64,000 bases of DNA from Methanolinea mesophila. Lineage in GTDB: Archaea > Halobacteriota > Methanomicrobia > Methanomicrobiales > Methanospirillaceae. Below, piece after piece: positions 1-64,000 of this stretch. Both the position numbers and the translations under genes were made by a program. The notes under the pieces are model-generated. The model did not search any database and was not told the DNA's origin. It worked only from the letters and a program-made list of their open reading frames with translations. Each line of letters begins with the position of its first letter. Positions within the stretch are counted from its first letter, which is position 1. The stretch spans positions 1,493,529 to 1,557,528 of the forward strand of contig NZ_JAGGKR010000001.1 of assembly GCF_017873855.1 (NCBI RefSeq), written 5' to 3'.

Positions 1-607
1 AATCGTGGACCGCCGCATCGATCTTCTTCCTAGTGGTGTTCTCGAGGATCTGCCATTCGCCGTCCCGTTTGATCAGGGCGAACTCGTGGTTCTCGATGAC
101 GTCTATGATCTCTTTTGCACCGCATTTTACGAGCGAATATGTGCAAAGGGCGATCATCCTCTGGGACCCGATAACTTCGTTCACCATCTCCTCGTACCGG
201 GTGAAGTCGTCCCAGTCCCCGGGTTCGAGCCAGAACGTATTCCCGGTGAGCCGGAGTCCTTCGAACCCATTCCTCCTGGCTTCTGCGAGCTTGTCGGACC
301 AATCTTTGAGCACGTCCCCGGCATCGAATGTGCCGGTCTTTGTGTACCACCCGGTAGAGTCGAGGATCTCGATCTGACCTTTCTTTATCCGTGCGTCCAG
401 GTCGGGTACCACCGCCCGGAGCGCCTTTTTTGCCTGTGCGACCTTGAGGGGTGCGGAAGTCACCCACAGGCAGAACTCGTTCGAGAGGAGCCCCTCCCTG
501 AAATACGGTACCAGGGTGTCGAGGAGATCCCGGTCCGTTTCGTAGAACTGGCAGAAATGAGTCCCCCACCGGACCTTGCCCACCACTGGAATGCCGGTCT
601 GCCGCAT
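1..607 (-). CDS. MEDS-domain sensor protein, N-terminal part (cut by window edge)
   Basis: An open frame runs from an ATG at 607 off the left edge, giving about 202 residues. It opens with MRQTGIPVVGKVRWGTHFC, followed by QFYETDRDLLDTLVPYF, GLLSNEFCLWVT and later EPGDWDDFTRYEEMVNEV. These are hallmarks of the MEDS (methanogen/methylotroph DcmR sensory) domain, which usually sits in front of PAS and histidine-kinase or HTH modules in methanogens. The whole visible part is MEDS, so the output domain lies outside the window. A G-rich ribosome-binding stretch precedes the ATG, and no other canonical start lies in frame upstream. The family's ligand is unknown to me. Longer frames overlapping on both strands are Arg/Pro-rich shadows. 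Confidence 0.85.
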   Translation of the reverse strand, partial: MRQTGIPVVGKVRWGTHFCQFYETDRDLLDTLVPYFREGLLSNEFCLWVTSAPLKVAQAKKALRAVVPDLDARIKKGQIEILDSTGWYTKTGTFDAGDVLKDWSDKLAEARRNGFEGLRLTGNTFWLEPGDWDDFTRYEEMVNEVIGSQRMIALCTYSLVKCGAKEIIDVIENHEFALIKRDGEWQILENTTRKKIDAAVHD

Positions 608-853
608 GGATGCTCGAAATCCCCCTGTCCCACCCTGATCGAGGTGGAAAAACGTGTAACAGGTGCTATAGCCTCCAATTCGTATAAAATGTTAGGTAGT
701 GCAAAGGGGCGGCTTTCAGATACCTGCAGGGGGAGACCTGCCCTGCGGGATATTGCGGCGGGTCCTGCGATACGGGACTCCACCGCGGGTATCACTCCTG
801 GAGGGATCGCGTAAAACGAGCCCTCGCGGGTGAGAGGAGGGAGCCCGGGGCAG

Positions 854-1657
854 TCAGGGCTTTGTCGCCGGGTCATGGGGATCGGAACGCTCGTTGAGCG
901 CCCGTTCGAGCCGTTCCAGCCGGGCGAGTATCTCCTTCTCCCTGGCTTCGCTCTCTTTCACGAACCGATCCAGTCCGGGCGGCTCCTGCGTGCCGGAGAC
1001 TTCGTCCTCCTTTTTTTCCTTTACCTTCGTCGGGGAGAGGAGCTTATGGCCGATGTACCCCGCGAAGGTGGCGAACACCCCGACCCCCGTGGTCATCACC
1101 AGGATCCCCACTATCCTCCCCTCGTTGGTGATCGGGTAAAGGTCCCCGTAGCCCACCGTGGTGATGGTCACGTAGGCCCACCACATGGCATCGCTCGCGC
1201 TGACGATATTTGCGGAGGGATCGGGACGTTCGGCGTAGAGCACACCGATCGATCCGAACTCGATGATCAGGATCACCACGAATACCAGCAGGTACACGGC
1301 AGATTCTGCACGCCGGTCTGAGAGCTCCCGTCGTATGTTGCCCGTCCCGTAACGGGAAATGAAACGGTACGCCTTTGCCACCCTTATCAACCGCAGGATC
1401 CGGAAGAACGGGGCGATCGCCAGGAGATCCGCCCATCCCCAGTCATGGACCATATAGTAGGACCGCGACGGGGTGGTAAAGAACCGGTAGAGGAAGTCGC
1501 CGACGAAGGCGGCGGTAAGAAAGATATTGATGGTGAGGACCACGTACACGGTCGCGATGTCCGTGCCGGGAAGCAACTCGTAGATCAGGTTGAACACGGA
1601 AAGTATGGAAACCCCGGCGATGAACATCTCGTAGCCGGGATCCTTCATGTTCTGCAT
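854..1657 (-). CDS. Voltage-gated potassium channel (6-TM, Kv type)
   Basis: 267 residues with the Kv layout. Four hydrophobic helices are followed by an S4 with Arg/Lys at every third position (RILRLIRVAKAYRF, near residues 87-100). S5 comes next, then a pore loop with the K+ selectivity filter TTVGYGD (about residues 166-172), and S6. The C-terminal tail is highly charged and predicted coiled-coil (EAREKEILARLERLERAL), probably for tetramer assembly in the cytoplasm. Length and order match archaeal KvAP-like channels. A TATA-like element lies near 1713-1722. Ion selectivity is inferred from the filter; gating behaviour cannot be read from the sequence. Confidence 0.93.
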   Translation of the reverse strand: MQNMKDPGYEMFIAGVSILSVFNLIYELLPGTDIATVYVVLTINIFLTAAFVGDFLYRFFTTPSRSYYMVHDWGWADLLAIAPFFRILRLIRVAKAYRFISRYGTGNIRRELSDRRAESAVYLLVFVVILIIEFGSIGVLYAERPDPSANIVSASDAMWWAYVTITTVGYGDLYPITNEGRIVGILVMTTGVGVFATFAGYIGHKLLSPTKVKEKKEDEVSGTQEPPGLDRFVKESEAREKEILARLERLERALNERSDPHDPATKP

Positions 1658-2046
1658 CTCGCGGGGAACGGTCAGGAAAAGCCCTCCGTATGAATTGAGT
1701 ATGCAGCATGACCCGATATAACTGGTTCGGTGAATTGGGGTGTACTACGACCCCGGTCACGTAAGACGGACGGAACGTTACCATCGGGGAGCTGGGTTCT
1801 GGTGCACCACGGAACCCTGCCCCCCCGAGGAGGAGATCCCTCTCCACCTGGTCTGCTGCCGACTAAATTCCGGGTCCCGCGTCCCCCCAATAATCGGATA
1901 GAACCGGCCAGGAATCGCCTGCGGACGTCACGGGTCTCCGCCGGGAAGGAGCGTTCGCAAAGGTCCCGGGTCTCCTGCGAATACGGCGGGTTCATGTAGT
2001 TGTGCGGTCAATTCTCCCTGAAACAGCAGAGAATTCGTGGTGCATC
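1658..2046. other. Intergenic region between K+ channel and membrane protein
   Basis: About 390 bases separating divergent genes. Reading frames here are Arg/Pro-rich shadows without family features. A TATA-like TTATAT on the minus strand at about 1713-1722 could serve the channel gene. I see no RNA gene, repeat or mobile element. Confidence 0.5.
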
Positions 2047-2940
2047 ATGGCAAGACTCGATGATTTCCTGGCCCCCCTTCACCAGGGGGTATGGGAGGTG
2101 GTGGTGCCGAAGGAATCGGTGACCGAACCCCTCGACCCCGGCTGGGGAAAGTCCTCGGTCAATGTCCCGTCTCCGGGCACCCTCGCGAGTTTCCGGAAGG
2201 GGCAGTACCACGTCCACGAGACCGCCGACGAATGGCGGGTCCATCTCGACCGGTACGATCCCAAGGAGCACCCTCTGCTGCACCTGGTGGACGACGCCCC
2301 CCTGCTCCTGATGATCGGGGGCACCGTGGTGGCGCTTGCCACGGACACCCGGAAAGGGAAGATCAGGGACACCGAGAGCATCCTCGAGGAGCAGAAGCGG
2401 TCCTGGCAGTTACAGGTGCTGATCGGGGTGGCCCTCCTCCTCTTCGGGGCCTACATCATCACCAACCCGCTCTCGTTCTACAGGGACCTGATCCGTCTCG
2501 CGGTCCCCCTCCTGATCATCGTCCTCGGGGTCATGCTGGTGACCCGGGGAGCAACATTCCGGCCGCCGGCTCTGATCTCCACCTACTACCTGGTCCTGGG
2601 GGTCCTCGTGGTACTCATCGGGATAGTATCGTTTTATCTCCCGATCGTGGTATGGAGCACGGTCATCCTGGGGATCGTGACCCTCTGGGGCTTTGGAAGT
2701 GCCTACATGGCACTCCGGAGGGTTGCCCACGGGAGGGCGGCAGTTCCGGACGGGTTCTATAAATGGCTGGTCATCGGGGTGCTCTCGTTCCTGCTCGGGG
2801 TCTTCATCCTCGTCCTTCCCGACCATACCGTGGCAGTGATCATGATGCTCGTCGGGGCGATCGCCCTGCTGCTCGGTATCACCCTCATCGTGAACGGGGC
2901 CCGGCTCAGGCAGTGGATGCATCACCCCCGGCAGGCCTGA
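2047..2940 (+). CDS. DUF308/HdeD-like multi-helix membrane protein
   Basis: 297 residues from the ATG at 2047 (MARLDDF). The frame is open upstream to 2002, but those residues look non-coding. The first 125 residues are soluble and charged. The rest is a run of about six transmembrane helices in hairpin pairs with short loops and repeated Gly-rich hydrophobic segments (LLLFGAYIITNPLSF, LLIIVLGVMLVTRG, FLLGVFILVLPDHTVAVI). That pattern, including the NP and LPD turns, is typical of the DUF308/HdeD family. In bacteria HdeD is linked to acid stress; no function is established for archaeal members. The soluble N-terminal domain is an addition to the usual family length and I do not recognise it. 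Confidence 0.75.
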   Translation: MARLDDFLAPLHQGVWEVVVPKESVTEPLDPGWGKSSVNVPSPGTLASFRKGQYHVHETADEWRVHLDRYDPKEHPLLHLVDDAPLLLMIGGTVVALATDTRKGKIRDTESILEEQKRSWQLQVLIGVALLLFGAYIITNPLSFYRDLIRLAVPLLIIVLGVMLVTRGATFRPPALISTYYLVLGVLVVLIGIVSFYLPIVVWSTVILGIVTLWGFGSAYMALRRVAHGRAAVPDGFYKWLVIGVLSFLLGVFILVLPDHTVAVIMMLVGAIALLLGITLIVNGARLRQWMHHPRQA

Positions 2941-3259
2941 TAGTCACAATTCCACACCATTTCCCGTGTGCCGGGTACCCATCCACTTGAGCCCGGGCTT
3001 CTTCGATCGGGGGGGATCAATGCACCAGGCTGGTCAAACGGCGGATATTTCCGGATTACCGCATACAACAGGGGGAATATTCTTTTATGGCGTCCGGGAA
3101 CGTCCTCACTCCGGCAATTACAAGGGTTTCCGGTCTTGAACGAGGATTCTTAAAAAGGTGCTTTATACCGGGTCAAAAGAAGGCCCCGTGAGGATACATC
3201 CCGGATCCTCCTCCCGGTCCTGGAGATCTCACCGCGGAATTTCTAATCCCGGGTCTCCT
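2941..3259. other. Intergenic region after the DUF308-like gene
   Basis: 319 bases between two genes that end toward each other. Frames across it are short and compositionally unlike proteins. No clear terminator hairpin with a T-run, RNA gene or repeat was seen. Confidence 0.4.
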
Positions 3260-3961
3260 TTAGACTCCCAGGTATGCGGCCCGGACCTGGTCGTCCTGGA
3301 GGAGGGCATGGCCCCCGCCCTCGGCCGTGATACGCCCGTTCTCCATGATGTAGCCCCGGTTGGAGAGCTCGAGCGCGTGCTGCACGTTCTGCTCCACAAG
3401 GAGGATGGTGAGGCCCCGGGTGGTGTTGAGGGTCTTTACCGTGTTGAGCACGTTTCCCACGAAGAGCGGGGAGAGGCCGAGCGAGGGCTCGTCGAGCACG
3501 AGCATCTTCGGTTTCGCCATCAGGGCCCTCCCGATGGCGAGCATCTGCTGCTCCCCCCCGGAGAGGGTCCCGGCGAGCTGGTGCCTGCGGTCATCGAGCA
3601 CGGGGAAAAGGCTGAAGATCTCCTCGTAGTTCGATTCGCCATGCTTCTCCCGGGCAAACGTCCCGAGTTCGAGGTTCTCGAGCACGGTCATCTTGGGGAA
3701 GAGCTCGCGCCGCTCGGGGACGAGGGCGATGCCCCGCTTCACCACCTCGTAGGGGTGGAGCCCGGCGATCTCCTTTCCCTCGAAAAGGATGCTGCCTTTC
3801 ACGTTCCTGGTCAGGCCGAAGATGGACTGCACCAGGGTGGATTTTCCCGCTCCGTTCGCCCCGAGCAGGGTGACGATCTCTCCCTGTTCGATGTGCAGGG
3901 AGACGTCCCACAGCACCTGCAGGTTATCGTACCAGACGTTTAAGTCCCGGACCTCGAGCAT
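3260..3961 (-). CDS. livF: Branched-chain amino acid ABC transporter ATP-binding protein LivF
   Basis: 233 residues with a complete ABC ATPase: Walker A GANGAGKST near residue 33, signature LSGGEQQM, Walker B LVLDEPSLGLSP, and H-loop VEQNVQHAL. The QQMLAIGRALM and SLGLSPL motifs and the short length are typical of LivF, one of two cytoplasmic ATPases of the high-affinity Leu/Ile/Val (or amide/urea) importer. It lies 36 bases downstream of livG on the same strand and is probably co-transcribed. No livH, livM or livK is present on either side, so the substrate cannot be inferred from context. Confidence 0.92.
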   Translation of the reverse strand: MLEVRDLNVWYDNLQVLWDVSLHIEQGEIVTLLGANGAGKSTLVQSIFGLTRNVKGSILFEGKEIAGLHPYEVVKRGIALVPERRELFPKMTVLENLELGTFAREKHGESNYEEIFSLFPVLDDRRHQLAGTLSGGEQQMLAIGRALMAKPKMLVLDEPSLGLSPLFVGNVLNTVKTLNTTRGLTILLVEQNVQHALELSNRGYIMENGRITAEGGGHALLQDDQVRAAYLGV

Positions 3962-3997
3962 GAAGAACAGCTCCTCTTTGAGGGAATAAAAAGGCTC

Positions 3998-4726
3998 CTA
4001 CGCGGCGAAATGTTCCCCGAGGTAGGAGTCGATGACCACCGGGTCGGAGAGGACCTCTTCGGGGACTCCGTCGGCGATCTTTGTCCCGTTGTTCAGGACC
4101 ACGATCCGGTCAGACACCCCGAGGATCACCTTCATGACGTGCTCGATCATCACGATGGTGATCCCCTGGTCCCGAAGGCTCCTTATGAGGGCGATGGCCT
4201 CGCCCATTTCAGAGGGATTCAACCCAGTGAGCAGTTCGTCCAGGAGCAGGACTTTCGGGTGTGACGCGAGCGCCCGGGCCAGCTGGGCTCTCCGGAGCTC
4301 GATCACGTTCAGCCCGGAGACGGTCTGGTCGATCTTGTCTCCCGGGAAGCCCACCTGGGCGAGGTACTCCTCCGCTTCCTCCCGGGCCCGGGCCATGGAG
4401 ATCTTCCTCCCGTTGCCGAAGAGGGCGCTGATCATAACCCCTTCCCGGGCGGTGAGGCCGGGGAACGAGTTGGCGTGCTGGAAGGTCTTTGCGATCCCTT
4501 TCTTGCAGATACGGTTCAGGGAGAGCCGGGAGATCTCCTCCCCCCGGTAGGAGATGGAGCCCGTGTCCGGCCGGTAGATCCCGGAGATCAGGTTGAGCAG
4601 GGTGGTCTTCCCCGCACCGTTCGGCCCGACCAGGCCCAGGATCTCCCCTTCCTCCACCGACAGGTCCACGTGATTGACCGCCACGAGCCCGCCGAACTTC
4701 TTCGTCACTCCCTGTACTTCAAGCAT
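3998..4726 (-). CDS. livG: Branched-chain amino acid ABC transporter ATP-binding protein LivG, non-canonical signature
   Basis: 242 residues. Walker A GPNGAGKTT near residue 35, the insert GIYRPDTGSISYRGEEIS, KTFQHANSFPGLTAREGVMI, and a C-terminal YLGEHF are LivG features. The signature region reads SGLNVIELRRAQLARAL instead of the common LSYGQQRRLEIARAL, and Walker B ends LLLDELLTGLNP with Leu where Pro is usual. Such variants occur in LivG relatives, so the protein may still be active. It is the first gene of a two-gene unit with livF. On the minus strand an A/T-rich TTTTTAATT (about 4780-4790) and a GAGGGAGAAAAGG ribosome-binding site precede the ATG. Confidence 0.88.
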   Translation of the reverse strand: MLEVQGVTKKFGGLVAVNHVDLSVEEGEILGLVGPNGAGKTTLLNLISGIYRPDTGSISYRGEEISRLSLNRICKKGIAKTFQHANSFPGLTAREGVMISALFGNGRKISMARAREEAEEYLAQVGFPGDKIDQTVSGLNVIELRRAQLARALASHPKVLLLDELLTGLNPSEMGEAIALIRSLRDQGITIVMIEHVMKVILGVSDRIVVLNNGTKIADGVPEEVLSDPVVIDSYLGEHFAA

Positions 4727-5052
4727 GCCTTTTCTCCCTCTGTGCTATACCTTGACTTGCTATATGTTAGCAAATAACAATTAAAAAGATTACGATAAGG
4801 GCGGAGGCATTTCCTCTCGTTGCAGGTGCGACGGGCTCAAGAAAAGAGGATACGGGCGAAAAGACCCGGGACCCGGAACAGCCTGGTCAAGAGATTTCGC
4901 GTTCATAGGGTCATCGGGCCGCTCCCGTAGGGAAACATCCGGTTACAGGGCCGGACAGAGTTGAGATCCCGAAAAAAAGGATAATTCGGGGAGAAAATAG
5001 CTCGATCACAAGTATAAATTCCTGTTCCTGCGAACATGTACATAAGGTTGGT
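4727..5052. promoter_or_regulatory. Divergent promoter region of livGF and the CHASE4 kinase
   Basis: 326 bases between divergent genes with no coding frame. On the plus strand AAGTATAAATTC at about 5008-5019 is a good archaeal TATA box, about 35-40 bases before the kinase ATG. On the minus strand an A/T-rich box near 4780-4790 could serve livG. No inverted repeat stood out as an operator. Confidence 0.5.
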
Positions 5053-7695
5053 ATGGACCTCCGGACCAAGACCCTGGTCATTATCGGGATATATCTCCTG
5101 CTGGTAATCGCCTCTTTCGTCGTCTATTCAGCGACCACATGGGAGCGGAGCTTTTCTTCCATCGAGTCGGGGGAGGTGCAGGACGATCTGCACCGGGTCG
5201 TGTTCGCCGTCGACCACGAGCGCTCGGACCTGGATTCCAGCCTCGCTGACTGGTCGATGTGGGACGATACCTATTATTTCTCGCTCGGTTCGAACCCCGG
5301 CTATGCCGAGAGCAACCTCATGCCCGCGACCTACCAGACCCTGGACCTGGATATGGTGCTTATCTACGACCCCGCCGGGGACCTGGTCTATGCCCGGGAG
5401 TACAACCCGTCGACGGGTGGCCTGGAGGACGTCCCTGCAGGCCTGGTCGAAGGCCTCGACCGTGACGCCTCGTTGTTCTCGTTCTCCCCCGCGGACGATA
5501 CTGCCGCAGTTTCAGGGCTCTACTCTTTTGGCAACCGGACGGTCATCCTGGCCGCCCGCCCCATCCTCCAGAGCAACGGTGAAGGACCCGCGGAGGGCAC
5601 CCTGGTGATGATCCGCTCATTCGACCAGGACTTCATGGGCTACCTCTCCGAATCCACGGGAGTTCAGGTCGCCCTCTACGCCCCCTGGGATATGGCAGGC
5701 AGCGGTGCGCTTGCCGCGGTCGGCGACAGGCTGGCCACAGACCCCTCCCCCCAGGTGGTTCCCGGAAATTCCACCTCGATATCCGCCTACATGCCCCTGG
5801 AAGGCCTGGTCCCCGGTGAAACCTCCTATATCCTGGCAATCACCGAGCCGAGGGTCATCTACCAGAGCGGACTCTCCACGATATGGTCGTTCATGGTGAT
5901 CCTCCTCTTCTCAGGGCTGTTCTTCGGCCTGCTCGGGATCCTGGTCGTCGACCATACGGTGCTCCGCCGGCTGAATACCCTCCTCTCCGGGGTGCGGGAG
6001 GTCAAGGAGAAAGGTGGTGCCGCCAGGGTCCCCGCCCTGCCGGGAGATGACGAGCTCTCCCACCTCTCCGGAGAGATAAACGGGATGTTGGACACGATCT
6101 CCGCCATCCATGAACGGTACAGGAGCATTGTCGAGGACCAGACCGAATACATCTGCAGGTTCACCACGGACGGGGCCGTGACCTTCACGAACCCCGCGTT
6201 TTCCCGGGCTTTCTCAGGGCTCTCCCCGGCGGGGAAGTTCTCGTCCATCTACGACCTCCCGCCGGACATATTTTCCCGAGAAGAATTCCATACCGTCATC
6301 GGCGGCCTCTCCCCCGGTAAACCGATGGCATCGGGGAAGAACGAGTTCACCCTTTCCGGGGCGAGGACATGGGTGGCATGGACCATCAGGGGAATCTTCG
6401 ATGATGAGGGGGTATTCCGGGAATACCAGTTCGTAGGGAGGGACGTAACCGCCGAAGAGGACGCGCTCGTCGAGATCCGGAATTACCGGGACCACCTCGA
6501 GGACCTCGTCCGGGAACGGACCGAGTCACTGATGGCGGCACAACAGGAATTACAGAAGGTAGAGAGAATGGAATCCATCGGCCTCCTTGCCGGGGGGATC
6601 GCCCACGACTTCAACAACCTCCTGTTCACCATCCTTGGAAACATCGAGATCATGGAGGATCGGCTGGAGCCGGACTCTCCTCTCCGCCCCCAGATCGCCA
6701 GGCTCCGCGGAGAGGTGCTCCGGGCCAGGTCGCTGACGTCCCAACTGCTCACGTTCTCCCGCGGCGGGGCCCCCATAAAGAAGCTCGCGGACATCACCGG
6801 AGTGGTGAGGGAGACCGCGGAATTCGTGTGCCGGGGCTCGAAGGTGAAATGCGATTTCACTGCCGGGGACAATGTGGCGGCGGTCTCTGCAGATACCGAC
6901 CAGATCAGCCAGGTGGTCACCAACCTGGTGCTCAACGCAATCCAGGCCATGCCTGACGGGGGGACGGTGGGGGTTGAGGTCCGGAACGCACTGCTGGAAG
7001 CGGAAGAGCGGCCGCCACTCCTCCCCGGCCCCTACGTGAAGGTGGCGGTCAGCGACCACGGGAAGGGGATCCCTCCCGCCGTGCTCGGGTGGATCTTCGA
7101 ACCGTTCTTCACTACCAAACCGAAGGGCGGAGGGCTCGGGCTCGCCACCTCGTTCTCCATCGTCAGGAAGCACGGAGGGCATATTTTCGTCTCTTCTGCA
7201 GAGGGAAAGGGGACGACGTTTTCAGTCTACCTCCCGGCAATGAGCGAAGATGCCGCCCTCCCCGATACGAAAGGGCATCCCGAATTATCGGCCGGGCAGC
7301 CGCACTCCCTGCCTTCCGGCAGGATCCTGGTGATGGACGATGAAGAAGCGATCCTTATCCTGCTCTCAGAGATGCTGCAGACAAAGGGCTTTGAGGTGGT
7401 CACCGCCGAAGACGGCAAAGAGGCGATCGACCACTACAAACGAGCGATGAACGAGGGTCGTCCGTTTGACGTGGTGATCATGGACCTCACGGTACCGGGG
7501 GGAATGGGCGGAAAAGAGACCATCCAGGTCCTGCGTGAACTGGACCCCGGGATCAGGGCGATCGTCTCAAGCGGGTACTTCACCGACCCGGTCATGGCCG
7601 ATTACGAGAAGTTCGGGTTTTCCGGGGTTATCCCGAAACCGTTCCCCTTTGCTGACCTTTATTCCCTGATTACCCGGCTGATGGGAGAGAAATAG
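5053..7695 (+). CDS. CHASE4-HAMP-PAS hybrid histidine kinase with C-terminal receiver
   Basis: 880 residues. An N-terminal helix (residues 8-28) and a second near 275-300 bracket an extracellular domain of about 240 residues with the CHASE4-type motif DWSMWDDTYYF. A HAMP-like linker, a PAS domain (about 355-475), a short coiled coil and a HisKA domain follow. The phospho-acceptor is His518 in GGIAHDFNNLL. The HATPase domain has an N-box (NLVLNAIQAMPDGG) and G-boxes (DHGKGIP, KGGGLGLAT). The C-terminal receiver has DDEE and phospho-acceptor Asp811 in VIMDLTVPGG, then a Lys in IPKPF. The protein senses an unknown extracellular cue and can relay phosphate internally. No separate response regulator is adjacent. 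Confidence 0.93.
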   Translation: MDLRTKTLVIIGIYLLLVIASFVVYSATTWERSFSSIESGEVQDDLHRVVFAVDHERSDLDSSLADWSMWDDTYYFSLGSNPGYAESNLMPATYQTLDLDMVLIYDPAGDLVYAREYNPSTGGLEDVPAGLVEGLDRDASLFSFSPADDTAAVSGLYSFGNRTVILAARPILQSNGEGPAEGTLVMIRSFDQDFMGYLSESTGVQVALYAPWDMAGSGALAAVGDRLATDPSPQVVPGNSTSISAYMPLEGLVPGETSYILAITEPRVIYQSGLSTIWSFMVILLFSGLFFGLLGILVVDHTVLRRLNTLLSGVREVKEKGGAARVPALPGDDELSHLSGEINGMLDTISAIHERYRSIVEDQTEYICRFTTDGAVTFTNPAFSRAFSGLSPAGKFSSIYDLPPDIFSREEFHTVIGGLSPGKPMASGKNEFTLSGARTWVAWTIRGIFDDEGVFREYQFVGRDVTAEEDALVEIRNYRDHLEDLVRERTESLMAAQQELQKVERMESIGLLAGGIAHDFNNLLFTILGNIEIMEDRLEPDSPLRPQIARLRGEVLRARSLTSQLLTFSRGGAPIKKLADITGVVRETAEFVCRGSKVKCDFTAGDNVAAVSADTDQISQVVTNLVLNAIQAMPDGGTVGVEVRNALLEAEERPPLLPGPYVKVAVSDHGKGIPPAVLGWIFEPFFTTKPKGGGLGLATSFSIVRKHGGHIFVSSAEGKGTTFSVYLPAMSEDAALPDTKGHPELSAGQPHSLPSGRILVMDDEEAILILLSEMLQTKGFEVVTAEDGKEAIDHYKRAMNEGRPFDVVIMDLTVPGGMGGKETIQVLRELDPGIRAIVSSGYFTDPVMADYEKFGFSGVIPKPFPFADLYSLITRLMGEK

Positions 7696-7910
7696 GCTTC
7701 CGTTTCCGGCCCTACAATTTCTCCTTCACCGCGAGAATCGTAGAGCCGCCGTCCGACGTTTTGATACAACCTGGCGATTATCGTTCGACCGCCTTCGCGC
7801 CGGGATCTCCTGTTCCATTCCGGGGGGTAATTCCCGGAGAATTTTTTCCATGCGGATATAACCGGATACGATCTCTTTATTTCCGAAAATTCTCCATTCC
7901 TTTAGGATAC

Positions 7911-8474
7911 ATGGATATTCTTACCATCGTCATCATCGGGATCGGCCTCGCGATGGATTGTTTTGCGGTCGCGCTCGCCCGGGGAGCGAAACCGGGGATC
8001 GACAAGGTCCGCCTTGCCCTCATGTTCGCGCTGATTTTCGGGTTGTTCCAGGCAGGGATGACCATTCTCGGCTGGGCTGCCGGATCCCTCTTCATCGGCA
8101 TCATTGCACCCTACGATCACTGGATCGCGTTCATCATCCTCTCCGTAATCGGGGTGAAGATGGTCTATGAAGGGCTGAAGGAGGAACACGCCACGGAATC
8201 TGATGCCGCGTCTTTCCCTGGAATAACGTCGGTTCTTCTCCTCGCGGTGGCGACCAGTATCGATGCACTCGCGATTGGTCTCGGATTTGCGTTCCTCGAT
8301 ATCCAAATAGCCATTCCGAGCCTGATAATCGGATTAATTTCGGCAATCTTCGCCATCGCAGGGGTCATGATGGGGACCCGGCTCGAGAAGATTCTCGGGA
8401 ACAAAATGGAGATCCTGGGGGGGATTATCCTCATTGGAATCGGGATCAAAATTGTTCTGGAACATCTCATGTAA
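7911..8474 (+). CDS. mntP: Manganese efflux pump MntP
   Basis: 187 residues with six transmembrane helices in two related halves. The first half carries the conserved MDCFAVALARG near residue 15 and the second TSIDALAIGLGF; these paired acidic motifs define MntP (former UPF0059), a Mn2+ exporter of the cytoplasmic membrane. The ATG at 7911 was chosen because the family begins with this helix; upstream in-frame codons back to 7761 do not resemble the family. A TATA-like TCTTTATTT lies near 7875-7883. I looked for a manganese riboswitch in the 215 bases upstream and could not support one. Confidence 0.93.
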   Translation: MDILTIVIIGIGLAMDCFAVALARGAKPGIDKVRLALMFALIFGLFQAGMTILGWAAGSLFIGIIAPYDHWIAFIILSVIGVKMVYEGLKEEHATESDAASFPGITSVLLLAVATSIDALAIGLGFAFLDIQIAIPSLIIGLISAIFAIAGVMMGTRLEKILGNKMEILGGIILIGIGIKIVLEHLM

Positions 8475-8656
8475 CGGTTTGTTTTGTTGGTGCTTACCGA
8501 AACAAAGAAGAAAAACATCGGACGCTCCGGAATATCCTTTGTATAAAATCCCCCTTTCCCGGTGCACCTGTTCCCCCTGCGTGCAGCCGTGAGCGGGACT
8601 CACCTTTATATGTAGTTTGACCATTCAATCCCATGCTGAACGAAGGAGAATGAAGT

Positions 8657-8875
8657 ATGGAGAGGAGCGAAGCGGTCAAACTCTGTATGTGCAGACAGTG
8701 TCCCACCTATATCGATTGCAGGGAGGAGATCTCGTTTTGCATGGCAGTCCCCAGTAAGAGCACCTGCATAAAAAAGGAAGCCGGGTGTCTCTGCCCGGGA
8801 TGCCCGGTCCAGGAACAGGAGGGGTTCATGCATGTCTATTATTGCATCCGGGGAAACGAACAAGAGCAGCGATGA
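8657..8875 (+). CDS. DUF2769 Cys-rich small protein
   Basis: 72 residues with eight cysteines in the pattern CMCRQCPTYIDC ... FCMAV ... CIKKEAGCLCPGCPV, matching DUF2769, a small family common in methanogens and probably metal- or cluster-binding. A GAAGGAGAATGAAG ribosome-binding region precedes the ATG. Its last 44 bases overlap the start of the flavoprotein gene in another frame. This implies translational coupling and suggests the two proteins act together in redox chemistry. Confidence 0.85.
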   Translation: MERSEAVKLCMCRQCPTYIDCREEISFCMAVPSKSTCIKKEAGCLCPGCPVQEQEGFMHVYYCIRGNEQEQR

Positions 8876-9665
8876 ACCGGGAAAAGCCTGGAGATGCAAT
8901 GTATGCGGTTTCATAGCCGGGGGTGACTCTCCCCCGGACGAATGTCCGGAATGCGCCTCGACAGACAGGGAGTTCACGGTCCTGTCGGAGCCGAAAAAAC
9001 TTACCTACGACAGGGAAAAGTTCGATATCCTCCTCATCAACGGCAGCAATCACCGCTCCAACAATACCGGGTACATGATGGACCTGGTCGAGGAGGTCTT
9101 GAAAGAGCGGGGAGTGAAGTACCGCCGATATAACCTGAATGAATTCCGGGTAGACCACTGCTGGTGCTGCTACAGCATGCGGGACAACGCCTGCCGGTAC
9201 CCCTGCCGGAACCAGCACGATGACATGCCGGCATTTCACGAGATGGTCATCGCGTCAAAAGCAGTCATCGTGGGATCCCCGATCAACTGGAACAATATGT
9301 CGGCACGGCTCAAGGATTTTCTCGACCGTTTAAACTGCATCCAGAACCTGTACCTGCTAAAAAGGCCCGGGTTGACGGAGGGTAAGATTGTCGGGATCAC
9401 GGTCTCGGGGCACGAGGACGGTGCGACAAAGGCGGCGATGGACATCTACCTGTACTTCCAGCAGATGGGATACCTGCTCGCACCGTTCGGGATCTCGTAC
9501 CGGACGCACGGTGCCCAGTTCAACACGATAACCGATCCGGATTTCCTCCGAAATGACCCGATGGTAATAATGAAGGTCAAGGGAATGGCAAACAACGTCG
9601 TGGAGATGGTGAAACTCGACCTCGAGGAGAAACTGAAAGGAAAGCTGGTACCGGTCGCGGAGTGA
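8832..9665 (+). CDS. NADPH-dependent FMN reductase / iron-sulfur-flavoprotein-like, with N-terminal rubredoxin-like domain
   Basis: 277 residues. Residues 19-47 form a rubredoxin-like knuckle pair (WRCNVCGF ... PDECPEC) that would bind one iron. A flavodoxin-like fold follows: FDILLINGSNHRSNNTGYM binds the FMN phosphate, then a Cys-rich insert (DHCWCCYSMRDNACRYPC), then VIASKAVIVGSPINWNNMSARLKDFLDR. The Cys insert recalls the iron-sulfur flavoproteins of methanogens but its spacing is not the compact archetype, so a cluster is uncertain. Likely role: electron transfer or oxygen detoxification in the cytoplasm. GGAGGGG lies 7-8 bases before the ATG, inside the upstream DUF2769 gene. Confidence 0.85.
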   Translation: MSIIASGETNKSSDEPGKAWRCNVCGFIAGGDSPPDECPECASTDREFTVLSEPKKLTYDREKFDILLINGSNHRSNNTGYMMDLVEEVLKERGVKYRRYNLNEFRVDHCWCCYSMRDNACRYPCRNQHDDMPAFHEMVIASKAVIVGSPINWNNMSARLKDFLDRLNCIQNLYLLKRPGLTEGKIVGITVSGHEDGATKAAMDIYLYFQQMGYLLAPFGISYRTHGAQFNTITDPDFLRNDPMVIMKVKGMANNVVEMVKLDLEEKLKGKLVPVAE

Positions 9666-10015
9666 CCGTCCCTGATGAATCAGGGCGTGTTCCATCGGTT
9701 CCATCCGTGTGTCCGCTCCACCTTTTTATGGGATCAATTGCGTCTGCGGACAGGCAGTTGTTCACGCATGAACCGGGATCGCCATGTGCGTCCCTGATCC
9801 GGCTTTGCCCGCCGAAATTGAGTGGGGTGATCGCGTAGTTCACCTCCGCCGGTCTCCCGGACCTGAACCATTTAAATCGGGACGGGTATTCCTCTGGACG
9901 ACCTCTGATGAAGAGGTGGATCATGGAGAACGTGAAGAATGTAGACAACACCTTTGAATCCTGAATTACACGATATGCGACCCATCTATGCTCCTGATGT
10001 AAAGGACGCCTCTGT
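9666..10015. other. Intergenic region, 350 bases
   Basis: Lies between the flavoprotein gene and the convergent propeller lipoprotein gene. A minus-strand frame covers part of it but lacks protein-like composition in its second half. I checked for a tRNA and found no T-loop consensus with pairing acceptor arms. Contents unresolved. Confidence 0.4.
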
Positions 10016-11332
10016 TCACGGGTTCTCCTTCACGAGAAGAACGGCGTAACCCCCGTCAGAGGTCTGGATGACCTTCCTGACATAATTGGCAGTCACTCCG
10101 GGTATTTTTTGGTCCCGTTCCAGGGTGCCGTTACCGGAAAATCTCAGGAGATGGAACCCCGCGGATCGTCCGTACACCGATTCGGAAAAGCCGAGATCGC
10201 CCCCGTTCACCCCGAACCCCACGGATACGAACCCGCCGTCGCGGGTCTCGATCGTCTCAGGGCTCGCATCCAGGGGAAGTCTGCGGACGATGCCGCCTTC
10301 CCCGTCCAGATCGACCACCTCCGGCCTGATATCGATTGACCCGTCTTTTTCCATCATGTTCGGGACGATCACCCGGTATCCCTGCGGGGTCCGCGAGAGT
10401 GCGGCAGGAAGGAAATAATCTGTCTGCTCTATCTCTCTCGCCCATATGACCGAGCCGTTCCCGTCGAGCAGTGCGGCATAGAGTATGTTCTCCGAGGTGA
10501 AGGAGTGATACGGGTCAGCCCGGCCATATGCACTTATGAGGAACGTCCCGTTTCCGGTCGCAACGATGGACCAGGCGCTTTCCATACCGTACGCCCCGAA
10601 CGAGCGCTCCCAGGAGACATTCCCTTCCCGGTCCAGTCTCACCACCGACGCCTGGAACACGGAAATTGTCTCGCCGGTGCACATGGTCACCGGTACCTCA
10701 CCTCCTACGCCCGGGACCATGGTCACGGTGCAGCCGGGGGTGGGGATCCCCTCATCCGGACGCGCCTCCCGAAGTGTGATGGTCCCGTCCGGTCCGTAGT
10801 CAACCCCCGACCCGAGAGGTATCAGGTCCTGTTTCTGGCCTGCGATAACCACTCCGCCGTCCTCTGCCGGAGCGGCGGACCAGACCATCGCGATATCCGT
10901 AGGGACCTCCCACACTGTCGTGCCATCCCCGGTTACACGCAGAACCTGACCGTACAGCGTTGCCGCCACCGTCCCGTTGTCCCGCCCGGGGACCAGCGTG
11001 GTGATCCCGCCGGAGAGCGGCCCGTCGAACTCACGTGACCAGACCACCTCTCCCCGGGGGGTGAGCCGGACCAGCCTGGCGTAATAGTCATAATATTTCG
11101 TCCGCGAGCTCTGCCCCCCGACGAGAAGGGACCCGCCTCCTAGTTCTGCGATTGACAACGCGTCGTCATCGAACCCTGTATCCAGGACTTTCATCCATTC
11201 CATCGAGCCGTCAGGGGCGAGTTTCACCACGATGACGTCCCGGTTGGGGACGTAGTCCCCGCAGCCGGCCGAGAGGACAAGCAGGACGAGTACTGCCCCG
11301 AGTGCGACCGCCGTCCTGATATCCCCGTTCAT
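10016..11332 (-). CDS. Beta-propeller (PQQ/WD40-like) lipoprotein
   Basis: 438 residues from the ATG at 11332; the longer frame to 11467 adds implausible sequence. The signal peptide ends in a lipobox (VLSAGCGDY), so the protein should be lipid-anchored outside the cell. The mature part has repeated blade-like segments of about 45 residues, each with a GxxxW or GEVVW/GTTVW/GNVSW core (MEWMKVLDTGFDDDALSIAE, VVWSREFDG, SWERSFGAYGMESAWSI, VIWAREIEQ), ending in SDGGYAVLLVKE. This is the pattern of the delayed-early-response/WD40-like lipoproteins common in methanogens. Function unknown; ligand or protein binding at the surface is inferred. Confidence 0.8.
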   Translation of the reverse strand: MNGDIRTAVALGAVLVLLVLSAGCGDYVPNRDVIVVKLAPDGSMEWMKVLDTGFDDDALSIAELGGGSLLVGGQSSRTKYYDYYARLVRLTPRGEVVWSREFDGPLSGGITTLVPGRDNGTVAATLYGQVLRVTGDGTTVWEVPTDIAMVWSAAPAEDGGVVIAGQKQDLIPLGSGVDYGPDGTITLREARPDEGIPTPGCTVTMVPGVGGEVPVTMCTGETISVFQASVVRLDREGNVSWERSFGAYGMESAWSIVATGNGTFLISAYGRADPYHSFTSENILYAALLDGNGSVIWAREIEQTDYFLPAALSRTPQGYRVIVPNMMEKDGSIDIRPEVVDLDGEGGIVRRLPLDASPETIETRDGGFVSVGFGVNGGDLGFSESVYGRSAGFHLLRFSGNGTLERDQKIPGVTANYVRKVIQTSDGGYAVLLVKENP

Positions 11333-11439
11333 ACCTGAAGGATGGGGCCGGGACGATAGAGTCTTTTTGGTTTCACTGCGCCGGGGTTTGGCCAATAAAT
11401 AATTTTCAAGCGGCCCTTGAACAGACAACTGATGGCCAG

Positions 11440-11452
11440 AATATATTAAAAT
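11440..11452 (+). promoter_or_regulatory. TATA-like promoter element of the TPR-CHAT gene
   Basis: An AATATATTAAAAT stretch lies about 50-75 bases before the possible start codons, at archaeal TATA distance from a transcript starting near 11470. Seen by eye only. Confidence 0.4.
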
Positions 11453-11516
11453 AGTCTTAGTATTCACCGTATATCAAGGCCAAAATACTTCAAATCAAAT
11501 GTGGGGGAAGTACAAC

Positions 11517-14450
11517 GTGGGTTTTTTCTCTTGGCTGAAAAGAAAGGATGAATCACGGGAATCTTCAGAATCAGGTGGGATGCAGAACTCCTCCGAACGA
11601 GATCTACGAAACCGTTGCGACCTTGTTTTATCCTTAATTGAAAAAGGAAATTTTAAGAAAGCTTTGCCGCTCGCAGATGGGGTACTCGAAGATATCAGCA
11701 AGTATTCGGGAAAGGAAAGTCCGGATTATGCGATTGCCCTGAATAATTTGGCATACATTCACCTGGAGGTTGGTAATTATGCGACGGCAGAATCCTTATT
11801 TAACCAGGCAATAACCCTCTGGCAACAATACGGAGTTGAGGACCATCCGGACTACGCGACGGCCCTCGATAATTTGGCTTCAATTTATCAGCTAAAAGGG
11901 AATTATCAAGGCGCAGAATCTCTGTATAAGCAGGCTATCGGAATAAGGAAAAAAGAGCTCGGCGAGGATAACCCGGATTATGCAATGAGCCTGAACAACC
12001 TGGGAATGTTGTATCGAAGTCTGGGTAACTATGAAGAAGCAGTTCCACTGATCAGGCAGACAATAGAAATCGTCAGAAAGACACTCGGTGAAGATCATCC
12101 AGATCACGCAACATATCTGAACAATCTAGCTGAGTTATACAGAGAAATGGGAAATGCCAAAGCAGCCGAACCTCTAATATTTAGGGCAATCAATATCCAT
12201 AAAAAAACAATTGGAGAAGATCACCCCGATATTGCAATAGATTTGAACAATCTTGCATTGGTCTACCAGGATATGGGTGACTATAGAGAAGCTGAAACTT
12301 ATTTTCAAAAGTCACTCAGTGTAGTACGAAAGACTCTGGGTCAAAATCATCCTGAATATGCTTTATTCTTGTATAATCTTGCGAATTTATATTTGGAGAG
12401 TGGAGATTATGAATCGGTTGAGGATCCACTCCAGAAATCCATGGAAATCTGGAGGAGAAATGGGGCTAATAGCTTGGAATATGCTCGATGCCTGAATACA
12501 CAGGCCTGGTTATCCAGACATATGGGTCATTATCAGGCTGCGGAACCACCACTTCGGGAGGCAATTGAGATATACAAGTCAGCCTTAGGTGAAGACCATC
12601 CGGATTATACTCAGCTCCTTCATAATCTGGCAGATCTGTGCATTGCGACGGGTCGGATTGATGAGGGTTATAGACTGATGAATATCGCAAACAAAACCGA
12701 AACCAAACTTCTTGAACAAGTACTGGTTATTGGTTCTGATCAACAAAGATTATCATTTTTAGATAGTATAGGAGGAAATTACGACAAATTTCTTTCCGTG
12801 ATTTTTTCTTTCTGCTCTCAATCACCCCCCGCGCTATCAAGAGCGTATGAGCTGGTTCTTAAAAGAAAAGCTATTGGTGCCGAAGCGTTCGCGGTTCAAA
12901 GAGACGCCATCCTTGGAGGAAAATATCCTCAATTTAGAGAACAGCTTGGCAGATTGCGTGAGTTAAAAATGCAGATTGCTCAAACAATTCTCGCAAGTCC
13001 GGGAATTGATCATTCTGATCAACAGGATGGGCAATTGGAAGAATGGAAGGCCGAGAGTGAACGAATTGAATTTGAACTTGCTGATAACGCACCTGAAATG
13101 AAATTCGAATTGCATCTCTCGGATACCGATCAAAAAGACATTGACAAAAATCTTCCTCCTGAATCCGTTCTTCTTGAATTCGTTTGTTTCGATCCCTTTG
13201 ATTTCACAGCATTACCCTCCCGTGGCGAACCACAGTGGTTAGAGGCAAGATATGGTGTATTTATTATAAAGTACGGAGAACCAGGGAAAGTCCAGGTAAA
13301 AGATCTTGGGAAAGCGGATGAAATTAACTCACTTATCCTCCAATTCCAGACCGCATGTGCTGAGTTGGATGAAAATTATCTCGCGTCTGGAGGTGCTCTC
13401 TATGGAAAAATTATCAACCCCCTGGTCCCCCTGATTGGAGATACTCAGAATCTAATAATCGCACCAGATGGAGAGTTGAATCTGCTCTCATTTGATGCAC
13501 TGCCCATAACAGAAGGGGAATACCTCATCGATAAATTTCATATATTTTACATCAGCGTGGGGAGGGATATCATCCGGTTCTCTGCCCGGAGATTGGGAAA
13601 AGTGGGAAAACCACTGGTGATCGCGAATCCAGCGTATGATCTTTCTCAAGGGGATGAACAAACTGGGTTATCAACGGCGTCGTTCAAGAATACCTTTCAG
13701 GATCCTGGCCAGAGAAAACTAGTGGAGAGAATTTCGCGGGACATAGACAGAGAGCGTCTGCATTTTGATCCGCTTCCTGAATCGAAGGTGGAAGGAGAAA
13801 AAATCGCATCCATGCTGAACGTAAACCCACTCATCGGACTGGATGCGGTCGAAGGGAAAATAAAAAGCAGATCTTCCCCTCATATCCTCCATATCGCGAC
13901 ACATGGATTCTTCCTTAAAAATCAATATGATGACACGAAAAATGAATCTACTTCGGAAAAGGCTGATCTAAGACGACTGTCCAGGCTAGAGAATCCGCTT
14001 CTTCGGTCAGGACTTGCCCTGGCGGGTGTAAATACATGGGCGAGAGGCGGGACTTTACCTCCTGAAGCTGAGGATGGGCTCCTAAATGGAGAGGATGTGA
14101 CGGGTCTTGACCTTACAGCGACAGATCTTGTGGTCCTATCGGCATGCGAGACTGGAGTGGGAGAAGTAAAGAAAGGAGAAGGTGTCTTTGGCCTTCGAAG
14201 GGCTTTCATACTTGCCGGAGCCAAGACACTCGTAATGAGTCTGTGGAGTGTGGAAGAAGACTCGACCCGCACAGTAATGATGGATTTTTATCGCAGGATT
14301 CAACAGGGGGTTCCAAAGGCCGATGCTCTTCGTGAAGCAAAACTTGCGCTTAGAAAGTCCTATCCCCATCCGTTTTTCTGGGGACCATTCATCTGTCAAG
14401 GCGATCCTGGTCCGCTGTCAGGGATAGAAGAACTGCCCGATTCGGATTAA
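11517..14450 (+). CDS. TPR-CHAT caspase-like protease
   Basis: 977 residues from the GTG at 11517, giving MGFFSWLKRK after a GGGGGAAG ribosome-binding site; an ATG at 11499 would add six residues but has no such site. Residues 25-390 hold about nine 42-residue tetratricopeptide repeats of the kinesin-light-chain type (LNNLAxxYxxxGNYxxAExL with GEDHPDYA linkers). A helical linker follows. The C-terminal 300 residues form a CHAT domain with the Cys-His dyad, His796 in HILHIATHGFF and Cys877 in VLSACETGVG. CHAT proteins are caspase relatives; in bacteria they act in suicide immunity, including cleavage of gasdermins. The gene is A/T-richer than its surroundings and ends 15 bases from the convergent gasdermin-like gene. 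Confidence 0.93.
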   Translation: MGFFSWLKRKDESRESSESGGMQNSSERDLRNRCDLVLSLIEKGNFKKALPLADGVLEDISKYSGKESPDYAIALNNLAYIHLEVGNYATAESLFNQAITLWQQYGVEDHPDYATALDNLASIYQLKGNYQGAESLYKQAIGIRKKELGEDNPDYAMSLNNLGMLYRSLGNYEEAVPLIRQTIEIVRKTLGEDHPDHATYLNNLAELYREMGNAKAAEPLIFRAINIHKKTIGEDHPDIAIDLNNLALVYQDMGDYREAETYFQKSLSVVRKTLGQNHPEYALFLYNLANLYLESGDYESVEDPLQKSMEIWRRNGANSLEYARCLNTQAWLSRHMGHYQAAEPPLREAIEIYKSALGEDHPDYTQLLHNLADLCIATGRIDEGYRLMNIANKTETKLLEQVLVIGSDQQRLSFLDSIGGNYDKFLSVIFSFCSQSPPALSRAYELVLKRKAIGAEAFAVQRDAILGGKYPQFREQLGRLRELKMQIAQTILASPGIDHSDQQDGQLEEWKAESERIEFELADNAPEMKFELHLSDTDQKDIDKNLPPESVLLEFVCFDPFDFTALPSRGEPQWLEARYGVFIIKYGEPGKVQVKDLGKADEINSLILQFQTACAELDENYLASGGALYGKIINPLVPLIGDTQNLIIAPDGELNLLSFDALPITEGEYLIDKFHIFYISVGRDIIRFSARRLGKVGKPLVIANPAYDLSQGDEQTGLSTASFKNTFQDPGQRKLVERISRDIDRERLHFDPLPESKVEGEKIASMLNVNPLIGLDAVEGKIKSRSSPHILHIATHGFFLKNQYDDTKNESTSEKADLRRLSRLENPLLRSGLALAGVNTWARGGTLPPEAEDGLLNGEDVTGLDLTATDLVVLSACETGVGEVKKGEGVFGLRRAFILAGAKTLVMSLWSVEEDSTRTVMMDFYRRIQQGVPKADALREAKLALRKSYPHPFFWGPFICQGDPGPLSGIEELPDSD

Positions 14451-14464
14451 GTGAATATGCGATA

Positions 14465-15229
14465 TTAAATAATTGTGATACTGGAATCGGGGGGTACGCT
14501 TAGATATTCGACCTTTGGATCCTCGTCGTGCCCTCTAATGGTAAAACAGCCGACCACAGGTCTATTTCCGTCATACCAAATGGGAATCGCTCTAAATGCG
14601 AAAATCACCTTCTTATCGCCTTCATAGGATAATATCTTCTCTTTCACATTATCCTTTTCGGCAGAGAAGTGCCCGGAAGCAGGGGTTCCTATTTCCCCTT
14701 CCATCCCGACTGATTTTCCATCACGATCGTATATTTTTATTTTTACAAGTGCGGTCTTGAGCACTTCAGTTATCACGAATGTTTTTCCTTTAGGGTCCAG
14801 CAATTTTCGGTCTTCTTCATACCTAAGTGATGCATTTGTTACATAATGTCTGACCTGGAGGGGCATCACCATACTCGAATAAACATCTGAAAAAATAATC
14901 TCCGCTGTATCGGCTTTCTCACTTGATACATTGATCCCCATCTTCGCCTGAAACGCTTCAAGAAATGTATTCATGAGTTTAAGGCCCAGTGAAAGGCTTA
15001 CTCGACCTGTATTCTTACCAGAGATATTAACTGCCACATTATCTTCCCCGATTTTTGGAAGCGCCTGCTCGCTCGTAAACATATCTTCAATTGTTCCGAA
15101 CAGTTCAAATTCATCTCCCTGTTCTTCTCTTCCTATAATCATAAGCGGTGAAATGCCTTCCCTGGGTATTTTCAGAATAACATATTTCTCAGAGAACAAC
15201 AATTCCTGAAAAGAGTCTTTGTCTCCCAT
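14465..15229 (-). CDS. Prokaryotic gasdermin-like pore-forming protein (probable)
   Basis: 254 residues, the length of bacterial gasdermins (about 250-270). The N-terminus YVILKIPREGISPLMIIG (residues 16-33), then LFGTIEDMF, LPKIGEDNVAVNISGK, and LSLGLKLMNTF follow the family order. So do a central EIIFSDVYSSMV (110-121), FVITEVLKTALVKIKIYD (151-168) and SYEGDKKVIFAFRAIPIWYD (201-220). A short C-terminal tail (229-254) would be the autoinhibitory peptide removed by a protease. After cleavage such proteins oligomerise into membrane pores and kill the cell. The N-terminal Cys that is palmitoylated in several bacterial members is absent; the only Cys is 228. It faces the TPR-CHAT gene tail to tail. 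The match is by remembered motif order, not a search. Confidence 0.8.
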   Translation of the reverse strand: MGDKDSFQELLFSEKYVILKIPREGISPLMIIGREEQGDEFELFGTIEDMFTSEQALPKIGEDNVAVNISGKNTGRVSLSLGLKLMNTFLEAFQAKMGINVSSEKADTAEIIFSDVYSSMVMPLQVRHYVTNASLRYEEDRKLLDPKGKTFVITEVLKTALVKIKIYDRDGKSVGMEGEIGTPASGHFSAEKDNVKEKILSYEGDKKVIFAFRAIPIWYDGNRPVVGCFTIRGHDEDPKVEYLSVPPDSSITII

Positions 15230-15573
15230 GGCAGTCCCCTTCTGGTAATATGGAATTTATCAATATTGGATATTTAAATTGAATGGGTGATAGGTCCTGT
15301 GTTGTCATTCAAAGCATGAAGATAGATCGATATTTTGTCAATTCCACCAAGTCAGGGGAAGCAGTTCGAGCACGCGTCTGGGAAATAATTCTCCTAGGTG
15401 GATTAAAAAGAAATATTGTGCTGGAAAAGTCAGTATCCATTGATTAATCTCCAGTATTCGGATTCTTGGTATCATATTCAAAGCCAAATATTCTGGATGA
15501 TTCAAACAATTTCACTGATATATAGACCGCTCGACTCCTAAGTACATATTTAGTATTGGTAGTACTATTTGAT
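15230..15573. other. A/T-rich intergenic region beside the gasdermin-like gene
   Basis: 344 bases between divergent genes, still A/T-rich like the defence pair. A 43-codon frame (15316-15447, starting MKIDRYFVNSTKSGEAV) is present but has no ribosome-binding site or recognisable family. TGATATATAG near 15518 may be the TATA box of the next plus-strand gene. Confidence 0.4.
15271..15280 (-). promoter_or_regulatory. TATA-like promoter element of the gasdermin-like gene
   Basis: AATTTAAATA on the minus strand lies about 42-51 bases before the ATG, giving a short leader that contains a GGGGAC ribosome-binding site. Seen by eye. Confidence 0.4.
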
Positions 15574-15987
15574 GTGAAATTCGACCGTCGCTACTGGGTG
15601 TTCATCGGCTCCGCGGTGTTCTTTGCCACCGTATCATCCGCGAGCACCCTCTATCTTGCGTCGGTACAGAAACATTTCATCGAGTGCAACTCGGTGAGCG
15701 CCGAGTGTTTCTGGACAATCGGGATGATCCCCTGCATGTTCCTCGGAATCTTCGCGATGGTGGCGGTCATGGTCGCAATTCCGTATGTCTTCCGTCAGAA
15801 CGAGAAGCTCGGGGTCGTATCCATGATCCTGATGGGGGTGATCGTCCTCTATACGGCCCTCGATGCGGTGAACAATATCTCCGCCATTATGGGTTACTAC
15901 GAGACCTACCAGGCAGCCCACGGGATCCTTTCTTCCGCGAATAATGCGACCGGAGAGCTGATAGGGACGGGGAAATCGTACTGCTGA
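15574..15987 (+). CDS. Small membrane protein, three predicted helices
   Basis: 137 residues from the GTG at 15574 (MKFDRRYWVF); a TTG at 15556 is the only in-frame alternative upstream. Three hydrophobic segments are evident: WVFIGSAVFFATVSSASTLY, FWTIGMIPCMFLGIFAMVAV and LGVVSMILMGVIVLYTALDA. Two extracytoplasmic cysteines (ECNSVSAECFW) could form a disulfide, and the protein ends in KSYC. I do not recognise the family. Composition returns to the local GC-rich norm, so it is probably not part of the neighbouring gasdermin/CHAT unit. Confidence 0.7.
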   Translation: MKFDRRYWVFIGSAVFFATVSSASTLYLASVQKHFIECNSVSAECFWTIGMIPCMFLGIFAMVAVMVAIPYVFRQNEKLGVVSMILMGVIVLYTALDAVNNISAIMGYYETYQAAHGILSSANNATGELIGTGKSYC

Positions 15988-16128
15988 AGGGGGATCTCGC
16001 CCGGGACACGGTTTTCAGGGTTCCGAAAACCGCAGGGCAGGTTCCGCCGGACCGGGAAGAAAAAGGAAGAAAGGTTCCCTCCCAAAAAAGAGGTGTCCCG
16101 ATTGACCCAGACCGTGCATCGGGTCCGC

Positions 16129-16947
16129 TTATCGTCTCCCGGCAACGAGCAGGGCCCCCGCCGCCGCAAGGATGACGACGGCCACTCCCAGCGGAGCTTT
16201 ACCCGCGGTCGTGCCTGTCGCGGGGACCGTAGTCCCGCACTTCTCGCGAGCTGTCGCCAGATCCTCGGTTGCGTTCGCCATGGTCGGCCAGGGAAGGCTG
16301 TACGAGGGATTGAGCGCTATCGAACGTTCCAGCGACGAGATCGCGAGGGTGCAGTTCCCGGCTGCAAGGGCGATCCTGCCCTGGTAATGCCAGTAACTCG
16401 GGGAATCCGGGAATAATGCCAGTGCCTGGTCCATAGATTCCTGGGCCTTTGCGGGCTGGTCCAGCCCGAGGTACGCCAGGGCTACGAGGGCATAGGCATC
16501 ACTGAAGGACGGGTCCAGGGCGACGGACGCCTGGCCGTCGGAGAGTGCCGCGGTATAGTTCCCGAGGGCGAGGTACGTTATGCCCCGGTTCGTATACCGG
16601 ACGGCGTTCGGCTGGATCTCGATCGAGCGCGTATCGGCGGCGAGAGCCGCAGGGTAATCGCCCAGTTTCCGTTCGGCGTAGCCTTTCATTGCGTAGAAGA
16701 CCGGGTTTCCGGGGTCCAGGGCGGTGCCGTTCTCTGCAATGGAGAGCAGCCATGGCCAGTCATCAGTCGCAATGGCGGCATAGCCTTCCGACTCAAGGGA
16801 CGATACGTTCCCCGCCGTTGCCGGGCCCGTGGAGATCGACGCGGTGACCGCGGCCGCCGAGGCAGCCGTGGCCAGACAGAGTGCACTAAGGATACACACG
16901 AAAATGAAGAGAATCAAGGGATTTTTCACGTGGAATTCACCAGACAT
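16129..16947 (-). CDS. Secreted TPR protein with C-terminal membrane anchor
   Basis: 272 residues. A signal peptide (residues 8-32, ending TAASAAA) is followed by about four tetratricopeptide repeats with the A-G-Y/F pattern (AMKGYAERKLGDYPAALAA, YTNRGITYLALGNYTAALSD, YALVALAYLGLDQPAKAQES, YWHYQGRIALAAGNCTLAIS). A Thr/Ala linker and a terminal helix APLGVAVVILAAAGALLVA with a basic RR end complete it, an arrangement resembling sortase-type sorting tails. It should be displayed outside the membrane as a protein-binding scaffold. No specific partner is indicated; the flanking genes lie apart. Confidence 0.8.
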   Translation of the reverse strand: MSGEFHVKNPLILFIFVCILSALCLATAASAAAVTASISTGPATAGNVSSLESEGYAAIATDDWPWLLSIAENGTALDPGNPVFYAMKGYAERKLGDYPAALAADTRSIEIQPNAVRYTNRGITYLALGNYTAALSDGQASVALDPSFSDAYALVALAYLGLDQPAKAQESMDQALALFPDSPSYWHYQGRIALAAGNCTLAISSLERSIALNPSYSLPWPTMANATEDLATAREKCGTTVPATGTTAGKAPLGVAVVILAAAGALLVAGRR

Positions 16948-17172
16948 ACCCTCTCCCCCGGGACCGATATCTGTTGTGAAATTCTCGCCGCTGTTTCCCG
17001 GATTTTTTTTGAAAGGAAATGGTAGTCTGCCTCGTGAGCGGGCTTCGACGGGTACATTCCGATTTTTTCAGGCTTTCAGTATAAATGAAGGGGATCGCTC
17101 GGTATTCGTGCCTGGTGGCGGCAGGACCGGGAACAATAAAAAAGGACAGGGAATGCCCTTCACCTCACGCGG

Positions 17173-18372
17173 TCAGGAGCCGGGTTCGCACGCAGCCGCC
17201 CGGGTGGCGAACCACTTCCGGCTGCGGAGCACCAGCCACCAGAAGAACGGGAGGGATGCGAGGGTGATCAGCCCGGCAATAAGGAAGACCGCATCGATCC
17301 CCCAGAAGGTCAGGATGACGCCGAAAATCAGCGGGGGGACCACGATCCCGATGCTCATCGCCGTATTGAACGCTCCCATCACCACGCCCTGGCCGAGTTC
17401 CCTTCCGTCGATGGCCACCACGGCAGTGGCGGCGACGATGGCGATGGCGTTGCCCACCCCGATCAGGATTGCGACTATCCCCACCACCGGGAGGAATTTC
17501 ACGAATATCAACGCCAGGGTCCCGAATGAGACGAGGAGCGTGCCGATGACGATCATATGCGACCGCTTATACCTGCCGGAATCCGCCATCTTCCCGAAAT
17601 AGCCCAGGCTGATGGCCATGGAAAAGACCTCGAAGGCGATGACCAGTCCGGTCAGGGTGGTGGAGTACCCGTACTGGGTAGCGGCGAGGACCGGGATGAA
17701 GACCATGAACGCCGAATAGGCGAAGGTGTTCATGAACCGGAAGAACAGGTTGGCCTGCATCCGGGGATGGCAGAACGCGCTCCACAGTTTCGGCGGGGTG
17801 CGGAATTCCGGTTTCGACTCGGGGAGCATCCTGATGCACAACAGGAACGGGATGAAGGACATGATGGCCATCACGATAAAGACCGGTGTGAATCCCGCTA
17901 CACTGTAGATTGCCCCGCCAATGATCGGGCCGCTTCCCATCCCCAGGTAGAACACGTTCGATAACCTCCCCTGGTAGAGCCCCTCCTGTCCCTTTGGGGT
18001 CAGATCCCCTACGTAAGACATGGCCACCGAGCTGATCAGTGCGGAGGCGATCCCGTGGATGAAACGGATCACGAAGAGCTCGTATATGGATCCCGGGAAG
18101 ATGTACCAGATCGAGACCAGGGTATAGAGCCCCAGTCCTCCGGTGATGAACCATTTTCTCCCGTACTTGTCTGAGAGGCTCCCTATGGAGGGAGTGAAAA
18201 TGATTCGGGAGAGCCCGTAGCCTGCAAAGAGGGCGCCTACCCAGAAAGGGCTTGCATTGAATTCCTCGACGAAAACTGGCAGAAGGGGGAGCACGATGCC
18301 CAGGCCGAGCATGCCGAGGAAGACCGCGACCAGCAGGATATAGAACGGGCCCCGCCGGAGTGATTCCGCCAT
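17173..18372 (-). CDS. MFS transporter (multidrug-type exporter)
   Basis: 399 residues with twelve predicted helices in two six-helix halves and a central charged loop (PESKPEFRTPPKLW). The first cytoplasmic loop has the MFS motif A (GSLSDKYGRKW, about residues 60-70) after helix 2. LGIVLPLLPVFVEEF in helix 1 and a motif-C-like GPIIGGAIY in helix 5 are typical of proton-driven drug exporters (DHA1 group). The substrate cannot be read from the sequence. It lies just upstream of the TetR regulator gene on the same strand, which may control it. Confidence 0.88.
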   Translation of the reverse strand: MAESLRRGPFYILLVAVFLGMLGLGIVLPLLPVFVEEFNASPFWVGALFAGYGLSRIIFTPSIGSLSDKYGRKWFITGGLGLYTLVSIWYIFPGSIYELFVIRFIHGIASALISSVAMSYVGDLTPKGQEGLYQGRLSNVFYLGMGSGPIIGGAIYSVAGFTPVFIVMAIMSFIPFLLCIRMLPESKPEFRTPPKLWSAFCHPRMQANLFFRFMNTFAYSAFMVFIPVLAATQYGYSTTLTGLVIAFEVFSMAISLGYFGKMADSGRYKRSHMIVIGTLLVSFGTLALIFVKFLPVVGIVAILIGVGNAIAIVAATAVVAIDGRELGQGVVMGAFNTAMSIGIVVPPLIFGVILTFWGIDAVFLIAGLITLASLPFFWWLVLRSRKWFATRAAACEPGS

Positions 18373-18586
18373 TGGTTCAATATTCGGGATGAACCTGCTA
18401 TAAATCGTGCGGGTTTGATCCGGCGGACGCGGCTTGCGGGAATAATCGGGATTACGGAAGACAAGGTAAATAATCGGAGATCAGTGAAGAAAAGAAATTC
18501 CGGAAATAGTCATTAATGCACTGCCGCGGACCGGTCATGTGTACCTTGGGAGTTCACCCTGTCAGCGATACGAAAAGTCCGAACCC

Positions 18587-19165
18587 TCACCCGATTCTCG
18601 TCAATTTCCGTACCGTAGTGTTCCAGACCGTGCGGAGCTCGTCGATATCCATCCCCTGCATGGCATAGATCAGGAGGCCCTGGAAGAGTGCATTGAAGGT
18701 GCAGGCCAGGACTCTTACGTCGACATCCTCCCGGATCTCCCCGGCCTTCTGCCGCTCGGCAAGGAACCCGGCGACCACCTTGAGGAACTCCTCCCGGTCG
18801 GTCACGATGATGGACTTCAGGTTCTCGTCCCTCGTGGTGATTGCCACGCTCTCGGGCCCGATGTGGCTCAAAAACTCTCCCATTACGTTATCGAAGAATA
18901 TCCCCGCACCTTCGACGAAGTCCCGCCCGGAGAAGGACTGGAGGATCAGCTCCTCGAGCAGCCTCCGCTCGTGCTCGGCGACCGCGATGAAGAGGTTCTC
19001 CTTGGTGTCGAAGTAGTTGTAGATGGTCGGTTTCGTCACGCCCATCGCGACCGCGATGTCCGACATCTTGGTGTTCGCATAGCCCTTCTCGTGAAAGATA
19101 TCGTGGGCCGCGACCACGATCCGTTTCCGGACCTCGTCCTTGTATTCGGGATATATCCGCGCCAA
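18587..19165 (-). CDS. TetR family transcriptional regulator
   Basis: 192 residues. The N-terminal HTH is textbook TetR: RKRIVVAAHDIFHEKGYANTK, then MSDIAVAMGVTKPTIYNYFDTKENLF (residues 13-58). The variable ligand-binding domain (60-192) is all-helical. It is divergent from the CARDB/permease/ATPase operon beginning at 19353. The 187-base gap contains inverted repeats, so autoregulation and repression of the transporter operon are likely. The effector is unknown. Confidence 0.92.
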   Translation of the reverse strand: MARIYPEYKDEVRKRIVVAAHDIFHEKGYANTKMSDIAVAMGVTKPTIYNYFDTKENLFIAVAEHERRLLEELILQSFSGRDFVEGAGIFFDNVMGEFLSHIGPESVAITTRDENLKSIIVTDREEFLKVVAGFLAERQKAGEIREDVDVRVLACTFNALFQGLLIYAMQGMDIDELRTVWNTTVRKLTRIG

Positions 19166-19221
19166 ATATTTCTCCCCTGGGTAATAATTTCTATACCTGA
19201 AGTATTAATAACTTTACTCTG

Positions 19222-19259
19222 GGTAACCTTATTAAACTTGAAGTTACAACCTCTTGTAA
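19222..19259. promoter_or_regulatory. Candidate TetR operator region (inverted repeats)
   Basis: Between the TetR gene and the divergent transporter operon. TTACAA-CCTC-TTGTAA is a perfect inverted repeat with 6-base arms (19244-19259). AACTT-G-AAGTT (19235-19245) is an overlapping palindrome. GTAAC (about 19223) and GTTAC (19243-19247) are also complementary. Clustered dyads in a TetR divergent promoter are the usual operator position. Which dyad is bound is inference. Confidence 0.55.
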
Positions 19260-19352
19260 TTCACCGCCCCCCCGTCCGGGTCGGGCGGGATACCGACCGC
19301 ACGGGTCGTGCGGCTGCGCAGGGGCGGGGCCTGCAAAAAGAGTTGAACTGAC

Positions 19353-20639
19353 ATGAAACACCCTCGAACAGACAAGAATCGTATAGTAATCTCCGGAGCA
19401 GTCGCACTCCTGCTCCTGCTGGCGGCATGCGCCATTCCGGTCTCGGCCGCAGATAGTCCTACCGTGGTGGTCACCAGCTATAAGGTGACCCCCTCGGTGC
19501 TCGCACCGAACGGGTACGGGACGATACAGGTCACCCTCACCAATACCGCCGGGACCGCAGTATTGAAGGAATCTTCCGGGGTCTCTCCCGCGGGAGAGTT
19601 CCAGACCACGAAGAGCACCGATATCCCGGCGCAGATCGACAGCGTGCAACTGGTGGGAACCGAGATCAAAGTGATCGACGGGAACTTCAAACACTTCGGG
19701 GCGATCGGTCCCGGGCAGTCGGTCGATGTCACGTTCTCGATCCAGGCACCTGCAACGGAAGGGCTCTACTTCCCCGAAGTATGGGTGGAGATCAACGGCG
19801 GCAAGAACGTCCGCTACCCCGTGCCGGTGAACGTGAACGCCGACCAGTACGTGATGCAGAGCCCGACCCTCGTGGTCTACAAGGAGCTCCCGGAGAGCGT
19901 GAACCCCGGGGACCGCTTCCCCGTGAACCTGACCTTCACGAACGCCGGGGCGATCCGGGCGAGCGACATCGTGCTTACCACCTCGACCTCCAGCACCTCC
20001 CTCGGTGCCGTGGGACCGAACACCATCTCGCTTGCTCCCATAAACGGCGGCGAACAGCAGGCAGTGACCCTCTCGTTCATCACCGACCGGAACGTGCCGG
20101 TGGGGCTCGCGAAGATCATGCTCGCCATCGACTACAAGCTGCCCGACGGGACTCCTGCGCACCAGGACGAGGTGATCGAGGTGCCCATCAAGGGCGAGTC
20201 GGAGCTGGGTTTTGTCTCGGTGGACACCAGTCCCCGGAGGGTCGCCGCCGGTGAGCCGTTCGACATTACTATCCGAATCGAGAACACCGGGACCGGCGAG
20301 GCAAAGCAGGTGGCCGCGACCATCGACCTGCCCATGACCGGGACGAAGCAGTCCTTCATCGGGAAGATCAAGCCGGGCAACGATGCCCCTGCGATATTCA
20401 TGCTCGACGGCGGGAAGAGCGGCACCTACGAGTACAATACCACCATCACCTACACCGACGACCTGGGGACCCATACCGTGACCAGCCCCATGTCCCTCCG
20501 GGTCACCCCCCAGGACTACACCGGGGCGATCGTGATGGCGATCATCATCATCCTCGCGGGCGGCTTTGTCATCTACCGCTACTGGTACATCCCCCGTAAG
20601 AACGGGAACGGGGCCCTTCCATGGGTAAAAAAGAACTGA
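19353..20639 (+). CDS. COG1361/CARDB-domain exported membrane-anchored protein
   Basis: 428 residues. A signal helix (RIVISGAVALLLLLAACAIPVSAAD) is followed by three or four Ig-like CARDB/NEW-type repeats of about 100 residues. Each carries motifs such as GYGTIQVTLTNTAG, GDRFPVNLTFTNAG and GEPFDITIRIENTGTGEA. A C-terminal helix (GAIVMAIIIILAGGFVIYRYW) is followed by a basic tail. The bulk lies outside the cell. In methanogens such proteins are commonly encoded with FtsX-like permeases and LolD-like ATPases, as here: its stop overlaps the permease start by 19 bases. It probably forms the external part of the transporter. Confidence 0.87.
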   Translation: MKHPRTDKNRIVISGAVALLLLLAACAIPVSAADSPTVVVTSYKVTPSVLAPNGYGTIQVTLTNTAGTAVLKESSGVSPAGEFQTTKSTDIPAQIDSVQLVGTEIKVIDGNFKHFGAIGPGQSVDVTFSIQAPATEGLYFPEVWVEINGGKNVRYPVPVNVNADQYVMQSPTLVVYKELPESVNPGDRFPVNLTFTNAGAIRASDIVLTTSTSSTSLGAVGPNTISLAPINGGEQQAVTLSFITDRNVPVGLAKIMLAIDYKLPDGTPAHQDEVIEVPIKGESELGFVSVDTSPRRVAAGEPFDITIRIENTGTGEAKQVAATIDLPMTGTKQSFIGKIKPGNDAPAIFMLDGGKSGTYEYNTTITYTDDLGTHTVTSPMSLRVTPQDYTGAIVMAIIIILAGGFVIYRYWYIPRKNGNGALPWVKKN

Positions 20640-21835
20640 AAGTCGCGTTCCTGCTCTCACTCCGGGCACTGCAGAGGGGAAGCCGGGCGAGCACCTTCAT
20701 GACGGTGCTGATCATCTCGCTCTGCTTCACCAACATGATCTTCCTCCCCGGGCTCTTCAACGGGATCGGGCAGGGGATCACCACCCAGATCGTGGACTAC
20801 GAGGTGGGAAACGTCCTGGTCAGCCCCCAGGCAGGCGACCAGTACATCAACGACCTCGACGCGACGCTCGACCTGATCAACCACATGCCGGGGGTGGAGC
20901 GGGCGACCCCGCATTATACCAAGGGAGCCACGCTCAAGTACCGGGACAGGGTGCTCTCCGTCGGGGTGCGGGCGATCAACCCCTCCGACGAGAAGTACGT
21001 CTCCCCGCTCTATACCAAGATGATCGCCGGGACGTACCTCGGCGACGGGGACACGGGCGAGGTGATCATCGGGAAGACGGTCGCCGGAGACGCCTCGGTC
21101 CGGCAGGAGGACGAGTTCGAGCCCTCGCTCGGCGGGGTCCGGGTCGGCGACTCGATCACCATCGAGTACGGGAACGGGTACACGAAGGATTACCGGATAA
21201 AGGGGATCTACCAGACGGGATGGGCTTCCTCGGACAGCACGGTCTACACCACCATGAGCGATATGGAACTGGTGGAAGGCCAGGCGCTCGACCGGGCGGA
21301 CTACATCACCGTGAAGATCAAGCCGGGGTACACGGAGAAGTTCGTAAAAGACGAGCTCCAGGCGTACGGGGTCTCCCAGAACGTCCAGACCACGGCGGAC
21401 CTGCTCTCCAAGGGTGTCGGGAGAGTGCTCCAGAGTTTCGCCATCATCAACATGGTCTCGCTGATCGTCTCGGTAATCATCACCACGGTGGTGCTGTTCA
21501 TCGTGATCACTATCAAGACGCTGAACAACAGGAAGCAGATCGGGATCCTGAAGGCGATCGGGGTGCAGAAAGAGGTCATCATGCACAGCTACGGGTTCCA
21601 GGTCATTATCCTGGCCCTCGCAGGCATCGCGCTCGGGATCCTCATTACCTCGCTGCTCGCGCTCTACCTGTCGATCAATCCCATCGTGACCCCCGAATGG
21701 TCGGCGACCCTGTACCTGACACCGATGGACATGCTGACGAACTCCCTGATCCTGTTCCTCGCGGCGGGGATCGCCGGGTATGTCCCGGCCTGGCGGGTTG
21801 CGCAGGAAGACATCCAGAAATCAATGAGGGCATGA
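20621..21835 (+). CDS. ABC transporter permease, FtsX/MacB type
   Basis: 404 residues. One N-terminal helix (FMTVLIISLCFTNMIFLPGLFNGI) is followed by a periplasmic-type domain of about 230 residues (MacB-like core, with DLDATLDLINHMPGVERATPHY and a VGVRAINP strand). Three C-terminal helices (FAIINMVSLIVSVIITTVVLF, VIILALAGIALGILITSLLA, SLILFLAAGIAGYVPAWRVA) complete the 1+3 layout of mechanotransmitting FtsX/MacB/LolC permeases. These move lipids, peptides or drugs, or transmit force, rather than forming a classical channel. Translationally coupled to both neighbours. Confidence 0.9.
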   Translation: MGKKELKVAFLLSLRALQRGSRASTFMTVLIISLCFTNMIFLPGLFNGIGQGITTQIVDYEVGNVLVSPQAGDQYINDLDATLDLINHMPGVERATPHYTKGATLKYRDRVLSVGVRAINPSDEKYVSPLYTKMIAGTYLGDGDTGEVIIGKTVAGDASVRQEDEFEPSLGGVRVGDSITIEYGNGYTKDYRIKGIYQTGWASSDSTVYTTMSDMELVEGQALDRADYITVKIKPGYTEKFVKDELQAYGVSQNVQTTADLLSKGVGRVLQSFAIINMVSLIVSVIITTVVLFIVITIKTLNNRKQIGILKAIGVQKEVIMHSYGFQVIILALAGIALGILITSLLALYLSINPIVTPEWSATLYLTPMDMLTNSLILFLAAGIAGYVPAWRVAQEDIQKSMRA

Positions 21836-21837
21836 CT

Positions 21838-22521
21838 ATGATCAGGACAGAGAACCTCAGGAAAGTCTACCCGATGGGCGCGGTTGAGGTAAAAGCCCTC
21901 GACGGCGTGGACCTCGAGATCGGCAAGGGGGAGTTCGTGGGGATCATGGGGCCCTCGGGGAGCGGGAAGACCACGCTCCTCCACATGCTCGGCCTGCTCG
22001 ACGAACCTTCGGCCGGGAAGATCACCATCGACGGGATTGACGTCCGCACACTGAACGACTATGAAAAGACCATGTTCCGGCTCTACAAGCTCGGGTACGT
22101 CTTCCAGGACTACGCCCTCGTCGCCGAGCTCTCCGTCGCGGAGAACGTCTGTCTCCCGGCGATGCTCCGCCACGACCGCACCCCCGAGCAGTATGTGGCC
22201 GCGACCAGGGACATCCTGAAGGAGATCGGGCTCTACGACCGGAGGGACCACGTTCCGGGCGAGCTCTCCGGCGGGCAGCAGCAGCGGGTGGCGATTGCCC
22301 GGGCCATGGTGAACCGGCCCGAGATCCTCTTCGCCGACGAACCGTGCGCGAACCTGGACACCGAGAACTCGCGGACCGTGCTCGACCTGTTCGCAAAGAT
22401 CAACGACGAGCAGGACCAGACTATCGTTATGGTCTCGCACGAGGACTGGCACAAGGAGTACTTCCACCGGATTATCCGGCTTCGTGATGGGAAGATCGTG
22501 GAAGACACGGTGAAGCAGTAA
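21838..22521 (+). CDS. ABC transporter ATP-binding protein, LolD/MacB type
   Basis: 227 residues from the ATG at 21838, which has GAGG eight bases upstream; an ATG at 21832 overlaps the permease stop but sits too close to that site. Walker A GPSGSGKTT, Q-loop YVFQDYALVAELSV, signature LSGGQQQRVAIARAM, Walker B ILFADEPCANLD and H-loop VSHEDW are all intact. It powers the upstream permease in a type VII ABC complex. Last gene of the operon. Confidence 0.92.
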   Translation: MIRTENLRKVYPMGAVEVKALDGVDLEIGKGEFVGIMGPSGSGKTTLLHMLGLLDEPSAGKITIDGIDVRTLNDYEKTMFRLYKLGYVFQDYALVAELSVAENVCLPAMLRHDRTPEQYVAATRDILKEIGLYDRRDHVPGELSGGQQQRVAIARAMVNRPEILFADEPCANLDTENSRTVLDLFAKINDEQDQTIVMVSHEDWHKEYFHRIIRLRDGKIVEDTVKQ

Positions 22522-22585
22522 CCCCCGGCCCTTTTCTTTTTGGTGGGCAGGCAGCGGTGAAAAGAAAAAACCCGGCCGGGCCCGG

Positions 22586-22936
22586 TTAAATATTGATAAA
22601 TCCGGACGCGTCCTTGCCCTGGTTGATCAGTTCAGCCGTCTTGTAGGCATCCACGATCCCGACGATCCACCAGATCGGGAGGAGGATGATCCCTATAAGC
22701 ACAAAGATGAGCAGCCCGCAGATCAGCGCAATTACGAAGTAGAGGATCCCTTTTCCCAGCTGGTCGTTATAGACCTGGCCGAGGCCGGTCACGATGATCG
22801 AGAGAATCAGGGCGATGACCGGGTTCTTTTTTTGTTCCGGCATGGGGACCGGTTTTAACCTTCCCCCGCAGGTCGGGCATATCTCGGCATCGGGGTTGAT
22901 CAGCTCCGCGCCACATTCCGGGCAGTACTTCGGCAT
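22586..22936 (-). CDS. Zinc-ribbon membrane protein (TM2-like)
   Basis: 116 residues. An N-terminal double-CxxC ribbon (YCPECGAELINPDAEICPTCGG) should bind one zinc. After a linker, three hydrophobic segments follow (VIALILSIIVTGLGQVYND, YFVIALICGLLIFVLIGIIL, LPIWWIVGIVDAYKTAE). The GLGQVYN and GxxDAYxxA signatures resemble TM2-type domains. Such zinc-ribbon plus TM2-like proteins are widespread in methanogens, function unknown. Confidence 0.8.
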   Translation of the reverse strand: MPKYCPECGAELINPDAEICPTCGGRLKPVPMPEQKKNPVIALILSIIVTGLGQVYNDQLGKGILYFVIALICGLLIFVLIGIILLPIWWIVGIVDAYKTAELINQGKDASGFINI

Positions 22937-23108
22937 AACGGTACTGTGGTGAAAGAATTGATAAATACCTGACGATTTCTTATCAAAATCCAGGATTGAT
23001 AAGGATTTTCTCGATATGCAGTGAAATCTGGGCGATTCGGTCCGGAGAGATTTCCCGGAGCACGGTTCGGGCCGGCCCCCCCGTTCCTTTTTTTACAAAA
23101 GACCTTCG

Positions 23109-23726
23109 CTATCCCGGTGGCGCCCCGGCACCGATCCCGACGATCGCCAGATCGAGGGTCGAAACGATAAGAATCACCAGGATAAGTGCAATAATCACGA
23201 CGTTGAATGCCTGTGACTGGGACAACGAATGGGCGTTCCGGACCCCAAAGACCAGCAGATATCCGGTCCAGAAGAATGAGACGATCACGATAAGAAAGAG
23301 TATGAGGGCTACAGAGGCCCCGGCCTGGAAATCAAAACGGGTCGCCGGTAGCACCGTGAAGATGCTGATATCGATGATGCCGCCGAGAATGATAAGCGGG
23401 ACCATCGCATATCCTGTGTTCGCGAGGGTTACCCTAAAGGATCCGGTCTTCGATATCCAGCTTCCGACGACGAAGAGCACCGTGCCAACCAGGACCCAGA
23501 TTAAAAAGGGGAGGATCAACATCATCTCCGGGACTGTCGTGAACAACAGCGTTCTGAGGATATACCAGTACACATTTGTCTCGTACACCAGGCTGGTGGC
23601 CAGGTTTGCCAGCCCGCCCACCAAAATAATGCAAAAAGGTACCAAAAGATCGGGTTTTTTCTGATCAAGCCCCGAAAAGAAAGAATCCGGGTTGAACAAC
23701 AGGTCCCCTATCCTTCCGGCATTCAT
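23109..23726 (-). CDS. Yip1-family membrane protein
   Basis: 205 residues, MNAGRIGDLLFNPDSFF at the start and five hydrophobic segments (LLVPFCIILVGGLANLATSL, MMLILPFLIWVLVGTVLFVV, GYAMVPLIILGGIIDISIF, LILFLIVIVSFFWTGYLLVFG, NVVIIALILVILIVSTL). The initial NP-FF motif and the TGYAMVP motif before helix 3 are characteristic of archaeal and bacterial Yip1-domain proteins (PF04893). Role unknown in prokaryotes. A plus-strand frame over the same region is a shadow. Confidence 0.8.
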   Translation of the reverse strand: MNAGRIGDLLFNPDSFFSGLDQKKPDLLVPFCIILVGGLANLATSLVYETNVYWYILRTLLFTTVPEMMLILPFLIWVLVGTVLFVVGSWISKTGSFRVTLANTGYAMVPLIILGGIIDISIFTVLPATRFDFQAGASVALILFLIVIVSFFWTGYLLVFGVRNAHSLSQSQAFNVVIIALILVILIVSTLDLAIVGIGAGAPPG

Positions 23727-23770
23727 GAAACGTTGTAGACTTCACGGTATATGAGAATTATCACCCGAAT

Positions 23771-25987
23771 TCACGAATCAACCGACGACTCCGAGGCGCA
23801 GGTGAAATAGAAGGTGGTCCCCTGGTCCGGGGCGGACTCCACCCAGATGACCCCTCCGTGGAGTTCGATGATCCGGTGCACGATGGCCAGGCCGACGCCG
23901 GTGCCTTCGTATTCGTCGGCGTTGTGAAGCCGCTGGAAGACCCCGAAGATCTTGCCGGCGTAGCGCATATCGAACCCCACCCCGTTGTCCCGGACGAAGA
24001 AGACCTTGCAGCCGTCCTTTTCGGTCGCCCCGATCTCCACCACCGGGTGCTCCCGCATCCGGGAGAACTTGATCGCGTTCGAGAGGAGGTTTGTAAGGAC
24101 CTGCTTCATCAGCACCGGGTCCGCCCTGCAGGGAGGGAGGTCTCCGATGATGAACTGCACCCTGCTGGCGGCGGGGTCCTCGCGCAGGTCCTGGAGGATC
24201 TCCCGGATGAACGGTTGCGGATGGATCGTTGTAATCTGCAGGGAACGCTGGCCCAGGCGGGAGAAGTTGAGGAGGTCGTCTATCAGCCTCCCCATCTCGT
24301 GGGCGTTCTGGCGGAGCATCTCCAGGTACCTCCGTTCCTTTTCGGGGATATTCGCAAGGTCTTCGAGCAGGATGGAGGAGTAGCCCGAGATCGCCCGGAG
24401 CGGGGACCGGAGGTCGTGGGAGACCGAGTAGGTGAAGGACTCGAGGTTCCGGTTCACCTCGGTAAGCTGCCGGGTCCGGTCGGCGACCCGCTGCTCGAGC
24501 TCGCTGTTAAGGGTCTGGATCTCCCGCTCGGCCTGCTTTAACCGGGTGATATCGTTGCCGATGGAGAGGATCCCGATAATTGCGCCCTCCTGGTCCCGGA
24601 GCGGCTGGTTCGTCCAGGATATCCACACCACGCTCCCGTCTTTCTTGATGTTTTCGTTCTCGCTCGCTTCGTACTGTTCCGGATGCACGAAGAGATCGTG
24701 GATCTTCGTCCCAAGGTCGTTGCCACTGCTGTCAATGGAAGGTACGATTGTTCCTACCAGGTTCTTCCCGAGGATCTCATCCTCCGAATACCCGAAGAAC
24801 TTCAGTGCGTAAGAATTCATGAACGTGATATTCGCGGCGGTATCGAACCTGAGGATGATGCTGTTCGCGCTCTGCACCAGGGTACGATATTTCTCTTCGC
24901 TCTCCCGTAGTTCCGCGATCATGGTCTTTAACCGGGAAACCATTGCGGTTACGCTCTCCTCGAGTTTCAGCAGCTCCTGTCCCAGCGGGGGGGAGAGGGG
25001 GTGGTCGAGGTCCCCGGCAGCGATGCTGTCCACGTCGTCCGCCATCCTGCCGATCGGCCTGGTGAAGGTCCGGATAACGACGAACGCACCGAGACCGCAG
25101 AATATGAAGGCGATCGCCCCGAGCGAGAGATAGAATGATACGCTCGAGGCGAGCGCCTCCCGGATGGGGAGGTCGTTGTAGGTGAGCTCGACAATCCGGC
25201 TCACATCTGAACCGTACCTGGGATCGCGGAGGTCGATGAACAGGTACCGGGTGGTCTCCCCCGGCGTCGCGCTCTGGACCTCCACGGTGGTCCTGTTGGC
25301 GAGAACTCCTGCCAGGAACTCCTTGAAGGCGGGGTCTGTGATATCCACGGAGGTATCGTTCACCCGTTCGCGGAGCGTGCTGTCGAACACCCTCACGTTC
25401 TCGACGTAGGGGTTGTCCTGTTCCACCTGGTCGATGAGTTCCCTGTCGAGGAACCGGAAGGTCGAGATCGAGGGGTAATCGACGGCAAGCCCGAATTCCA
25501 GGATGTACCGGTGGTCGGGAGTGGGCATGTAGGCATACTTCTTCCACGTCCCCGTGCTCTTCTCGTTCACGATCCGGTCGGGAAAGACCCCCTCGGAGAG
25601 ACGGATCTTCTGCAGGTATTCGGCGAAGTAAGGGGCGAACTCCTCGAAGTTCAGACCGAGTTCACGGGGGTACGTGGTGTAGCGGATGGTCGAGTGCTCG
25701 TCGATCACGATGAGCTCCATATCCCCTCCGAGCGCCGATTTCACGGCCTCGAGGTCCATCTTCGAGGGGTCGCGCCCGGAACGTTCGTATTCTGCAACGA
25801 ACAAGGGAAACGATTCCTCCATCCGCTTGTTCAGGCTCTCGTCGAAGACACGGAGCCCTTCTTCCTTGGTGATGAACACGGCGGCGAGGTGGTCCTCGGT
25901 ATGGAGCTCAAGTGTCCGGGCGTTCTCGCGGAGCGTCTGCTCGGTCGTGAGGTAGCTGATGCCGATCAGGCCGATGACGGCAACCAT
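23771..25987 (-). CDS. Membrane histidine kinase with extracellular sensor, HAMP and PAS
   Basis: 738 residues from the first canonical start (ATG at 25987). An extracellular sensor of about 270 residues of Cache type (DPSKMDLEAVKSALGGDMELIVID, YILEFGLAVDYP) lies between an N-terminal helix and a helix near 290. Then follow HAMP (TRPIGRMADDVDSIAAGDLDH), PAS (355-470), a coiled coil, HisKA with His524 in YSVSHDLRSPLRAISGYSS, and HATPase with NLLSNAIKFS, DNGVGFD and GTGVGLAIV. No receiver is attached and no response regulator is adjacent. The ATG cuts the first helix: in-frame codons back to a TAA at 26075-26077 extend it. See the finding on start codons. Confidence 0.9.
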   Translation of the reverse strand: MVAVIGLIGISYLTTEQTLRENARTLELHTEDHLAAVFITKEEGLRVFDESLNKRMEESFPLFVAEYERSGRDPSKMDLEAVKSALGGDMELIVIDEHSTIRYTTYPRELGLNFEEFAPYFAEYLQKIRLSEGVFPDRIVNEKSTGTWKKYAYMPTPDHRYILEFGLAVDYPSISTFRFLDRELIDQVEQDNPYVENVRVFDSTLRERVNDTSVDITDPAFKEFLAGVLANRTTVEVQSATPGETTRYLFIDLRDPRYGSDVSRIVELTYNDLPIREALASSVSFYLSLGAIAFIFCGLGAFVVIRTFTRPIGRMADDVDSIAAGDLDHPLSPPLGQELLKLEESVTAMVSRLKTMIAELRESEEKYRTLVQSANSIILRFDTAANITFMNSYALKFFGYSEDEILGKNLVGTIVPSIDSSGNDLGTKIHDLFVHPEQYEASENENIKKDGSVVWISWTNQPLRDQEGAIIGILSIGNDITRLKQAEREIQTLNSELEQRVADRTRQLTEVNRNLESFTYSVSHDLRSPLRAISGYSSILLEDLANIPEKERRYLEMLRQNAHEMGRLIDDLLNFSRLGQRSLQITTIHPQPFIREILQDLREDPAASRVQFIIGDLPPCRADPVLMKQVLTNLLSNAIKFSRMREHPVVEIGATEKDGCKVFFVRDNGVGFDMRYAGKIFGVFQRLHNADEYEGTGVGLAIVHRIIELHGGVIWVESAPDQGTTFYFTCASESSVDS

Positions 25988-26390
25988 CAGGATCAGGAAG
26001 ATCGCACCGATGAGGTAGTAGGAAAGTGGATATCTCCGATAGAACGCTCTCAGTATATTCCCCCCGGTCCGTACTTAGCGATCTGGTCCGGGGATGCTCA
26101 TGATACTTTGCAATGCACTCGACGGGCGGCACGGGGAGAGATGCATCCCGGGGAACGGTCCTGGTGAACGGGACGCCGGGCAGGCCCCTGTCTCCCGGGA
26201 GCGGCCCTTTTTTGGAAGTCACGGGGGTATCTGCCGTGAGATCCCCTGCCGGCCCGGCGGTCGCTCTGGTACACTATCGGGGCCGGGGATGTCGGGGGTC
26301 CGATAAAGCCGGAATGGGCGGAGGCGGTTTCCCGGAGGAGTTCACCCCGCTCTTCATAAGGTATCCCGTCACACCGGGATACCAGGTACC

Positions 26391-26729
26391 ATGCAGATTA
26401 TCGACGCCACAAAGATGCCGAGCTCGCCGAACCCTCACCATGTCGATGCACGGAAACTGTTCGAGAACCCTCACGCCGCGGTGGTGATGATCACCCTGCA
26501 GCCCGGGGAATCGTTGAAGAAGCACATCACTCCGGTCGATGTCCTCTTCTATGTCCTGGAAGGGACCGGGACCGTGGAGATCGGGGACGTGCACGCCACG
26601 GTGGGGAAGGATAACCTGATCGAGAGCCCGGCCCGGGTTCCGCACCGGTGGATCAACGAGAGCGGTGCGGTGTTCCGGGTCCTGGTGATCAAGGTGCCGA
26701 AACCGACGGAGGAGACGAAGATCCTCTAG
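26391..26729 (+). CDS. Cupin-domain protein
   Basis: 112 residues, a single small beta-barrel. Cupin motif 1 is degenerate (GESLKKHITPVDVLFYVLEGTGTVEIG, residues 44-70) and motif 2 reads NLIESPARVPHRWINES, leaving few of the usual metal ligands (His50, Glu66-like, His88). The family binds metals or small ligands; many such stand-alone cupins have no known function. It is a single gene with the ATG at 26391. Confidence 0.82.
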   Translation: MQIIDATKMPSSPNPHHVDARKLFENPHAAVVMITLQPGESLKKHITPVDVLFYVLEGTGTVEIGDVHATVGKDNLIESPARVPHRWINESGAVFRVLVIKVPKPTEETKIL

Positions 26730-26908
26730 AGGAACTTCTCCGGCAGCCCGGTTTTACCGGCCCGGGGCGGGAGTTCCTCCAAACGTTTTTCTGGTGCGAC
26801 CGATAACGCTAATTCCTGTACCGGGTCCGTGGTGAACCCCAGCACCGGGAACACCCCGAATTATCACTGCGATACTGCCCGGGTCACCGAATACCCCGAG
26901 GCCCCACC

Positions 26909-27844
26909 ATGTCAAGGAAGACGTTACGCCAGGCGGACCGCGTCGAGATCACCGTCATCACCGATAACTACACCGACCTCCTTATGCAGGAGGAGTCTCT
27001 GAACGTCCGCCGGTTCAAGGCACCACGCCCCCTCGCACCGCTCGCCGAACACGGGCTGTCCTGCCTGGTAAAAGTCCGGAAAGGGAGCGAGGAGCACTGC
27101 CTGCTCATGGACACCGGGATCTCCCCGACGTGCTTTCTCCACAACACGGACCTGCTCGGGGTGGACTGCGATGCGATCGAGGAGGTCGTCCTCTCTCACG
27201 GGCACTGGGACCATTTCGGAGGGCTCCCCGGGCTCCTCTCGCGGGTAGGCCGGGAGATACCGGTCACCGTCCACCCGGACGCCTTCTTCGAGCGCCGGAT
27301 CAACCTCCCCCTCCCGGAACGACCGTCCTTTCTCCCCCGGATGGACGAGGAGGAGTTCGTTCGCATGGGTGCGGTGTTCCGGAAGTCCCGGGTACCCGAA
27401 CTCCACGCCTCGGGGCTCGTGCTCTGCACCGGAGAGGTGGAACGGACCACCCCGTTCGAAGGCAGTGTCTCGTGGACGGAGATGAAGGTCGACGGCACCT
27501 GGACCCCGGATACATTCCCCGACGACCAGTCGCTGGTCATCAACGTGAAGAACAAGGGGCTCGTGGTGCTCTCCGGGTGCGCCCACGCGGGGATCGTCAA
27601 CACCGTGATGCACGCCATACGGTTGATGGGGACCGACCGGGTCCATGCCGTGCTCGGCGGGTTCCACCTGAGCGGACCGCTCTTCGACCCCGTCATCCCC
27701 CCGACCATCGAGGCCCTGCAGCAGATCGGACCGCACTTCGTGGTCCCTATGCACTGCACCGGGTGGAAGGCGATCACCCGGATCGCAAAAGAGATGCCGG
27801 GCCAGTTCGTGCTGAACACCGTGGGGACGACCTATGTGTTCTAG
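26909..27844 (+). CDS. MBL-fold metallo-hydrolase, COG1237 (RFA-P synthase-like)
   Basis: 311 residues. The metallo-beta-lactamase motif HGHWDHFGGL (near residue 97) supplies the two-metal site, with further ligands in LSGCAHAGIVN and the C-terminal PMHCTGWKA. The order (LLMDTGISPTCFLHNTDLLGVD, then HxHxDH, then GCAHAG and GGFHL) is that of COG1237, often annotated as 7,8-dihydropterin-6-methyl-4-(beta-ribofuranosyl)aminobenzene 5-phosphate synthase-like. That name is a family label; the true substrate is uncertain. Single gene. Confidence 0.87.
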   Translation: MSRKTLRQADRVEITVITDNYTDLLMQEESLNVRRFKAPRPLAPLAEHGLSCLVKVRKGSEEHCLLMDTGISPTCFLHNTDLLGVDCDAIEEVVLSHGHWDHFGGLPGLLSRVGREIPVTVHPDAFFERRINLPLPERPSFLPRMDEEEFVRMGAVFRKSRVPELHASGLVLCTGEVERTTPFEGSVSWTEMKVDGTWTPDTFPDDQSLVINVKNKGLVVLSGCAHAGIVNTVMHAIRLMGTDRVHAVLGGFHLSGPLFDPVIPPTIEALQQIGPHFVVPMHCTGWKAITRIAKEMPGQFVLNTVGTTYVF

Positions 27845-27969
27845 AGAGCAGGGTGTACAGGGTTTCGGGTACTGCCTTCACGTTATCCGGCCCCCGTGCT
27901 TCCGGGGACTTATGTTATGAGAAAGGGTACACGCCCGATATACTACGGCCGTTTGCGGGGTGCGGGAGT

Positions 27970-28251
27970 CTACCGGGGTGTCCGGTCCCGGTATTCCCGG
28001 AGCAGGGCCTCGGCGTACAGGGCTTCCTTTTTCGTGGGGACGTAGTTGAACTCTTTTACCCGCTTTACGATCTCGGCCGTGATCGAAGCATCCTCGGCAA
28101 GGTGGAGCGCCTGCACCTGTTCGATGATGAAATCCAGGTTCTCGATGCCGGTCTCCTTTCCGTCGATCATAATCCTTTTCGTGCCGACCTTATCGGCTGG
28201 GATCCCGCCGCAGATCGAGCAGTAATACCCGTCCTTCTCGTTCCCCGCCAT
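27970..28251 (-). CDS. Small CxxC protein, unknown function
   Basis: 93 residues from the ATG at 28251 (MAGNEKDGYYCSICGGIP). One CxxC near the N-terminus is followed by a mixed helical region with FIIEQVQALHL and a Lys-rich KKEALYAEALLREYRDR end. A single CxxC could bind metal in a dimer. The gene starts two bases after the end of the cupin gene upstream on the same strand, so the two are likely co-translated. I recognise it only as a type seen in methanogens. Confidence 0.7.
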   Translation of the reverse strand: MAGNEKDGYYCSICGGIPADKVGTKRIMIDGKETGIENLDFIIEQVQALHLAEDASITAEIVKRVKEFNYVPTKKEALYAEALLREYRDRTPR

Positions 28252-28253
28252 TG

Positions 28254-28619
28254 TCACTCCCGGATCATGACCAGCATCATCTTGAACCGCGTGATCGCGG
28301 ACAGTGCGTGGGGGACGTTCGCCGGGAAGATGATGGTATCTCCCGCCTTCATCCTCGAGGTAGTCCCCGCGACCCAGACCTCGCATTCCCCGTCGAGGAT
28401 CGTGACCACCGCGTCGTAGGGTGCGGTGTGTTCGGAGAGCCCCTCGTCCTCGTCGAAGGAGAAGAGGGTGATACTCCCCGCCTTCCGGTTGACGATCATC
28501 CTGCTCGCGACCGTCCCTTCCTGGTACTGGACCAGGTCCGGCAGGTGCAGTACCTTACCCAGGAGATCCGCCCGGCGGGAATCGTGCGTTCCGGGTTGTT
28601 CAGGAGTGAACTCCACCAT
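28254..28619 (-). CDS. Cupin-domain protein
   Basis: 121 residues from the ATG at 28619, preceded by GGAGGAG; the frame open to 28808 is not protein-like before that. Motif 1 is LSEHTAPYDAVVTILDGECEVWVAG and motif 2 is MKAGDTIIFPANVPHAL, with SITLFSFDEDEGLSEHT as the entry strand. His, Glu and His ligands are present, so metal binding is plausible. First gene of a two-gene unit with the CxxC protein. Confidence 0.87.
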   Translation of the reverse strand: MVEFTPEQPGTHDSRRADLLGKVLHLPDLVQYQEGTVASRMIVNRKAGSITLFSFDEDEGLSEHTAPYDAVVTILDGECEVWVAGTTSRMKAGDTIIFPANVPHALSAITRFKMMLVMIRE

Positions 28620-28710
28620 GATACTCCTCCGGAACACTATTCGTCCGGGGAGGCCATGAGTCCTTCCACGTTTCACATCCCTTATCCTCATCAACCTCTC
28701 ACCTGATCCC

Positions 28711-29418
28711 ATGGACCCGGTCATCGCCGCCATCAGGACCGAACTTGCCGAACACGCCGACCCGGAGATCCGGAAGTCCTCGCAGCGGTTCTTCAGGGAG
28801 GAGATCACCTCCTACGGGATGAAGACCGCGACGGTGGAAAAGATCGCGAAGAAGTACTGGAAGGAGGTCAAATCACGTGAAAAGGAGGAGATCTTCTCCC
28901 TCTGCGAGGAGCTCTACCGGTCGGGATATATCGAGGAGTCATTCATCGTCTCCACATGGGCCCACCTGCTCTCCGACCGGTTCGAACCGGAGGACCTCGC
29001 GGTCTTCTCGCGATGGATCGACACCTGGATCACCAACTGGGCCTCCTGTGACGGGTTCTGCAACCATGCGGTGGGGGACTTCATGATGAGGTATCCCGAC
29101 CGGGTCGGAGCGCTTTACCGGTGGGCCAGGTCGCCGAACCGGTGGATGCGCCGGGCGGCCTGCGTATCCCTGATCGTGCCCGCAAAACGGGGGCAGTTTT
29201 TGAACGAGGCCTTCGCGCTCGCCGATATCGTGCTGACCGACCCGGACGACATGGTCCGGAAGGGCTACGGGTGGCTCCTGAAGGAGGCGAGCCGGAAGCA
29301 TCAGCAGGAAGTATTCGAGTACGTGGTGCGGAACAGGGCGGTGATGCCGAGGACCGCACTCCGGTACGCGATCGAGCTGATGCCGAAGGAGATGCGGGCC
29401 GAAGCGATGAAGAAGTAG
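28711..29418 (+). CDS. DNA alkylation repair protein, AlkD-like HEAT repeat
   Basis: 235 residues, all-helical. It has family motifs VRKSSQRFF-like (EIRKSSQRFFREE), WKEVKSREKEEIFSLCEELYRSGYIEESFIVSTWAHLL, WITNWASCDGFCNHAVGDFM, RWMRRAACVSLIVPAKRG and DMVRKGYGWLLKEASRK. AlkD/AlkC-type enzymes excise alkylated purines without base flipping. The WASCD and WMRRAACVS helices carry the Asp/Trp residues typical of the family. Single gene divergent from the cupin unit. Confidence 0.9.
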   Translation: MDPVIAAIRTELAEHADPEIRKSSQRFFREEITSYGMKTATVEKIAKKYWKEVKSREKEEIFSLCEELYRSGYIEESFIVSTWAHLLSDRFEPEDLAVFSRWIDTWITNWASCDGFCNHAVGDFMMRYPDRVGALYRWARSPNRWMRRAACVSLIVPAKRGQFLNEAFALADIVLTDPDDMVRKGYGWLLKEASRKHQQEVFEYVVRNRAVMPRTALRYAIELMPKEMRAEAMKK

Positions 29419-29642
29419 GAACCTCTTCCAAGACGATACCCGGGTGATTGGCTCTCGGGAAAAGTACCCGGGGAGTATGACCTCATGAGGGTTGACTTTT
29501 ATTCATCATTTTTCGAGTGCAGGCGACATACGTTCCCCGGGGAGATGATTCCCCTTATCGATTATCCCTGCTCCCGCCACATTCGAATTATCGGATCATG
29601 TTATTTCGGATTTGTGACAGGAGCGGCTGTTCCCGGGAAACC

Positions 29643-29651
29643 TTCATATAT
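29643..29651 (+). promoter_or_regulatory. TATA box of the dodecin gene
   Basis: TTCATATAT lies about 33-41 bases before the dodecin ATG, giving a short leader that includes a GAGGGAAGGAA ribosome-binding site. Confidence 0.5.
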
Positions 29652-29683
29652 GCTGCAGGGTATCACAGGGGTGAGGGAAGGAA

Positions 29684-29911
29684 ATGGCGAAAGCACACGA
29701 GCCCACCGTGGCCAAGGTAATCGAGCTGATCGGCAGCTCGCCGAAGAGTTTTGACGATGCGATCGCGAACGCGGTCAAGGAGGCCGCAAAGACGGTCAGG
29801 AACGTCAAGGGAGTGTACGTGCAAGACCTTGACGGGAAAGTCGAAGGAAATAAAATCGTGGAGTACCGGGCGATCGTGAAGGTCACGTTCGTCGTGGAAC
29901 GGGAAGGGTGA
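29684..29911 (+). CDS. Dodecin (flavin-binding storage protein)
   Basis: 75 residues with the dodecin fold signature: VAKVIELIGSSPKSFDDAIANAVKEAAKTVRNVKGVYV, then GKVEGNKIVEYRAIVKVTFVVE. Dodecins assemble as hollow dodecamers that store or buffer flavins in the cytoplasm. Length, helix (SFDDAIANAVKEAAKTV) and three strands match. Monocistronic with its own promoter. Confidence 0.95.
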   Translation: MAKAHEPTVAKVIELIGSSPKSFDDAIANAVKEAAKTVRNVKGVYVQDLDGKVEGNKIVEYRAIVKVTFVVEREG

Positions 29912-30188
29912 AAATTCTCCCGGAATAATTCCAGAATCTGAATTGCATCCTTATTTTTTGTATTTTAGCTGAGCCGACCCGGGCACCATCAGGGGGAACC
30001 CCGGAATGTGACCGGCATCGCGTCCGGGGTGCAGAGCGGGTGGTCGCGTGAGGGTATTCCGTACAGGAAATCCGGCATAAAAAAACTCCAGAAAAACCGG
30101 GGATTCAGAAAAGAAACGGTAGATTAATACTCTGAAATCACGACGCATCTACTAGCAGGTCGCGAACCATTTATAAGGGGGTGCAGGC

Positions 30189-31181
30189 ATGAAGAGATGC
30201 ATATACCTAGTCATTTTTATGGCTCTTTGTACGGGAGTAGCCCTGGCGGACACAGGGATTTCCCAGGTTCCTGAAGCGCAGGATTTCACTACACACACCG
30301 TGATCACGGCATACGGGAGTTTCTCCCAGACCTCGGATCTTGTTCTGCAGATCACCGATGATCTCAAGGGCCTCTCAGGGATCCCGCCGCTTGGGGAGAG
30401 CAGCAGTACGGGTACTATCGATGTGGTGTCCTACCAACCGCTGGTTGAAATCGCCCAGGGCGAGGCCACGGGAGCCGTGTATTACGAATCGGTCTATAGT
30501 GAAGACACATTTTCAGGCGGCGTGGGGGCGATAGGGTATGTGAAAGACCTCGACCTCACCACAGGAGATGTTCCCGCCGGGCAGTCCAATATCGTGGCGG
30601 CCAAGCATATCTCTTATAACAGCGATTCCGGGGGCCAGGTGCTCTCCGATGACTTCATATCCGTTCACGGTTCCGGCAACCCGTCGCTTGCGGGAAGGTT
30701 CGGAGTAGGGCTCAATACGACTGCTCCGGGACCTGGTGCGATCGGTTCGGGCGGATATATCTGCCCGTTCGCCGATGGAGCGGGGTCGTTCTCGCCTGCA
30801 TTCTGCAATGCTGTCGAGGCGAGCAGTTCGATTGGGATGACCAGCGCCGACGTGACCACCACCTCGGACGCCCGCTTCATCATGGCAAGTGCCGATCCCG
30901 GCGTGGAACTGAATCACCACATCAGTGCGATCGATTCGATCGGTGACGCATCGGCGGGAATGGATGCGTCAATCAAGGAGGGCCGGGCGATAGAGGACAT
31001 ATTCGCGTTCGAGATCCCCATGTACGACCCTAACACCGGTAACGAGTATGTGTATACGGGATGGGTCGGCCTCGGTTCGACCGAACAGAGTGAGGATATC
31101 ACCACGCATTCCCTGACGACCGCCAGCGGGATTCTCACCAAATTTGATAAATCGATGTCGTATACGTCCGGTTTGAGATAG
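30189..31181 (+). CDS. Secreted protein of unknown function
   Basis: 330 residues. A signal peptide (residues 1-20, ending GVALAD) is followed by a Gly/Ser/Thr/Asp-rich, beta-rich mature chain without a C-terminal anchor. Segments such as VVSYQPLVEIAQGEATGAVYYES and YICPFADGAGSF stand out. A GGGGGTG ribosome-binding site precedes the ATG. I do not recognise the family. It resembles in composition the giant repeat protein encoded 0.5 kb away on the opposite strand, and both may belong to the cell surface. Confidence 0.7.
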   Translation: MKRCIYLVIFMALCTGVALADTGISQVPEAQDFTTHTVITAYGSFSQTSDLVLQITDDLKGLSGIPPLGESSSTGTIDVVSYQPLVEIAQGEATGAVYYESVYSEDTFSGGVGAIGYVKDLDLTTGDVPAGQSNIVAAKHISYNSDSGGQVLSDDFISVHGSGNPSLAGRFGVGLNTTAPGPGAIGSGGYICPFADGAGSFSPAFCNAVEASSSIGMTSADVTTTSDARFIMASADPGVELNHHISAIDSIGDASAGMDASIKEGRAIEDIFAFEIPMYDPNTGNEYVYTGWVGLGSTEQSEDITTHSLTTASGILTKFDKSMSYTSGLR

Positions 31182-31705
31182 GCCGAAGTAATTCTTTTTT
31201 TTGATTGCAGTATACTCCGTACGTAGGGAATCGTGTGATGCGATAGTGTCGACTGAGTCATGCTCTTGGAAATGGAACATGATTGCGGAGTATAAAATCA
31301 AAAACCGGTCCAAAGTATTAAAGTACTCATTATTACCAGACATCGCGTCTCAAACCGGTTCGAACGGTTGAGATGGCTCTTGAACACAGTTATACTCTAA
31401 TCGGATCTCCCGGAGTATCCACGAGGAAAGATCCCGAATGTTACAGTAACTTCTTATCGCCGGGCATCTGTAGCACTTCTGGATCCGAGCCGATTGCCTC
31501 GACCTGTAAAGTGTAATGACTTCCTGGGTGATACTGAACATTTTACTCGTAGGTCACGTTGTCATTGCGAAGGAGCTCCCGTTTCTCTGAATAATAATAA
31601 AACCCTGTTAAGGGCCGCATGATTCGTTCGATAACAGTCTAAAGAAGGGCAGTTCTCTCACGATTTTTTAAGTAAAAGAGAAAAAATTGAAAAGATTTTA
31701 TTTAA
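31182..31705. other. Intergenic region, 524 bases
   Basis: Lies between the ends of the two secreted-protein genes and is A/T-richer than its surroundings. A 63-codon minus-strand frame (31350-31541) contains CYRCPAIRSYC, suggestive of a Cys-rich peptide, but lacks a convincing ribosome-binding site. AACCG-GTTCGAA-CGGTT near 31353-31370 is a perfect dyad. Neither is supported well enough to call a gene. Confidence 0.4.
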
Positions 31706-34700
31706 TTAAAAGGTAGTGATTACTCTCCCTTTACTGATCAAATTCACCCATGCTAAGGCATTCGTATTCGCAGCAGTGCTGGGAGTCGATATTGTTCCCG
31801 CTGCATCCTTTGCCGAAGCGGTTGTCTGCCATGATCCGCTCGTTCCGGATGCTTGTTTCTGCTCGGAGGCAGTGAGGTTATCCAGTCCCCCCACCGCATT
31901 AGAATTGGAATTGATTGTAACCGATTGAACTCCTCCATTGAGTATTTTATATCCCGATTTTGCTACGGTGTCAACGTATGCTTTGCTGCCACTCGCATTG
32001 CCCGCCTCGGTATGGGTCATTGCATTTAAGGCAAGATTATTGTAGGCGGTTATCCGGGTATTTTGCTGGGCGGTTGCACGCCCTATTACTGCAGCATCGT
32101 TATCTGTACTTTGTGTTACAATTAATGATGACGTTGCACTCCTCAAACTAGTCGGGTACGATGCACTTACTTTGGCATAATTTCCATTCACACTGTTTAT
32201 AGAACCGGATTCGGCAGAGGACGAGGATCCAATTCCTCCGCTGATGGAAAGATCCTGGGAAGCGCTGGTTCGGGAGTTACCGGCGTAAACCCCATTGTTG
32301 TTGAGGGTAAGCGTCCCCAACGTAAATGCTGCCTTTGTGTATGACGTATCACCATCACCTGCCCGGGCATTGCCCCAGATTCCCCCGCTTCCCCCGGAGA
32401 CAGTACCGCTCTGGTTCGCATAGACCCCTGCGGTGGAATTTGTCACCTGGTTGAGGTTTACAAAGCTGCCCGTTGCATCAAAGTTCGCTCCCACCTCGAC
32501 CCTGTTTGTGCCATCGGTAGAATTGACTGATGCACTTCCCGATACGGCAGATACTCCCACATTCTGAGAGGCATTTGTACCTTCCGTCCCTGCATTCATG
32601 CTGTTACTGGTGATTGTGAGAATCGCAGGGATGATCATGGTAGATTTGGCCTCCGTGGTGGTCCATGACTGGTTAGCCCCGGAAATCGCAAGGCCCCATG
32701 TCTTTGCGGATCCGGTCAAGGTTCCGGTGACCGATCCGCTCTGGCGTGCGTGAGCACCGAGGTCGCCACTCGTGACCTGCATCATATCGAGCGATCCGGC
32801 GGTAAAGAGGGCCCCGGTCTCAGCGGTAGTGGTCCCGGCGGAAGATCCCACTGCTGCATTTCCTGACGCGCCATTAATTTCTACATCCTGGGATGCACGT
32901 GTGCCATCCGACCCTGCATCGACCTCGTTACCCTTGACGGCGATCGATCCGACTGCAACATTCGAAGAGGTCCATGACCGGTTGTCATCAGATGATGCAT
33001 CTCCATAGGTATATCCGGTTCCCGTCACTACCACATAGCCGGTCTGGTTCGCAACCGCACTTCCTCCGGTGCTGGTCTTTTGTGTCATCTGCCCGGTAAG
33101 ACCCAGGATGCTGTTTGACAGACTGCCTCCATTGGAATACCCTGCACCTATCTCGACAATATTTGTTCCGTCGGTTGATCCAACGGACGCATCGCCGTTA
33201 AATCCGACATTGTAAATACTCTGGCTTGCACTGGTGCTCCCGTCTGCGTAAACCTGGTTGTCAGTGACAGTGATCGATCCGGTATCGACATGTGAGGTAG
33301 TCCAGGACTGGTTATTCCCGGAAGTTGCATTGCCCCGGATGTACCCGGTTCCGGCAACGGATCCTACCACCCCGGTCTGGTTCGCACCCGCACTTCCTCC
33401 GGTGCTGGTCTTTTGCGTCATCTGCCCGGTAAGACCGGAAATGCTGTTCGACAGACTGCCTCCATTGGAATACCCTGCACCTATCTCGACAATATTTGTT
33501 CCGTCGGTTGATCCAACGGACGCATCGCCGTTAATTCCGACATTGTAAATACTCTGGCTTGCACTGGTGCTCCCGTCTGCGTAAACCTGGTTGTCAGTGA
33601 CAGTGATCGATCCGGTATCGACATGTGAGGAGGTCCAGGACTGGTTGTTACCAGACGACGCGTTACCCCAGGTAGTTCCGTACAGGGCGTCCACGTCCCC
33701 ACCCTGGCGTGCGTACGCGCCGGAACCGGCGCCCGTGAGCTGATACATGCTGAGGATCCCGTCGGTAAATTCGGCCCCCATCTCAACGGCATTCGTCCCA
33801 TCAGAGGACCCGACCGCTGCATTCCCTGATTGCCCCCCAATTTCCACGTCATGGGATGCGTACGTCCCATCGGGCCCGGCAGACACGCTGTCGCTTGTTA
33901 CGGTAAGTACCCCCGGGAGGAGAACGCTGGTCGAAGTGACATCCGCGTTCGTCCAGGACCGGTTGCTCCCCGATGAAGCCTCGCTCCATGTCGATCCGTT
34001 CGCGTTGAATACCGTGACGCCGCCGGGAAGAATTCCGAGCCCCGGAGTGCTGCTCTGGTAGGCGTTCGTACCTGCACCACTCCCCGTCTGCTGGTCCATG
34101 CTCAGGTAACCGGCACCGACATCGCCGACCCCGCTGGTCCACGCGGTGAAGTTCGAGGGGCTGGGGTTTTCGACGAAGTTGACCAGGCCATCGATATTCA
34201 GGCCGGTGGCGTCTCCACTCCCATCGAACTGCGTCCCGACCGTGGAATTACCCGTACTGTCCGATGAACCGGTAACGGCCCGCCCCTGCATACCCGCGAT
34301 GAATACGCTTTGGCCGGCAGCCGTACCGGTGCCTGCATCCGCATGGTTACCATCCAGCACAATGATCCCGGTGGTCACGTTCGATGCGGTCCAGGATTGA
34401 TCTCCTGCTCCGGATGTCGCATTTGCCCACGTCTGGCCGTTACCGAGAGCGACAACGGTCCCGCTCTGGGCCGCATGGGAACTGCCGCTGGTATCGGCAT
34501 TCTGGTCGACCTCGATGTACCCTCCGCCGATATCTCCGACCACGTCGGTGACCAGACCGGGGAGGTCACTGAGGTCCTGCGAGCTCCAGTCTGTTTCAAG
34601 CAGTGCGGTGAAGTTCCCGCCGGAGACGGCTGCCCCGACTTCGGTGGTGTTGGAATTACCATCCGATGACCCGGTCGATGCACTTCCGTTGAGTGCGGCA

Positions 34701-37700
34701 ATACTCAGGCCCTGGCTCGCGGCCGTGCCGGCTCCAGCAGTCACGGAGTTGTCCCCGATGGTGATCATACCCACAAACACATCGGATCTCGTCCAGGACT
34801 GCGCATCACCGGACGTTGCATTGCCCCAGGTGTTTCCAAGCCCGGCGATAAGCGTACCGCTCTGGTTTGCGTGAGCGCTTGCACTGGTATTTGCCTGCTG
34901 GGAAATGTCAAGGTACCCGAGGATGAACCCGGTCCCGACTTCCGTATCGTTCGCTCCCTCATGCGAACCTGCGGAGGCGTTTCCATAGATTCCAATGGAA
35001 TTCAGGGTTTGTGCTGCTTCAGTATGGCCGTCGGCAACAGCATTGTTGTCAAACGACATGCCCCCGATAATTACGTCCGCATCCGTCCAGGACTGTTCGT
35101 CGCCGGAGGTGGCATTACCCCATGTAGTCCCATAGAGTGCAGCCACGTCACCGCCCTGGGCTGCATGAGCACTTCCCCCGGTGTCCGCCTGCTGGGTGAT
35201 GTTCATCATGCCGAGGATGAACTGCGAACCTTCCTCGGTGACGTTACCCGCACCGTCTTCGGATACGGCGGAGGTATCCCCGTAGAGCGCAGCCATATCC
35301 AGGGCCTGACCTGCAGCGGTATGACCGTTCGCGGTTGCATTGCTGCCAAAGGACATGGCACCGACAAAGACCTCGCCCTCCGTCACGGACAGCTGGTCGC
35401 CTGACATGGCACCGCTCCTTGTCGCACCATGGAGGGCGGCCAGGTCACCGCTCTGGGTGGCGTGAGTGCTTCCCGCCGTGTCTGCCTGCTGGGTGGAATT
35501 CATGATCCCGAGAATAAATTCCGATCTCTGGATGGTGATGTTGCCCGTCCCGTCTTCGGACCCGGCCGCTGCACTCCCGGAGAGTGCGGCCATATCCAGG
35601 GACTGTCCTGCTTCAGTATGACCATCCGAAGTTGCGGCATTTCCGAAAGACATTGTACCCACCAGGAGCTCTGCCTCCGTTTTGGACAGATCGCTTCCGT
35701 GTGCGGCCTCGCCCCAGGTGGTTCCATAGAGTGCGGCCAGGTCGCCGTTCTGGACGGCGTGGGCACTTCCCGAGGTATTCGCCTGCTGGGTGGCGTTCAG
35801 GGTCCCGAGGATCACTCTTGATCCCTGGACGGTCGTGTTGCCCCGTCCGTCGTCGGATGCCGCGGATATATTCCCGTAGAGTGCAGCCATATCCAGGGAC
35901 TGTCCTGCGTCGGTGTGACCGTTCGCGGTCGCGTTGCCGGCATACGTCATGGTGCCGAGGAGGATGTCAGTCTCCGTCGAGGACTGTTCGCCTCCGGATG
36001 TTGCACTGCCCCAGGTGGACCCGTACCCGGCACTCATTTCGCCGTTCTGGACTGCATTGGCGCTTCCCGAAGTGTCAGATCCCTGGGTGATATCCATGGT
36101 GCCGAGGATGATTCCCGACCCCACCTCTGTGACGTTGCCCCTTCCGTCGTTCGAACCGGCCGTGGTATCCGCCATTCCTGCGACAGGAAGAATGTTTCCG
36201 CCGACACTGACCGTCTGGCTGGCGTTTGTGTGACCGTTCGCGGTCGCGTTGTTGCCAAAGCTCATGGTGCCGACAAGGACATCGCCGTGGGTCCAGGACT
36301 GTCCTGTGCCGCTCGTCGCATCGTTCCAGGTGAATCCGTACCCGGCATTCACCTCACCGGTCTGGGTTGCATGGGCGCTTCCCGAGGTATCGGTTTCCTG
36401 GACTGTATTCAAGGTGCCGATTACAATTCCCGAACCATCCCACGTGGCGTTGCCCGTTCCGTCATTCGACCCGGCCGATACGCTTCCGTACAACGCGGCC
36501 AGGTCCAGGGACTGGGCTGCACGGGTATCCCCGTTCGCGGCCGTGCTGCCGTCAAAGGACATGGTGCCGACCAGGATATGCGCCTCGCTCCGGGATTCTT
36601 TAGTGCCGGAATCGGCCTCGCCCCAGGTGGATCCCAACGCGGCACTCATGTCACCGCTCTGGGCTGCATGAGCACTTCCTGATGTGTTTGTTTCCTGGAC
36701 CGTATTCATCGTACCGAGGATGATTCCCGAACCCTGCACTGTCGCGTTACCGGTTCCGTCATTCGACCCGGCCGATGCATTCCCGTAGAGTGCGGCCATA
36801 TCAAGGGACTGGCCTGCATCGGTGTGCCCGGATGCATTCGCGCTGCTGCCGAAGCTCATGGTGCCGATGAGGATCTCAGCATCTGTCGAGGACTGTTCAG
36901 TGCCGGAACCGGCATGAGTCCCGGTGAATCCGTATGCCGCAGTCATGTCACCATTCTGGGTTGCATGGGCGCTTCCCGAGGTGTCGGTCTCCTGGGAAAT
37001 ATTCATGCTCCCGAGGATAATTCCCGAACCTTCCCCGGTGACGTTGCCGGTTCCGTCGTCAGACCGGGCTTGGGCACTCCCGAAGAGTGCAGCCATGTCC
37101 AGGGACTGGCCTGCATCGGTATTCCCGTTCGCGGTTGCGGAGCCTTCGAAGTCCATGCTTCCGAGGACGATACGGGTGTCAGTCGATGAGGTCTCGCCTC
37201 CGGACCCGGCGTGTCCGGACGTTCCTCCCATGGCGGCAGTCATCGTTCCGCTCTGGGTCGCCTGGGCGCTTCCCGAAGTATCCGCCTGCTGGGTCAGGTT
37301 CATCGTACCGACTGCAATACGTGCGGACTGGGATGTCATGTTCCCGCCGTGGTCCATGGCGAAGGTCCGTGCGAAACCGGCAATGGCATCCATTCCCGTG
37401 TCCTGTGATGCAGCGGTGGTCTGCTGGCTCGCCGTCGTGGTCCCTTCGAACGTCATCAGGCCGGCGAACATGCCCGCACCGGTGCCGGAGCGGTCACCCT
37501 CCTGCGAATGGGCAGCACCGAATGAATTTCCCGCAATTCCGGCAGCCATGCCGCTCTGGGATGCGGTCGCACTGTGGTCGGTGTTCGCGGACTGGACTGC
37601 GTTAAGGATCCCCCCGATGAACCCGGCAGACTGGACCGCGGAATTGCCCGCCTGGTCATGGGATGCCGCGAACGCGGATCCGAATCCCGCGACCATGGCG

Positions 37701-38350
37701 ACGTCCTGCGAGGCATTCGTGGTGGCGTTGGCGGTCGCAGTCGCGTTATACGTCATGAACCCGGCTCCCACCGTGGACCCGGTCGTCGAGTTCGCCCCGG
37801 TGAATGCGGTTGCGATGCCGAGCGTATTGGCGAAAAGACCGGCAAAGAATCCGCTCTGGCTCGCAGCGGCGCTCGTATTGGTATTTGCCGTGAGAGAGAC
37901 GTTATTCACACCCACCGTATATGCATTGGACTCGGTTGCCGTAGTTCCCTGTGCATCACGCGCCCCGCTCACCGACGCCCCGGCGAGTGCATCGCTCGTG
38001 GTCTGCTGGGCGACCGAGGTGGTTCCCTGGCCGGCATATGCCTGTTGCGACGACGAAGAACTTCCCCCGTACGTCTCCGTATACGTATAGGACGAGTCAC
38101 CGTCGTGGCTTACCGCACCGCTCGCCGCGAATACGAAGTCGGCCCCCTCGACAGTACTCTCCTGCGACGCGGTTGCCCCTCCGTTATCGCCGGCCGACAT
38201 CGTGGCCGAATAACTTTCCGGGTTCTGTGCAATGACATTCGAGAGCGCGACATCGTGATCGGCGGTTGCAGAAAGCGATAACGACGAACTCCCATCATTT
38301 ATGACAAACGTGACCGCTGACGCGGCGTTGACGAGAAACAGACCTATCAC
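31706..38350 (-). CDS. Giant secreted Ser/Thr/Ala/Gly-rich repeat protein
   Basis: At least 2,214 residues. The C-terminal three quarters repeat a unit of about 99 residues made of two related 50-residue halves. One half has IGTMSFGSSANASGHTDAGQ then SLDMAALYGNASAGSNDGTG; the other has ILGTMNTVQETNTSGSAHA then a TWG-A-SG-QSWT core. Asn/Asp-Gly turns alternate with short hydrophobic strands, as in beta-solenoid adhesins. No C-terminal membrane anchor or sorting tail is seen. Numerous N-x-S/T sites suggest glycosylation. The first canonical start is GTG at 38350, but a complete signal peptide (LKKLVILLVIGLFLVNAASA) reaches upstream to an ATA at 38377. Likely a surface or biofilm protein; the function is inferred only from architecture. 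Confidence 0.88.
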   Translation of the reverse strand: MIGLFLVNAASAVTFVINDGSSSLSLSATADHDVALSNVIAQNPESYSATMSAGDNGGATASQESTVEGADFVFAASGAVSHDGDSSYTYTETYGGSSSSSQQAYAGQGTTSVAQQTTSDALAGASVSGARDAQGTTATESNAYTVGVNNVSLTANTNTSAAASQSGFFAGLFANTLGIATAFTGANSTTGSTVGAGFMTYNATATANATTNASQDVAMVAGFGSAFAASHDQAGNSAVQSAGFIGGILNAVQSANTDHSATASQSGMAAGIAGNSFGAAHSQEGDRSGTGAGMFAGLMTFEGTTTASQQTTAASQDTGMDAIAGFARTFAMDHGGNMTSQSARIAVGTMNLTQQADTSGSAQATQSGTMTAAMGGTSGHAGSGGETSSTDTRIVLGSMDFEGSATANGNTDAGQSLDMAALFGSAQARSDDGTGNVTGEGSGIILGSMNISQETDTSGSAHATQNGDMTAAYGFTGTHAGSGTEQSSTDAEILIGTMSFGSSANASGHTDAGQSLDMAALYGNASAGSNDGTGNATVQGSGIILGTMNTVQETNTSGSAHAAQSGDMSAALGSTWGEADSGTKESRSEAHILVGTMSFDGSTAANGDTRAAQSLDLAALYGSVSAGSNDGTGNATWDGSGIVIGTLNTVQETDTSGSAHATQTGEVNAGYGFTWNDATSGTGQSWTHGDVLVGTMSFGNNATANGHTNASQTVSVGGNILPVAGMADTTAGSNDGRGNVTEVGSGIILGTMDITQGSDTSGSANAVQNGEMSAGYGSTWGSATSGGEQSSTETDILLGTMTYAGNATANGHTDAGQSLDMAALYGNISAASDDGRGNTTVQGSRVILGTLNATQQANTSGSAHAVQNGDLAALYGTTWGEAAHGSDLSKTEAELLVGTMSFGNAATSDGHTEAGQSLDMAALSGSAAAGSEDGTGNITIQRSEFILGIMNSTQQADTAGSTHATQSGDLAALHGATRSGAMSGDQLSVTEGEVFVGAMSFGSNATANGHTAAGQALDMAALYGDTSAVSEDGAGNVTEEGSQFILGMMNITQQADTGGSAHAAQGGDVAALYGTTWGNATSGDEQSWTDADVIIGGMSFDNNAVADGHTEAAQTLNSIGIYGNASAGSHEGANDTEVGTGFILGYLDISQQANTSASAHANQSGTLIAGLGNTWGNATSGDAQSWTRSDVFVGMITIGDNSVTAGAGTAASQGLSIAALNGSASTGSSDGNSNTTEVGAAVSGGNFTALLETDWSSQDLSDLPGLVTDVVGDIGGGYIEVDQNADTSGSSHAAQSGTVVALGNGQTWANATSGAGDQSWTASNVTTGIIVLDGNHADAGTGTAAGQSVFIAGMQGRAVTGSSDSTGNSTVGTQFDGSGDATGLNIDGLVNFVENPSPSNFTAWTSGVGDVGAGYLSMDQQTGSGAGTNAYQSSTPGLGILPGGVTVFNANGSTWSEASSGSNRSWTNADVTSTSVLLPGVLTVTSDSVSAGPDGTYASHDVEIGGQSGNAAVGSSDGTNAVEMGAEFTDGILSMYQLTGAGSGAYARQGGDVDALYGTTWGNASSGNNQSWTSSHVDTGSITVTDNQVYADGSTSASQSIYNVGINGDASVGSTDGTNIVEIGAGYSNGGSLSNSISGLTGQMTQKTSTGGSAGANQTGVVGSVAGTGYIRGNATSGNNQSWTTSHVDTGSITVTDNQVYADGSTSASQSIYNVGFNGDASVGSTDGTNIVEIGAGYSNGGSLSNSILGLTGQMTQKTSTGGSAVANQTGYVVVTGTGYTYGDASSDDNRSWTSSNVAVGSIAVKGNEVDAGSDGTRASQDVEINGASGNAAVGSSAGTTTAETGALFTAGSLDMMQVTSGDLGAHARQSGSVTGTLTGSAKTWGLAISGANQSWTTTEAKSTMIIPAILTITSNSMNAGTEGTNASQNVGVSAVSGSASVNSTDGTNRVEVGANFDATGSFVNLNQVTNSTAGVYANQSGTVSGGSGGIWGNARAGDGDTSYTKAAFTLGTLTLNNNGVYAGNSRTSASQDLSISGGIGSSSSAESGSINSVNGNYAKVSASYPTSLRSATSSLIVTQSTDNDAAVIGRATAQQNTRITAYNNLALNAMTHTEAGNASGSKAYVDTVAKSGYKILNGGVQSVTINSNSNAVGGLDNLTASEQKQASGTSGSWQTTASAKDAAGTISTPSTAANTNALAWVNLISKGRVITTF
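33048..33659 (-). repeat. Near-identical 333-base tandem duplication inside the giant gene
   Basis: Bases 33048-33326 reappear at 33381-33659 with only a few differences (shared landmarks GACTGCCTCCATTGGAATAC and CTGGCTTGCACTGGTGCTCC). The period of 333 bases is 111 codons, so the frame is kept. The other repeats of the gene are much more diverged, so this copy is recent or gene-converted. Confidence 0.85.
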
Positions 38351-38723
38351 TAGCAGGATAACTAATTTCTTGAGTATGGTGACACCCCCAGAAGCGACCT
38401 GAAGTATAGGACGTTTTACATTTGAGTATATATGGACTTTGATTTATTCTGAATTTCCCGAAAGCTCTTCTTCCTATGCAAGATAAAATTATCGTCGCTT
38501 CCTCAAAATATTTTATAAATGTATTCTTTTATGTTTTCTGGGTACCCCCGGAGTTCCTCTTCCTATGCAAAATAAACTTTTCGCCTCTTCTGCAACAGTT
38601 CATCCAGGTATCCGGCCCCGTCCACGCCCGCGAATACCGTTTCACCTTTCTATTTTCCTCTTTTTCTTATCCAAGGAGCCGACAAGGTTTACTATGAGTG
38701 AAGGACAGACCTATCCGTAGAAG
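38351..38723. other. Intergenic region with a diverged direct repeat
   Basis: 373 bases upstream of both flanking genes. CTTCCTATGCAA-ATAAA occurs at 38470-38487 and again at 38559-38576, inside longer similar blocks of about 50 bases spaced 89 bases apart. A/T-rich boxes (about 38418-38430 on the minus side) may be promoters. The repeat could be a regulatory site or a decayed duplication. Confidence 0.5.
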
Positions 38724-39329
38724 GTGACGAAGGTGGCCGAATCTCCCGATAACCCGATCACGGTGGTACGCATCCACTATGTACGACAAGGTTGCGAACC
38801 GCAGTTTGAAGCGGAATTAAACAAGCTCCTGGATCCTTTCACTGCCACTCCGGGTAACCTGGGACTCTTTATTTTCCGGCCGGGGAAGTACCACGACGGG
38901 GTGTACCGGATCGTCTACAAGTTTGCGTCCCGGGGGAACCTGGACCTGTGGCACGATTCCCCGACGTACCACGCATGGCTCGAGACGGAGAAGAATCTCA
39001 CCATCGCCCCTCCGGCAACCAGGGAGATCACCGGGCTCGAGACCTGGTTCACGCTCCCCGGGCAGAACGTCCTCAAACCCCCGACGAAGGCCCGCCAGGC
39101 GGTCGTCACCTGGTTCGCGGTCCTTCCGGTCTCGATCTTCATCTCGCTCCTCACCGATCCGTTCCTTGAAGGAACGTCATTCCTCGTCCAGAAAGTGGTG
39201 TTTGTCACGCTGTTAGTAGTCATCCTGACCTGGCTCGTGATGCCGGTCATGTCGCGGATCGCTGCACCCTGGCTCTACCCGAAGGAGGATCAGGAGTCCG
39301 ACGGGGAGAACGTGATGGATTCATTGTGA
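38724..39329 (+). CDS. Antibiotic-biosynthesis-monooxygenase-like domain with two-helix membrane tail
   Basis: 201 residues from a GTG at 38724 (GTG at 38733 is an alternative). Residues 10-100 resemble an ABM ferredoxin-like fold (ITVVRIHYVRQGCEPQFEAEL, GNLGLFIFRP, YRIVYKFASRGNLDLWHDS, WLETEKNL). Two helices follow (VTWFAVLPVSIFISLL and VVFVTLLVVILTWLVMPVMS). This fusion is known among COG3224-type proteins; the enzymatic role, if any, is unknown. Confidence 0.78.
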   Translation: MTKVAESPDNPITVVRIHYVRQGCEPQFEAELNKLLDPFTATPGNLGLFIFRPGKYHDGVYRIVYKFASRGNLDLWHDSPTYHAWLETEKNLTIAPPATREITGLETWFTLPGQNVLKPPTKARQAVVTWFAVLPVSIFISLLTDPFLEGTSFLVQKVVFVTLLVVILTWLVMPVMSRIAAPWLYPKEDQESDGENVMDSL

Positions 39330-39542
39330 GAACGCGGGGACATTCCCGCTTCCCGGACCCGTTTCGCCTCCTGCCGGCGTTGTTTTCGCAGGTCGGGGCC
39401 ACCGGACCATTTGCGCACCTGCGACAGTGCACTGCCCGGCTCTGAAGAGAGAATAATCCGGTAAACCCGGAAATTTTCGCAGGAATAATATAATTCCTCT
39501 TGTAAAGACGTATCTTACACGTAATCCGGGAAGGGAACAACA

Positions 39543-40040
39543 ATGGACGCAACTATTCTCTGGCTGGTCCCAATCGCATATTTCATTCATATTCTCGAGG
39601 AAACCCCGAGGTTTGTCCCTTGGGCGAAGCGGTATCTTTCCGCACCCTCCACGTTCGGCCAGTTCGTCCTCGGGAACGTCATTTTCATGGCGTACGTCCT
39701 TGCCGCGGTGGGCCTCGCAATATTTTATCCAGGCGAATGGACGCTTGTTCTCGGATTGTCTACCGCGGCATGGGCATTTTCAAATTTCCTGATCCATGCA
39801 TCCCTCACCCTCTACACGGGGGAATATTCTCCGGGGGTAGTGACTGCCAGCGCACTCTACGCCCCCATCACCGTATATATCTACGCGACCTTTTTGGAAT
39901 CCGGTATGGTAAGCACATTCGATATCGTCGCGTCCGTCATCATCGGTTTTGCAATCATGTACGTCCCCACGTTCGTACAGGTCTGGAGAGGGAAGAAGAA
40001 CCACCTTTTCGAGGACCACGCTTCACAAAAGAGTGAGTGA
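39543..40040 (+). CDS. HXXEE-domain membrane protein
   Basis: 165 residues with the defining motif His16-x-x-Glu19-Glu20 in the first helix (FIHILEETPRF) and four to five helices (FVLGNVIFMAYVLAAVGLAIF, WTLVLGLSTAAWAFSNFLIH, ASALYAPITVYIYATFLES, IVASVIIGFAIMYVPTFVQVW). Further conserved His (FLIHASLTLY) suggests an intramembrane metal site. The family has no known function. A second member lies at 43147-43803. Confidence 0.85.
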   Translation: MDATILWLVPIAYFIHILEETPRFVPWAKRYLSAPSTFGQFVLGNVIFMAYVLAAVGLAIFYPGEWTLVLGLSTAAWAFSNFLIHASLTLYTGEYSPGVVTASALYAPITVYIYATFLESGMVSTFDIVASVIIGFAIMYVPTFVQVWRGKKNHLFEDHASQKSE

Positions 40041-40190
40041 TCGGTTTCTCCGGCGGAATCCCGGTGTGCATTATTGTTTCAATATTCCACGGGTTCATCC
40101 ACCGTCCCTGTGACCGGACCGGGGCGTTCACGTCCAACGGACCCTCGTGACCGGGTGAGATGAAAAAATCCACCCGGGAATCGCGGATTT

Positions 40191-40940
40191 TTACAATCCC
40201 TTCACAAGGTTCCGCTTCTGGATGGCCTTCGTAGTAAAGAAGAACACCGCCGTCACGCCGGCAAGCACGGCACAATCGATAAACGGGGAAAGTACGGACG
40301 ACCCGGCCATGGCGCCGTTGAACAGGTCCACGAGGTACGCCAGCGGCGAGCAGTATGCAAGGACCTGTGCGGCCCCTTCCAGCTGCGAGAGCGGAATGAA
40401 GATTCCCGAGATGAATATGAGCGGGAACCGGACCAGGTTCGAGAAGATCATCACGTTTGGCGGACTGTCGGATGCCGGCGACGCGAGCAGGGCACCAAGC
40501 GCAGCACACGAAAACGTACCGAGGATGAAGGCGAGGGCGAACAGCCAGGGATTCGTCACCGGGACCGGAACGAAGAATGTGCTCGCGATCCAGACAAGAA
40601 GGCCGATACCGAGCCCGAAAATAACCCCCGCCACGACATCGCCGAGGATGATGGAATCCTGGGTGACCGGGTACGAGAGGAGCCGCTCGTAGGTCTTCTC
40701 CCGCTTCTCCCACGGCGTGATGAGCGGGCCTACCGAGGATGCGGTGAAGAACACCATCATCCCGAGAAATGCCGGGAAGAACGTGACAAGGTCGAGCTTC
40801 CGGCCTACGAAGAACGCGAAGAACATGAAGAGCGGGAACAGGACCCCGAACATCAGGACGGGCGGCTTCGTGTAATAGAGCCGCATGTTCTTGCCGGTGA
40901 TGACGAAGATACCCTGGAGGAGCACCGGGACTTCCATCAT
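40191..40940 (-). CDS. ABC-2 type transporter permease
   Basis: 249 residues, six helices in the ABC-2 layout, with FVITGKNMRLYYTKPPVLMFGVLFP at the start, then LITPWEKREKTYERLLSYPVT between helices 2 and 3, a family hallmark, and ISGIFIPLSQLEGAAQVLAYCSPLAYLVD before the last helix. It pairs with the ATPase encoded immediately upstream (4-base ATGA overlap) to form an exporter of drugs, lipids or other solutes. Confidence 0.9.
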   Translation of the reverse strand: MMEVPVLLQGIFVITGKNMRLYYTKPPVLMFGVLFPLFMFFAFFVGRKLDLVTFFPAFLGMMVFFTASSVGPLITPWEKREKTYERLLSYPVTQDSIILGDVVAGVIFGLGIGLLVWIASTFFVPVPVTNPWLFALAFILGTFSCAALGALLASPASDSPPNVMIFSNLVRFPLIFISGIFIPLSQLEGAAQVLAYCSPLAYLVDLFNGAMAGSSVLSPFIDCAVLAGVTAVFFFTTKAIQKRNLVKGL

Positions 40941-41854
40941 TCACACTCCGTGAGCTGCACGAAGGCCTCCTCGAGGCTCGGGCCGGACGTCGAAAGCGAG
41001 GTGATGCCAAGCGATCGTTCGCCCGCCTGCCCCACGAGATACTTCAGGACGAGGTCCGGGTTGTCGGTGTAAAGCCGCCACTTGTCGCCGCAGGGCTCGG
41101 CCCGGAGGATCCCGTCCGCGAGAAAGAGATCTTCTGTCACGGGCCGGTCAAACGAGACCTCGACCGATTGGGTGGTGTCGAACATCTTTTTCAGCCGCTC
41201 GGGGCTGTCCTGTGCCACGATCTTTCCCCTGTTGATGATACAGACGGTCTGGCAGAGCATGTTCGCCTCCTCGATGTTGTGCGTGGTGAGAAAGATCGTG
41301 CTGCCCTCGCCGTTCATCTCCCGGATGGTATCGATCACCAGCCGGCGGCTCTGCACGTCCAGTCCGCTCGTGGGCTCGTCGAGGAACAGGATCTTCGGCC
41401 GGTGGACGATGGCGCAGCCGATGCTCACCCGCTGCTTCATCCCCTTCGAAAACGTCCGGACCGGAAGGTGGCGTTTCTCGTACAGTCCCATCCGCGAGAG
41501 GATCTCACCGACACGGGCATTCCTCGCGGACCGGGGCATCCCGTAGAGCTGCCCGCTGAGGTGCAGGTTCTGTTCGGCGGTGAGGTCGCCGTACACGGTG
41601 CTGCTCTCCGGGATGACGCCCATCTGCATCTTGGCTGCGACCGGGTGCCGGTGGATGTCGATCCCGTTGATCCGGACCGTTCCCGCGTCGGGTACAAGCA
41701 CTCCGGTGAGCATCCGCATGGTCGTCGTCTTCCCGGCCCCGTTCGGACCGAGGAACCCGAAGATCTCCCCTTCCCGTACAGAGAGGCTGACATCGTCGAC
41801 TGCCAGGACGGGACCGAACCGCTTGACCAGGTTCCCGGTTTCCACTGCCGCCAT
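40937..41854 (-). CDS. ABC transporter ATP-binding protein (drug/daunorubicin type)
   Basis: 305 residues. Walker A GPNGAGKTT (residues 35-43), Q-loop MGVIPESSTVY, signature FSKGMKQRVSIGCAI, Walker B ILFLDEPTSGLD and H-loop TTHNIEEA are followed by an 80-residue C-terminal domain as in DrrA-type ATPases. It is the second gene of a three-gene unit: its ATG directly follows the stop of the small Cys-rich protein and its end overlaps the permease. Controlled, by position, by the divergent HxlR regulator. Confidence 0.92.
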   Translation of the reverse strand: MAAVETGNLVKRFGPVLAVDDVSLSVREGEIFGFLGPNGAGKTTTMRMLTGVLVPDAGTVRINGIDIHRHPVAAKMQMGVIPESSTVYGDLTAEQNLHLSGQLYGMPRSARNARVGEILSRMGLYEKRHLPVRTFSKGMKQRVSIGCAIVHRPKILFLDEPTSGLDVQSRRLVIDTIREMNGEGSTIFLTTHNIEEANMLCQTVCIINRGKIVAQDSPERLKKMFDTTQSVEVSFDRPVTEDLFLADGILRAEPCGDKWRLYTDNPDLVLKYLVGQAGERSLGITSLSTSGPSLEEAFVQLTECE

Positions 41855-42043
41855 TTATTGTTTCGCCGATTTCAGGGCCGCGATCTTCCTGTCGATCTCC
41901 GCGATCCGCTCCAGGAAGTATCCCTTATGGTCTTCGAGCAGCCGGATCTCGTCCTCGATCGTCATCGTCGCCGGGCAGCTGCAGGAGCAGCCGCACTCTG
42001 ATCTCTCATTCGAGGCAAATTTTCCCGTCGGACTACAACACAT
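41855..42043 (-). CDS. Small Cys-rich coiled-coil protein
   Basis: 62 residues. The N-terminus has six Cys (MCCSPTGKF ... ECGCSCSCPA) and the rest is one amphipathic coiled coil (EIRLLEDHKGYFLERIAEIDRKIAAL). Such short proteins resemble the DUF5320 type often next to redox genes. A GGAGGAG site precedes the ATG. As first gene of the HxlR-divergent ABC operon, it may sense or buffer metal or thiol stress for the exporter; this is inference. Confidence 0.75.
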   Translation of the reverse strand: MCCSPTGKFASNERSECGCSCSCPATMTIEDEIRLLEDHKGYFLERIAEIDRKIAALKSAKQ

Positions 42044-42069
42044 ACGTCGTTCTCCTCCTTGCGATCAAT

Positions 42070-42097
42070 TACTATCAATCGGATAGTATTAAAAATA
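42070..42097. promoter_or_regulatory. HxlR operator and shared divergent promoter
   Basis: TACTATC-AATCG-GATAGTA (42070-42088) is a perfect inverted repeat with 7-base arms, like the TACT...AGTA boxes of the YodB/HxlR family. It abuts TATTAAAAATA (about 42086-42097), which reads as a TATA box on both strands. Binding here would block both the ABC operon and the regulator gene. Confidence 0.65.
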
Positions 42098-42122
42098 CCC
42101 AGTGAATAGTAATGCAGTGACT

Positions 42123-42515
42123 ATGGAACCTCATAGCGACCACCTGTGTCTCTGCCCGCTGGAAGGCATCATCAATATCATCGCCAGGAAATGGGCGGTC
42201 CTCGTCATCAGCATCATCGGCCACCGCGAGAAGATCCGGTTCAACGAGATCATGGAACGGCTCGACGGCATAAGCCCGAGGACGCTCTCCGACATCCTCA
42301 AGGACCTCCGGCAGGCGAACCTCATTCACCGGGAGTCGTTCTCCGAGATCCCCCCCAGGGTCGAATATTCGCTGACCGAGGACGGCAAGAAGCTCTGCGA
42401 GGCCGTCCAGCCTCTTATCCGGTGGGCGCTCGAACGGGACGCCACTCACTCAGAACGGTGCCGGGGGAACTGTCACGACGAGCCGGTGAGCCGGAAGCGG
42501 AAATTACCGGAATAG
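42123..42515 (+). CDS. HxlR family transcriptional regulator
   Basis: 130 residues from the ATG at 42123. This start sits about 25-30 bases after the TATA box without a ribosome-binding site, so the transcript is probably leaderless; a GTG at 42102 lies too close to the box. The family core is clear: CLCPLEGIINIIARKWAVLVIS (near residue 10), then a winged HTH (RFNEIMERLDGISPRTLSDILKDL) and the wing VEYSLTEDGKKL. The N-terminal Cys pair corresponds to the redox-sensing Cys of YodB/HypR relatives. It should autoregulate and control the divergent exporter. Confidence 0.92.
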   Translation: MEPHSDHLCLCPLEGIINIIARKWAVLVISIIGHREKIRFNEIMERLDGISPRTLSDILKDLRQANLIHRESFSEIPPRVEYSLTEDGKKLCEAVQPLIRWALERDATHSERCRGNCHDEPVSRKRKLPE

Positions 42516-42620
42516 AGTGGAGAAAATGAAAAAAGGAATTGTCCCCGGTGAGAGGACCAGGTTCACGTGCCGGACTATCGTTATTACTCATGACAGACCG
42601 TAATGACTGAGGATGATTCC

Positions 42621-43019
42621 ATGGTTACCCTGACACAGGAGATCAAAGAATCGCTGCAGGGAACGAAGCTCGCGTTCCTGGCGACATCGTCGAAGAAAGG
42701 CATTCCGAATGCAGTCCCGATCGCGGCGTTCAAGTTGTGGGACGACGGGACGGTGCTCATCTCCGACCAGTACTTCAACAAGACGCTCGAGAACGTGAGG
42801 GAGAACCCGGAGGTCGCCCTGTCGTGGTGGGGGGAGAAAGGGGGTTTCCAGATCAAGGGCACCGCCACGGTCCACAAGGACGACGAGGTCTTTGCCAAGA
42901 ACGTTGCCTGGATGAAGGAAGGCTGGCCCACGTTCGTGCCCAAGGGTGCGGTGCTCGTGAAGATCACCGGGGTGTACGCGGTGAAACCGGGCCCCGAACC
43001 GGGAAAGAAGATCCTGTGA
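42621..43019 (+). CDS. Pyridoxamine 5-phosphate oxidase-like flavin split-barrel protein
   Basis: 132 residues from the ATG at 42621, with GAGG eight bases upstream; an ATG at 42603 is less well placed. The split-barrel motifs KLAFLATSSKKGIPNAVPIAAF and VLISDQYFNKTLENVRENPEVALSWW are typical of small FMN- or F420-binding PNPOx-like proteins. GTATVHKDDEVF and VLVKITGVYAVKPGPEPGKKI complete the fold. Substrate unknown; probably a cytoplasmic redox protein. Confidence 0.87.
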   Translation: MVTLTQEIKESLQGTKLAFLATSSKKGIPNAVPIAAFKLWDDGTVLISDQYFNKTLENVRENPEVALSWWGEKGGFQIKGTATVHKDDEVFAKNVAWMKEGWPTFVPKGAVLVKITGVYAVKPGPEPGKKIL

Positions 43020-43146
43020 CCCGCGGTTGAATGGTCTCTGGCAGGAATTCTTTCCTTCCAGAGGCAATCTTCTCACCCTTCCCGTTGAAACCGGGCGATG
43101 GCCGGACCGTGGGCCACTCCCGGAGCCGGGTCACCGGCTGAACATT

Positions 43147-43803
43147 TTACCCGGTTTTCGCGTTCCTGATCTTGGTCAGAGTGATGGATAAGAGCAGGAG
43201 TATTACCCCGCCTGCAACCGCAAAACTCAGGATCCAGTCGGTAAGTGTCATAATGCCGTACGCGATGACATACCAGGTTACCAGGGTGCAATAGGGGATT
43301 AACAGGAATAACGTGGTGAACAGGCCCGGGTTGTATCCTTTATGCCTGAGCTGGAAAACAACGGCATGCTGCACGTTGTTTATCATGAACTGGAAAATTA
43401 TCGCGCTGAATCCTATCCATGGCAGAGTATAGAGCAGCGCCCCGATAATTACCCACGGCCAGATCATAATCGGGTTTACAAAAAAAATGTAGGGTTCGCT
43501 TGCCGGGGTATCTTCCTTCTGGGGCGTTGGAGCAAGGATCGTTTTCGTGTTGATGAAATTCTTGAACCCACCGGGTACGATATATTCTTCGAATTCATGG
43601 ATCATGACGACCGGAAGGTGAAACCAGAGGAGCCACTGGTAGTAGTTCAGACCGGGAACCGTCGCCAGCACGATGAAAAGCACCGTGAATACTATGGGCG
43701 CGGTGAAGGCTCCGATCAATTGCCATGCGGTGTTCAGTTTTGCAAAATCAAGTCCACTGTCTCGTGGTTCGCCTTCGAATTCCGGCATAAAGTTTTCTTT
43801 CAT
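43147..43803 (-). CDS. HXXEE-domain membrane protein
   Basis: 218 residues, with His69-Glu-Phe-Glu72-Glu73 in helix 2 (MIHEFEEYIVPGGF) and about six helices. NNVQHAVVFQLRHKGYNPGLFT carries the later conserved His residues of the family. It is longer than the member at 39543 through an N-terminal helix and a loop of about 40 residues. Function unknown. Confidence 0.82.
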   Translation of the reverse strand: MKENFMPEFEGEPRDSGLDFAKLNTAWQLIGAFTAPIVFTVLFIVLATVPGLNYYQWLLWFHLPVVMIHEFEEYIVPGGFKNFINTKTILAPTPQKEDTPASEPYIFFVNPIMIWPWVIIGALLYTLPWIGFSAIIFQFMINNVQHAVVFQLRHKGYNPGLFTTLFLLIPYCTLVTWYVIAYGIMTLTDWILSFAVAGGVILLLLSITLTKIRNAKTG

Positions 43804-44000
43804 TCGTTCCGATAAAAATCTCCCGAATCGTGTGCACGCAGCGGGAGTACTGTCGTATCGGAACCTTTCTGGTGGTCAGTGATGACGATTCAATTTACCA
43901 CCCGCTTCAACGGAGTTCGTCCGCAGCCATTGTTCCGGCCCCGGGCCCCCCCGGTGAGGGGGATGCACGCTCATCGCCCCTTTTTCCTTCCCAGGCTCAC

Positions 44001-44669
44001 TCACCGTTCCGCGATCGAGAGGAGAACCCTGTTGAACTTCTCCGGTGCATCGGCCATTGGCACGTGGGACGAGGGGATTTCCAGGTAGGTCCAGTTCCCA
44101 AAGCACGAAGCCTCTTCATCGACCTTCCGCTTCGAATAGAGGGTCAGGTCCGCAAAATCGCTCTTCGTGCAGCGGATGTAGGTCTTGGGGATCCGGCGAA
44201 TCGTTGCCGGGTCATACCGGATCTTCTCCACGTAAGGCGGGTCGGGGTCGGGAATGGGCGGTGAATTGCTGCGGGAGTACGCTCTTTCCAGGAGGTCCAT
44301 GAGTGACTGTCCCGGGTCCGGCAGTCCGGTGTCCAGGAACACGAGGTGACGGATCTTCTTCGGAAGCCGGTCGGCAGTGCCGATGACGGGGAACGAGCCG
44401 TAACTGTGTGCGACGAGGATTACGTTCCTAAGGTTATTCTCCAGGATCACCCTGCAGACCTGGTCGGTGTGGGCGGTGAGGGTATGGGTCTTCTCGCTCC
44501 CGAGTGCCGGTGCGAAGGCAGGGAGGCCGCGGGCCTCGAGGAACGAGACCGTCCCGTCCCAGCAGTGCGGGCCGAGGTGGCCCCCGGGCGGGTAAATGTT
44601 GCGTCTATAGAGTCGGTTCCAGGTATCGGTGGAGATGTCGCCGCCGTGGACGAGGACGAAGGGGGGCAT
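44001..44669 (-). CDS. Alpha/beta hydrolase
   Basis: 222 residues. It starts with the oxyanion segment PPFVLVHGGDISTDTW. The nucleophile elbow has Ser89 in VAHSYGSF, an acidic residue may be Asp in HLVFLDTGLPD, and the catalytic His is in IPSSHVPM near the C-terminus. This arrangement fits the EstX/salicylate-esterase-like group. Cytoplasmic, no signal peptide. A decayed copy of its first 45 residues lies at 59518-59650. Confidence 0.87.
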   Translation of the reverse strand: MPPFVLVHGGDISTDTWNRLYRRNIYPPGGHLGPHCWDGTVSFLEARGLPAFAPALGSEKTHTLTAHTDQVCRVILENNLRNVILVAHSYGSFPVIGTADRLPKKIRHLVFLDTGLPDPGQSLMDLLERAYSRSNSPPIPDPDPPYVEKIRYDPATIRRIPKTYIRCTKSDFADLTLYSKRKVDEEASCFGNWTYLEIPSSHVPMADAPEKFNRVLLSIAER

Positions 44670-44944
44670 TGAGAGAGGTATCGTCCCGGGAGTATTTAGG
44701 AAGAGGGTCTCCCGTTTTTTCTTCGGTCAACCGGCGGGGAAAAGACGGGGCATATCCTAGTCACAGATTCGCCCGCAGGCGTGATCTTGCATGCCCCTAC
44801 GCGGTCGCCCGGGTGCCGGCCTCCCCGTGAGGCCTCAGGAAGAAGCGATGCAGGGGAACCCAACGTTTTGGGGCGGGCGGACCCTTGTTTACTTTCACCA
44901 CGCCCGGCGGCTCCCTTATGGCATTTTTTCCCCGATAGACCTCT

Positions 44945-45307
44945 ATGAAAGGTTCCCGCCCTCCTGCATGGGTCGCCCTCGACGGGATGTTCTACCCGGT
45001 CTTCGAACGGGATTTCGCACTGGTCGAGAGGATATTTTCCACAGTCCTGCTGAAGATCTCGCACAACCGGTACCGAAACGAAGAAATCCGGCAGTCGCGG
45101 CTGATCGTCGACTTCTACGAGACCGCCTCCCTTGACTACGAGAAGGTCGTCCCGTTCCGGCCGCTCCTGGGGATGAACGGGTCCCGGATCTGTAACGACG
45201 GGGACGTGGTCTTCCGGGTGGACTTCGACCGGATGGAGGTGTGGACGGGGGCCGGAGGGATTTCAAAGGAGATCGGCGAACCGGCATCCCTCGCCGGAAC
45301 GGGCTGA
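44945..45307 (+). CDS. Hypothetical protein, 120 residues
   Basis: The composition is protein-like (FYPVFERDFALVERIFSTVL, RNEEIRQSRLIVDFYET, DVVFRVDFDRMEVW), unlike the Arg/Pro-rich antisense frames, but I do not recognise a family. The ATG at 44945 lies shortly after an A/T-rich CATTTTTTCC that may be promoter sequence. There is no clear ribosome-binding site; a second Met at residue 15 is a possible start. No functional inference. Confidence 0.55.
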   Translation: MKGSRPPAWVALDGMFYPVFERDFALVERIFSTVLLKISHNRYRNEEIRQSRLIVDFYETASLDYEKVVPFRPLLGMNGSRICNDGDVVFRVDFDRMEVWTGAGGISKEIGEPASLAGTG

Positions 45308-45400
45308 AACCGAAATCCTGTTTTTTTAACGGTTATCCGTTAATTTGAATAATGCCGGGATAAATATACCTCCTCATTGCCGGAAAAGGAGGTCCGGGTC

Positions 45401-46237
45401 ATGCATATCACCGGAAAAGGATGGGGTAAAATCATTGGAATCAGTATCGTCGCCGCGCTTCTCGATATGGTGCTTCACGCACTGTTCGCTCCGACCTACC
45501 CGTACGACTACCCCCCGAGCTATTTCGTGCAGAACGGGCTGTTCCAGCCGGCTGCGGCCGTCTCCCTGCTGATCACATTTTTCCTTCTCGCCCTGGTGTT
45601 CGCCGCGATCCAGGAACGCCTGCCGGGAGGGAAGGTCTCGAAAGGCCTGCGGTTCGGCGTCGCATTCGGGGGCCTGTGGTTTCTCGGGGTGGTCGGGATG
45701 AGCATCTTCTTCGGCGCTCCTCTTTCGCACGAGGTGCTCGGCGGAGCCAGCGATTGTGCCTCGCTGATCATTCTCGGTGTCCTGCTCGGGTTCTTTACCG
45801 CGACCGGCGGCGAAGCCGGGAGTATGGGAAGCCCGGGGAGGAGTATCGCGGGAATTCTCATCGTTGCAGTCTTTTTCATCCTTGGACAGTACGATGCGTT
45901 CTTTTTAATGAGCGAGATGCCGTATTTCGACCTGTTCGGACCGGACACCTTCCTCTGGACCTTGATTCTCGCCGTGTGGGCCGGGATAACCTACTGGCTC
46001 TTGCGCGACGGGACGATCAGGGACCCCTCTCCCGTGAAACGGGCCCTCTTCTTCGGAGGGGTGATCATCGGGATAAACTGGATTTTATTCAACATGTTCG
46101 TCCTCCTGTTCGTTGCTGCACCGGTATCTGATCCTCTCGTCCTCGCGATCCTCAATATCGTGTCCATCGTCGTCGGGATGTTCGTGGTCGAGTCGGTGAT
46201 CTTCCGGAAGGAGGCCGGGTATCCTGCGAGCAGGTGA
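45401..46237 (+). CDS. Integral membrane protein, about seven helices
   Basis: 278 residues from the ATG at 45401, which has GGAGG eight bases upstream. Helices include GIISIVAALLDMVLHALF-type (IIGISIVAALLDMVLHALF), AAAVSLLITFFLLALVFAAI, FGVAFGGLWFLGVVGMSIFF, ASLIILGVLLGFFTA, TFLWTLILAVWAGITYWLL and FFGGVIIGINWILFNMFVLLF. The conserved-looking His/Asp in the first helix and GGLWFLG suggest a small family in methanogens, which I cannot name. The C-terminus is short and basic. Confidence 0.75.
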   Translation: MHITGKGWGKIIGISIVAALLDMVLHALFAPTYPYDYPPSYFVQNGLFQPAAAVSLLITFFLLALVFAAIQERLPGGKVSKGLRFGVAFGGLWFLGVVGMSIFFGAPLSHEVLGGASDCASLIILGVLLGFFTATGGEAGSMGSPGRSIAGILIVAVFFILGQYDAFFLMSEMPYFDLFGPDTFLWTLILAVWAGITYWLLRDGTIRDPSPVKRALFFGGVIIGINWILFNMFVLLFVAAPVSDPLVLAILNIVSIVVGMFVVESVIFRKEAGYPASR

Positions 46238-46497
46238 GGGACGTACCCTGCCTGACTGACCGCCAGGGCCGCAGTCAGACCCCGCAGGTGTCGATGCCGG
46301 ATAGGGAGAGGAAAAATAAGTGCGGTGATCTTCATCGCGTGACTCTTCGTCACCGGAAATGACAACGGCCCGGAGCCAGGGTAGCTGGTTTGGGGGGGAG
46401 AAATTCATGCACGATGGCTTGTGCGTAAAGAAACAGTTCGTCATCCTGATATGCCAGGACATGCCACCCTCTATACTCATTAATCAGGAGATCCCCC

Positions 46498-47700
46498 GTG
46501 CAGGTACCAAGGATAATCGTCTTCCTTTTCGTGCTCATCGCCATCCTGATCGTGCTGATGATCTTTCTGGCGGGGTCTTTTCCGGGCGGAAGTTACGGAC
46601 CGGGGCACCCCGAAGCATACCTCCTCTACGCATCGGCAGGGTCCATGCCCCAGCTCCTCAATACGGGCCAGGTGGACGCATTCATCGCCTGGGAACCGGT
46701 CGTCTCACAGGCGGAGCTCTCGGGTATCGGGCGGATGGTCGCCACCCCCGCCGAACTTCCCCCTCCGGGTGAATGGGAGAATGCTGCCAGTTGCATTTTC
46801 CTGCTCCGGAACGATACCATTCATCGCGAGCCCGAAATCTCGGCCCTGCTCTCGGCGCTCACCATCGCGGCGGTCAACCGTACCAACGAGGACCCGGAGC
46901 TCGCCGAGAACATCACCGCGGCATGGGTCTTTGGCAATAAACCGATCCTGACCCCGACCGGGACGCTCGACCCGCTCGCCGTGGAGCAGCATTCGTTCTC
47001 CAACATGGTCTTCACCAGCGATGCGGCCCTGCCGGTGTCCAGCATGGTCGCAAGTACCGTGGAAACGGAAAAAGGGCCCGGGGGTTACAACCTCTCGGCG
47101 ATGACCGATCCGGCGGTGGAAGCCCAGGGAAGGGCATATCTCTCCGGTAGCCCGCTCCCTGTGCCGTCGGGAACAGTCCCGACTCTTTCCCTGGGGTACC
47201 TCCCCTCATCGGACAACTTCGCCCCCCTCTACGTCATGGTCATGGACTCCGGGTACTTCTCCGCACAGTACGGGTTCTGCCTCGCACCCGACGACCCTGA
47301 ACAGAGCCGCCCGGACGCGTGCACCCTCTTCGTGAACGGAACGCCCGCGGCGTACGTCAGCCTGGTGCCCGGCCAGTCGGGGGGCGGACTCATGACGGCG
47401 GTCGGGCAGGAGGTCCTCGATGGGGTCTACGTAGGGTCCATCCCGGCCGAGCTGCAGATCGGCCTTGGCAATCCTTCCCTCATCATCCAGTCGATCAATA
47501 CCGGCGGGACCGGGCTCGTGGTGGGACCGGACGCCCCGTGCGACGACTGGCAGGGTTTTGTCAGGTGGGTGAAGATCCGTTCCGCGTCGGGAAACCCCAT
47601 CGTCGTGGCCACGATCCAGAGCTCCATCCAGGAAGACATGATCCGCGAAGCGTTCGGCTACGAGAATATCACGGTGATTATGTATGGTTCAGGCGAATAA
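46498..47700 (+). CDS. Membrane-anchored ABC solute-binding protein (TauA/SsuA-like), apparently circularly permuted
   Basis: 400 residues from a GTG at 46498 after CAGGAG. An uncleaved-looking N-terminal helix (IIVFLFVLIAILIVLMIFLAG) is followed by sequence that is normally the second half of such proteins: SMPQLLNTGQVDAFIAWEPVVSQ, GEWENAASCIFLL, and a helical PEISALLSALTIAAVNRT. Only after residue 225 does the usual first half appear: LSLGYLPSSDNFAPLYVMVM, then LVPGQSGGGLMTAVGQEVLD, GLGNPSLIIQSINTGGTGLV, DDWQGFVRWVK. It ends at GYENITVIMYG, where a normal protein would continue into LLNTGQVDAFIAW. The permease start overlaps its end by 17 bases. Probable nitrate/sulfonate/taurine-like substrate class; specificity unknown. 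Confidence 0.8.
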   Translation: MQVPRIIVFLFVLIAILIVLMIFLAGSFPGGSYGPGHPEAYLLYASAGSMPQLLNTGQVDAFIAWEPVVSQAELSGIGRMVATPAELPPPGEWENAASCIFLLRNDTIHREPEISALLSALTIAAVNRTNEDPELAENITAAWVFGNKPILTPTGTLDPLAVEQHSFSNMVFTSDAALPVSSMVASTVETEKGPGGYNLSAMTDPAVEAQGRAYLSGSPLPVPSGTVPTLSLGYLPSSDNFAPLYVMVMDSGYFSAQYGFCLAPDDPEQSRPDACTLFVNGTPAAYVSLVPGQSGGGLMTAVGQEVLDGVYVGSIPAELQIGLGNPSLIIQSINTGGTGLVVGPDAPCDDWQGFVRWVKIRSASGNPIVVATIQSSIQEDMIREAFGYENITVIMYGSGE

Positions 47701-48469
47701 ACATCGGATTCGGGAGTACGGCAAGGGGCTCTCGATCATCTTCCTCCTCATCCTTGCATGGGGCGTCCTGGCCCTGGTCATCCAGAACAACTTCATCCTC
47801 CCCCCGTTACGGGACATGCTGGTCGTGCTGCTTCACCCTGCGCAACCGGTCCTCGGCGGGGCGAGCCTGATCGAGAACACCCTGGTGAGCCTTCGCGAGG
47901 TCCTTACCGGGTTCTTCGCGGCGGCCGCGATCGGCATCCCCCTCGGCCTGTTCATCGGGAGTTCGGCAAATGCCCGGTCCTACCTCAACCCGGTCATCCA
48001 GATCCTCCGCCCCGTCCCGCCGATCGCCTGGATGCCGTTCGCGATCGCATGGTTCGCCATCGGGTTCCAGTCGGTCATTTTCATCATCTTCATGGGGGCG
48101 TTCTTTCCCATCCTGATCAGCACCACCGACGCGGTGCAGGGTGTAAGAAGGCAGTGGGTCGACGTGGCGGTGATGTTCAAGGCGACCGATCTCGAGAGAA
48201 TGACGACTGTTACGATCCCGGGGGCGCTCCCGGTCACCTGGTCGGGGCTCCGCGTCGCGTTCGGGGTGGCCTGGATGTGCGTGGTCGCTGCCGAGATGCT
48301 CCCCGGTACGAGCGCCGGCCTCGGGTTTCTGATCATGTACGCCTACAACCTGGGGCAGCTGCAGGTCATCGGGGCCGGGATGATCATCATCGGCATTATC
48401 GGGCTCGGTGCCGACGCCCTCTTCCAGGTCGTCCAGCTCCGGTTCTTCGCATGGCGGGGGAGGGACTAA
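47684..48469 (+). CDS. ABC transporter permease, TauC/SsuC type
   Basis: 261 residues with six helices. The BPD permease EAA loop is present (VRRQWVDVAVMFKATDLERMTTVTIPGALP, with the conserved Gly-like turn). The pattern STLVSLREVLTGFFAAAAIGIPLGLFIG and PVIQILRPVPPIAWMPFAIAWF is typical of the nitrate/sulfonate/taurine family. It forms the transmembrane part of the importer with the flanking binding protein and ATPase genes. Confidence 0.92.
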   Translation: MVQANKHRIREYGKGLSIIFLLILAWGVLALVIQNNFILPPLRDMLVVLLHPAQPVLGGASLIENTLVSLREVLTGFFAAAAIGIPLGLFIGSSANARSYLNPVIQILRPVPPIAWMPFAIAWFAIGFQSVIFIIFMGAFFPILISTTDAVQGVRRQWVDVAVMFKATDLERMTTVTIPGALPVTWSGLRVAFGVAWMCVVAAEMLPGTSAGLGFLIMYAYNLGQLQVIGAGMIIIGIIGLGADALFQVVQLRFFAWRGRD

Positions 48470-48471
48470 CA

Positions 48472-49236
48472 ATGGAGCCCGCACTCTCCATCGATTCGGT
48501 AAGCCTGACATTCTCCAAGGATACCGGTTCCTGCCCCGTGTTGCAGGGAGTGTCCCTGGATGCGTATCCCGGCGAGATAGTCTGCGTCATGGGCCCGTCA
48601 GGGTGCGGCAAGACCACCCTTCTCCGGGTCGTCGCCGGGCTCGAGCATGCCGACCAGGGCACGATCCGGATGGCCGAGGACCACGCGACCGGCGAACGCC
48701 ATGCGGCGATGGTCTTCCAGGACCCCGCCCTTTTTCCCTGGCTCTCGGTCCGGGACAACATTGTGTACGGGCTCCGGCTCCGGTCGGGGAAGGTCCCGGA
48801 GGAGGAGGTGAAGAAACGGGTGCTCGCCCTCCTCTCGCTCGTCAGGCTCGAATCATTCGCGGAATCGTATCCCTACGAGCTCTCCGGGGGGATGCGGCAG
48901 CGGGCTGCGGTAGCCCGGGCCCTCGCCGTGCAGCCGAGAGTGCTCCTGATGGACGAACCGTTCAGTGCACTGGACGTCTTCACCCGGCGGGAGCTCGAGG
49001 ACGAGATTCTCCGGATACGCGATGCCGCGGGCAGTGAAGGAACCAGGATCACGATCCTGCTCATCACCCACAACCCCGAGGAGGCGGTGTACCTCGCCGA
49101 CCGGATCCTTATCCTTTCGGACCGGCCGGCTTCGGTCCACCGCGAGATCAGGGTCGATCTCCCTCACCCGCGTAACCCGGCAGACCCGGATTTTCTCGCT
49201 CTCCGGGAAGAGGTGACCGGGCTCGTGAAGCGGTAG
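48472..49236 (+). CDS. ABC transporter ATP-binding protein, TauB/SsuB type
   Basis: 254 residues from the ATG at 48472, two bases after the permease stop. It has Walker A GPSGCGKTT, Q-loop MVFQDPALFPWLSV, signature LSGGMRQRAAVARAL, Walker B VLLMDEPFSALD and H-loop ITHNPEEAVYLADRI. The FQDPALFPW motif is a marker of TauB/SsuB/NrtD ATPases. Final gene of the three-gene uptake operon. Confidence 0.93.
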   Translation: MEPALSIDSVSLTFSKDTGSCPVLQGVSLDAYPGEIVCVMGPSGCGKTTLLRVVAGLEHADQGTIRMAEDHATGERHAAMVFQDPALFPWLSVRDNIVYGLRLRSGKVPEEEVKKRVLALLSLVRLESFAESYPYELSGGMRQRAAVARALAVQPRVLLMDEPFSALDVFTRRELEDEILRIRDAAGSEGTRITILLITHNPEEAVYLADRILILSDRPASVHREIRVDLPHPRNPADPDFLALREEVTGLVKR

Positions 49237-49341
49237 CGGGGCACATGCGACATTCCCGGGCGGGGTGAGCAGGTCGAAAAAGAATTCCATGGATGATTGG
49301 GCAGATAGCGGAAGTTGTCCGATTTTTCTCCGGAAACTCCA

Positions 49342-51210
49342 CTAAATGTCATTGATGCCGTTATAATTCAGAATTTGCCGGATTTTTTCGTTTAAGGAGC
49401 TGTCGATCTCCTCCTTCATCCGCATGAGCGATTCTCGTGCATTTTTCACGTCGGTTACATCCTGGATCGACTCGAGACAGGCGATAACCGATCCCGAAGG
49501 GGCGATAATCCGGGCCGCTTTCTCGTTTATGTATGCACCCCGGTTATTCCTGAACGAGGGAACGTACCGTTCGAGATAATATTCGTTCCCGTACTGTTCA
49601 ACTCCCGGATAACGTGCCCGCAGCTCGTGTTCGGGCGTATCGATGATATCGATGAGCAATGGCTGTAATTCCGGGTATATCCCTTTCAGGACCTCCCGGT
49701 AGGTGCCCGTCCCGCGGACCTCCTCACGACGGACCCCTGTGATGACCTCCATCGCACGGTTCCAGACAATGACCTTTCCTGCAGTGTCGAGACTGAAGGT
49801 CGGCATAGGGATCGGGTCGAAATATTCCGTGATCTCGAACTTCGGCGAAGGTCCGGGAGGTTCGGGGCGCTCTTCTGCTACAGCCTGCGTTTTTTGTGCT
49901 CTTCCGGGTTCCGGGGTCTTTTGAACCTTATCCCCGACGGTAAAGGTCCCGATACCGCCATTTTGGGGGAAATACCGTTCATCCTTCAGGAGCAGGCCGG
50001 AGAGGGTTGCTTCAAATACCGACCCGTCTTTCCTGGAGGCAAGAACGGTTCCGGACCATCTCCCCTCGTTCAGGAGAGAAGACGCCACATGGTATACGCT
50101 ATTGTCCAGGGTCCTCAGGACAAACTGCTCGAGCGGCTTTCCCAGGATTTCCAGCTCGTCGTCATACCCGAACAGGGAACGGAATGCGTTATTGGTGTAG
50201 ATCACGCTGCCGGGAGAATTCCAGAGCGCGATGGCATAGGGAGACGCGGCGATGGCACAGTTATTCATGAGGATCTCTTTTTCCCGCTCTCTTTGTCCGG
50301 TAATATCCCTCCCGACACTCTGGATCTCATGCACTGCGCCCGAACTGTCGCAGAGCGTCCGGTTGTGCCACTGGATCCAGCGCACATCCCCGATATCCGA
50401 CAGGACCCTCTGCTCGTGGCTCGTGAGAGCATTCGGCACGATGACCGCTCCGAATGGATCCGCATGGGTGTCGAGATCGGGGAGGGGTATCCTCGGACGG
50501 AATTTTTTCCCGATCAGTTCCTCGGGCAATTTACCAAAATACCGGCAAAACGCCACGTTTGCAAACGTGATGGTCCCATCGGGGAGCCGCCGGCACACCA
50601 GGTCAGTCAGGTCCTCGACCACCGCACGGTAACGGGACTCGCTCTCTTCGAGACGTTTTTCGAACTCGGTCCGTTCCGTTATGTCCTCGGCGATCATCGT
50701 GAGTCCCGACTGGCCGCCTTCGAACACGGAAGGTATCATCCTGACTTTAAAGAACCGGGTAATATCCAGTTTCTGGTCGTAGAACTTTTTCGAGAAATCC
50801 TTGGGACCGTGATTTTGCCCGATCAGGGAGGTTAATTCCGGGTCGTCGATGATGGGCAGCCCTGAACCTGTCACAGGAATGCCGAGAAGTTCATCCCTTC
50901 CCCTGCCGCAAAGCGTCTCGTAGGTACTGTTTACCTGGACGATGACTCCCTGGGCATCAAGGATCACCACGCCATCTTTCTGGAAACAGAGCATGGTGGT
51001 CAGGGGAACACGGCGCGATATGGTATAGACCCGTGCGCTTCCTCTCTCGATCATCTCGACCTGTCCGGAAACCGTGAGCATATAGAGATATTTTGACACA
51101 CTGTTTCTGGTCAGATTGAGGTCTCGTGCAACCTGGGTAATGCTGCGTCCCCTGGGATATGCGCGTAATATGGTAGTGATCCGGTTACTCGGATCTTCTT
51201 CGGGCGTCAC
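49342..51210 (-). CDS. HTH-PAS sensor/transcription regulator
   Basis: 622 residues. The first 70 form a winged HTH (RITTILRAYPRGRSITQVARDLNLTRNSVSKYLYML, VEMIERGSARVYTISRR). About four PAS domains follow: VVILDAQGVIVQVNSTYETLCGR, a second with LVCRRLPDGTITFANVAFCRYFG, a third with IYTNNAFRSLFGYDDELEILG, and a last with VIVWNRAMEVITGVRREEV. PAC-like segments lie between them. There is no kinase domain, so DNA binding is the likely output. Such one-component HTH-PAS proteins are common in Methanomicrobiales. Divergent from the DUF853 ATPase gene, and its own 3' end faces the uptake operon. Confidence 0.88.
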   Translation of the reverse strand: MTPEEDPSNRITTILRAYPRGRSITQVARDLNLTRNSVSKYLYMLTVSGQVEMIERGSARVYTISRRVPLTTMLCFQKDGVVILDAQGVIVQVNSTYETLCGRGRDELLGIPVTGSGLPIIDDPELTSLIGQNHGPKDFSKKFYDQKLDITRFFKVRMIPSVFEGGQSGLTMIAEDITERTEFEKRLEESESRYRAVVEDLTDLVCRRLPDGTITFANVAFCRYFGKLPEELIGKKFRPRIPLPDLDTHADPFGAVIVPNALTSHEQRVLSDIGDVRWIQWHNRTLCDSSGAVHEIQSVGRDITGQREREKEILMNNCAIAASPYAIALWNSPGSVIYTNNAFRSLFGYDDELEILGKPLEQFVLRTLDNSVYHVASSLLNEGRWSGTVLASRKDGSVFEATLSGLLLKDERYFPQNGGIGTFTVGDKVQKTPEPGRAQKTQAVAEERPEPPGPSPKFEITEYFDPIPMPTFSLDTAGKVIVWNRAMEVITGVRREEVRGTGTYREVLKGIYPELQPLLIDIIDTPEHELRARYPGVEQYGNEYYLERYVPSFRNNRGAYINEKAARIIAPSGSVIACLESIQDVTDVKNARESLMRMKEEIDSSLNEKIRQILNYNGINDI

Positions 51211-51475
51211 ACTATAACCCTGACCGAGCGAAAAATTAAATTTACTTAAATAAATCGGCGGGGATAAGGGAATTTTTAAATTTCACCCCGTACTTCTCGC
51301 GGTTTCACCAATAGGGGTGAAGGGGATCCCATGAACAGATGATCGTAGTAAACCGATCATGAGTAATTCCGGAACGATACCCCGATCGAAAATTTTCGCG
51401 CCCGTCGATCCCGAGCGGATTCCCCGCTCCCGGATAACCTTATTGAATGAATGGACTATATTTTGGTGAGAGACT

Positions 51476-52942
51476 ATGCCTGAACGTCCGGTTCCGATTC
51501 CTTTTGCGAAGGGAGAGGAGATCATTTACATGCTGCCTGCGATGGCGAATCGCCATGGTCTCGTGGCGGGTGCCACCGGGACGGGAAAGACGGTCACGTT
51601 ACGGGTCCTTGCGGAACAATTCAGCAGGATCGGGGTCCCGGTCTTCCTCGCCGACATCAAGGGGGACCTGTCCGGCCTCGCAAAGCCGGGAGGAGACAAC
51701 CCGAAGATCACCGAAAGGGCCGCGGAACTCGGGCTCGCCGGTTTTTCACCCGAAGGATACCCGGTCACGTTCTGGGACGTCTACGGGGAGTCCGGCCTGC
51801 CGGTCAGGACCACGGTGTCCGAGATGGGGCCGCTCCTGTTCTCCCGGATCCTTGGCCTGAACGAAGTCCAGGCAGGAGTCCTGACGGTGGTCTTCAAGGT
51901 CGCCGACGACCAGGGCCTCCTCCTCCTCGACTTAAAAGACCTGACCTCGATGGTCCGGTACTGCGGCGACCACGCGAAGGACTTAAAAACCCGGTACGGG
52001 AACATCGCCCCCGCGAGCGTCGGGGCGATCCAGAGAAACCTGCTTGCCCTCGAACTGGCCGGGGCAGACCGTTTCTTCGGCGAGCCGGCGTTAAATGTCA
52101 TGGATTTCGTGAAGACCGATCCTTCGGGCCGGGGGATGATCAACATCCTCACCGCCGACCGCCTCATCCAGTCCCCGGTGGTGTACTCGACATTTCTCCT
52201 CTGGCTCCTTTCGGAACTGTTCGAGCAGTTCCCCGAGGCGGGAGACCTCGAAAAACCAAAACTTGTCTTCTTCTTCGACGAAGCGCACCTGCTGTTCCAG
52301 GACACCGGAAAACCACTCGAGGAGAAGATCGTCCAGGTCGTCCGGCTGATCCGGTCCAAGGGAATCGGGGTGTTTTTCGTCACCCAGAACCCGGTGGACC
52401 TCCCCGACCCGGTCCTCGGCCAGCTGGGGAACCGGGTCCAGCATGCACTCAGGGCGTTTACCCCCAAAGACCAGAAGGAGGTGAAAGCGGCGGCACAGAC
52501 GCTCCGGCAAAACCCCGCATTCGATACCGTGGCCGCCATCACCACGCTCCGCATCGGCGAGGCGCTCATCTCGACACTGGATGCCACCGGCAGTCCTTCC
52601 ATCGTCTCGCGGGCGCTGGTCTATCCTCCGGAGAGCAGGATGATGCCGCTCTCGCCCGGGGAGCGAAGCCAGGTCGTTATTGCATCACCGCTCCGGGAGC
52701 GTTATGCAACGACCATCGACCGGGAGTCCGCGTACGAGACACTGCAGCGCAGAGTTGCGGCGGTGCAGGAGACCCGGCCCTCCACTCCGGCCGGACCACA
52801 CGCTCCGAAACGATCGGGTTCCGGATCCGCGGACGTGGTGGGAGCCGCCGCGAAAAGCGCAGCGAGGGCGATTGGAAGCCAGGTCGGGAGAGAGATCATC
52901 CGGGGCCTGCTCGGGTCGCTCGCAGGGACGGGGAAGAAGTAA
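51476..52942 (+). CDS. HerA-like P-loop ATPase, DUF853 family
   Basis: 488 residues. Walker [13 protein letters not shown] (near residue 33), [17 protein letters not shown], Walker [13 protein letters not shown] (near 265), an arginine-finger region [25 protein letters not shown], and a C-terminal low-complexity Ala/Gly tail ending in [17 protein letters not shown]. This is the DUF853/YjgR group of HerA/VirB4-like ATPases. The function is not established; the C-terminal [13 protein letters not shown] repeats the family's membrane-like tail. Confidence 0.9.
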
Positions 52943-53038
52943 CGGATTGTGGCGTGTGAACCCCGACACGGGCAGGGGGACTCTTCCCGACGTACGGCGG
53001 GTCCGGTCGAACCCGTCGAAACAAAAAAAAGGGTGGCC

Positions 53039-54916
53039 TCACGTCACCGTGATACAGTTCCTGCAAAGGGTGGTGTTGCTCGTCAGTTTCCCGCCGGCGG
53101 TGGCCCACACCGTGAGCCGGACGTCGTAGGACCCCGGCTTTTTGTAGGTATGGACCGGGTCGGGGCTTGACGACACGTAGATATCCCCGAATGTGTACCG
53201 GAACCCGGTCGGGTCCCCGGTCGAGGTGTCGGTGAACCTGACCGTGAGCGGGGCGGCTCCGGACGTGGGAGTCGCGGTGAAACTCGCCACGAGCTGCCCT
53301 CCCGGCGTCCCTCTCACCGTGATGTACCCGACCTTCTCGGTCGTGGTGCTGGTGACTTTGTTATGTTCCAGTTTCATGATCGAGAGGGTGACGGTGTAGG
53401 TGCCCGGGTTTTTGTAGGTGTGCACCGGGTTCTGTGCGGTCGAGGTATACCCGTCGCCGAACTGGTAGTACCAGCGGAACGGGTCGCCGCCGGACGTGTC
53501 AGTGAACTGCACGGTCAGGGGTGCATCGCCGGAACGGGGCGCTGCGGTGAAGTCAGCGAAGAACTCCTCCGGACCCCCGGGACCGGGAGAGGTCGGCACG
53601 GGAAGGAAGTAGGGGTCGGCCATCGCCGCCGGGTAGAGCGGGAGCATGGCCCGGGACTGGTTCGAGGCCGAGTACACCGCTCCGGCGACCGTCGTGCTCT
53701 GGCCGTGGTTGTTCCACTGGCCGTCCGGGATGAGGAAGTTCTTGGTGACCAGGGCCTGGTTGGTCGGGGTCATCTGCTCTCCCTTCACCACGTTGAACCA
53801 GACGATGCCCTTGATGTAGGGATAGGCGGAGAGGGTGGTCGCATTGTAGAGGTAGGTGACCTGGTTGGTCTTGAGGGTCTCCTCGACGACAGGGTCTCCC
53901 CAGCCGTCGGCGCTGGTCTCCATGAAGATGAACGGGTGCGTGCGGTTCACGGCATAGAAGTCGTAGAAGCCCTGGAAACTGGAAAGCGTCGTCGGGCCGC
54001 CCGTCCAGGGGTACCAGGTCATGCCGACCCAGTCCACCGAATCGTTGGGGAGCGGGTTCATGTTCGTGTCATATTGCGGCCAGTAGTACTCCCGGTCCGC
54101 CATGGTCTGGGCGATGTTGCCGGCCCAGGCCACCTGGATGCCGTCCCCGCCGTACTGGTGGAGGATCGCGTAGGCCTCGCGGAAGACCTCCCGGAAGGCC
54201 TGCTTGTTCGGGCTGTCCACGTAGTCGTTCGCCTCGGGGTTGACCGAGGGGGCGGTGTTGAACTCGTGGGCGAACCAGATGATGACCGTGGCAGGCCTCC
54301 CGTCCTTGTCAGGATACTTCGCCGCGACGGTGTTCAGGTTCGTGGCGAGGTCCTGGAGGATGGCCGTGCCGGTCATGCCCGACATACTGGTCATGGAGAG
54401 ATTGAGGACGCCGGTGCTGTCGGTCAGGGCGTAGGGGTCAAAGGCGAGCACCGGGACGCCGCCCTGCTGGATCACCCGCTCGGCCCAGACGTAGGGGGCC
54501 TCGCTCTCCACGTACTGGATCTTCCCGTAGTTGTTGTCGGGATAGAAGTTCATGTCGTAGTACCGGGAGATGAGGACCTGTTTCGCCCCGGAACCGGGCT
54601 GGATGGCATCGAGGTCGCCTCGAAAAGTTGCCATCCCGGTATCGATGCCGGAAGGTCCCGTCCCCTGCCGCTCCCCGTAACTCGAGGGATGGTCAAGGTA
54701 CTGGGTCTCGTAGGGATCCGCCTGGACCTTCATGAAATAGTTCACGCAGAGGGCGTTGTTTGCACCCTGGTTCCCTCCGAGATACGCCCCGACATAGCAC
54801 CCCTGTTCGGAGAGCAGTCCTTCATCGACGTCCGGTATGTGGAGTGCCTGGCCCGGGAGCGCCAGGCAGAGCACGATTGCCATGATTCCAAGAACATTAC
54901 GCCACCGTAGTATCAT
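53039..54916 (-). CDS. Secreted GH26-like glycoside hydrolase with two PKD domains
   Basis: 625 residues from the ATG at 54916, preceded by GGAGACACA. A signal peptide (GIMAIVLCLALPGQALH) leads into a TIM-barrel domain (35-460). Candidate acid/base Glu218 sits in IIWFAHEFN and nucleophile Glu333 in PFIFMETSADGW, spaced as in GH26 beta-mannanase-type enzymes. WVGMTWYPW and GIVWFNVVKGE fit the same fold. Two PKD domains follow (FTAAPRSGDAPLTVQFTDTS and FTATPTSGAAPLTVRFTDTS), each about 85 residues. The protein is exported and may act on a polysaccharide, perhaps its own extracellular matrix; that is unusual for a methanogen and inferred from motifs only. Confidence 0.82.
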   Translation of the reverse strand: MILRWRNVLGIMAIVLCLALPGQALHIPDVDEGLLSEQGCYVGAYLGGNQGANNALCVNYFMKVQADPYETQYLDHPSSYGERQGTGPSGIDTGMATFRGDLDAIQPGSGAKQVLISRYYDMNFYPDNNYGKIQYVESEAPYVWAERVIQQGGVPVLAFDPYALTDSTGVLNLSMTSMSGMTGTAILQDLATNLNTVAAKYPDKDGRPATVIIWFAHEFNTAPSVNPEANDYVDSPNKQAFREVFREAYAILHQYGGDGIQVAWAGNIAQTMADREYYWPQYDTNMNPLPNDSVDWVGMTWYPWTGGPTTLSSFQGFYDFYAVNRTHPFIFMETSADGWGDPVVEETLKTNQVTYLYNATTLSAYPYIKGIVWFNVVKGEQMTPTNQALVTKNFLIPDGQWNNHGQSTTVAGAVYSASNQSRAMLPLYPAAMADPYFLPVPTSPGPGGPEEFFADFTAAPRSGDAPLTVQFTDTSGGDPFRWYYQFGDGYTSTAQNPVHTYKNPGTYTVTLSIMKLEHNKVTSTTTEKVGYITVRGTPGGQLVASFTATPTSGAAPLTVRFTDTSTGDPTGFRYTFGDIYVSSSPDPVHTYKKPGSYDVRLTVWATAGGKLTSNTTLCRNCITVT

Positions 54917-55038
54917 TGTGTCTCCTCCAATCTGGTACTGGCTGGGTCTTGCCGGCCGGGTATATATCTTTAGTGCATGTGAGTGCGGGGGCGAAGAGGG
55001 GTGGTCTTTCACGTTGGCAGTGTACGAGGAAAAAGAGA

Positions 55039-55908
55039 TTAAGGATTGGCATAGGGGGGCGACTCGTTCATCCCGAGGAAATCGAGCGCATTCTCTCCAT
55101 ATTCGACGGGGGCCTCATGGTTCCCGATATGGGGGAGATCCTTGAACCGGACGAGCCACGTCCCGTTGATCTGGCCTGCCATCTGGACGGCAATCGCCTG
55201 GGGCGTAATCACGTCAGCGGTCCCGACGACGAGCATGGTGTTTTGGGAAATCCCGGAAAGGCCGTTCCAGGTCCCGTTCCATGCGAGGCACGCATAGGCT
55301 TCTTTCGTTATCCCCGGGGATGCCGGTGTGGTATTGTTGGCTACCGCCTCGATTTTGTTGTAGAGGTTCTGGGCCTCGGGAATCCTGATGCTGTAGCTGA
55401 CGGAGTCGAGGACCAGTTTCCTGACGCGTTCGGGATGATCGATGACGAGCTGCTGGGAGATGCAGGAACCCATGGACTGCCCGTACACATTCATGCTCGA
55501 ATATCCGAGGGCCTGCATCAGTGCCGCCGCATCGTCGGCATACTCTGCGATCGTGTGGTTTCCGGGGGTATCGTTGCTGTATCCCACCCCACGGTAATCG
55601 TAGGTATACACATGGTATTTTGTCGCAACGATCCCGAGGAAGGTTGCATTCCACGCGGTATCCTGGGTTTCTCCGAATCCTTCATTCAGAAGGATCGGTT
55701 CGCCGCCCGACCCGTACTCACGATACGCCAGGTCTACCCCGTTCACACGAACGTACTTGACGGGGGTCGTGTTGATCGAGACCGTCGGGTAGTGCACGGT
55801 CTCGCTTGGGACGGGCGTCGGGTTTGTCGGAACGCCCGTGCAGCCAGCAGCGACAATAAAGCAAAAGGCCGCGAAAAAGGCCAGAATAAGGATCGATTTC
55901 TTGTTCAA
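55039..55908 (-). CDS. Lipoprotein alpha/beta hydrolase
   Basis: 289 residues from a TTG at 55908, with GAGGT seven bases upstream; a TTG at 55935 adds nine residues. The signal peptide ends in the lipobox VAAGCTGVP. The fold has LNEGFGETQDTAWNATFLG, the nucleophile GQSMGSC, Asp in VGTADVITPQAIA and His in PHIGNHEAPVEYG. VDLAYREYGSGGEPILL is the usual entry. Surface-anchored esterase or peptidase-type hydrolase; substrate unknown. Confidence 0.88.
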   Translation of the reverse strand: MNKKSILILAFFAAFCFIVAAGCTGVPTNPTPVPSETVHYPTVSINTTPVKYVRVNGVDLAYREYGSGGEPILLNEGFGETQDTAWNATFLGIVATKYHVYTYDYRGVGYSNDTPGNHTIAEYADDAAALMQALGYSSMNVYGQSMGSCISQQLVIDHPERVRKLVLDSVSYSIRIPEAQNLYNKIEAVANNTTPASPGITKEAYACLAWNGTWNGLSGISQNTMLVVGTADVITPQAIAVQMAGQINGTWLVRFKDLPHIGNHEAPVEYGENALDFLGMNESPPYANP

Positions 55909-55989
55909 GGTAGTACCTCGGAAGTTGATTACCAATGGGGATAATAATTCCCGTGGATTGAAAACGGATATAAATTTGCTGATTTTAAA

Positions 55990-56230
55990 TGCACTTTTTC
56001 AGGACCTGTCAGGCTCACTTTTCTTCCTGCAAAACCCCGAAAATGATGCGGTTCTCGGGGTCGTATTCTTCAACCGGATGGACGATCCTGGCGTGCCGGA
56101 GGGCGCATTGGTCAAGATGCATGCCGTGATCGTGGGAGGCAAGGACAAGACCGGGAGCGAGGTGTTCCAGTACGTGCACGATAACGGATATGACACCGGC
56201 TATTACGCGAAGTACCATAGTTACGGGTAA
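55990..56230 (+). pseudogene. Possible gene remnant or undetected small gene
   Basis: A plus-strand frame carries protein-like sequence (NDAVLGVVFFNRMDDPGVP, KMHAVIVGGKDKTGSEVFQY, HDNGYDTGYYAKYHSYG) in its last 65 codons. Upstream it runs into the hydrolase gene's 5' end on the other strand, without a convincing start. It may be the end of a truncated gene. The family is not recognised and other frames over the region are not better. Confidence 0.3.
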
Positions 56231-56477
56231 CCTGGAATCCTGATCTGATGTATTCAGGATTAACCAGGTGATGAAACCCAGAACGCAGAAACTGTGAGGA
56301 GAGGGAATGAATGAGGGCATAGGGAGACCGGGCTTAGATCCTTCTCTCCTCTCAGTCTCCCGAATGCACACCCCGGGTGTGAATTAAGGAGATAGTGATC
56401 GATTGCAGGAGGGTTGAACTTTCCCGTGTGGTACACCATGCACAACCTATTTATCCGTACCAAGGGGACTACCCCGT

Positions 56478-57962
56478 ATGAGACTTTTCCTGATATTCGG
56501 CGTAATTATTCTCATCGTCGCACTCTTGTGCGCCGGTTGTACAAGCCGGAACCTCCCGGCAACGCCTGCCAGCCAGGCGATCGGCGGCATCACGATTCCC
56601 ACCACGACTGGTCCGCCGAGCCCGGACGAAGCCCGGCAGATCGCGGCGGCAGCGTACGTCTACGGTTATCCCCTCGTCTTCATGGAGGTCCTCCGGGAGC
56701 ACCAGACCGCAGTGACGGCGCCCGATATCCTGCGGGGCCTCGCACCCGCCAACCAGATGGTGAGGGTATACCAGGTACCGATCGACCAGTTCCAGAGCCG
56801 TGCCCCCTGGCCCATCACCGATGCGAGCTATGTCGGGGCGTGGCTGGACCTGACCGAAGAGCCGGTGGTGCTGAGCGTTCCCTCCTCGGAAGGGAGGTAC
56901 TACGTCGTAATGCTCGAGGATCCCTGGACGTATGATCTCTCGTCCGTAGGAACCCGCACGACCGGCAACGGGCCCGGCAACTTCGCCGTCGTCGGTCCCG
57001 GATGGAACGGCACGCTCCCCCCGGACGTGACGAGGATCGAGTCCCCTTCACGTTACGTGATGCTCGCCGCCCGGGCACAGGTTGATGGTCCCGCCGATCT
57101 TCCTGCGACGGCGGCCTTCCTGGACAACGTCACCCTGACGCCGCTCTCCGCGTGGGGCACGAACTACACGCCGCCGGCCAATGTGCCGGTAACGTCTAAT
57201 GTGACTCCGAATTCGTTATCTTCCGCGAGTGCCGCGTATATCGCGAACATGACCCCCGATGCGTTTTACGACCGCCTGGCAACGGCCATGGTAGCCAGTC
57301 CTCCCTACCCCGAGGATACGCCCGTCCTCGACCAGATCGCACGAATCGGCATCGTCCCGGGCGCACCGTTCGATTGGAGCGGCATGAACGCCACGATGCA
57401 GGACGCGATCGCCCGGGGTTATTCGGACGGTATCGCCCAGGTCAACGCCGCAGCCGTTGAATGGCCCGGCGATGTCGAAGTCCACGGCTGGAGAGCCGTG
57501 TTTGACATGGGGGCCTACGGGACCAACTACGCCCTCCGTGCCGGCCTGGCAGCGGGATACGGAGCCGGAAACCTCGTGGAGGACGCACTGTACTGGTGGT
57601 CAGCAGCCAATGCGACCGGCGTCCCCTATTCCGGCCAGAACAACTATGTGCTCCACTTTGCCCCCCACAGCACCCCGCCCGCGAACGCGTTCTGGTCGGT
57701 CACACTCTACAATATCAATGGCCAGTTCGTACAAAATCCTCTGGACAAGTATGCGATATCATCGCACGCAGGAAATCCGGTCTACAACCCGGACGGGTCG
57801 CTGGATATCTACATCCAGCAGACGACTCCCGGTGCCGACAAGGAGTCCAACTGGCTTCCCGCTCCACAGGACAGGTTCATGCTTATCATCCGTATGTACT
57901 GGCCGCAGGAGTCCGCCCTGAACGGATCGTGGGAGCCACCGGAAGTGCAGAGGGTGGGGTGA
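56478..57962 (+). CDS. DUF1254/DUF1214 lipoprotein
   Basis: 494 residues. The signal peptide ends in a lipobox (VALLCAGCTSRN). DUF1254 follows (EARQIAAAAYVYGYPLVFMEVL, NQMVRVYQVPIDQFQSRAPWP, DASYVGAWLDLTEEPVVLSVP), then DUF1214 near the C-terminus (YVLHFAPHSTPPANAFWSVTLYN, with YAISSHAGNPVYNPDGSLDIY and RMYWPQESALNGSWEPPEVQR). These paired domains occur in widespread secreted proteins without a firmly known activity. Single gene with ATG at 56478. Confidence 0.92.
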   Translation: MRLFLIFGVIILIVALLCAGCTSRNLPATPASQAIGGITIPTTTGPPSPDEARQIAAAAYVYGYPLVFMEVLREHQTAVTAPDILRGLAPANQMVRVYQVPIDQFQSRAPWPITDASYVGAWLDLTEEPVVLSVPSSEGRYYVVMLEDPWTYDLSSVGTRTTGNGPGNFAVVGPGWNGTLPPDVTRIESPSRYVMLAARAQVDGPADLPATAAFLDNVTLTPLSAWGTNYTPPANVPVTSNVTPNSLSSASAAYIANMTPDAFYDRLATAMVASPPYPEDTPVLDQIARIGIVPGAPFDWSGMNATMQDAIARGYSDGIAQVNAAAVEWPGDVEVHGWRAVFDMGAYGTNYALRAGLAAGYGAGNLVEDALYWWSAANATGVPYSGQNNYVLHFAPHSTPPANAFWSVTLYNINGQFVQNPLDKYAISSHAGNPVYNPDGSLDIYIQQTTPGADKESNWLPAPQDRFMLIIRMYWPQESALNGSWEPPEVQRVG

Positions 57963-58207
57963 GCGGAAGCGGAACAAGAGGGGATGAGGACATGAATCGG
58001 ACCAGGAGTGGACAAATAATAGGGCAAATACAACCGTCCCGCACCCGACATCGAGAGCTCTTTGTGGCGTTGAAGACAGCACAAGGCCCAGTTCCTACAT
58101 CCATGCATCTTTTTCTTCAGTAGTTCCGAATTTGATGACCAGGGCTGGGATCGTAGTTTATTGCAGAGGTGCCCGACACCTTTCTGACATCATGTTTCAG
58201 ATCAGAG

Positions 58208-59263
58208 TCATTCATCCGACTCATCAACTACGAGCATCCACACCCGTTTTAAAGGCAATTCTGCCTGAATCTCCGCTGGAAGAAGTTCATAATTTCTGTA
58301 AATAGCCTCGACTAAATCACGACTTTCCCAAAGTCGTACAGAGAAATACCCTTGCTTGGATTCAACTTGGACTGCTTTATTAAATCCGCCCCAACAAACC
58401 AACAATCCCTGTTCTGCCTTAAATGTCTGCATTGAACCTTGCAGGGTTCGATAAACCGTCACATCACAGGGATTTATTTGAGATTTCACTTGGACACAAA
58501 GACGTGGTTGATCAAGACCTAATGAACCACGTCCTGCGAAAATATCTACTCCCCCATCAGGTCCTGCAGGTGAAAATTTCGTAGTCCATCCCTCAGCCTT
58601 CAGGACGGCTTCTACTAATCGAGCAAGTGCATGTCCAGAAAAGCGACTTTGAATTCGAGAGACAATTTGATCGTGTGCAAGATCCGCAAGATTCGGTGAA
58701 CTTGACTCTTCCTCTTCAATAGGGAACGTGGCACCTTGCAGTCGATTACTCGTTTCACCCAAAAAACCGGGATCTGGTTTGCCATTTAACACTGCTTCAA
58801 TCCGTCTTTCTGCATCATTTCGAGAGATATTACAAACTGTAAGGGCCGAACCAAATGAGTAAAGCAGGTCTTGAAGGAACACAGTTCGGGCGATTTCAGG
58901 GCGGATCCACTTGACTGCTCGTGTATGGCGATATTCGTTATCAATTTTAAGGTAACGATAAGGACCTATTACTTTTCCTAATGCAACTTGTGATGTTAGT
59001 TTCCGAGGAAGAACAACGATATCCCCTTCCTTCATTGCGATAGCAAAATTTCCAAGCTGCCCGGCAAAGTTACCTATGGTTCGAGGTTTAAGATCGGGGT
59101 TCGTTTCTTGGATAAGGTTGTATACTTCGTTATATTCCTTCTTACCTTCTAATGAAGGAAATTCTCTAAAACCAATCATCGCCAGGTTGTGATTAAGGAC
59201 ATATTCTTCATCCTCTCCATCACGTCCGGCTCGCACCATAAAGACTTTAGTCCGATCTCTCAT
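58208..59263 (-). CDS. Mrr-like restriction endonuclease
   Basis: 351 residues from the ATG at 59263, preceded by GGAGG seven bases upstream; a longer frame to 59329 lacks such a site. The C-terminal half has the Mrr-cat PD-(D/E)xK core: LVEAVLKAEGW, then GPDGGVDIFAG with the catalytic Asp, and LCVQVKSQ with the QxK motif, followed by LQGSMQTFKAEQGLLVCWGGF. The N-terminal half (NHNLAMIGFREFPSL, GNFAIAMKEGDIVVLPRK) resembles the DNA-recognition part often found with type IV enzymes that cut modified DNA. A/T-richer than the GC-rich neighbours and beside a defence cluster, so probably part of a defence island. Confidence 0.88.
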   Translation of the reverse strand: MRDRTKVFMVRAGRDGEDEEYVLNHNLAMIGFREFPSLEGKKEYNEVYNLIQETNPDLKPRTIGNFAGQLGNFAIAMKEGDIVVLPRKLTSQVALGKVIGPYRYLKIDNEYRHTRAVKWIRPEIARTVFLQDLLYSFGSALTVCNISRNDAERRIEAVLNGKPDPGFLGETSNRLQGATFPIEEEESSSPNLADLAHDQIVSRIQSRFSGHALARLVEAVLKAEGWTTKFSPAGPDGGVDIFAGRGSLGLDQPRLCVQVKSQINPCDVTVYRTLQGSMQTFKAEQGLLVCWGGFNKAVQVESKQGYFSVRLWESRDLVEAIYRNYELLPAEIQAELPLKRVWMLVVDESDE

Positions 59264-59727
59264 GTATTCCTCCAATATACAAACAAATTCATTCCCATAT
59301 TTTTTGTTTAACCAATGAGGTCGGTTCAATTCTCTATAAGAGTTATCATTTCGTTGTTATGCTGAGTTTGGAGAATTATTATTGCATTATGCTGTTTCCA
59401 ACTGGGACATGCATCAGGTTGTTCGATGATTACTTTATAGACTTGGTCGATGTGGTCGATGAGGGTAGACGTTTCTCTCACTACTGTGTCGTATTATATT
59501 GGGAGGTGGCCTAGGCTTCGAGGAATGCAGTCGTCCCGTTCCAGCAGAAGAAGCCGAGGAGGCCGCCGAGAGGGTAAATGTTTCTTTTTGTGAGCTTGTT
59601 CGAGATATCGAGTCGATATGTTGATGATGTGGACGAGGACGAAGGGAAACCGCCCTGAAGGATCGTGGGTGCCACCGAAAGTGTAGACGGTGGTTTGATT
59701 GACAACGAAACCATCATAGGATCTGAC
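59264..59727. other. Intergenic region with decayed hydrolase fragment
   Basis: 464 bases between the divergent endonuclease and YjbQ genes. Apart from the hydrolase remnant at 59518-59650 I see no coding frame, RNA gene or clear operator. Confidence 0.5.
59518..59650 (-). pseudogene. Frameshifted 5' fragment of an alpha/beta hydrolase gene
   Basis: One minus-strand frame reads PFVLVHIINIS, then a second frame reads NKLTKRNIYPLGGLLGFFCWNGTTAFLEA and stops. Together these match PPFVLVHGGDIS and the following RRNIYPPGGHLGPHCWDGTVSFLEA of the intact hydrolase at 44001-44669. The DNA also matches in blocks (GTGGACGAGGACGAAGGG occurs in both). A frameshift and an early stop mark it as a decayed partial copy. 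Confidence 0.8.
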
Positions 59728-60129
59728 ATGAAGTGGACAAAGATTGAAGTCAAAACCTCTTCGAGGACCCAGTTCATCGATATCACGGGCCTTGTTTCCG
59801 ACGAGCTGGCAAAATCGGCGGTAAAGAACGGGGCATGTCATGTATACATGACGCATACCACGGCTGGCCTTACCATCAACGAGAACGCCGATCCGGACGT
59901 CGCCAGGGACATCCTCGCCGGTCTTGCTCACCTGGTCCCGGAGAAGGGAAATTACCGCCATGCCGAGGGGAACTCCGATGCCCACATCAAGGCCTCGCTC
60001 ATGGGATCTTCCCTCATGGTGCCGGTGATCGATGGCCGCCTGGCGCTCGGGACCTGGCAGGGGATATACTTCTGCGAGTTCGATGGGCCCCGAGTACGGA
60101 ATGTGCTGGTTGGGGTGTCGGGGGAGTAG
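59728..60129 (+). CDS. YjbQ/UPF0047 family protein (thiamine-phosphate-synthase-like)
   Basis: 133 residues from the ATG at 59728; the frame upstream to 59665 belongs to the decayed hydrolase region. Family motifs are intact: HVYMTHTTAGLTINENADPDV, NYRHAEGNSDAHIKASLMGSS, and GTWQGIYFCEFDGPR. The conserved His and Glu residues form the metal-like site of this trimeric family. Members have weak thiamine-phosphate synthase activity and an uncertain physiological role. GC-rich, so it separates two A/T-rich defence pieces. Confidence 0.93.
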   Translation: MKWTKIEVKTSSRTQFIDITGLVSDELAKSAVKNGACHVYMTHTTAGLTINENADPDVARDILAGLAHLVPEKGNYRHAEGNSDAHIKASLMGSSLMVPVIDGRLALGTWQGIYFCEFDGPRVRNVLVGVSGE

Positions 60130-60500
60130 GTGGTGGGGGGTGGTTTGCGGAGGTTGTTTTTGGGAATCGGTGGAGATGGAGCTGCAGTGGATGAGGTTGG
60201 AGGGGTGGGCATTATACTAGTTACGAGATTGGGGGGTTAGGGGGGAGGGAATTTACTTTCGCGGTACCTAGTGACCCCATTTTGGAGGATTTTTCATTAT
60301 AGAAAAAATGCAATTTAATTTTTCTCGGCATACATCACAAACGAGAAAGAGAATTCGACAGTTTAGATGAAAATAAAGAAAAATTAGACGGAAATTCGTT
60401 GACTCAAATCGATTGACATTGTATTTATTGAGGAATTCTCAAATAGATAGGAAGAAGAATATTCCAAAAGAACATGTTAAAATTTACGGAGATATTTTGA
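60130..60500. other. Intergenic region: G-rich tract then abrupt A/T-rich shift
   Basis: The first 120 bases are strongly G-rich on the plus strand, with runs such as GGTGGTGGGGGGTGG and GGGGGGTTAGGGGGGAGGG (about 60224-60249) that could fold as G-quadruplexes. From about 60270 the sequence turns A/T-rich and stays so to the window end, marking the probable left border of the defence cluster. CGGAG nine bases before 60501 is the next gene's ribosome-binding site. Confidence 0.5.
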
Positions 60501-62813
60501 ATGTTTAACGTAAAATGGGACCCAGATATTAATGGTGTTATTCTTTCAACCGATCTAGGAGACACAAATTATCCCGTTCGTCCCGTTTTCCATGAGGAAT
60601 TAGATCTACTAAAATTTTATGAATTGGGCTTTAAATATCCTAATTGTTCGGAACCCTTAATGTGGGCCGCTGGGAGAACGTATTACTATAAAGGAGAAAA
60701 AATTGCCTTGGTAAAAGGAGGAGGATTCTATAATAATCTTAAAATTGAAAAGTTCGTTGATTCACAAGAAATTGAGCCAATAAACATTTCGAAAATATTG
60801 AAAAAAAATCGGGATAAAATATATTTTTATTCTCATGATTCAATTGATTTTATTCGTGATTGCTATGTTAAATATAAAAATTCAGTTGATGCAATCGCTG
60901 TTTCATTCAGTGGGGGAAAGGATTCGGTTGTTCTCTCAGATTTGGTACGAAGGTCAATTAATCCGAAAGATTTTTTTTTAATATTTGCGGACACGACATT
61001 AGAAAGTCAATATACATATAATTTCATTCAGCAATACATGCATGAAAACTCAAATATAAAGTTTATAACTGCAAAATTTTACAAATCTCAAATAGATACG
61101 TGGCAAAAATTTGGTCCCCCCAGTCGGATCAATAGATGGTGTCATACGGTTTATAAAATAGCACCTATTCGAAAAAAAATTAAAGAGGTTATCGGTATTG
61201 AAAATCCAAAAGTATTGATTTTTGATGGTATTAGGTACGAAGAAAGTTCAAGAAGAAGCCTGTACGCAAATTTACAGGACGGAACTAAAAATATGTTACA
61301 GATGAATATAAGCCCAATAATAAATTGGTCTTGTTTAGAAGTGTTTCTCTATATATTTTCCCGGAACTTAAATTTCAATAAAATCTATCGTTGTGGTTAT
61401 ACTCGAGTTGGATGTATGGTATGTCCATATTCTTCTAATTGGAGTGAATATCTTTCAGGGATAACCCATAGTGAATTGATAAAACCATATTTAGATATTC
61501 TAAAAAAGAACGCTTCATTTGCGGGAATTATGGACATTAATAATTATATCAATCAGGGGGGATGGAAATCTCGAAGTGGAGGAATGGATTTAGAGTTTGG
61601 TGGAAATAGAGTGGGATTCTCTAATTTTGAAAACCAATTAGAAATTTCATTAAAAAATGACTCATCTGATTTCTGGACATGGTTACAATCATTGGGAGCA
61701 GTAACTAAAAGTGAAAAAAATGGTATTCTGAATTATGATGGTAAATATATCCAAATAGTCGAAAAAAAGACTAAAAGCGGGAGGAAAATTACCATTTCGA
61801 ATACGGATAACAATATAAAACTTCTAAATTCTCTAAAAAGAATTGGATATAAATCAGAATATTGTGTTTATTGTCAATCGTGTGAGGCAGTTTGCCCAAC
61901 GGGTGCATTAAAAATTAATAGTAATGTTATTATTGATAGTAAAAAATGCAATCATTGTGAAAAATGCATAAATTACGTGGAAAAGGGGTGCTGGGTTGCC
62001 AAATCTATTACATACGTAGGAATTCAGAAGGTAAAGAAAATGACAGGAAAAGGTTTTAATCGCTATCAAGGATTTGGTTTTGATAAGAACTGGCTTTTAC
62101 TATTTCTGCAAAATAAAAAATGGCAGAATGAAAAAGATAGTAGTCTAGGAAATCGTCAAATTATGGCCTTGAAATTGTGGTTGAAGGATTCACGGTTATA
62201 TGAAAATGAACAACCAACAGAGTTAGGAAAAAAATTAATGAAAATAGTTAATATTGATGATCTATTTCTTTGGTCTGTTATTTGGTCTAATCTCGCTGAA
62301 GAATCTCCTCTTATTCATTGGTTTATAACGAATATTAATGGTTCTTTTACTCGACAGGGTTTAATAAAATCGTTAGCTGAATTTCGGGGACAAACCGAGT
62401 TTAATAGAACAGATGAAAATGCGATTAATTCACTTCTTGCCACACTTAAAAAAACGCCTCTCGGGGAAGAATTGAATCAAGGAAGTGAATCGAAAAAAGG
62501 TTATGAAAAGTATTATTCAAAGGGGATTGCAATTAAGGTTCCAGATTTGGCGATATTGTATACTATTTATCAGTACTCCGAAAAAGTCCAGCGTAAACAG
62601 TTGGTTGTTAGTGAATTTATTAAGAATAAAGATGTAACTCCCTACTGGATTTATGGCCTTGACTATAACATGATTAAAACGGCCCTTACAAGATTATCTT
62701 CACAATATCCTAATTATATTCAAGTCGAATTTTCAGGAAATTTGGATAATGTCAATTTAAACGATAAAATCTCTCTGTTAGAAATTATAGACGAATATTT
62801 AGAAATGAAATAA
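60501..62813 (+). CDS. PAPS-reductase/4Fe-4S/DUF4007-like defence protein (BrxP-like)
   Basis: 770 residues. The PP-loop ATP-pyrophosphatase motif SGGKDS (residues 137-142) starts a PAPS-reductase domain, with WCHTVYKIAPIRKKI, FDGIRYEESSRRS and a Cys cluster CGYTRVGCMVCPYSS near 300. A ferredoxin-type segment follows: Cys455-x2-Cys458-x2-Cys461-x3-Cys465 (CVYCQSCEAVCP) and KCNHCEKCINYVEKGC. Residues about 510-770 look like DUF4007 (FGFDKNWLLLFLQNKKW, FTRQGLIKSLAEF, DYNMIKTALTRLSSQYP). This combination marks the BrxP component of BREX type 4 and relatives of DndC, which modify DNA with sulfur. Strongly A/T-rich and unlike the host; it starts a run continuing past the window. Confidence 0.83.
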   Translation: MFNVKWDPDINGVILSTDLGDTNYPVRPVFHEELDLLKFYELGFKYPNCSEPLMWAAGRTYYYKGEKIALVKGGGFYNNLKIEKFVDSQEIEPINISKILKKNRDKIYFYSHDSIDFIRDCYVKYKNSVDAIAVSFSGGKDSVVLSDLVRRSINPKDFFLIFADTTLESQYTYNFIQQYMHENSNIKFITAKFYKSQIDTWQKFGPPSRINRWCHTVYKIAPIRKKIKEVIGIENPKVLIFDGIRYEESSRRSLYANLQDGTKNMLQMNISPIINWSCLEVFLYIFSRNLNFNKIYRCGYTRVGCMVCPYSSNWSEYLSGITHSELIKPYLDILKKNASFAGIMDINNYINQGGWKSRSGGMDLEFGGNRVGFSNFENQLEISLKNDSSDFWTWLQSLGAVTKSEKNGILNYDGKYIQIVEKKTKSGRKITISNTDNNIKLLNSLKRIGYKSEYCVYCQSCEAVCPTGALKINSNVIIDSKKCNHCEKCINYVEKGCWVAKSITYVGIQKVKKMTGKGFNRYQGFGFDKNWLLLFLQNKKWQNEKDSSLGNRQIMALKLWLKDSRLYENEQPTELGKKLMKIVNIDDLFLWSVIWSNLAEESPLIHWFITNINGSFTRQGLIKSLAEFRGQTEFNRTDENAINSLLATLKKTPLGEELNQGSESKKGYEKYYSKGIAIKVPDLAILYTIYQYSEKVQRKQLVVSEFIKNKDVTPYWIYGLDYNMIKTALTRLSSQYPNYIQVEFSGNLDNVNLNDKISLLEIIDEYLEMK

Positions 62814-62853
62814 AATTCAATACACTTATTTTTAAAAAAAACTATGGACTATT

Positions 62854-64000
62854 ATGGTAGAAGAAAAATATGGAAATTACATTTCTTTAGACGAAAATTT
62901 TAAGGACGTTTTTAGTTTAGAAGATGATATATACAAGGACACAATATGGAGAAGATTCATTTTAACTAATTCTTTCAAAAAAATTCTTGAATCAATAGAG
63001 TATATCTTCTACCCCGAAAATAATGCAAATAAAAAAGCAATAATTCTAACAGGTAAATATGGTGTTGGTAAATCACACGCAACAGCATTTCTTAGTCATT
63101 TGTTATGGGATAAACATGATACAATTCAGGATTTACTTTTAAGAGCCAAAAATGAATTAGAAATTCCAGGAAATATTTTATATCAATTTCGACAAGAGAA
63201 TAGATATTTTCCAGTGATATTGTCAGGAAGAGATTCAAATGATGTATCTGATACAAAATCGTTTGAATATCATCTCCAAATTGGTCTCGAAAGGGCCCTT
63301 CGAGAGAATGAATTTTTAGATCAAATTCAAGAAAAGACGGAATTTGAAAAATATTATTTATGGCTTGAAAATCTCTCAAAGGATCCTTCAAATGCCTCTT
63401 TACTTGAAGTTATATCAGTCAGTATTCAACAAAAATCAGATTTTTCTTCAATTGAAGAATTAAAAAGTGCACTTAAAGATCGAAATTTGGATTCAATCGA
63501 AATGATTAAAAAAATTTTTAGCGATTGGGATATTCCATCGCCTCGCCATTGCGATACATTGGGCTATTACGACTCGGTTTTACAGGAATTACAAAAGATT
63601 GATCGTTCTATACTAGGAATTATTATTTTTTGGGATGAATTTACAACAGTTTTCAATACGGCTGGAAAATATAATGATGCAAATCTGCTTGCACAAATAC
63701 AAACATGGGCAGAAAAATCAGATTCGAATATTTTTCTTTTTTTAGTTAGCCATCAAAGTCCAGAAGCACTTAGAGGACGCTACGAACTAATTAACGATAG
63801 TTTGGCAAAAATTTCAGATAGATTTAAAATTTCTTCAATGGTTATGGAGCAGGTTACAACTTATCACCTAATTGCTAATACTCTTCAAATTGAAAAAAAA
63901 CAAGAATTCTCTGAATTTTTAGAAAAACATGGCTTTTCTAATGACGTGAAAAAAGAAATAGATATTCTATATACTGAAATTTTTTCCGATACTTTTTGTG
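62854..64000 (+). CDS. Large P-loop ATPase, BrxC/PglY-like, N-terminal part (cut by window edge)
   Basis: At least 382 residues from the ATG at 62854, 40 bases after the BrxP-like gene. Walker A is GKYGVGKS (residues 67-74), after a loading region with VFSLEDDIYKDTIWRRF. A Walker B-like IIFWDEFTTVF follows near 265, and LFLVSHQSPEAL lies at sensor-1 position. This layout is that of the very large AAA-type ATPases in BREX (BrxC/PglY) and Dnd/Ssp-like clusters. It is A/T-rich and same-strand with the PAPS-reductase gene, so an operon. The C-terminal part and partners (PglZ, BrxL) would lie outside the window. Confidence 0.8.
   Translation, partial: MVEEKYGNYISLDENFKDVFSLEDDIYKDTIWRRFILTNSFKKILESIEYIFYPENNANKKAIILTGKYGVGKSHATAFLSHLLWDKHDTIQDLLLRAKNELEIPGNILYQFRQENRYFPVILSGRDSNDVSDTKSFEYHLQIGLERALRENEFLDQIQEKTEFEKYYLWLENLSKDPSNASLLEVISVSIQQKSDFSSIEELKSALKDRNLDSIEMIKKIFSDWDIPSPRHCDTLGYYDSVLQELQKIDRSILGIIIFWDEFTTVFNTAGKYNDANLLAQIQTWAEKSDSNIFLFLVSHQSPEALRGRYELINDSLAKISDRFKISSMVMEQVTTYHLIANTLQIEKKQEFSEFLEKHGFSNDVKKEIDILYTEIFSDTFC

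Follow-up and report, generated by a model that had tools for sequence, protein, structure and literature searches.

The window, a 64,000-nt stretch of the Methanolinea mesophila genome, carries a gasdermin gene and a TPR-CHAT protease gene, which we read, with a probability of about 0.8, as a cell-death module of gasdermin and protease that a methanogen of the Methanomicrobiales has acquired. Gasdermins form pores and underlie inflammatory cell death in animals, and the pair has the appearance of a known kind of suicide switch that the archaeon borrowed. It represents a single clean protease-gasdermin arrangement with a predicted cut site, from a near-complete methanogen genome. The features of the locus are as follows.

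11517..14450, + strand: TPR-CHAT caspase-like protease (Pfam CHAT PF12770, 2.6e-67; TPR_12, 2e-99)
14465..15229, − strand: prokaryotic gasdermin, 254 aa (NCBIfam NF051890, PADLOC bGSDM, PDB 8sl0/7n51)
14465..14533, − strand: predicted released tail, 22 residues plus stop codon, placed from the Arg232-Gly233 dipeptide
15271..15278, − strand: archaeal TATA-box-like element TTTAAATA, exact match, upstream of the gasdermin ATG

The gasdermin gene, its protease neighbor and their host

By every sequence test applied, the 254-aa protein is a genuine prokaryotic gasdermin. It scored 162.8 bits against the NCBIfam equivalog NF051890, for which the cut-off is 100 bits, and a search with bacterial gasdermin models, which the original prediction had proposed as a check, was positive (PADLOC bGSDM, 4.5e-42). 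The solved bGSDM of Vitiosangium (PDB 8sl0/7n51) matched residues 16-218 at ~1.5e-20, and a small profile including the 254-aa protein reached the gasdermins of Runella and Bradyrhizobium and, as a weak match, human GSDMD. The original prediction had recognized a gasdermin by four ordered motifs, a family-typical length and a short C-terminal tail, and it proved right on each point. All four motifs are present in the order given, the length of 254 aa compares with 237-268 aa for the solved chains, and homology stops near residue 218, leaving ~30 residues and no large repressor domain. The pore-forming domain spans residues ~1-225 and the C-terminal tail ~226-254. A Pfam-A search returned no match to gasdermin, which reflects a gap of the library and is not counter-evidence. 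Because the AlphaFold2 model from a two-row alignment was uninformative (pLDDT 32), we take the gasdermin fold from homology to the solved chains.

The adjacent protease gene that serves as a further criterion of bGSDM membership is the TPR-CHAT gene. The two reading frames (11499/11517-14450 on the plus strand and 14465-15229 on the minus strand) are convergent and, as had been noted before, nearly touch, with 14 bases from stop codon to stop codon. The protease can be read as 983 aa from ATG 11499 or as 977 aa from GTG 11517; we preferred the latter because a ribosome-binding-like GGGGGA lies 8 nt upstream of the GTG, and the catalytic dyad is therefore numbered His796/Cys877. Kinesin-light-chain-like TPR repeats (~60-390) are followed by the CHAT domain (623-963). 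The dyad is intact, as originally predicted, in the motifs HIATHGFF and SACETG, and both residues are fully conserved in an alignment of six archaeal CHAT proteins from the same order. A single-sequence search of solved CHAT structures with the TPR-CHAT protein gave no match.

The host assembly consists of two contigs with 99% completeness and 0.9% contamination, and the window lies on the 2.38-Mb contig. Since mcrA shares this contig with the pair, the host is a methanogenic archaeon, in agreement with the earlier assignment, and contamination as the source of the pair was ruled out. The earlier remark that both genes are A/T-rich and unlike their neighbors also holds: GC3 is 0.40 in both, versus mostly 0.55-0.88 in the remaining genes of the window, the exceptions being the defense genes at the right end and an ORF at 39955. 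The nearest detected defense genes are 43-45 kb from the pair. At the right end, an A/T-rich PDC-S02 candidate defense gene (58208-59329; PADLOC 9.8e-131) adjoins the start of a BREX system (60501-63999), comprising BrxP (PADLOC 6.3e-223) and the first part of BrxC, which is cut by the end of the window. These BREX genes are strongly A/T-rich (GC3 0.19-0.26).

Exact matches to TTTAAATA occur twice in the window versus 0.53 expected, and at least two were found in 6 of 100 shuffles; the element at 15271-15278 is suggestive only as the gasdermin's own promoter. Given the convergent orientation and this TATA-like element, the gasdermin and the protease are probably transcribed separately and not as one operon.

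Gasdermins and caspase-type proteases in related archaea

Gasdermins are rare in the Methanomicrobiales, being present in 5 of 232 genomes, and a 393-genome sample of the phylum yielded no others. Only one of these five genomes has a CHAT gene, and only one of the 11 CHAT genomes of the order has a gasdermin, the ten others having none. Co-occurrence of the pair across the order, which the original prediction had put forward as a check, is thus not general. Three of the gasdermin genomes (G119, G109 and G114) have no CHAT, C14 or C11 gene that we could find anywhere in the genome. As gasdermins occur without a detectable caspase-type protease and CHAT genes without a gasdermin, the pairing is modular. 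The gasdermin-like proteins of G109 and G114 (L009:9508-10407 and L010:9417-10331) are ~300 aa long and divergent, with 59% identity to each other and a longer tail; that of G109 scored 89.4 bits, just under the NCBIfam cut-off of 100, and this type was not found elsewhere in the order. In G119, the gasdermin is followed by a 272-residue protein with no family match (L007:8363-10286) in a very A/T-rich region, and a scan of the gasdermin's neighbors there revealed no recognizable protease. Solitary TPR-CHAT genes lie in A/T-rich stretches or clusters without a gasdermin in G091, G196, G203 and G111 (L042, L043, L044 and L045).

The host genome contains one gasdermin and one CHAT gene, the latter being the TPR-CHAT gene of the pair, and no C14 or C11 peptidase was found in this 99% complete genome. 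The only detected caspase-type gene of the host therefore adjoins its only gasdermin. Given ~2,600 genes, a number derived from the genome size, we estimate the chance adjacency of two unique genes at ~1 in 1,300, a figure that shared insertion hotspots would raise.

A second archaeal pair was found in G222, a Methanomicrobiales MAG of the same family as the host (JAAYWH010000120.1; L008/L025), which was also the only source of a relative in our scan of genome contigs. The G222 gasdermin, ~26% identical to that of the window, lies 10 bases upstream of a clostripain-family (C11) protease gene in tandem on the same strand (L008:4568-6662). The protease carries HG and NAC motifs and is the sole C11 gene in G222; C11 genes are present in 42 of the 232 genomes of the order. 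Candidate cleavage sites in this gasdermin are Met234-Gly235, 23 residues from the end, and Arg238, 19 residues from the end. Clostripain prefers Arg, which would suit Arg238. The gasdermin/C11 pairing of G222 is independent of the gasdermin/CHAT pairing of the window, and that two distantly related gasdermins of archaea each adjoin a caspase-clan protease, and not the same one, speaks for a functional link and against accident. The review of gasdermin operons names no partner of the clostripain family, and in the open-access literature searched, the single relevant paper with both gasdermin and clostripain deals with caspase evolution (PMC11121540).

The window gasdermin scored 76 bits against a myxobacterial gasdermin but at most 60 bits against any archaeal one, consistent with acquisition of archaeal gasdermins from bacteria on separate occasions. 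Joint transfer of the two genes, as originally suggested, is plausible from their shared GC3 of 0.40, which does no more than suggest it. Homologues of the downstream gene are present in the family, yet since the gene order flanking the pair is not conserved in relatives, an empty site could not be demonstrated. A search of viral contigs, phages and plasmids with the window protein found no relative, and the Vitiosangium gasdermin as query retrieved one cyanobacterial plasmid gasdermin. The latter is encoded on a megaplasmid of Gloeothece verrucosa PCC 7822 (L026:6959-7915), where it is annotated only as a hypothetical protein; it has a Cys2, and a RAMP-superfamily CRISPR gene lies ~5 kb away.

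Proposed activation and alternative explanations

In characterized bGSDMs, a short C-terminal peptide keeps the protein inactive, and cleavage occurs after Leu or Arg ~20 residues from the end (PMC9612521; PMC9079055); in Runella, cleavage needs Leu247 at P1 and Gly at P1′ (PMC9079055; PMC9612521). In the window gasdermin, Arg232-Gly233 lies 22 residues before the C-terminus and is the sole R/L/K/M/F-Gly dipeptide in the stretch examined, and by analogy cleavage by the CHAT protease at this position is plausible. Activation of a gasdermin by a TPR-bearing CHAT protease has been demonstrated for a two-gene cluster of a fungus (PMC12881547). From the known bGSDM cuts, the Arg232-Gly233 dipeptide and this fungal cluster, we infer that activation of a sensor-protease, removal of the tail and pore formation are the most likely course of events. 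The TPR part would sense an infection signal, upon which the CHAT cysteine protease would be activated. It would then cut the gasdermin in the loop ahead of the short tail at the C-terminus, with Arg232 as the most likely P1 residue. With the 22-residue inhibitory tail freed, the N-terminal domain would oligomerize into large membrane pores, and these would kill or arrest the infected cell ahead of virus release. The proposed tail cleavage, pore formation and suicide immunity are supported by the genomic singularity of the two genes and by the second archaeal gasdermin-protease pair.

We consider it unlikely that the pair, although working, instead provides a pore for regulated secretion or release, or acts in conflicts between cells, rather than in antiviral suicide. 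Gasdermins need not kill, and some bGSDM neighborhoods hint at other conflict roles (PMC9612521); the distance of 43-45 kb to the closest detected defense genes also fits such a role. On the other hand, the Lysobacter bGSDM operon protected E. coli from phages when tested (PMC9079055).

Against the module also stand the convergent genes, which form no operon, and the three of five Methanomicrobiales gasdermin genomes devoid of CHAT, C14 and C11. These points would suit a gasdermin that is real and pore-forming but has another activator, with the TPR-CHAT gene as an unrelated mobile gene that landed in an insertion hotspot. The gasdermin's separate promoter-like element agrees with this explanation, and the TPR-CHAT genes that stand alone in A/T-rich stretches of other genomes of the order make chance co-insertion at a hotspot possible. 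However, the sole CHAT gene among ~2,600 genes adjoins the sole gasdermin, both genes share a GC3 of 0.40, another archaeal gasdermin lies beside a different caspase-clan protease, and the fungal TPR-CHAT protease does activate its gasdermin (PMC12881547), so that an unrelated neighbor is improbable. Decaying foreign DNA without a function in the host is very unlikely: the foreign composition, the patchy distribution and a flanking gene order different from that of relatives would allow it, but both frames are intact across 3.7 kb, as is the catalytic dyad, and the translation and promoter signals look archaeal.

If the pair is a cell-death module, its gasdermin would have to insert into the membrane unaided by an N-terminal palmitoyl anchor. 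The majority of bGSDMs, although not all, carry a palmitoylated N-terminal Cys that improves pore formation (PMC9612521). The only Cys of the window gasdermin is residue 228; palmitoylation of an N-terminal Cys therefore cannot aid its membrane insertion. A Cys within the first 20 residues is missing from all five archaeal gasdermins, unlike the cyanobacterial gasdermin with its Cys2; with two close relatives among the five, the comparison is too small for a rule. Archaeal membranes are made up of isoprenoid ether lipids (PMC4244643), and a gasdermin that does without the anchor would be a sensible fit to them. We tentatively propose, at somewhat less than even odds, that archaeal gasdermins are a palmitoyl-independent variant that was taken up several times from bacteria, was fitted to whichever caspase-clan protease was available (CHAT here, clostripain in the relative), and pierces ether-lipid membranes without a fatty-acid anchor. 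The pair makes it testable whether gasdermins form pores in ether-lipid membranes and whether they do so without palmitoylation.

Comparison with known systems

Earlier publications already mention gasdermins of archaea and their clusters with protease genes (PMC9079055; PMC12881547), and the pair thus adds a member to a known type. According to a 2024 review, archaeal gasdermins lack functional experiments (PMC10989679). Among archaea, a close parallel is the G222 locus (JAAYWH010000120.1), where a gasdermin likewise adjoins a caspase-clan cysteine protease; it differs in that the protease is of the clostripain family and on the same strand and in that the gasdermins are only ~26% identical. 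The best solved match is the bGSDM of Vitiosangium sp. (7n51, 8sl0), which is 28% identical and of the same length class but comes from a bacterial host.

The bGSDM of Runella zeae (PDB 7n52; Johnson et al., 2022, via PMC9079055 and PMC9612521) resembles the window gasdermin in that it is short and lacks the large C-terminal domain of the mammalian proteins, is accompanied by an adjacent caspase-like protease, and has an X-Gly site ~20 residues before the C-terminus. In contrast to the window gasdermin, which has no N-terminal Cys, the Runella protein is palmitoylated on Cys3. Its P1 residue is Leu, whereas that of the window gasdermin is predicted to be Arg, and the convergent arrangement of the window genes is unlike that of Runella.

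The protease has the architecture of Csx29 of type III-E CRISPR (Craspase), in which TPR and CHAT parts serve conditional protein cleavage, but the window TPR-CHAT gene has no gRAMP neighbor and its product no sequence match to a solved CHAT structure. The two-gene cluster of Podospora anserina (Clave et al., 2022, via PMC12881547) is eukaryotic and involves another gasdermin subfamily, but follows the same logic, a TPR-bearing CHAT protease activating a gasdermin.
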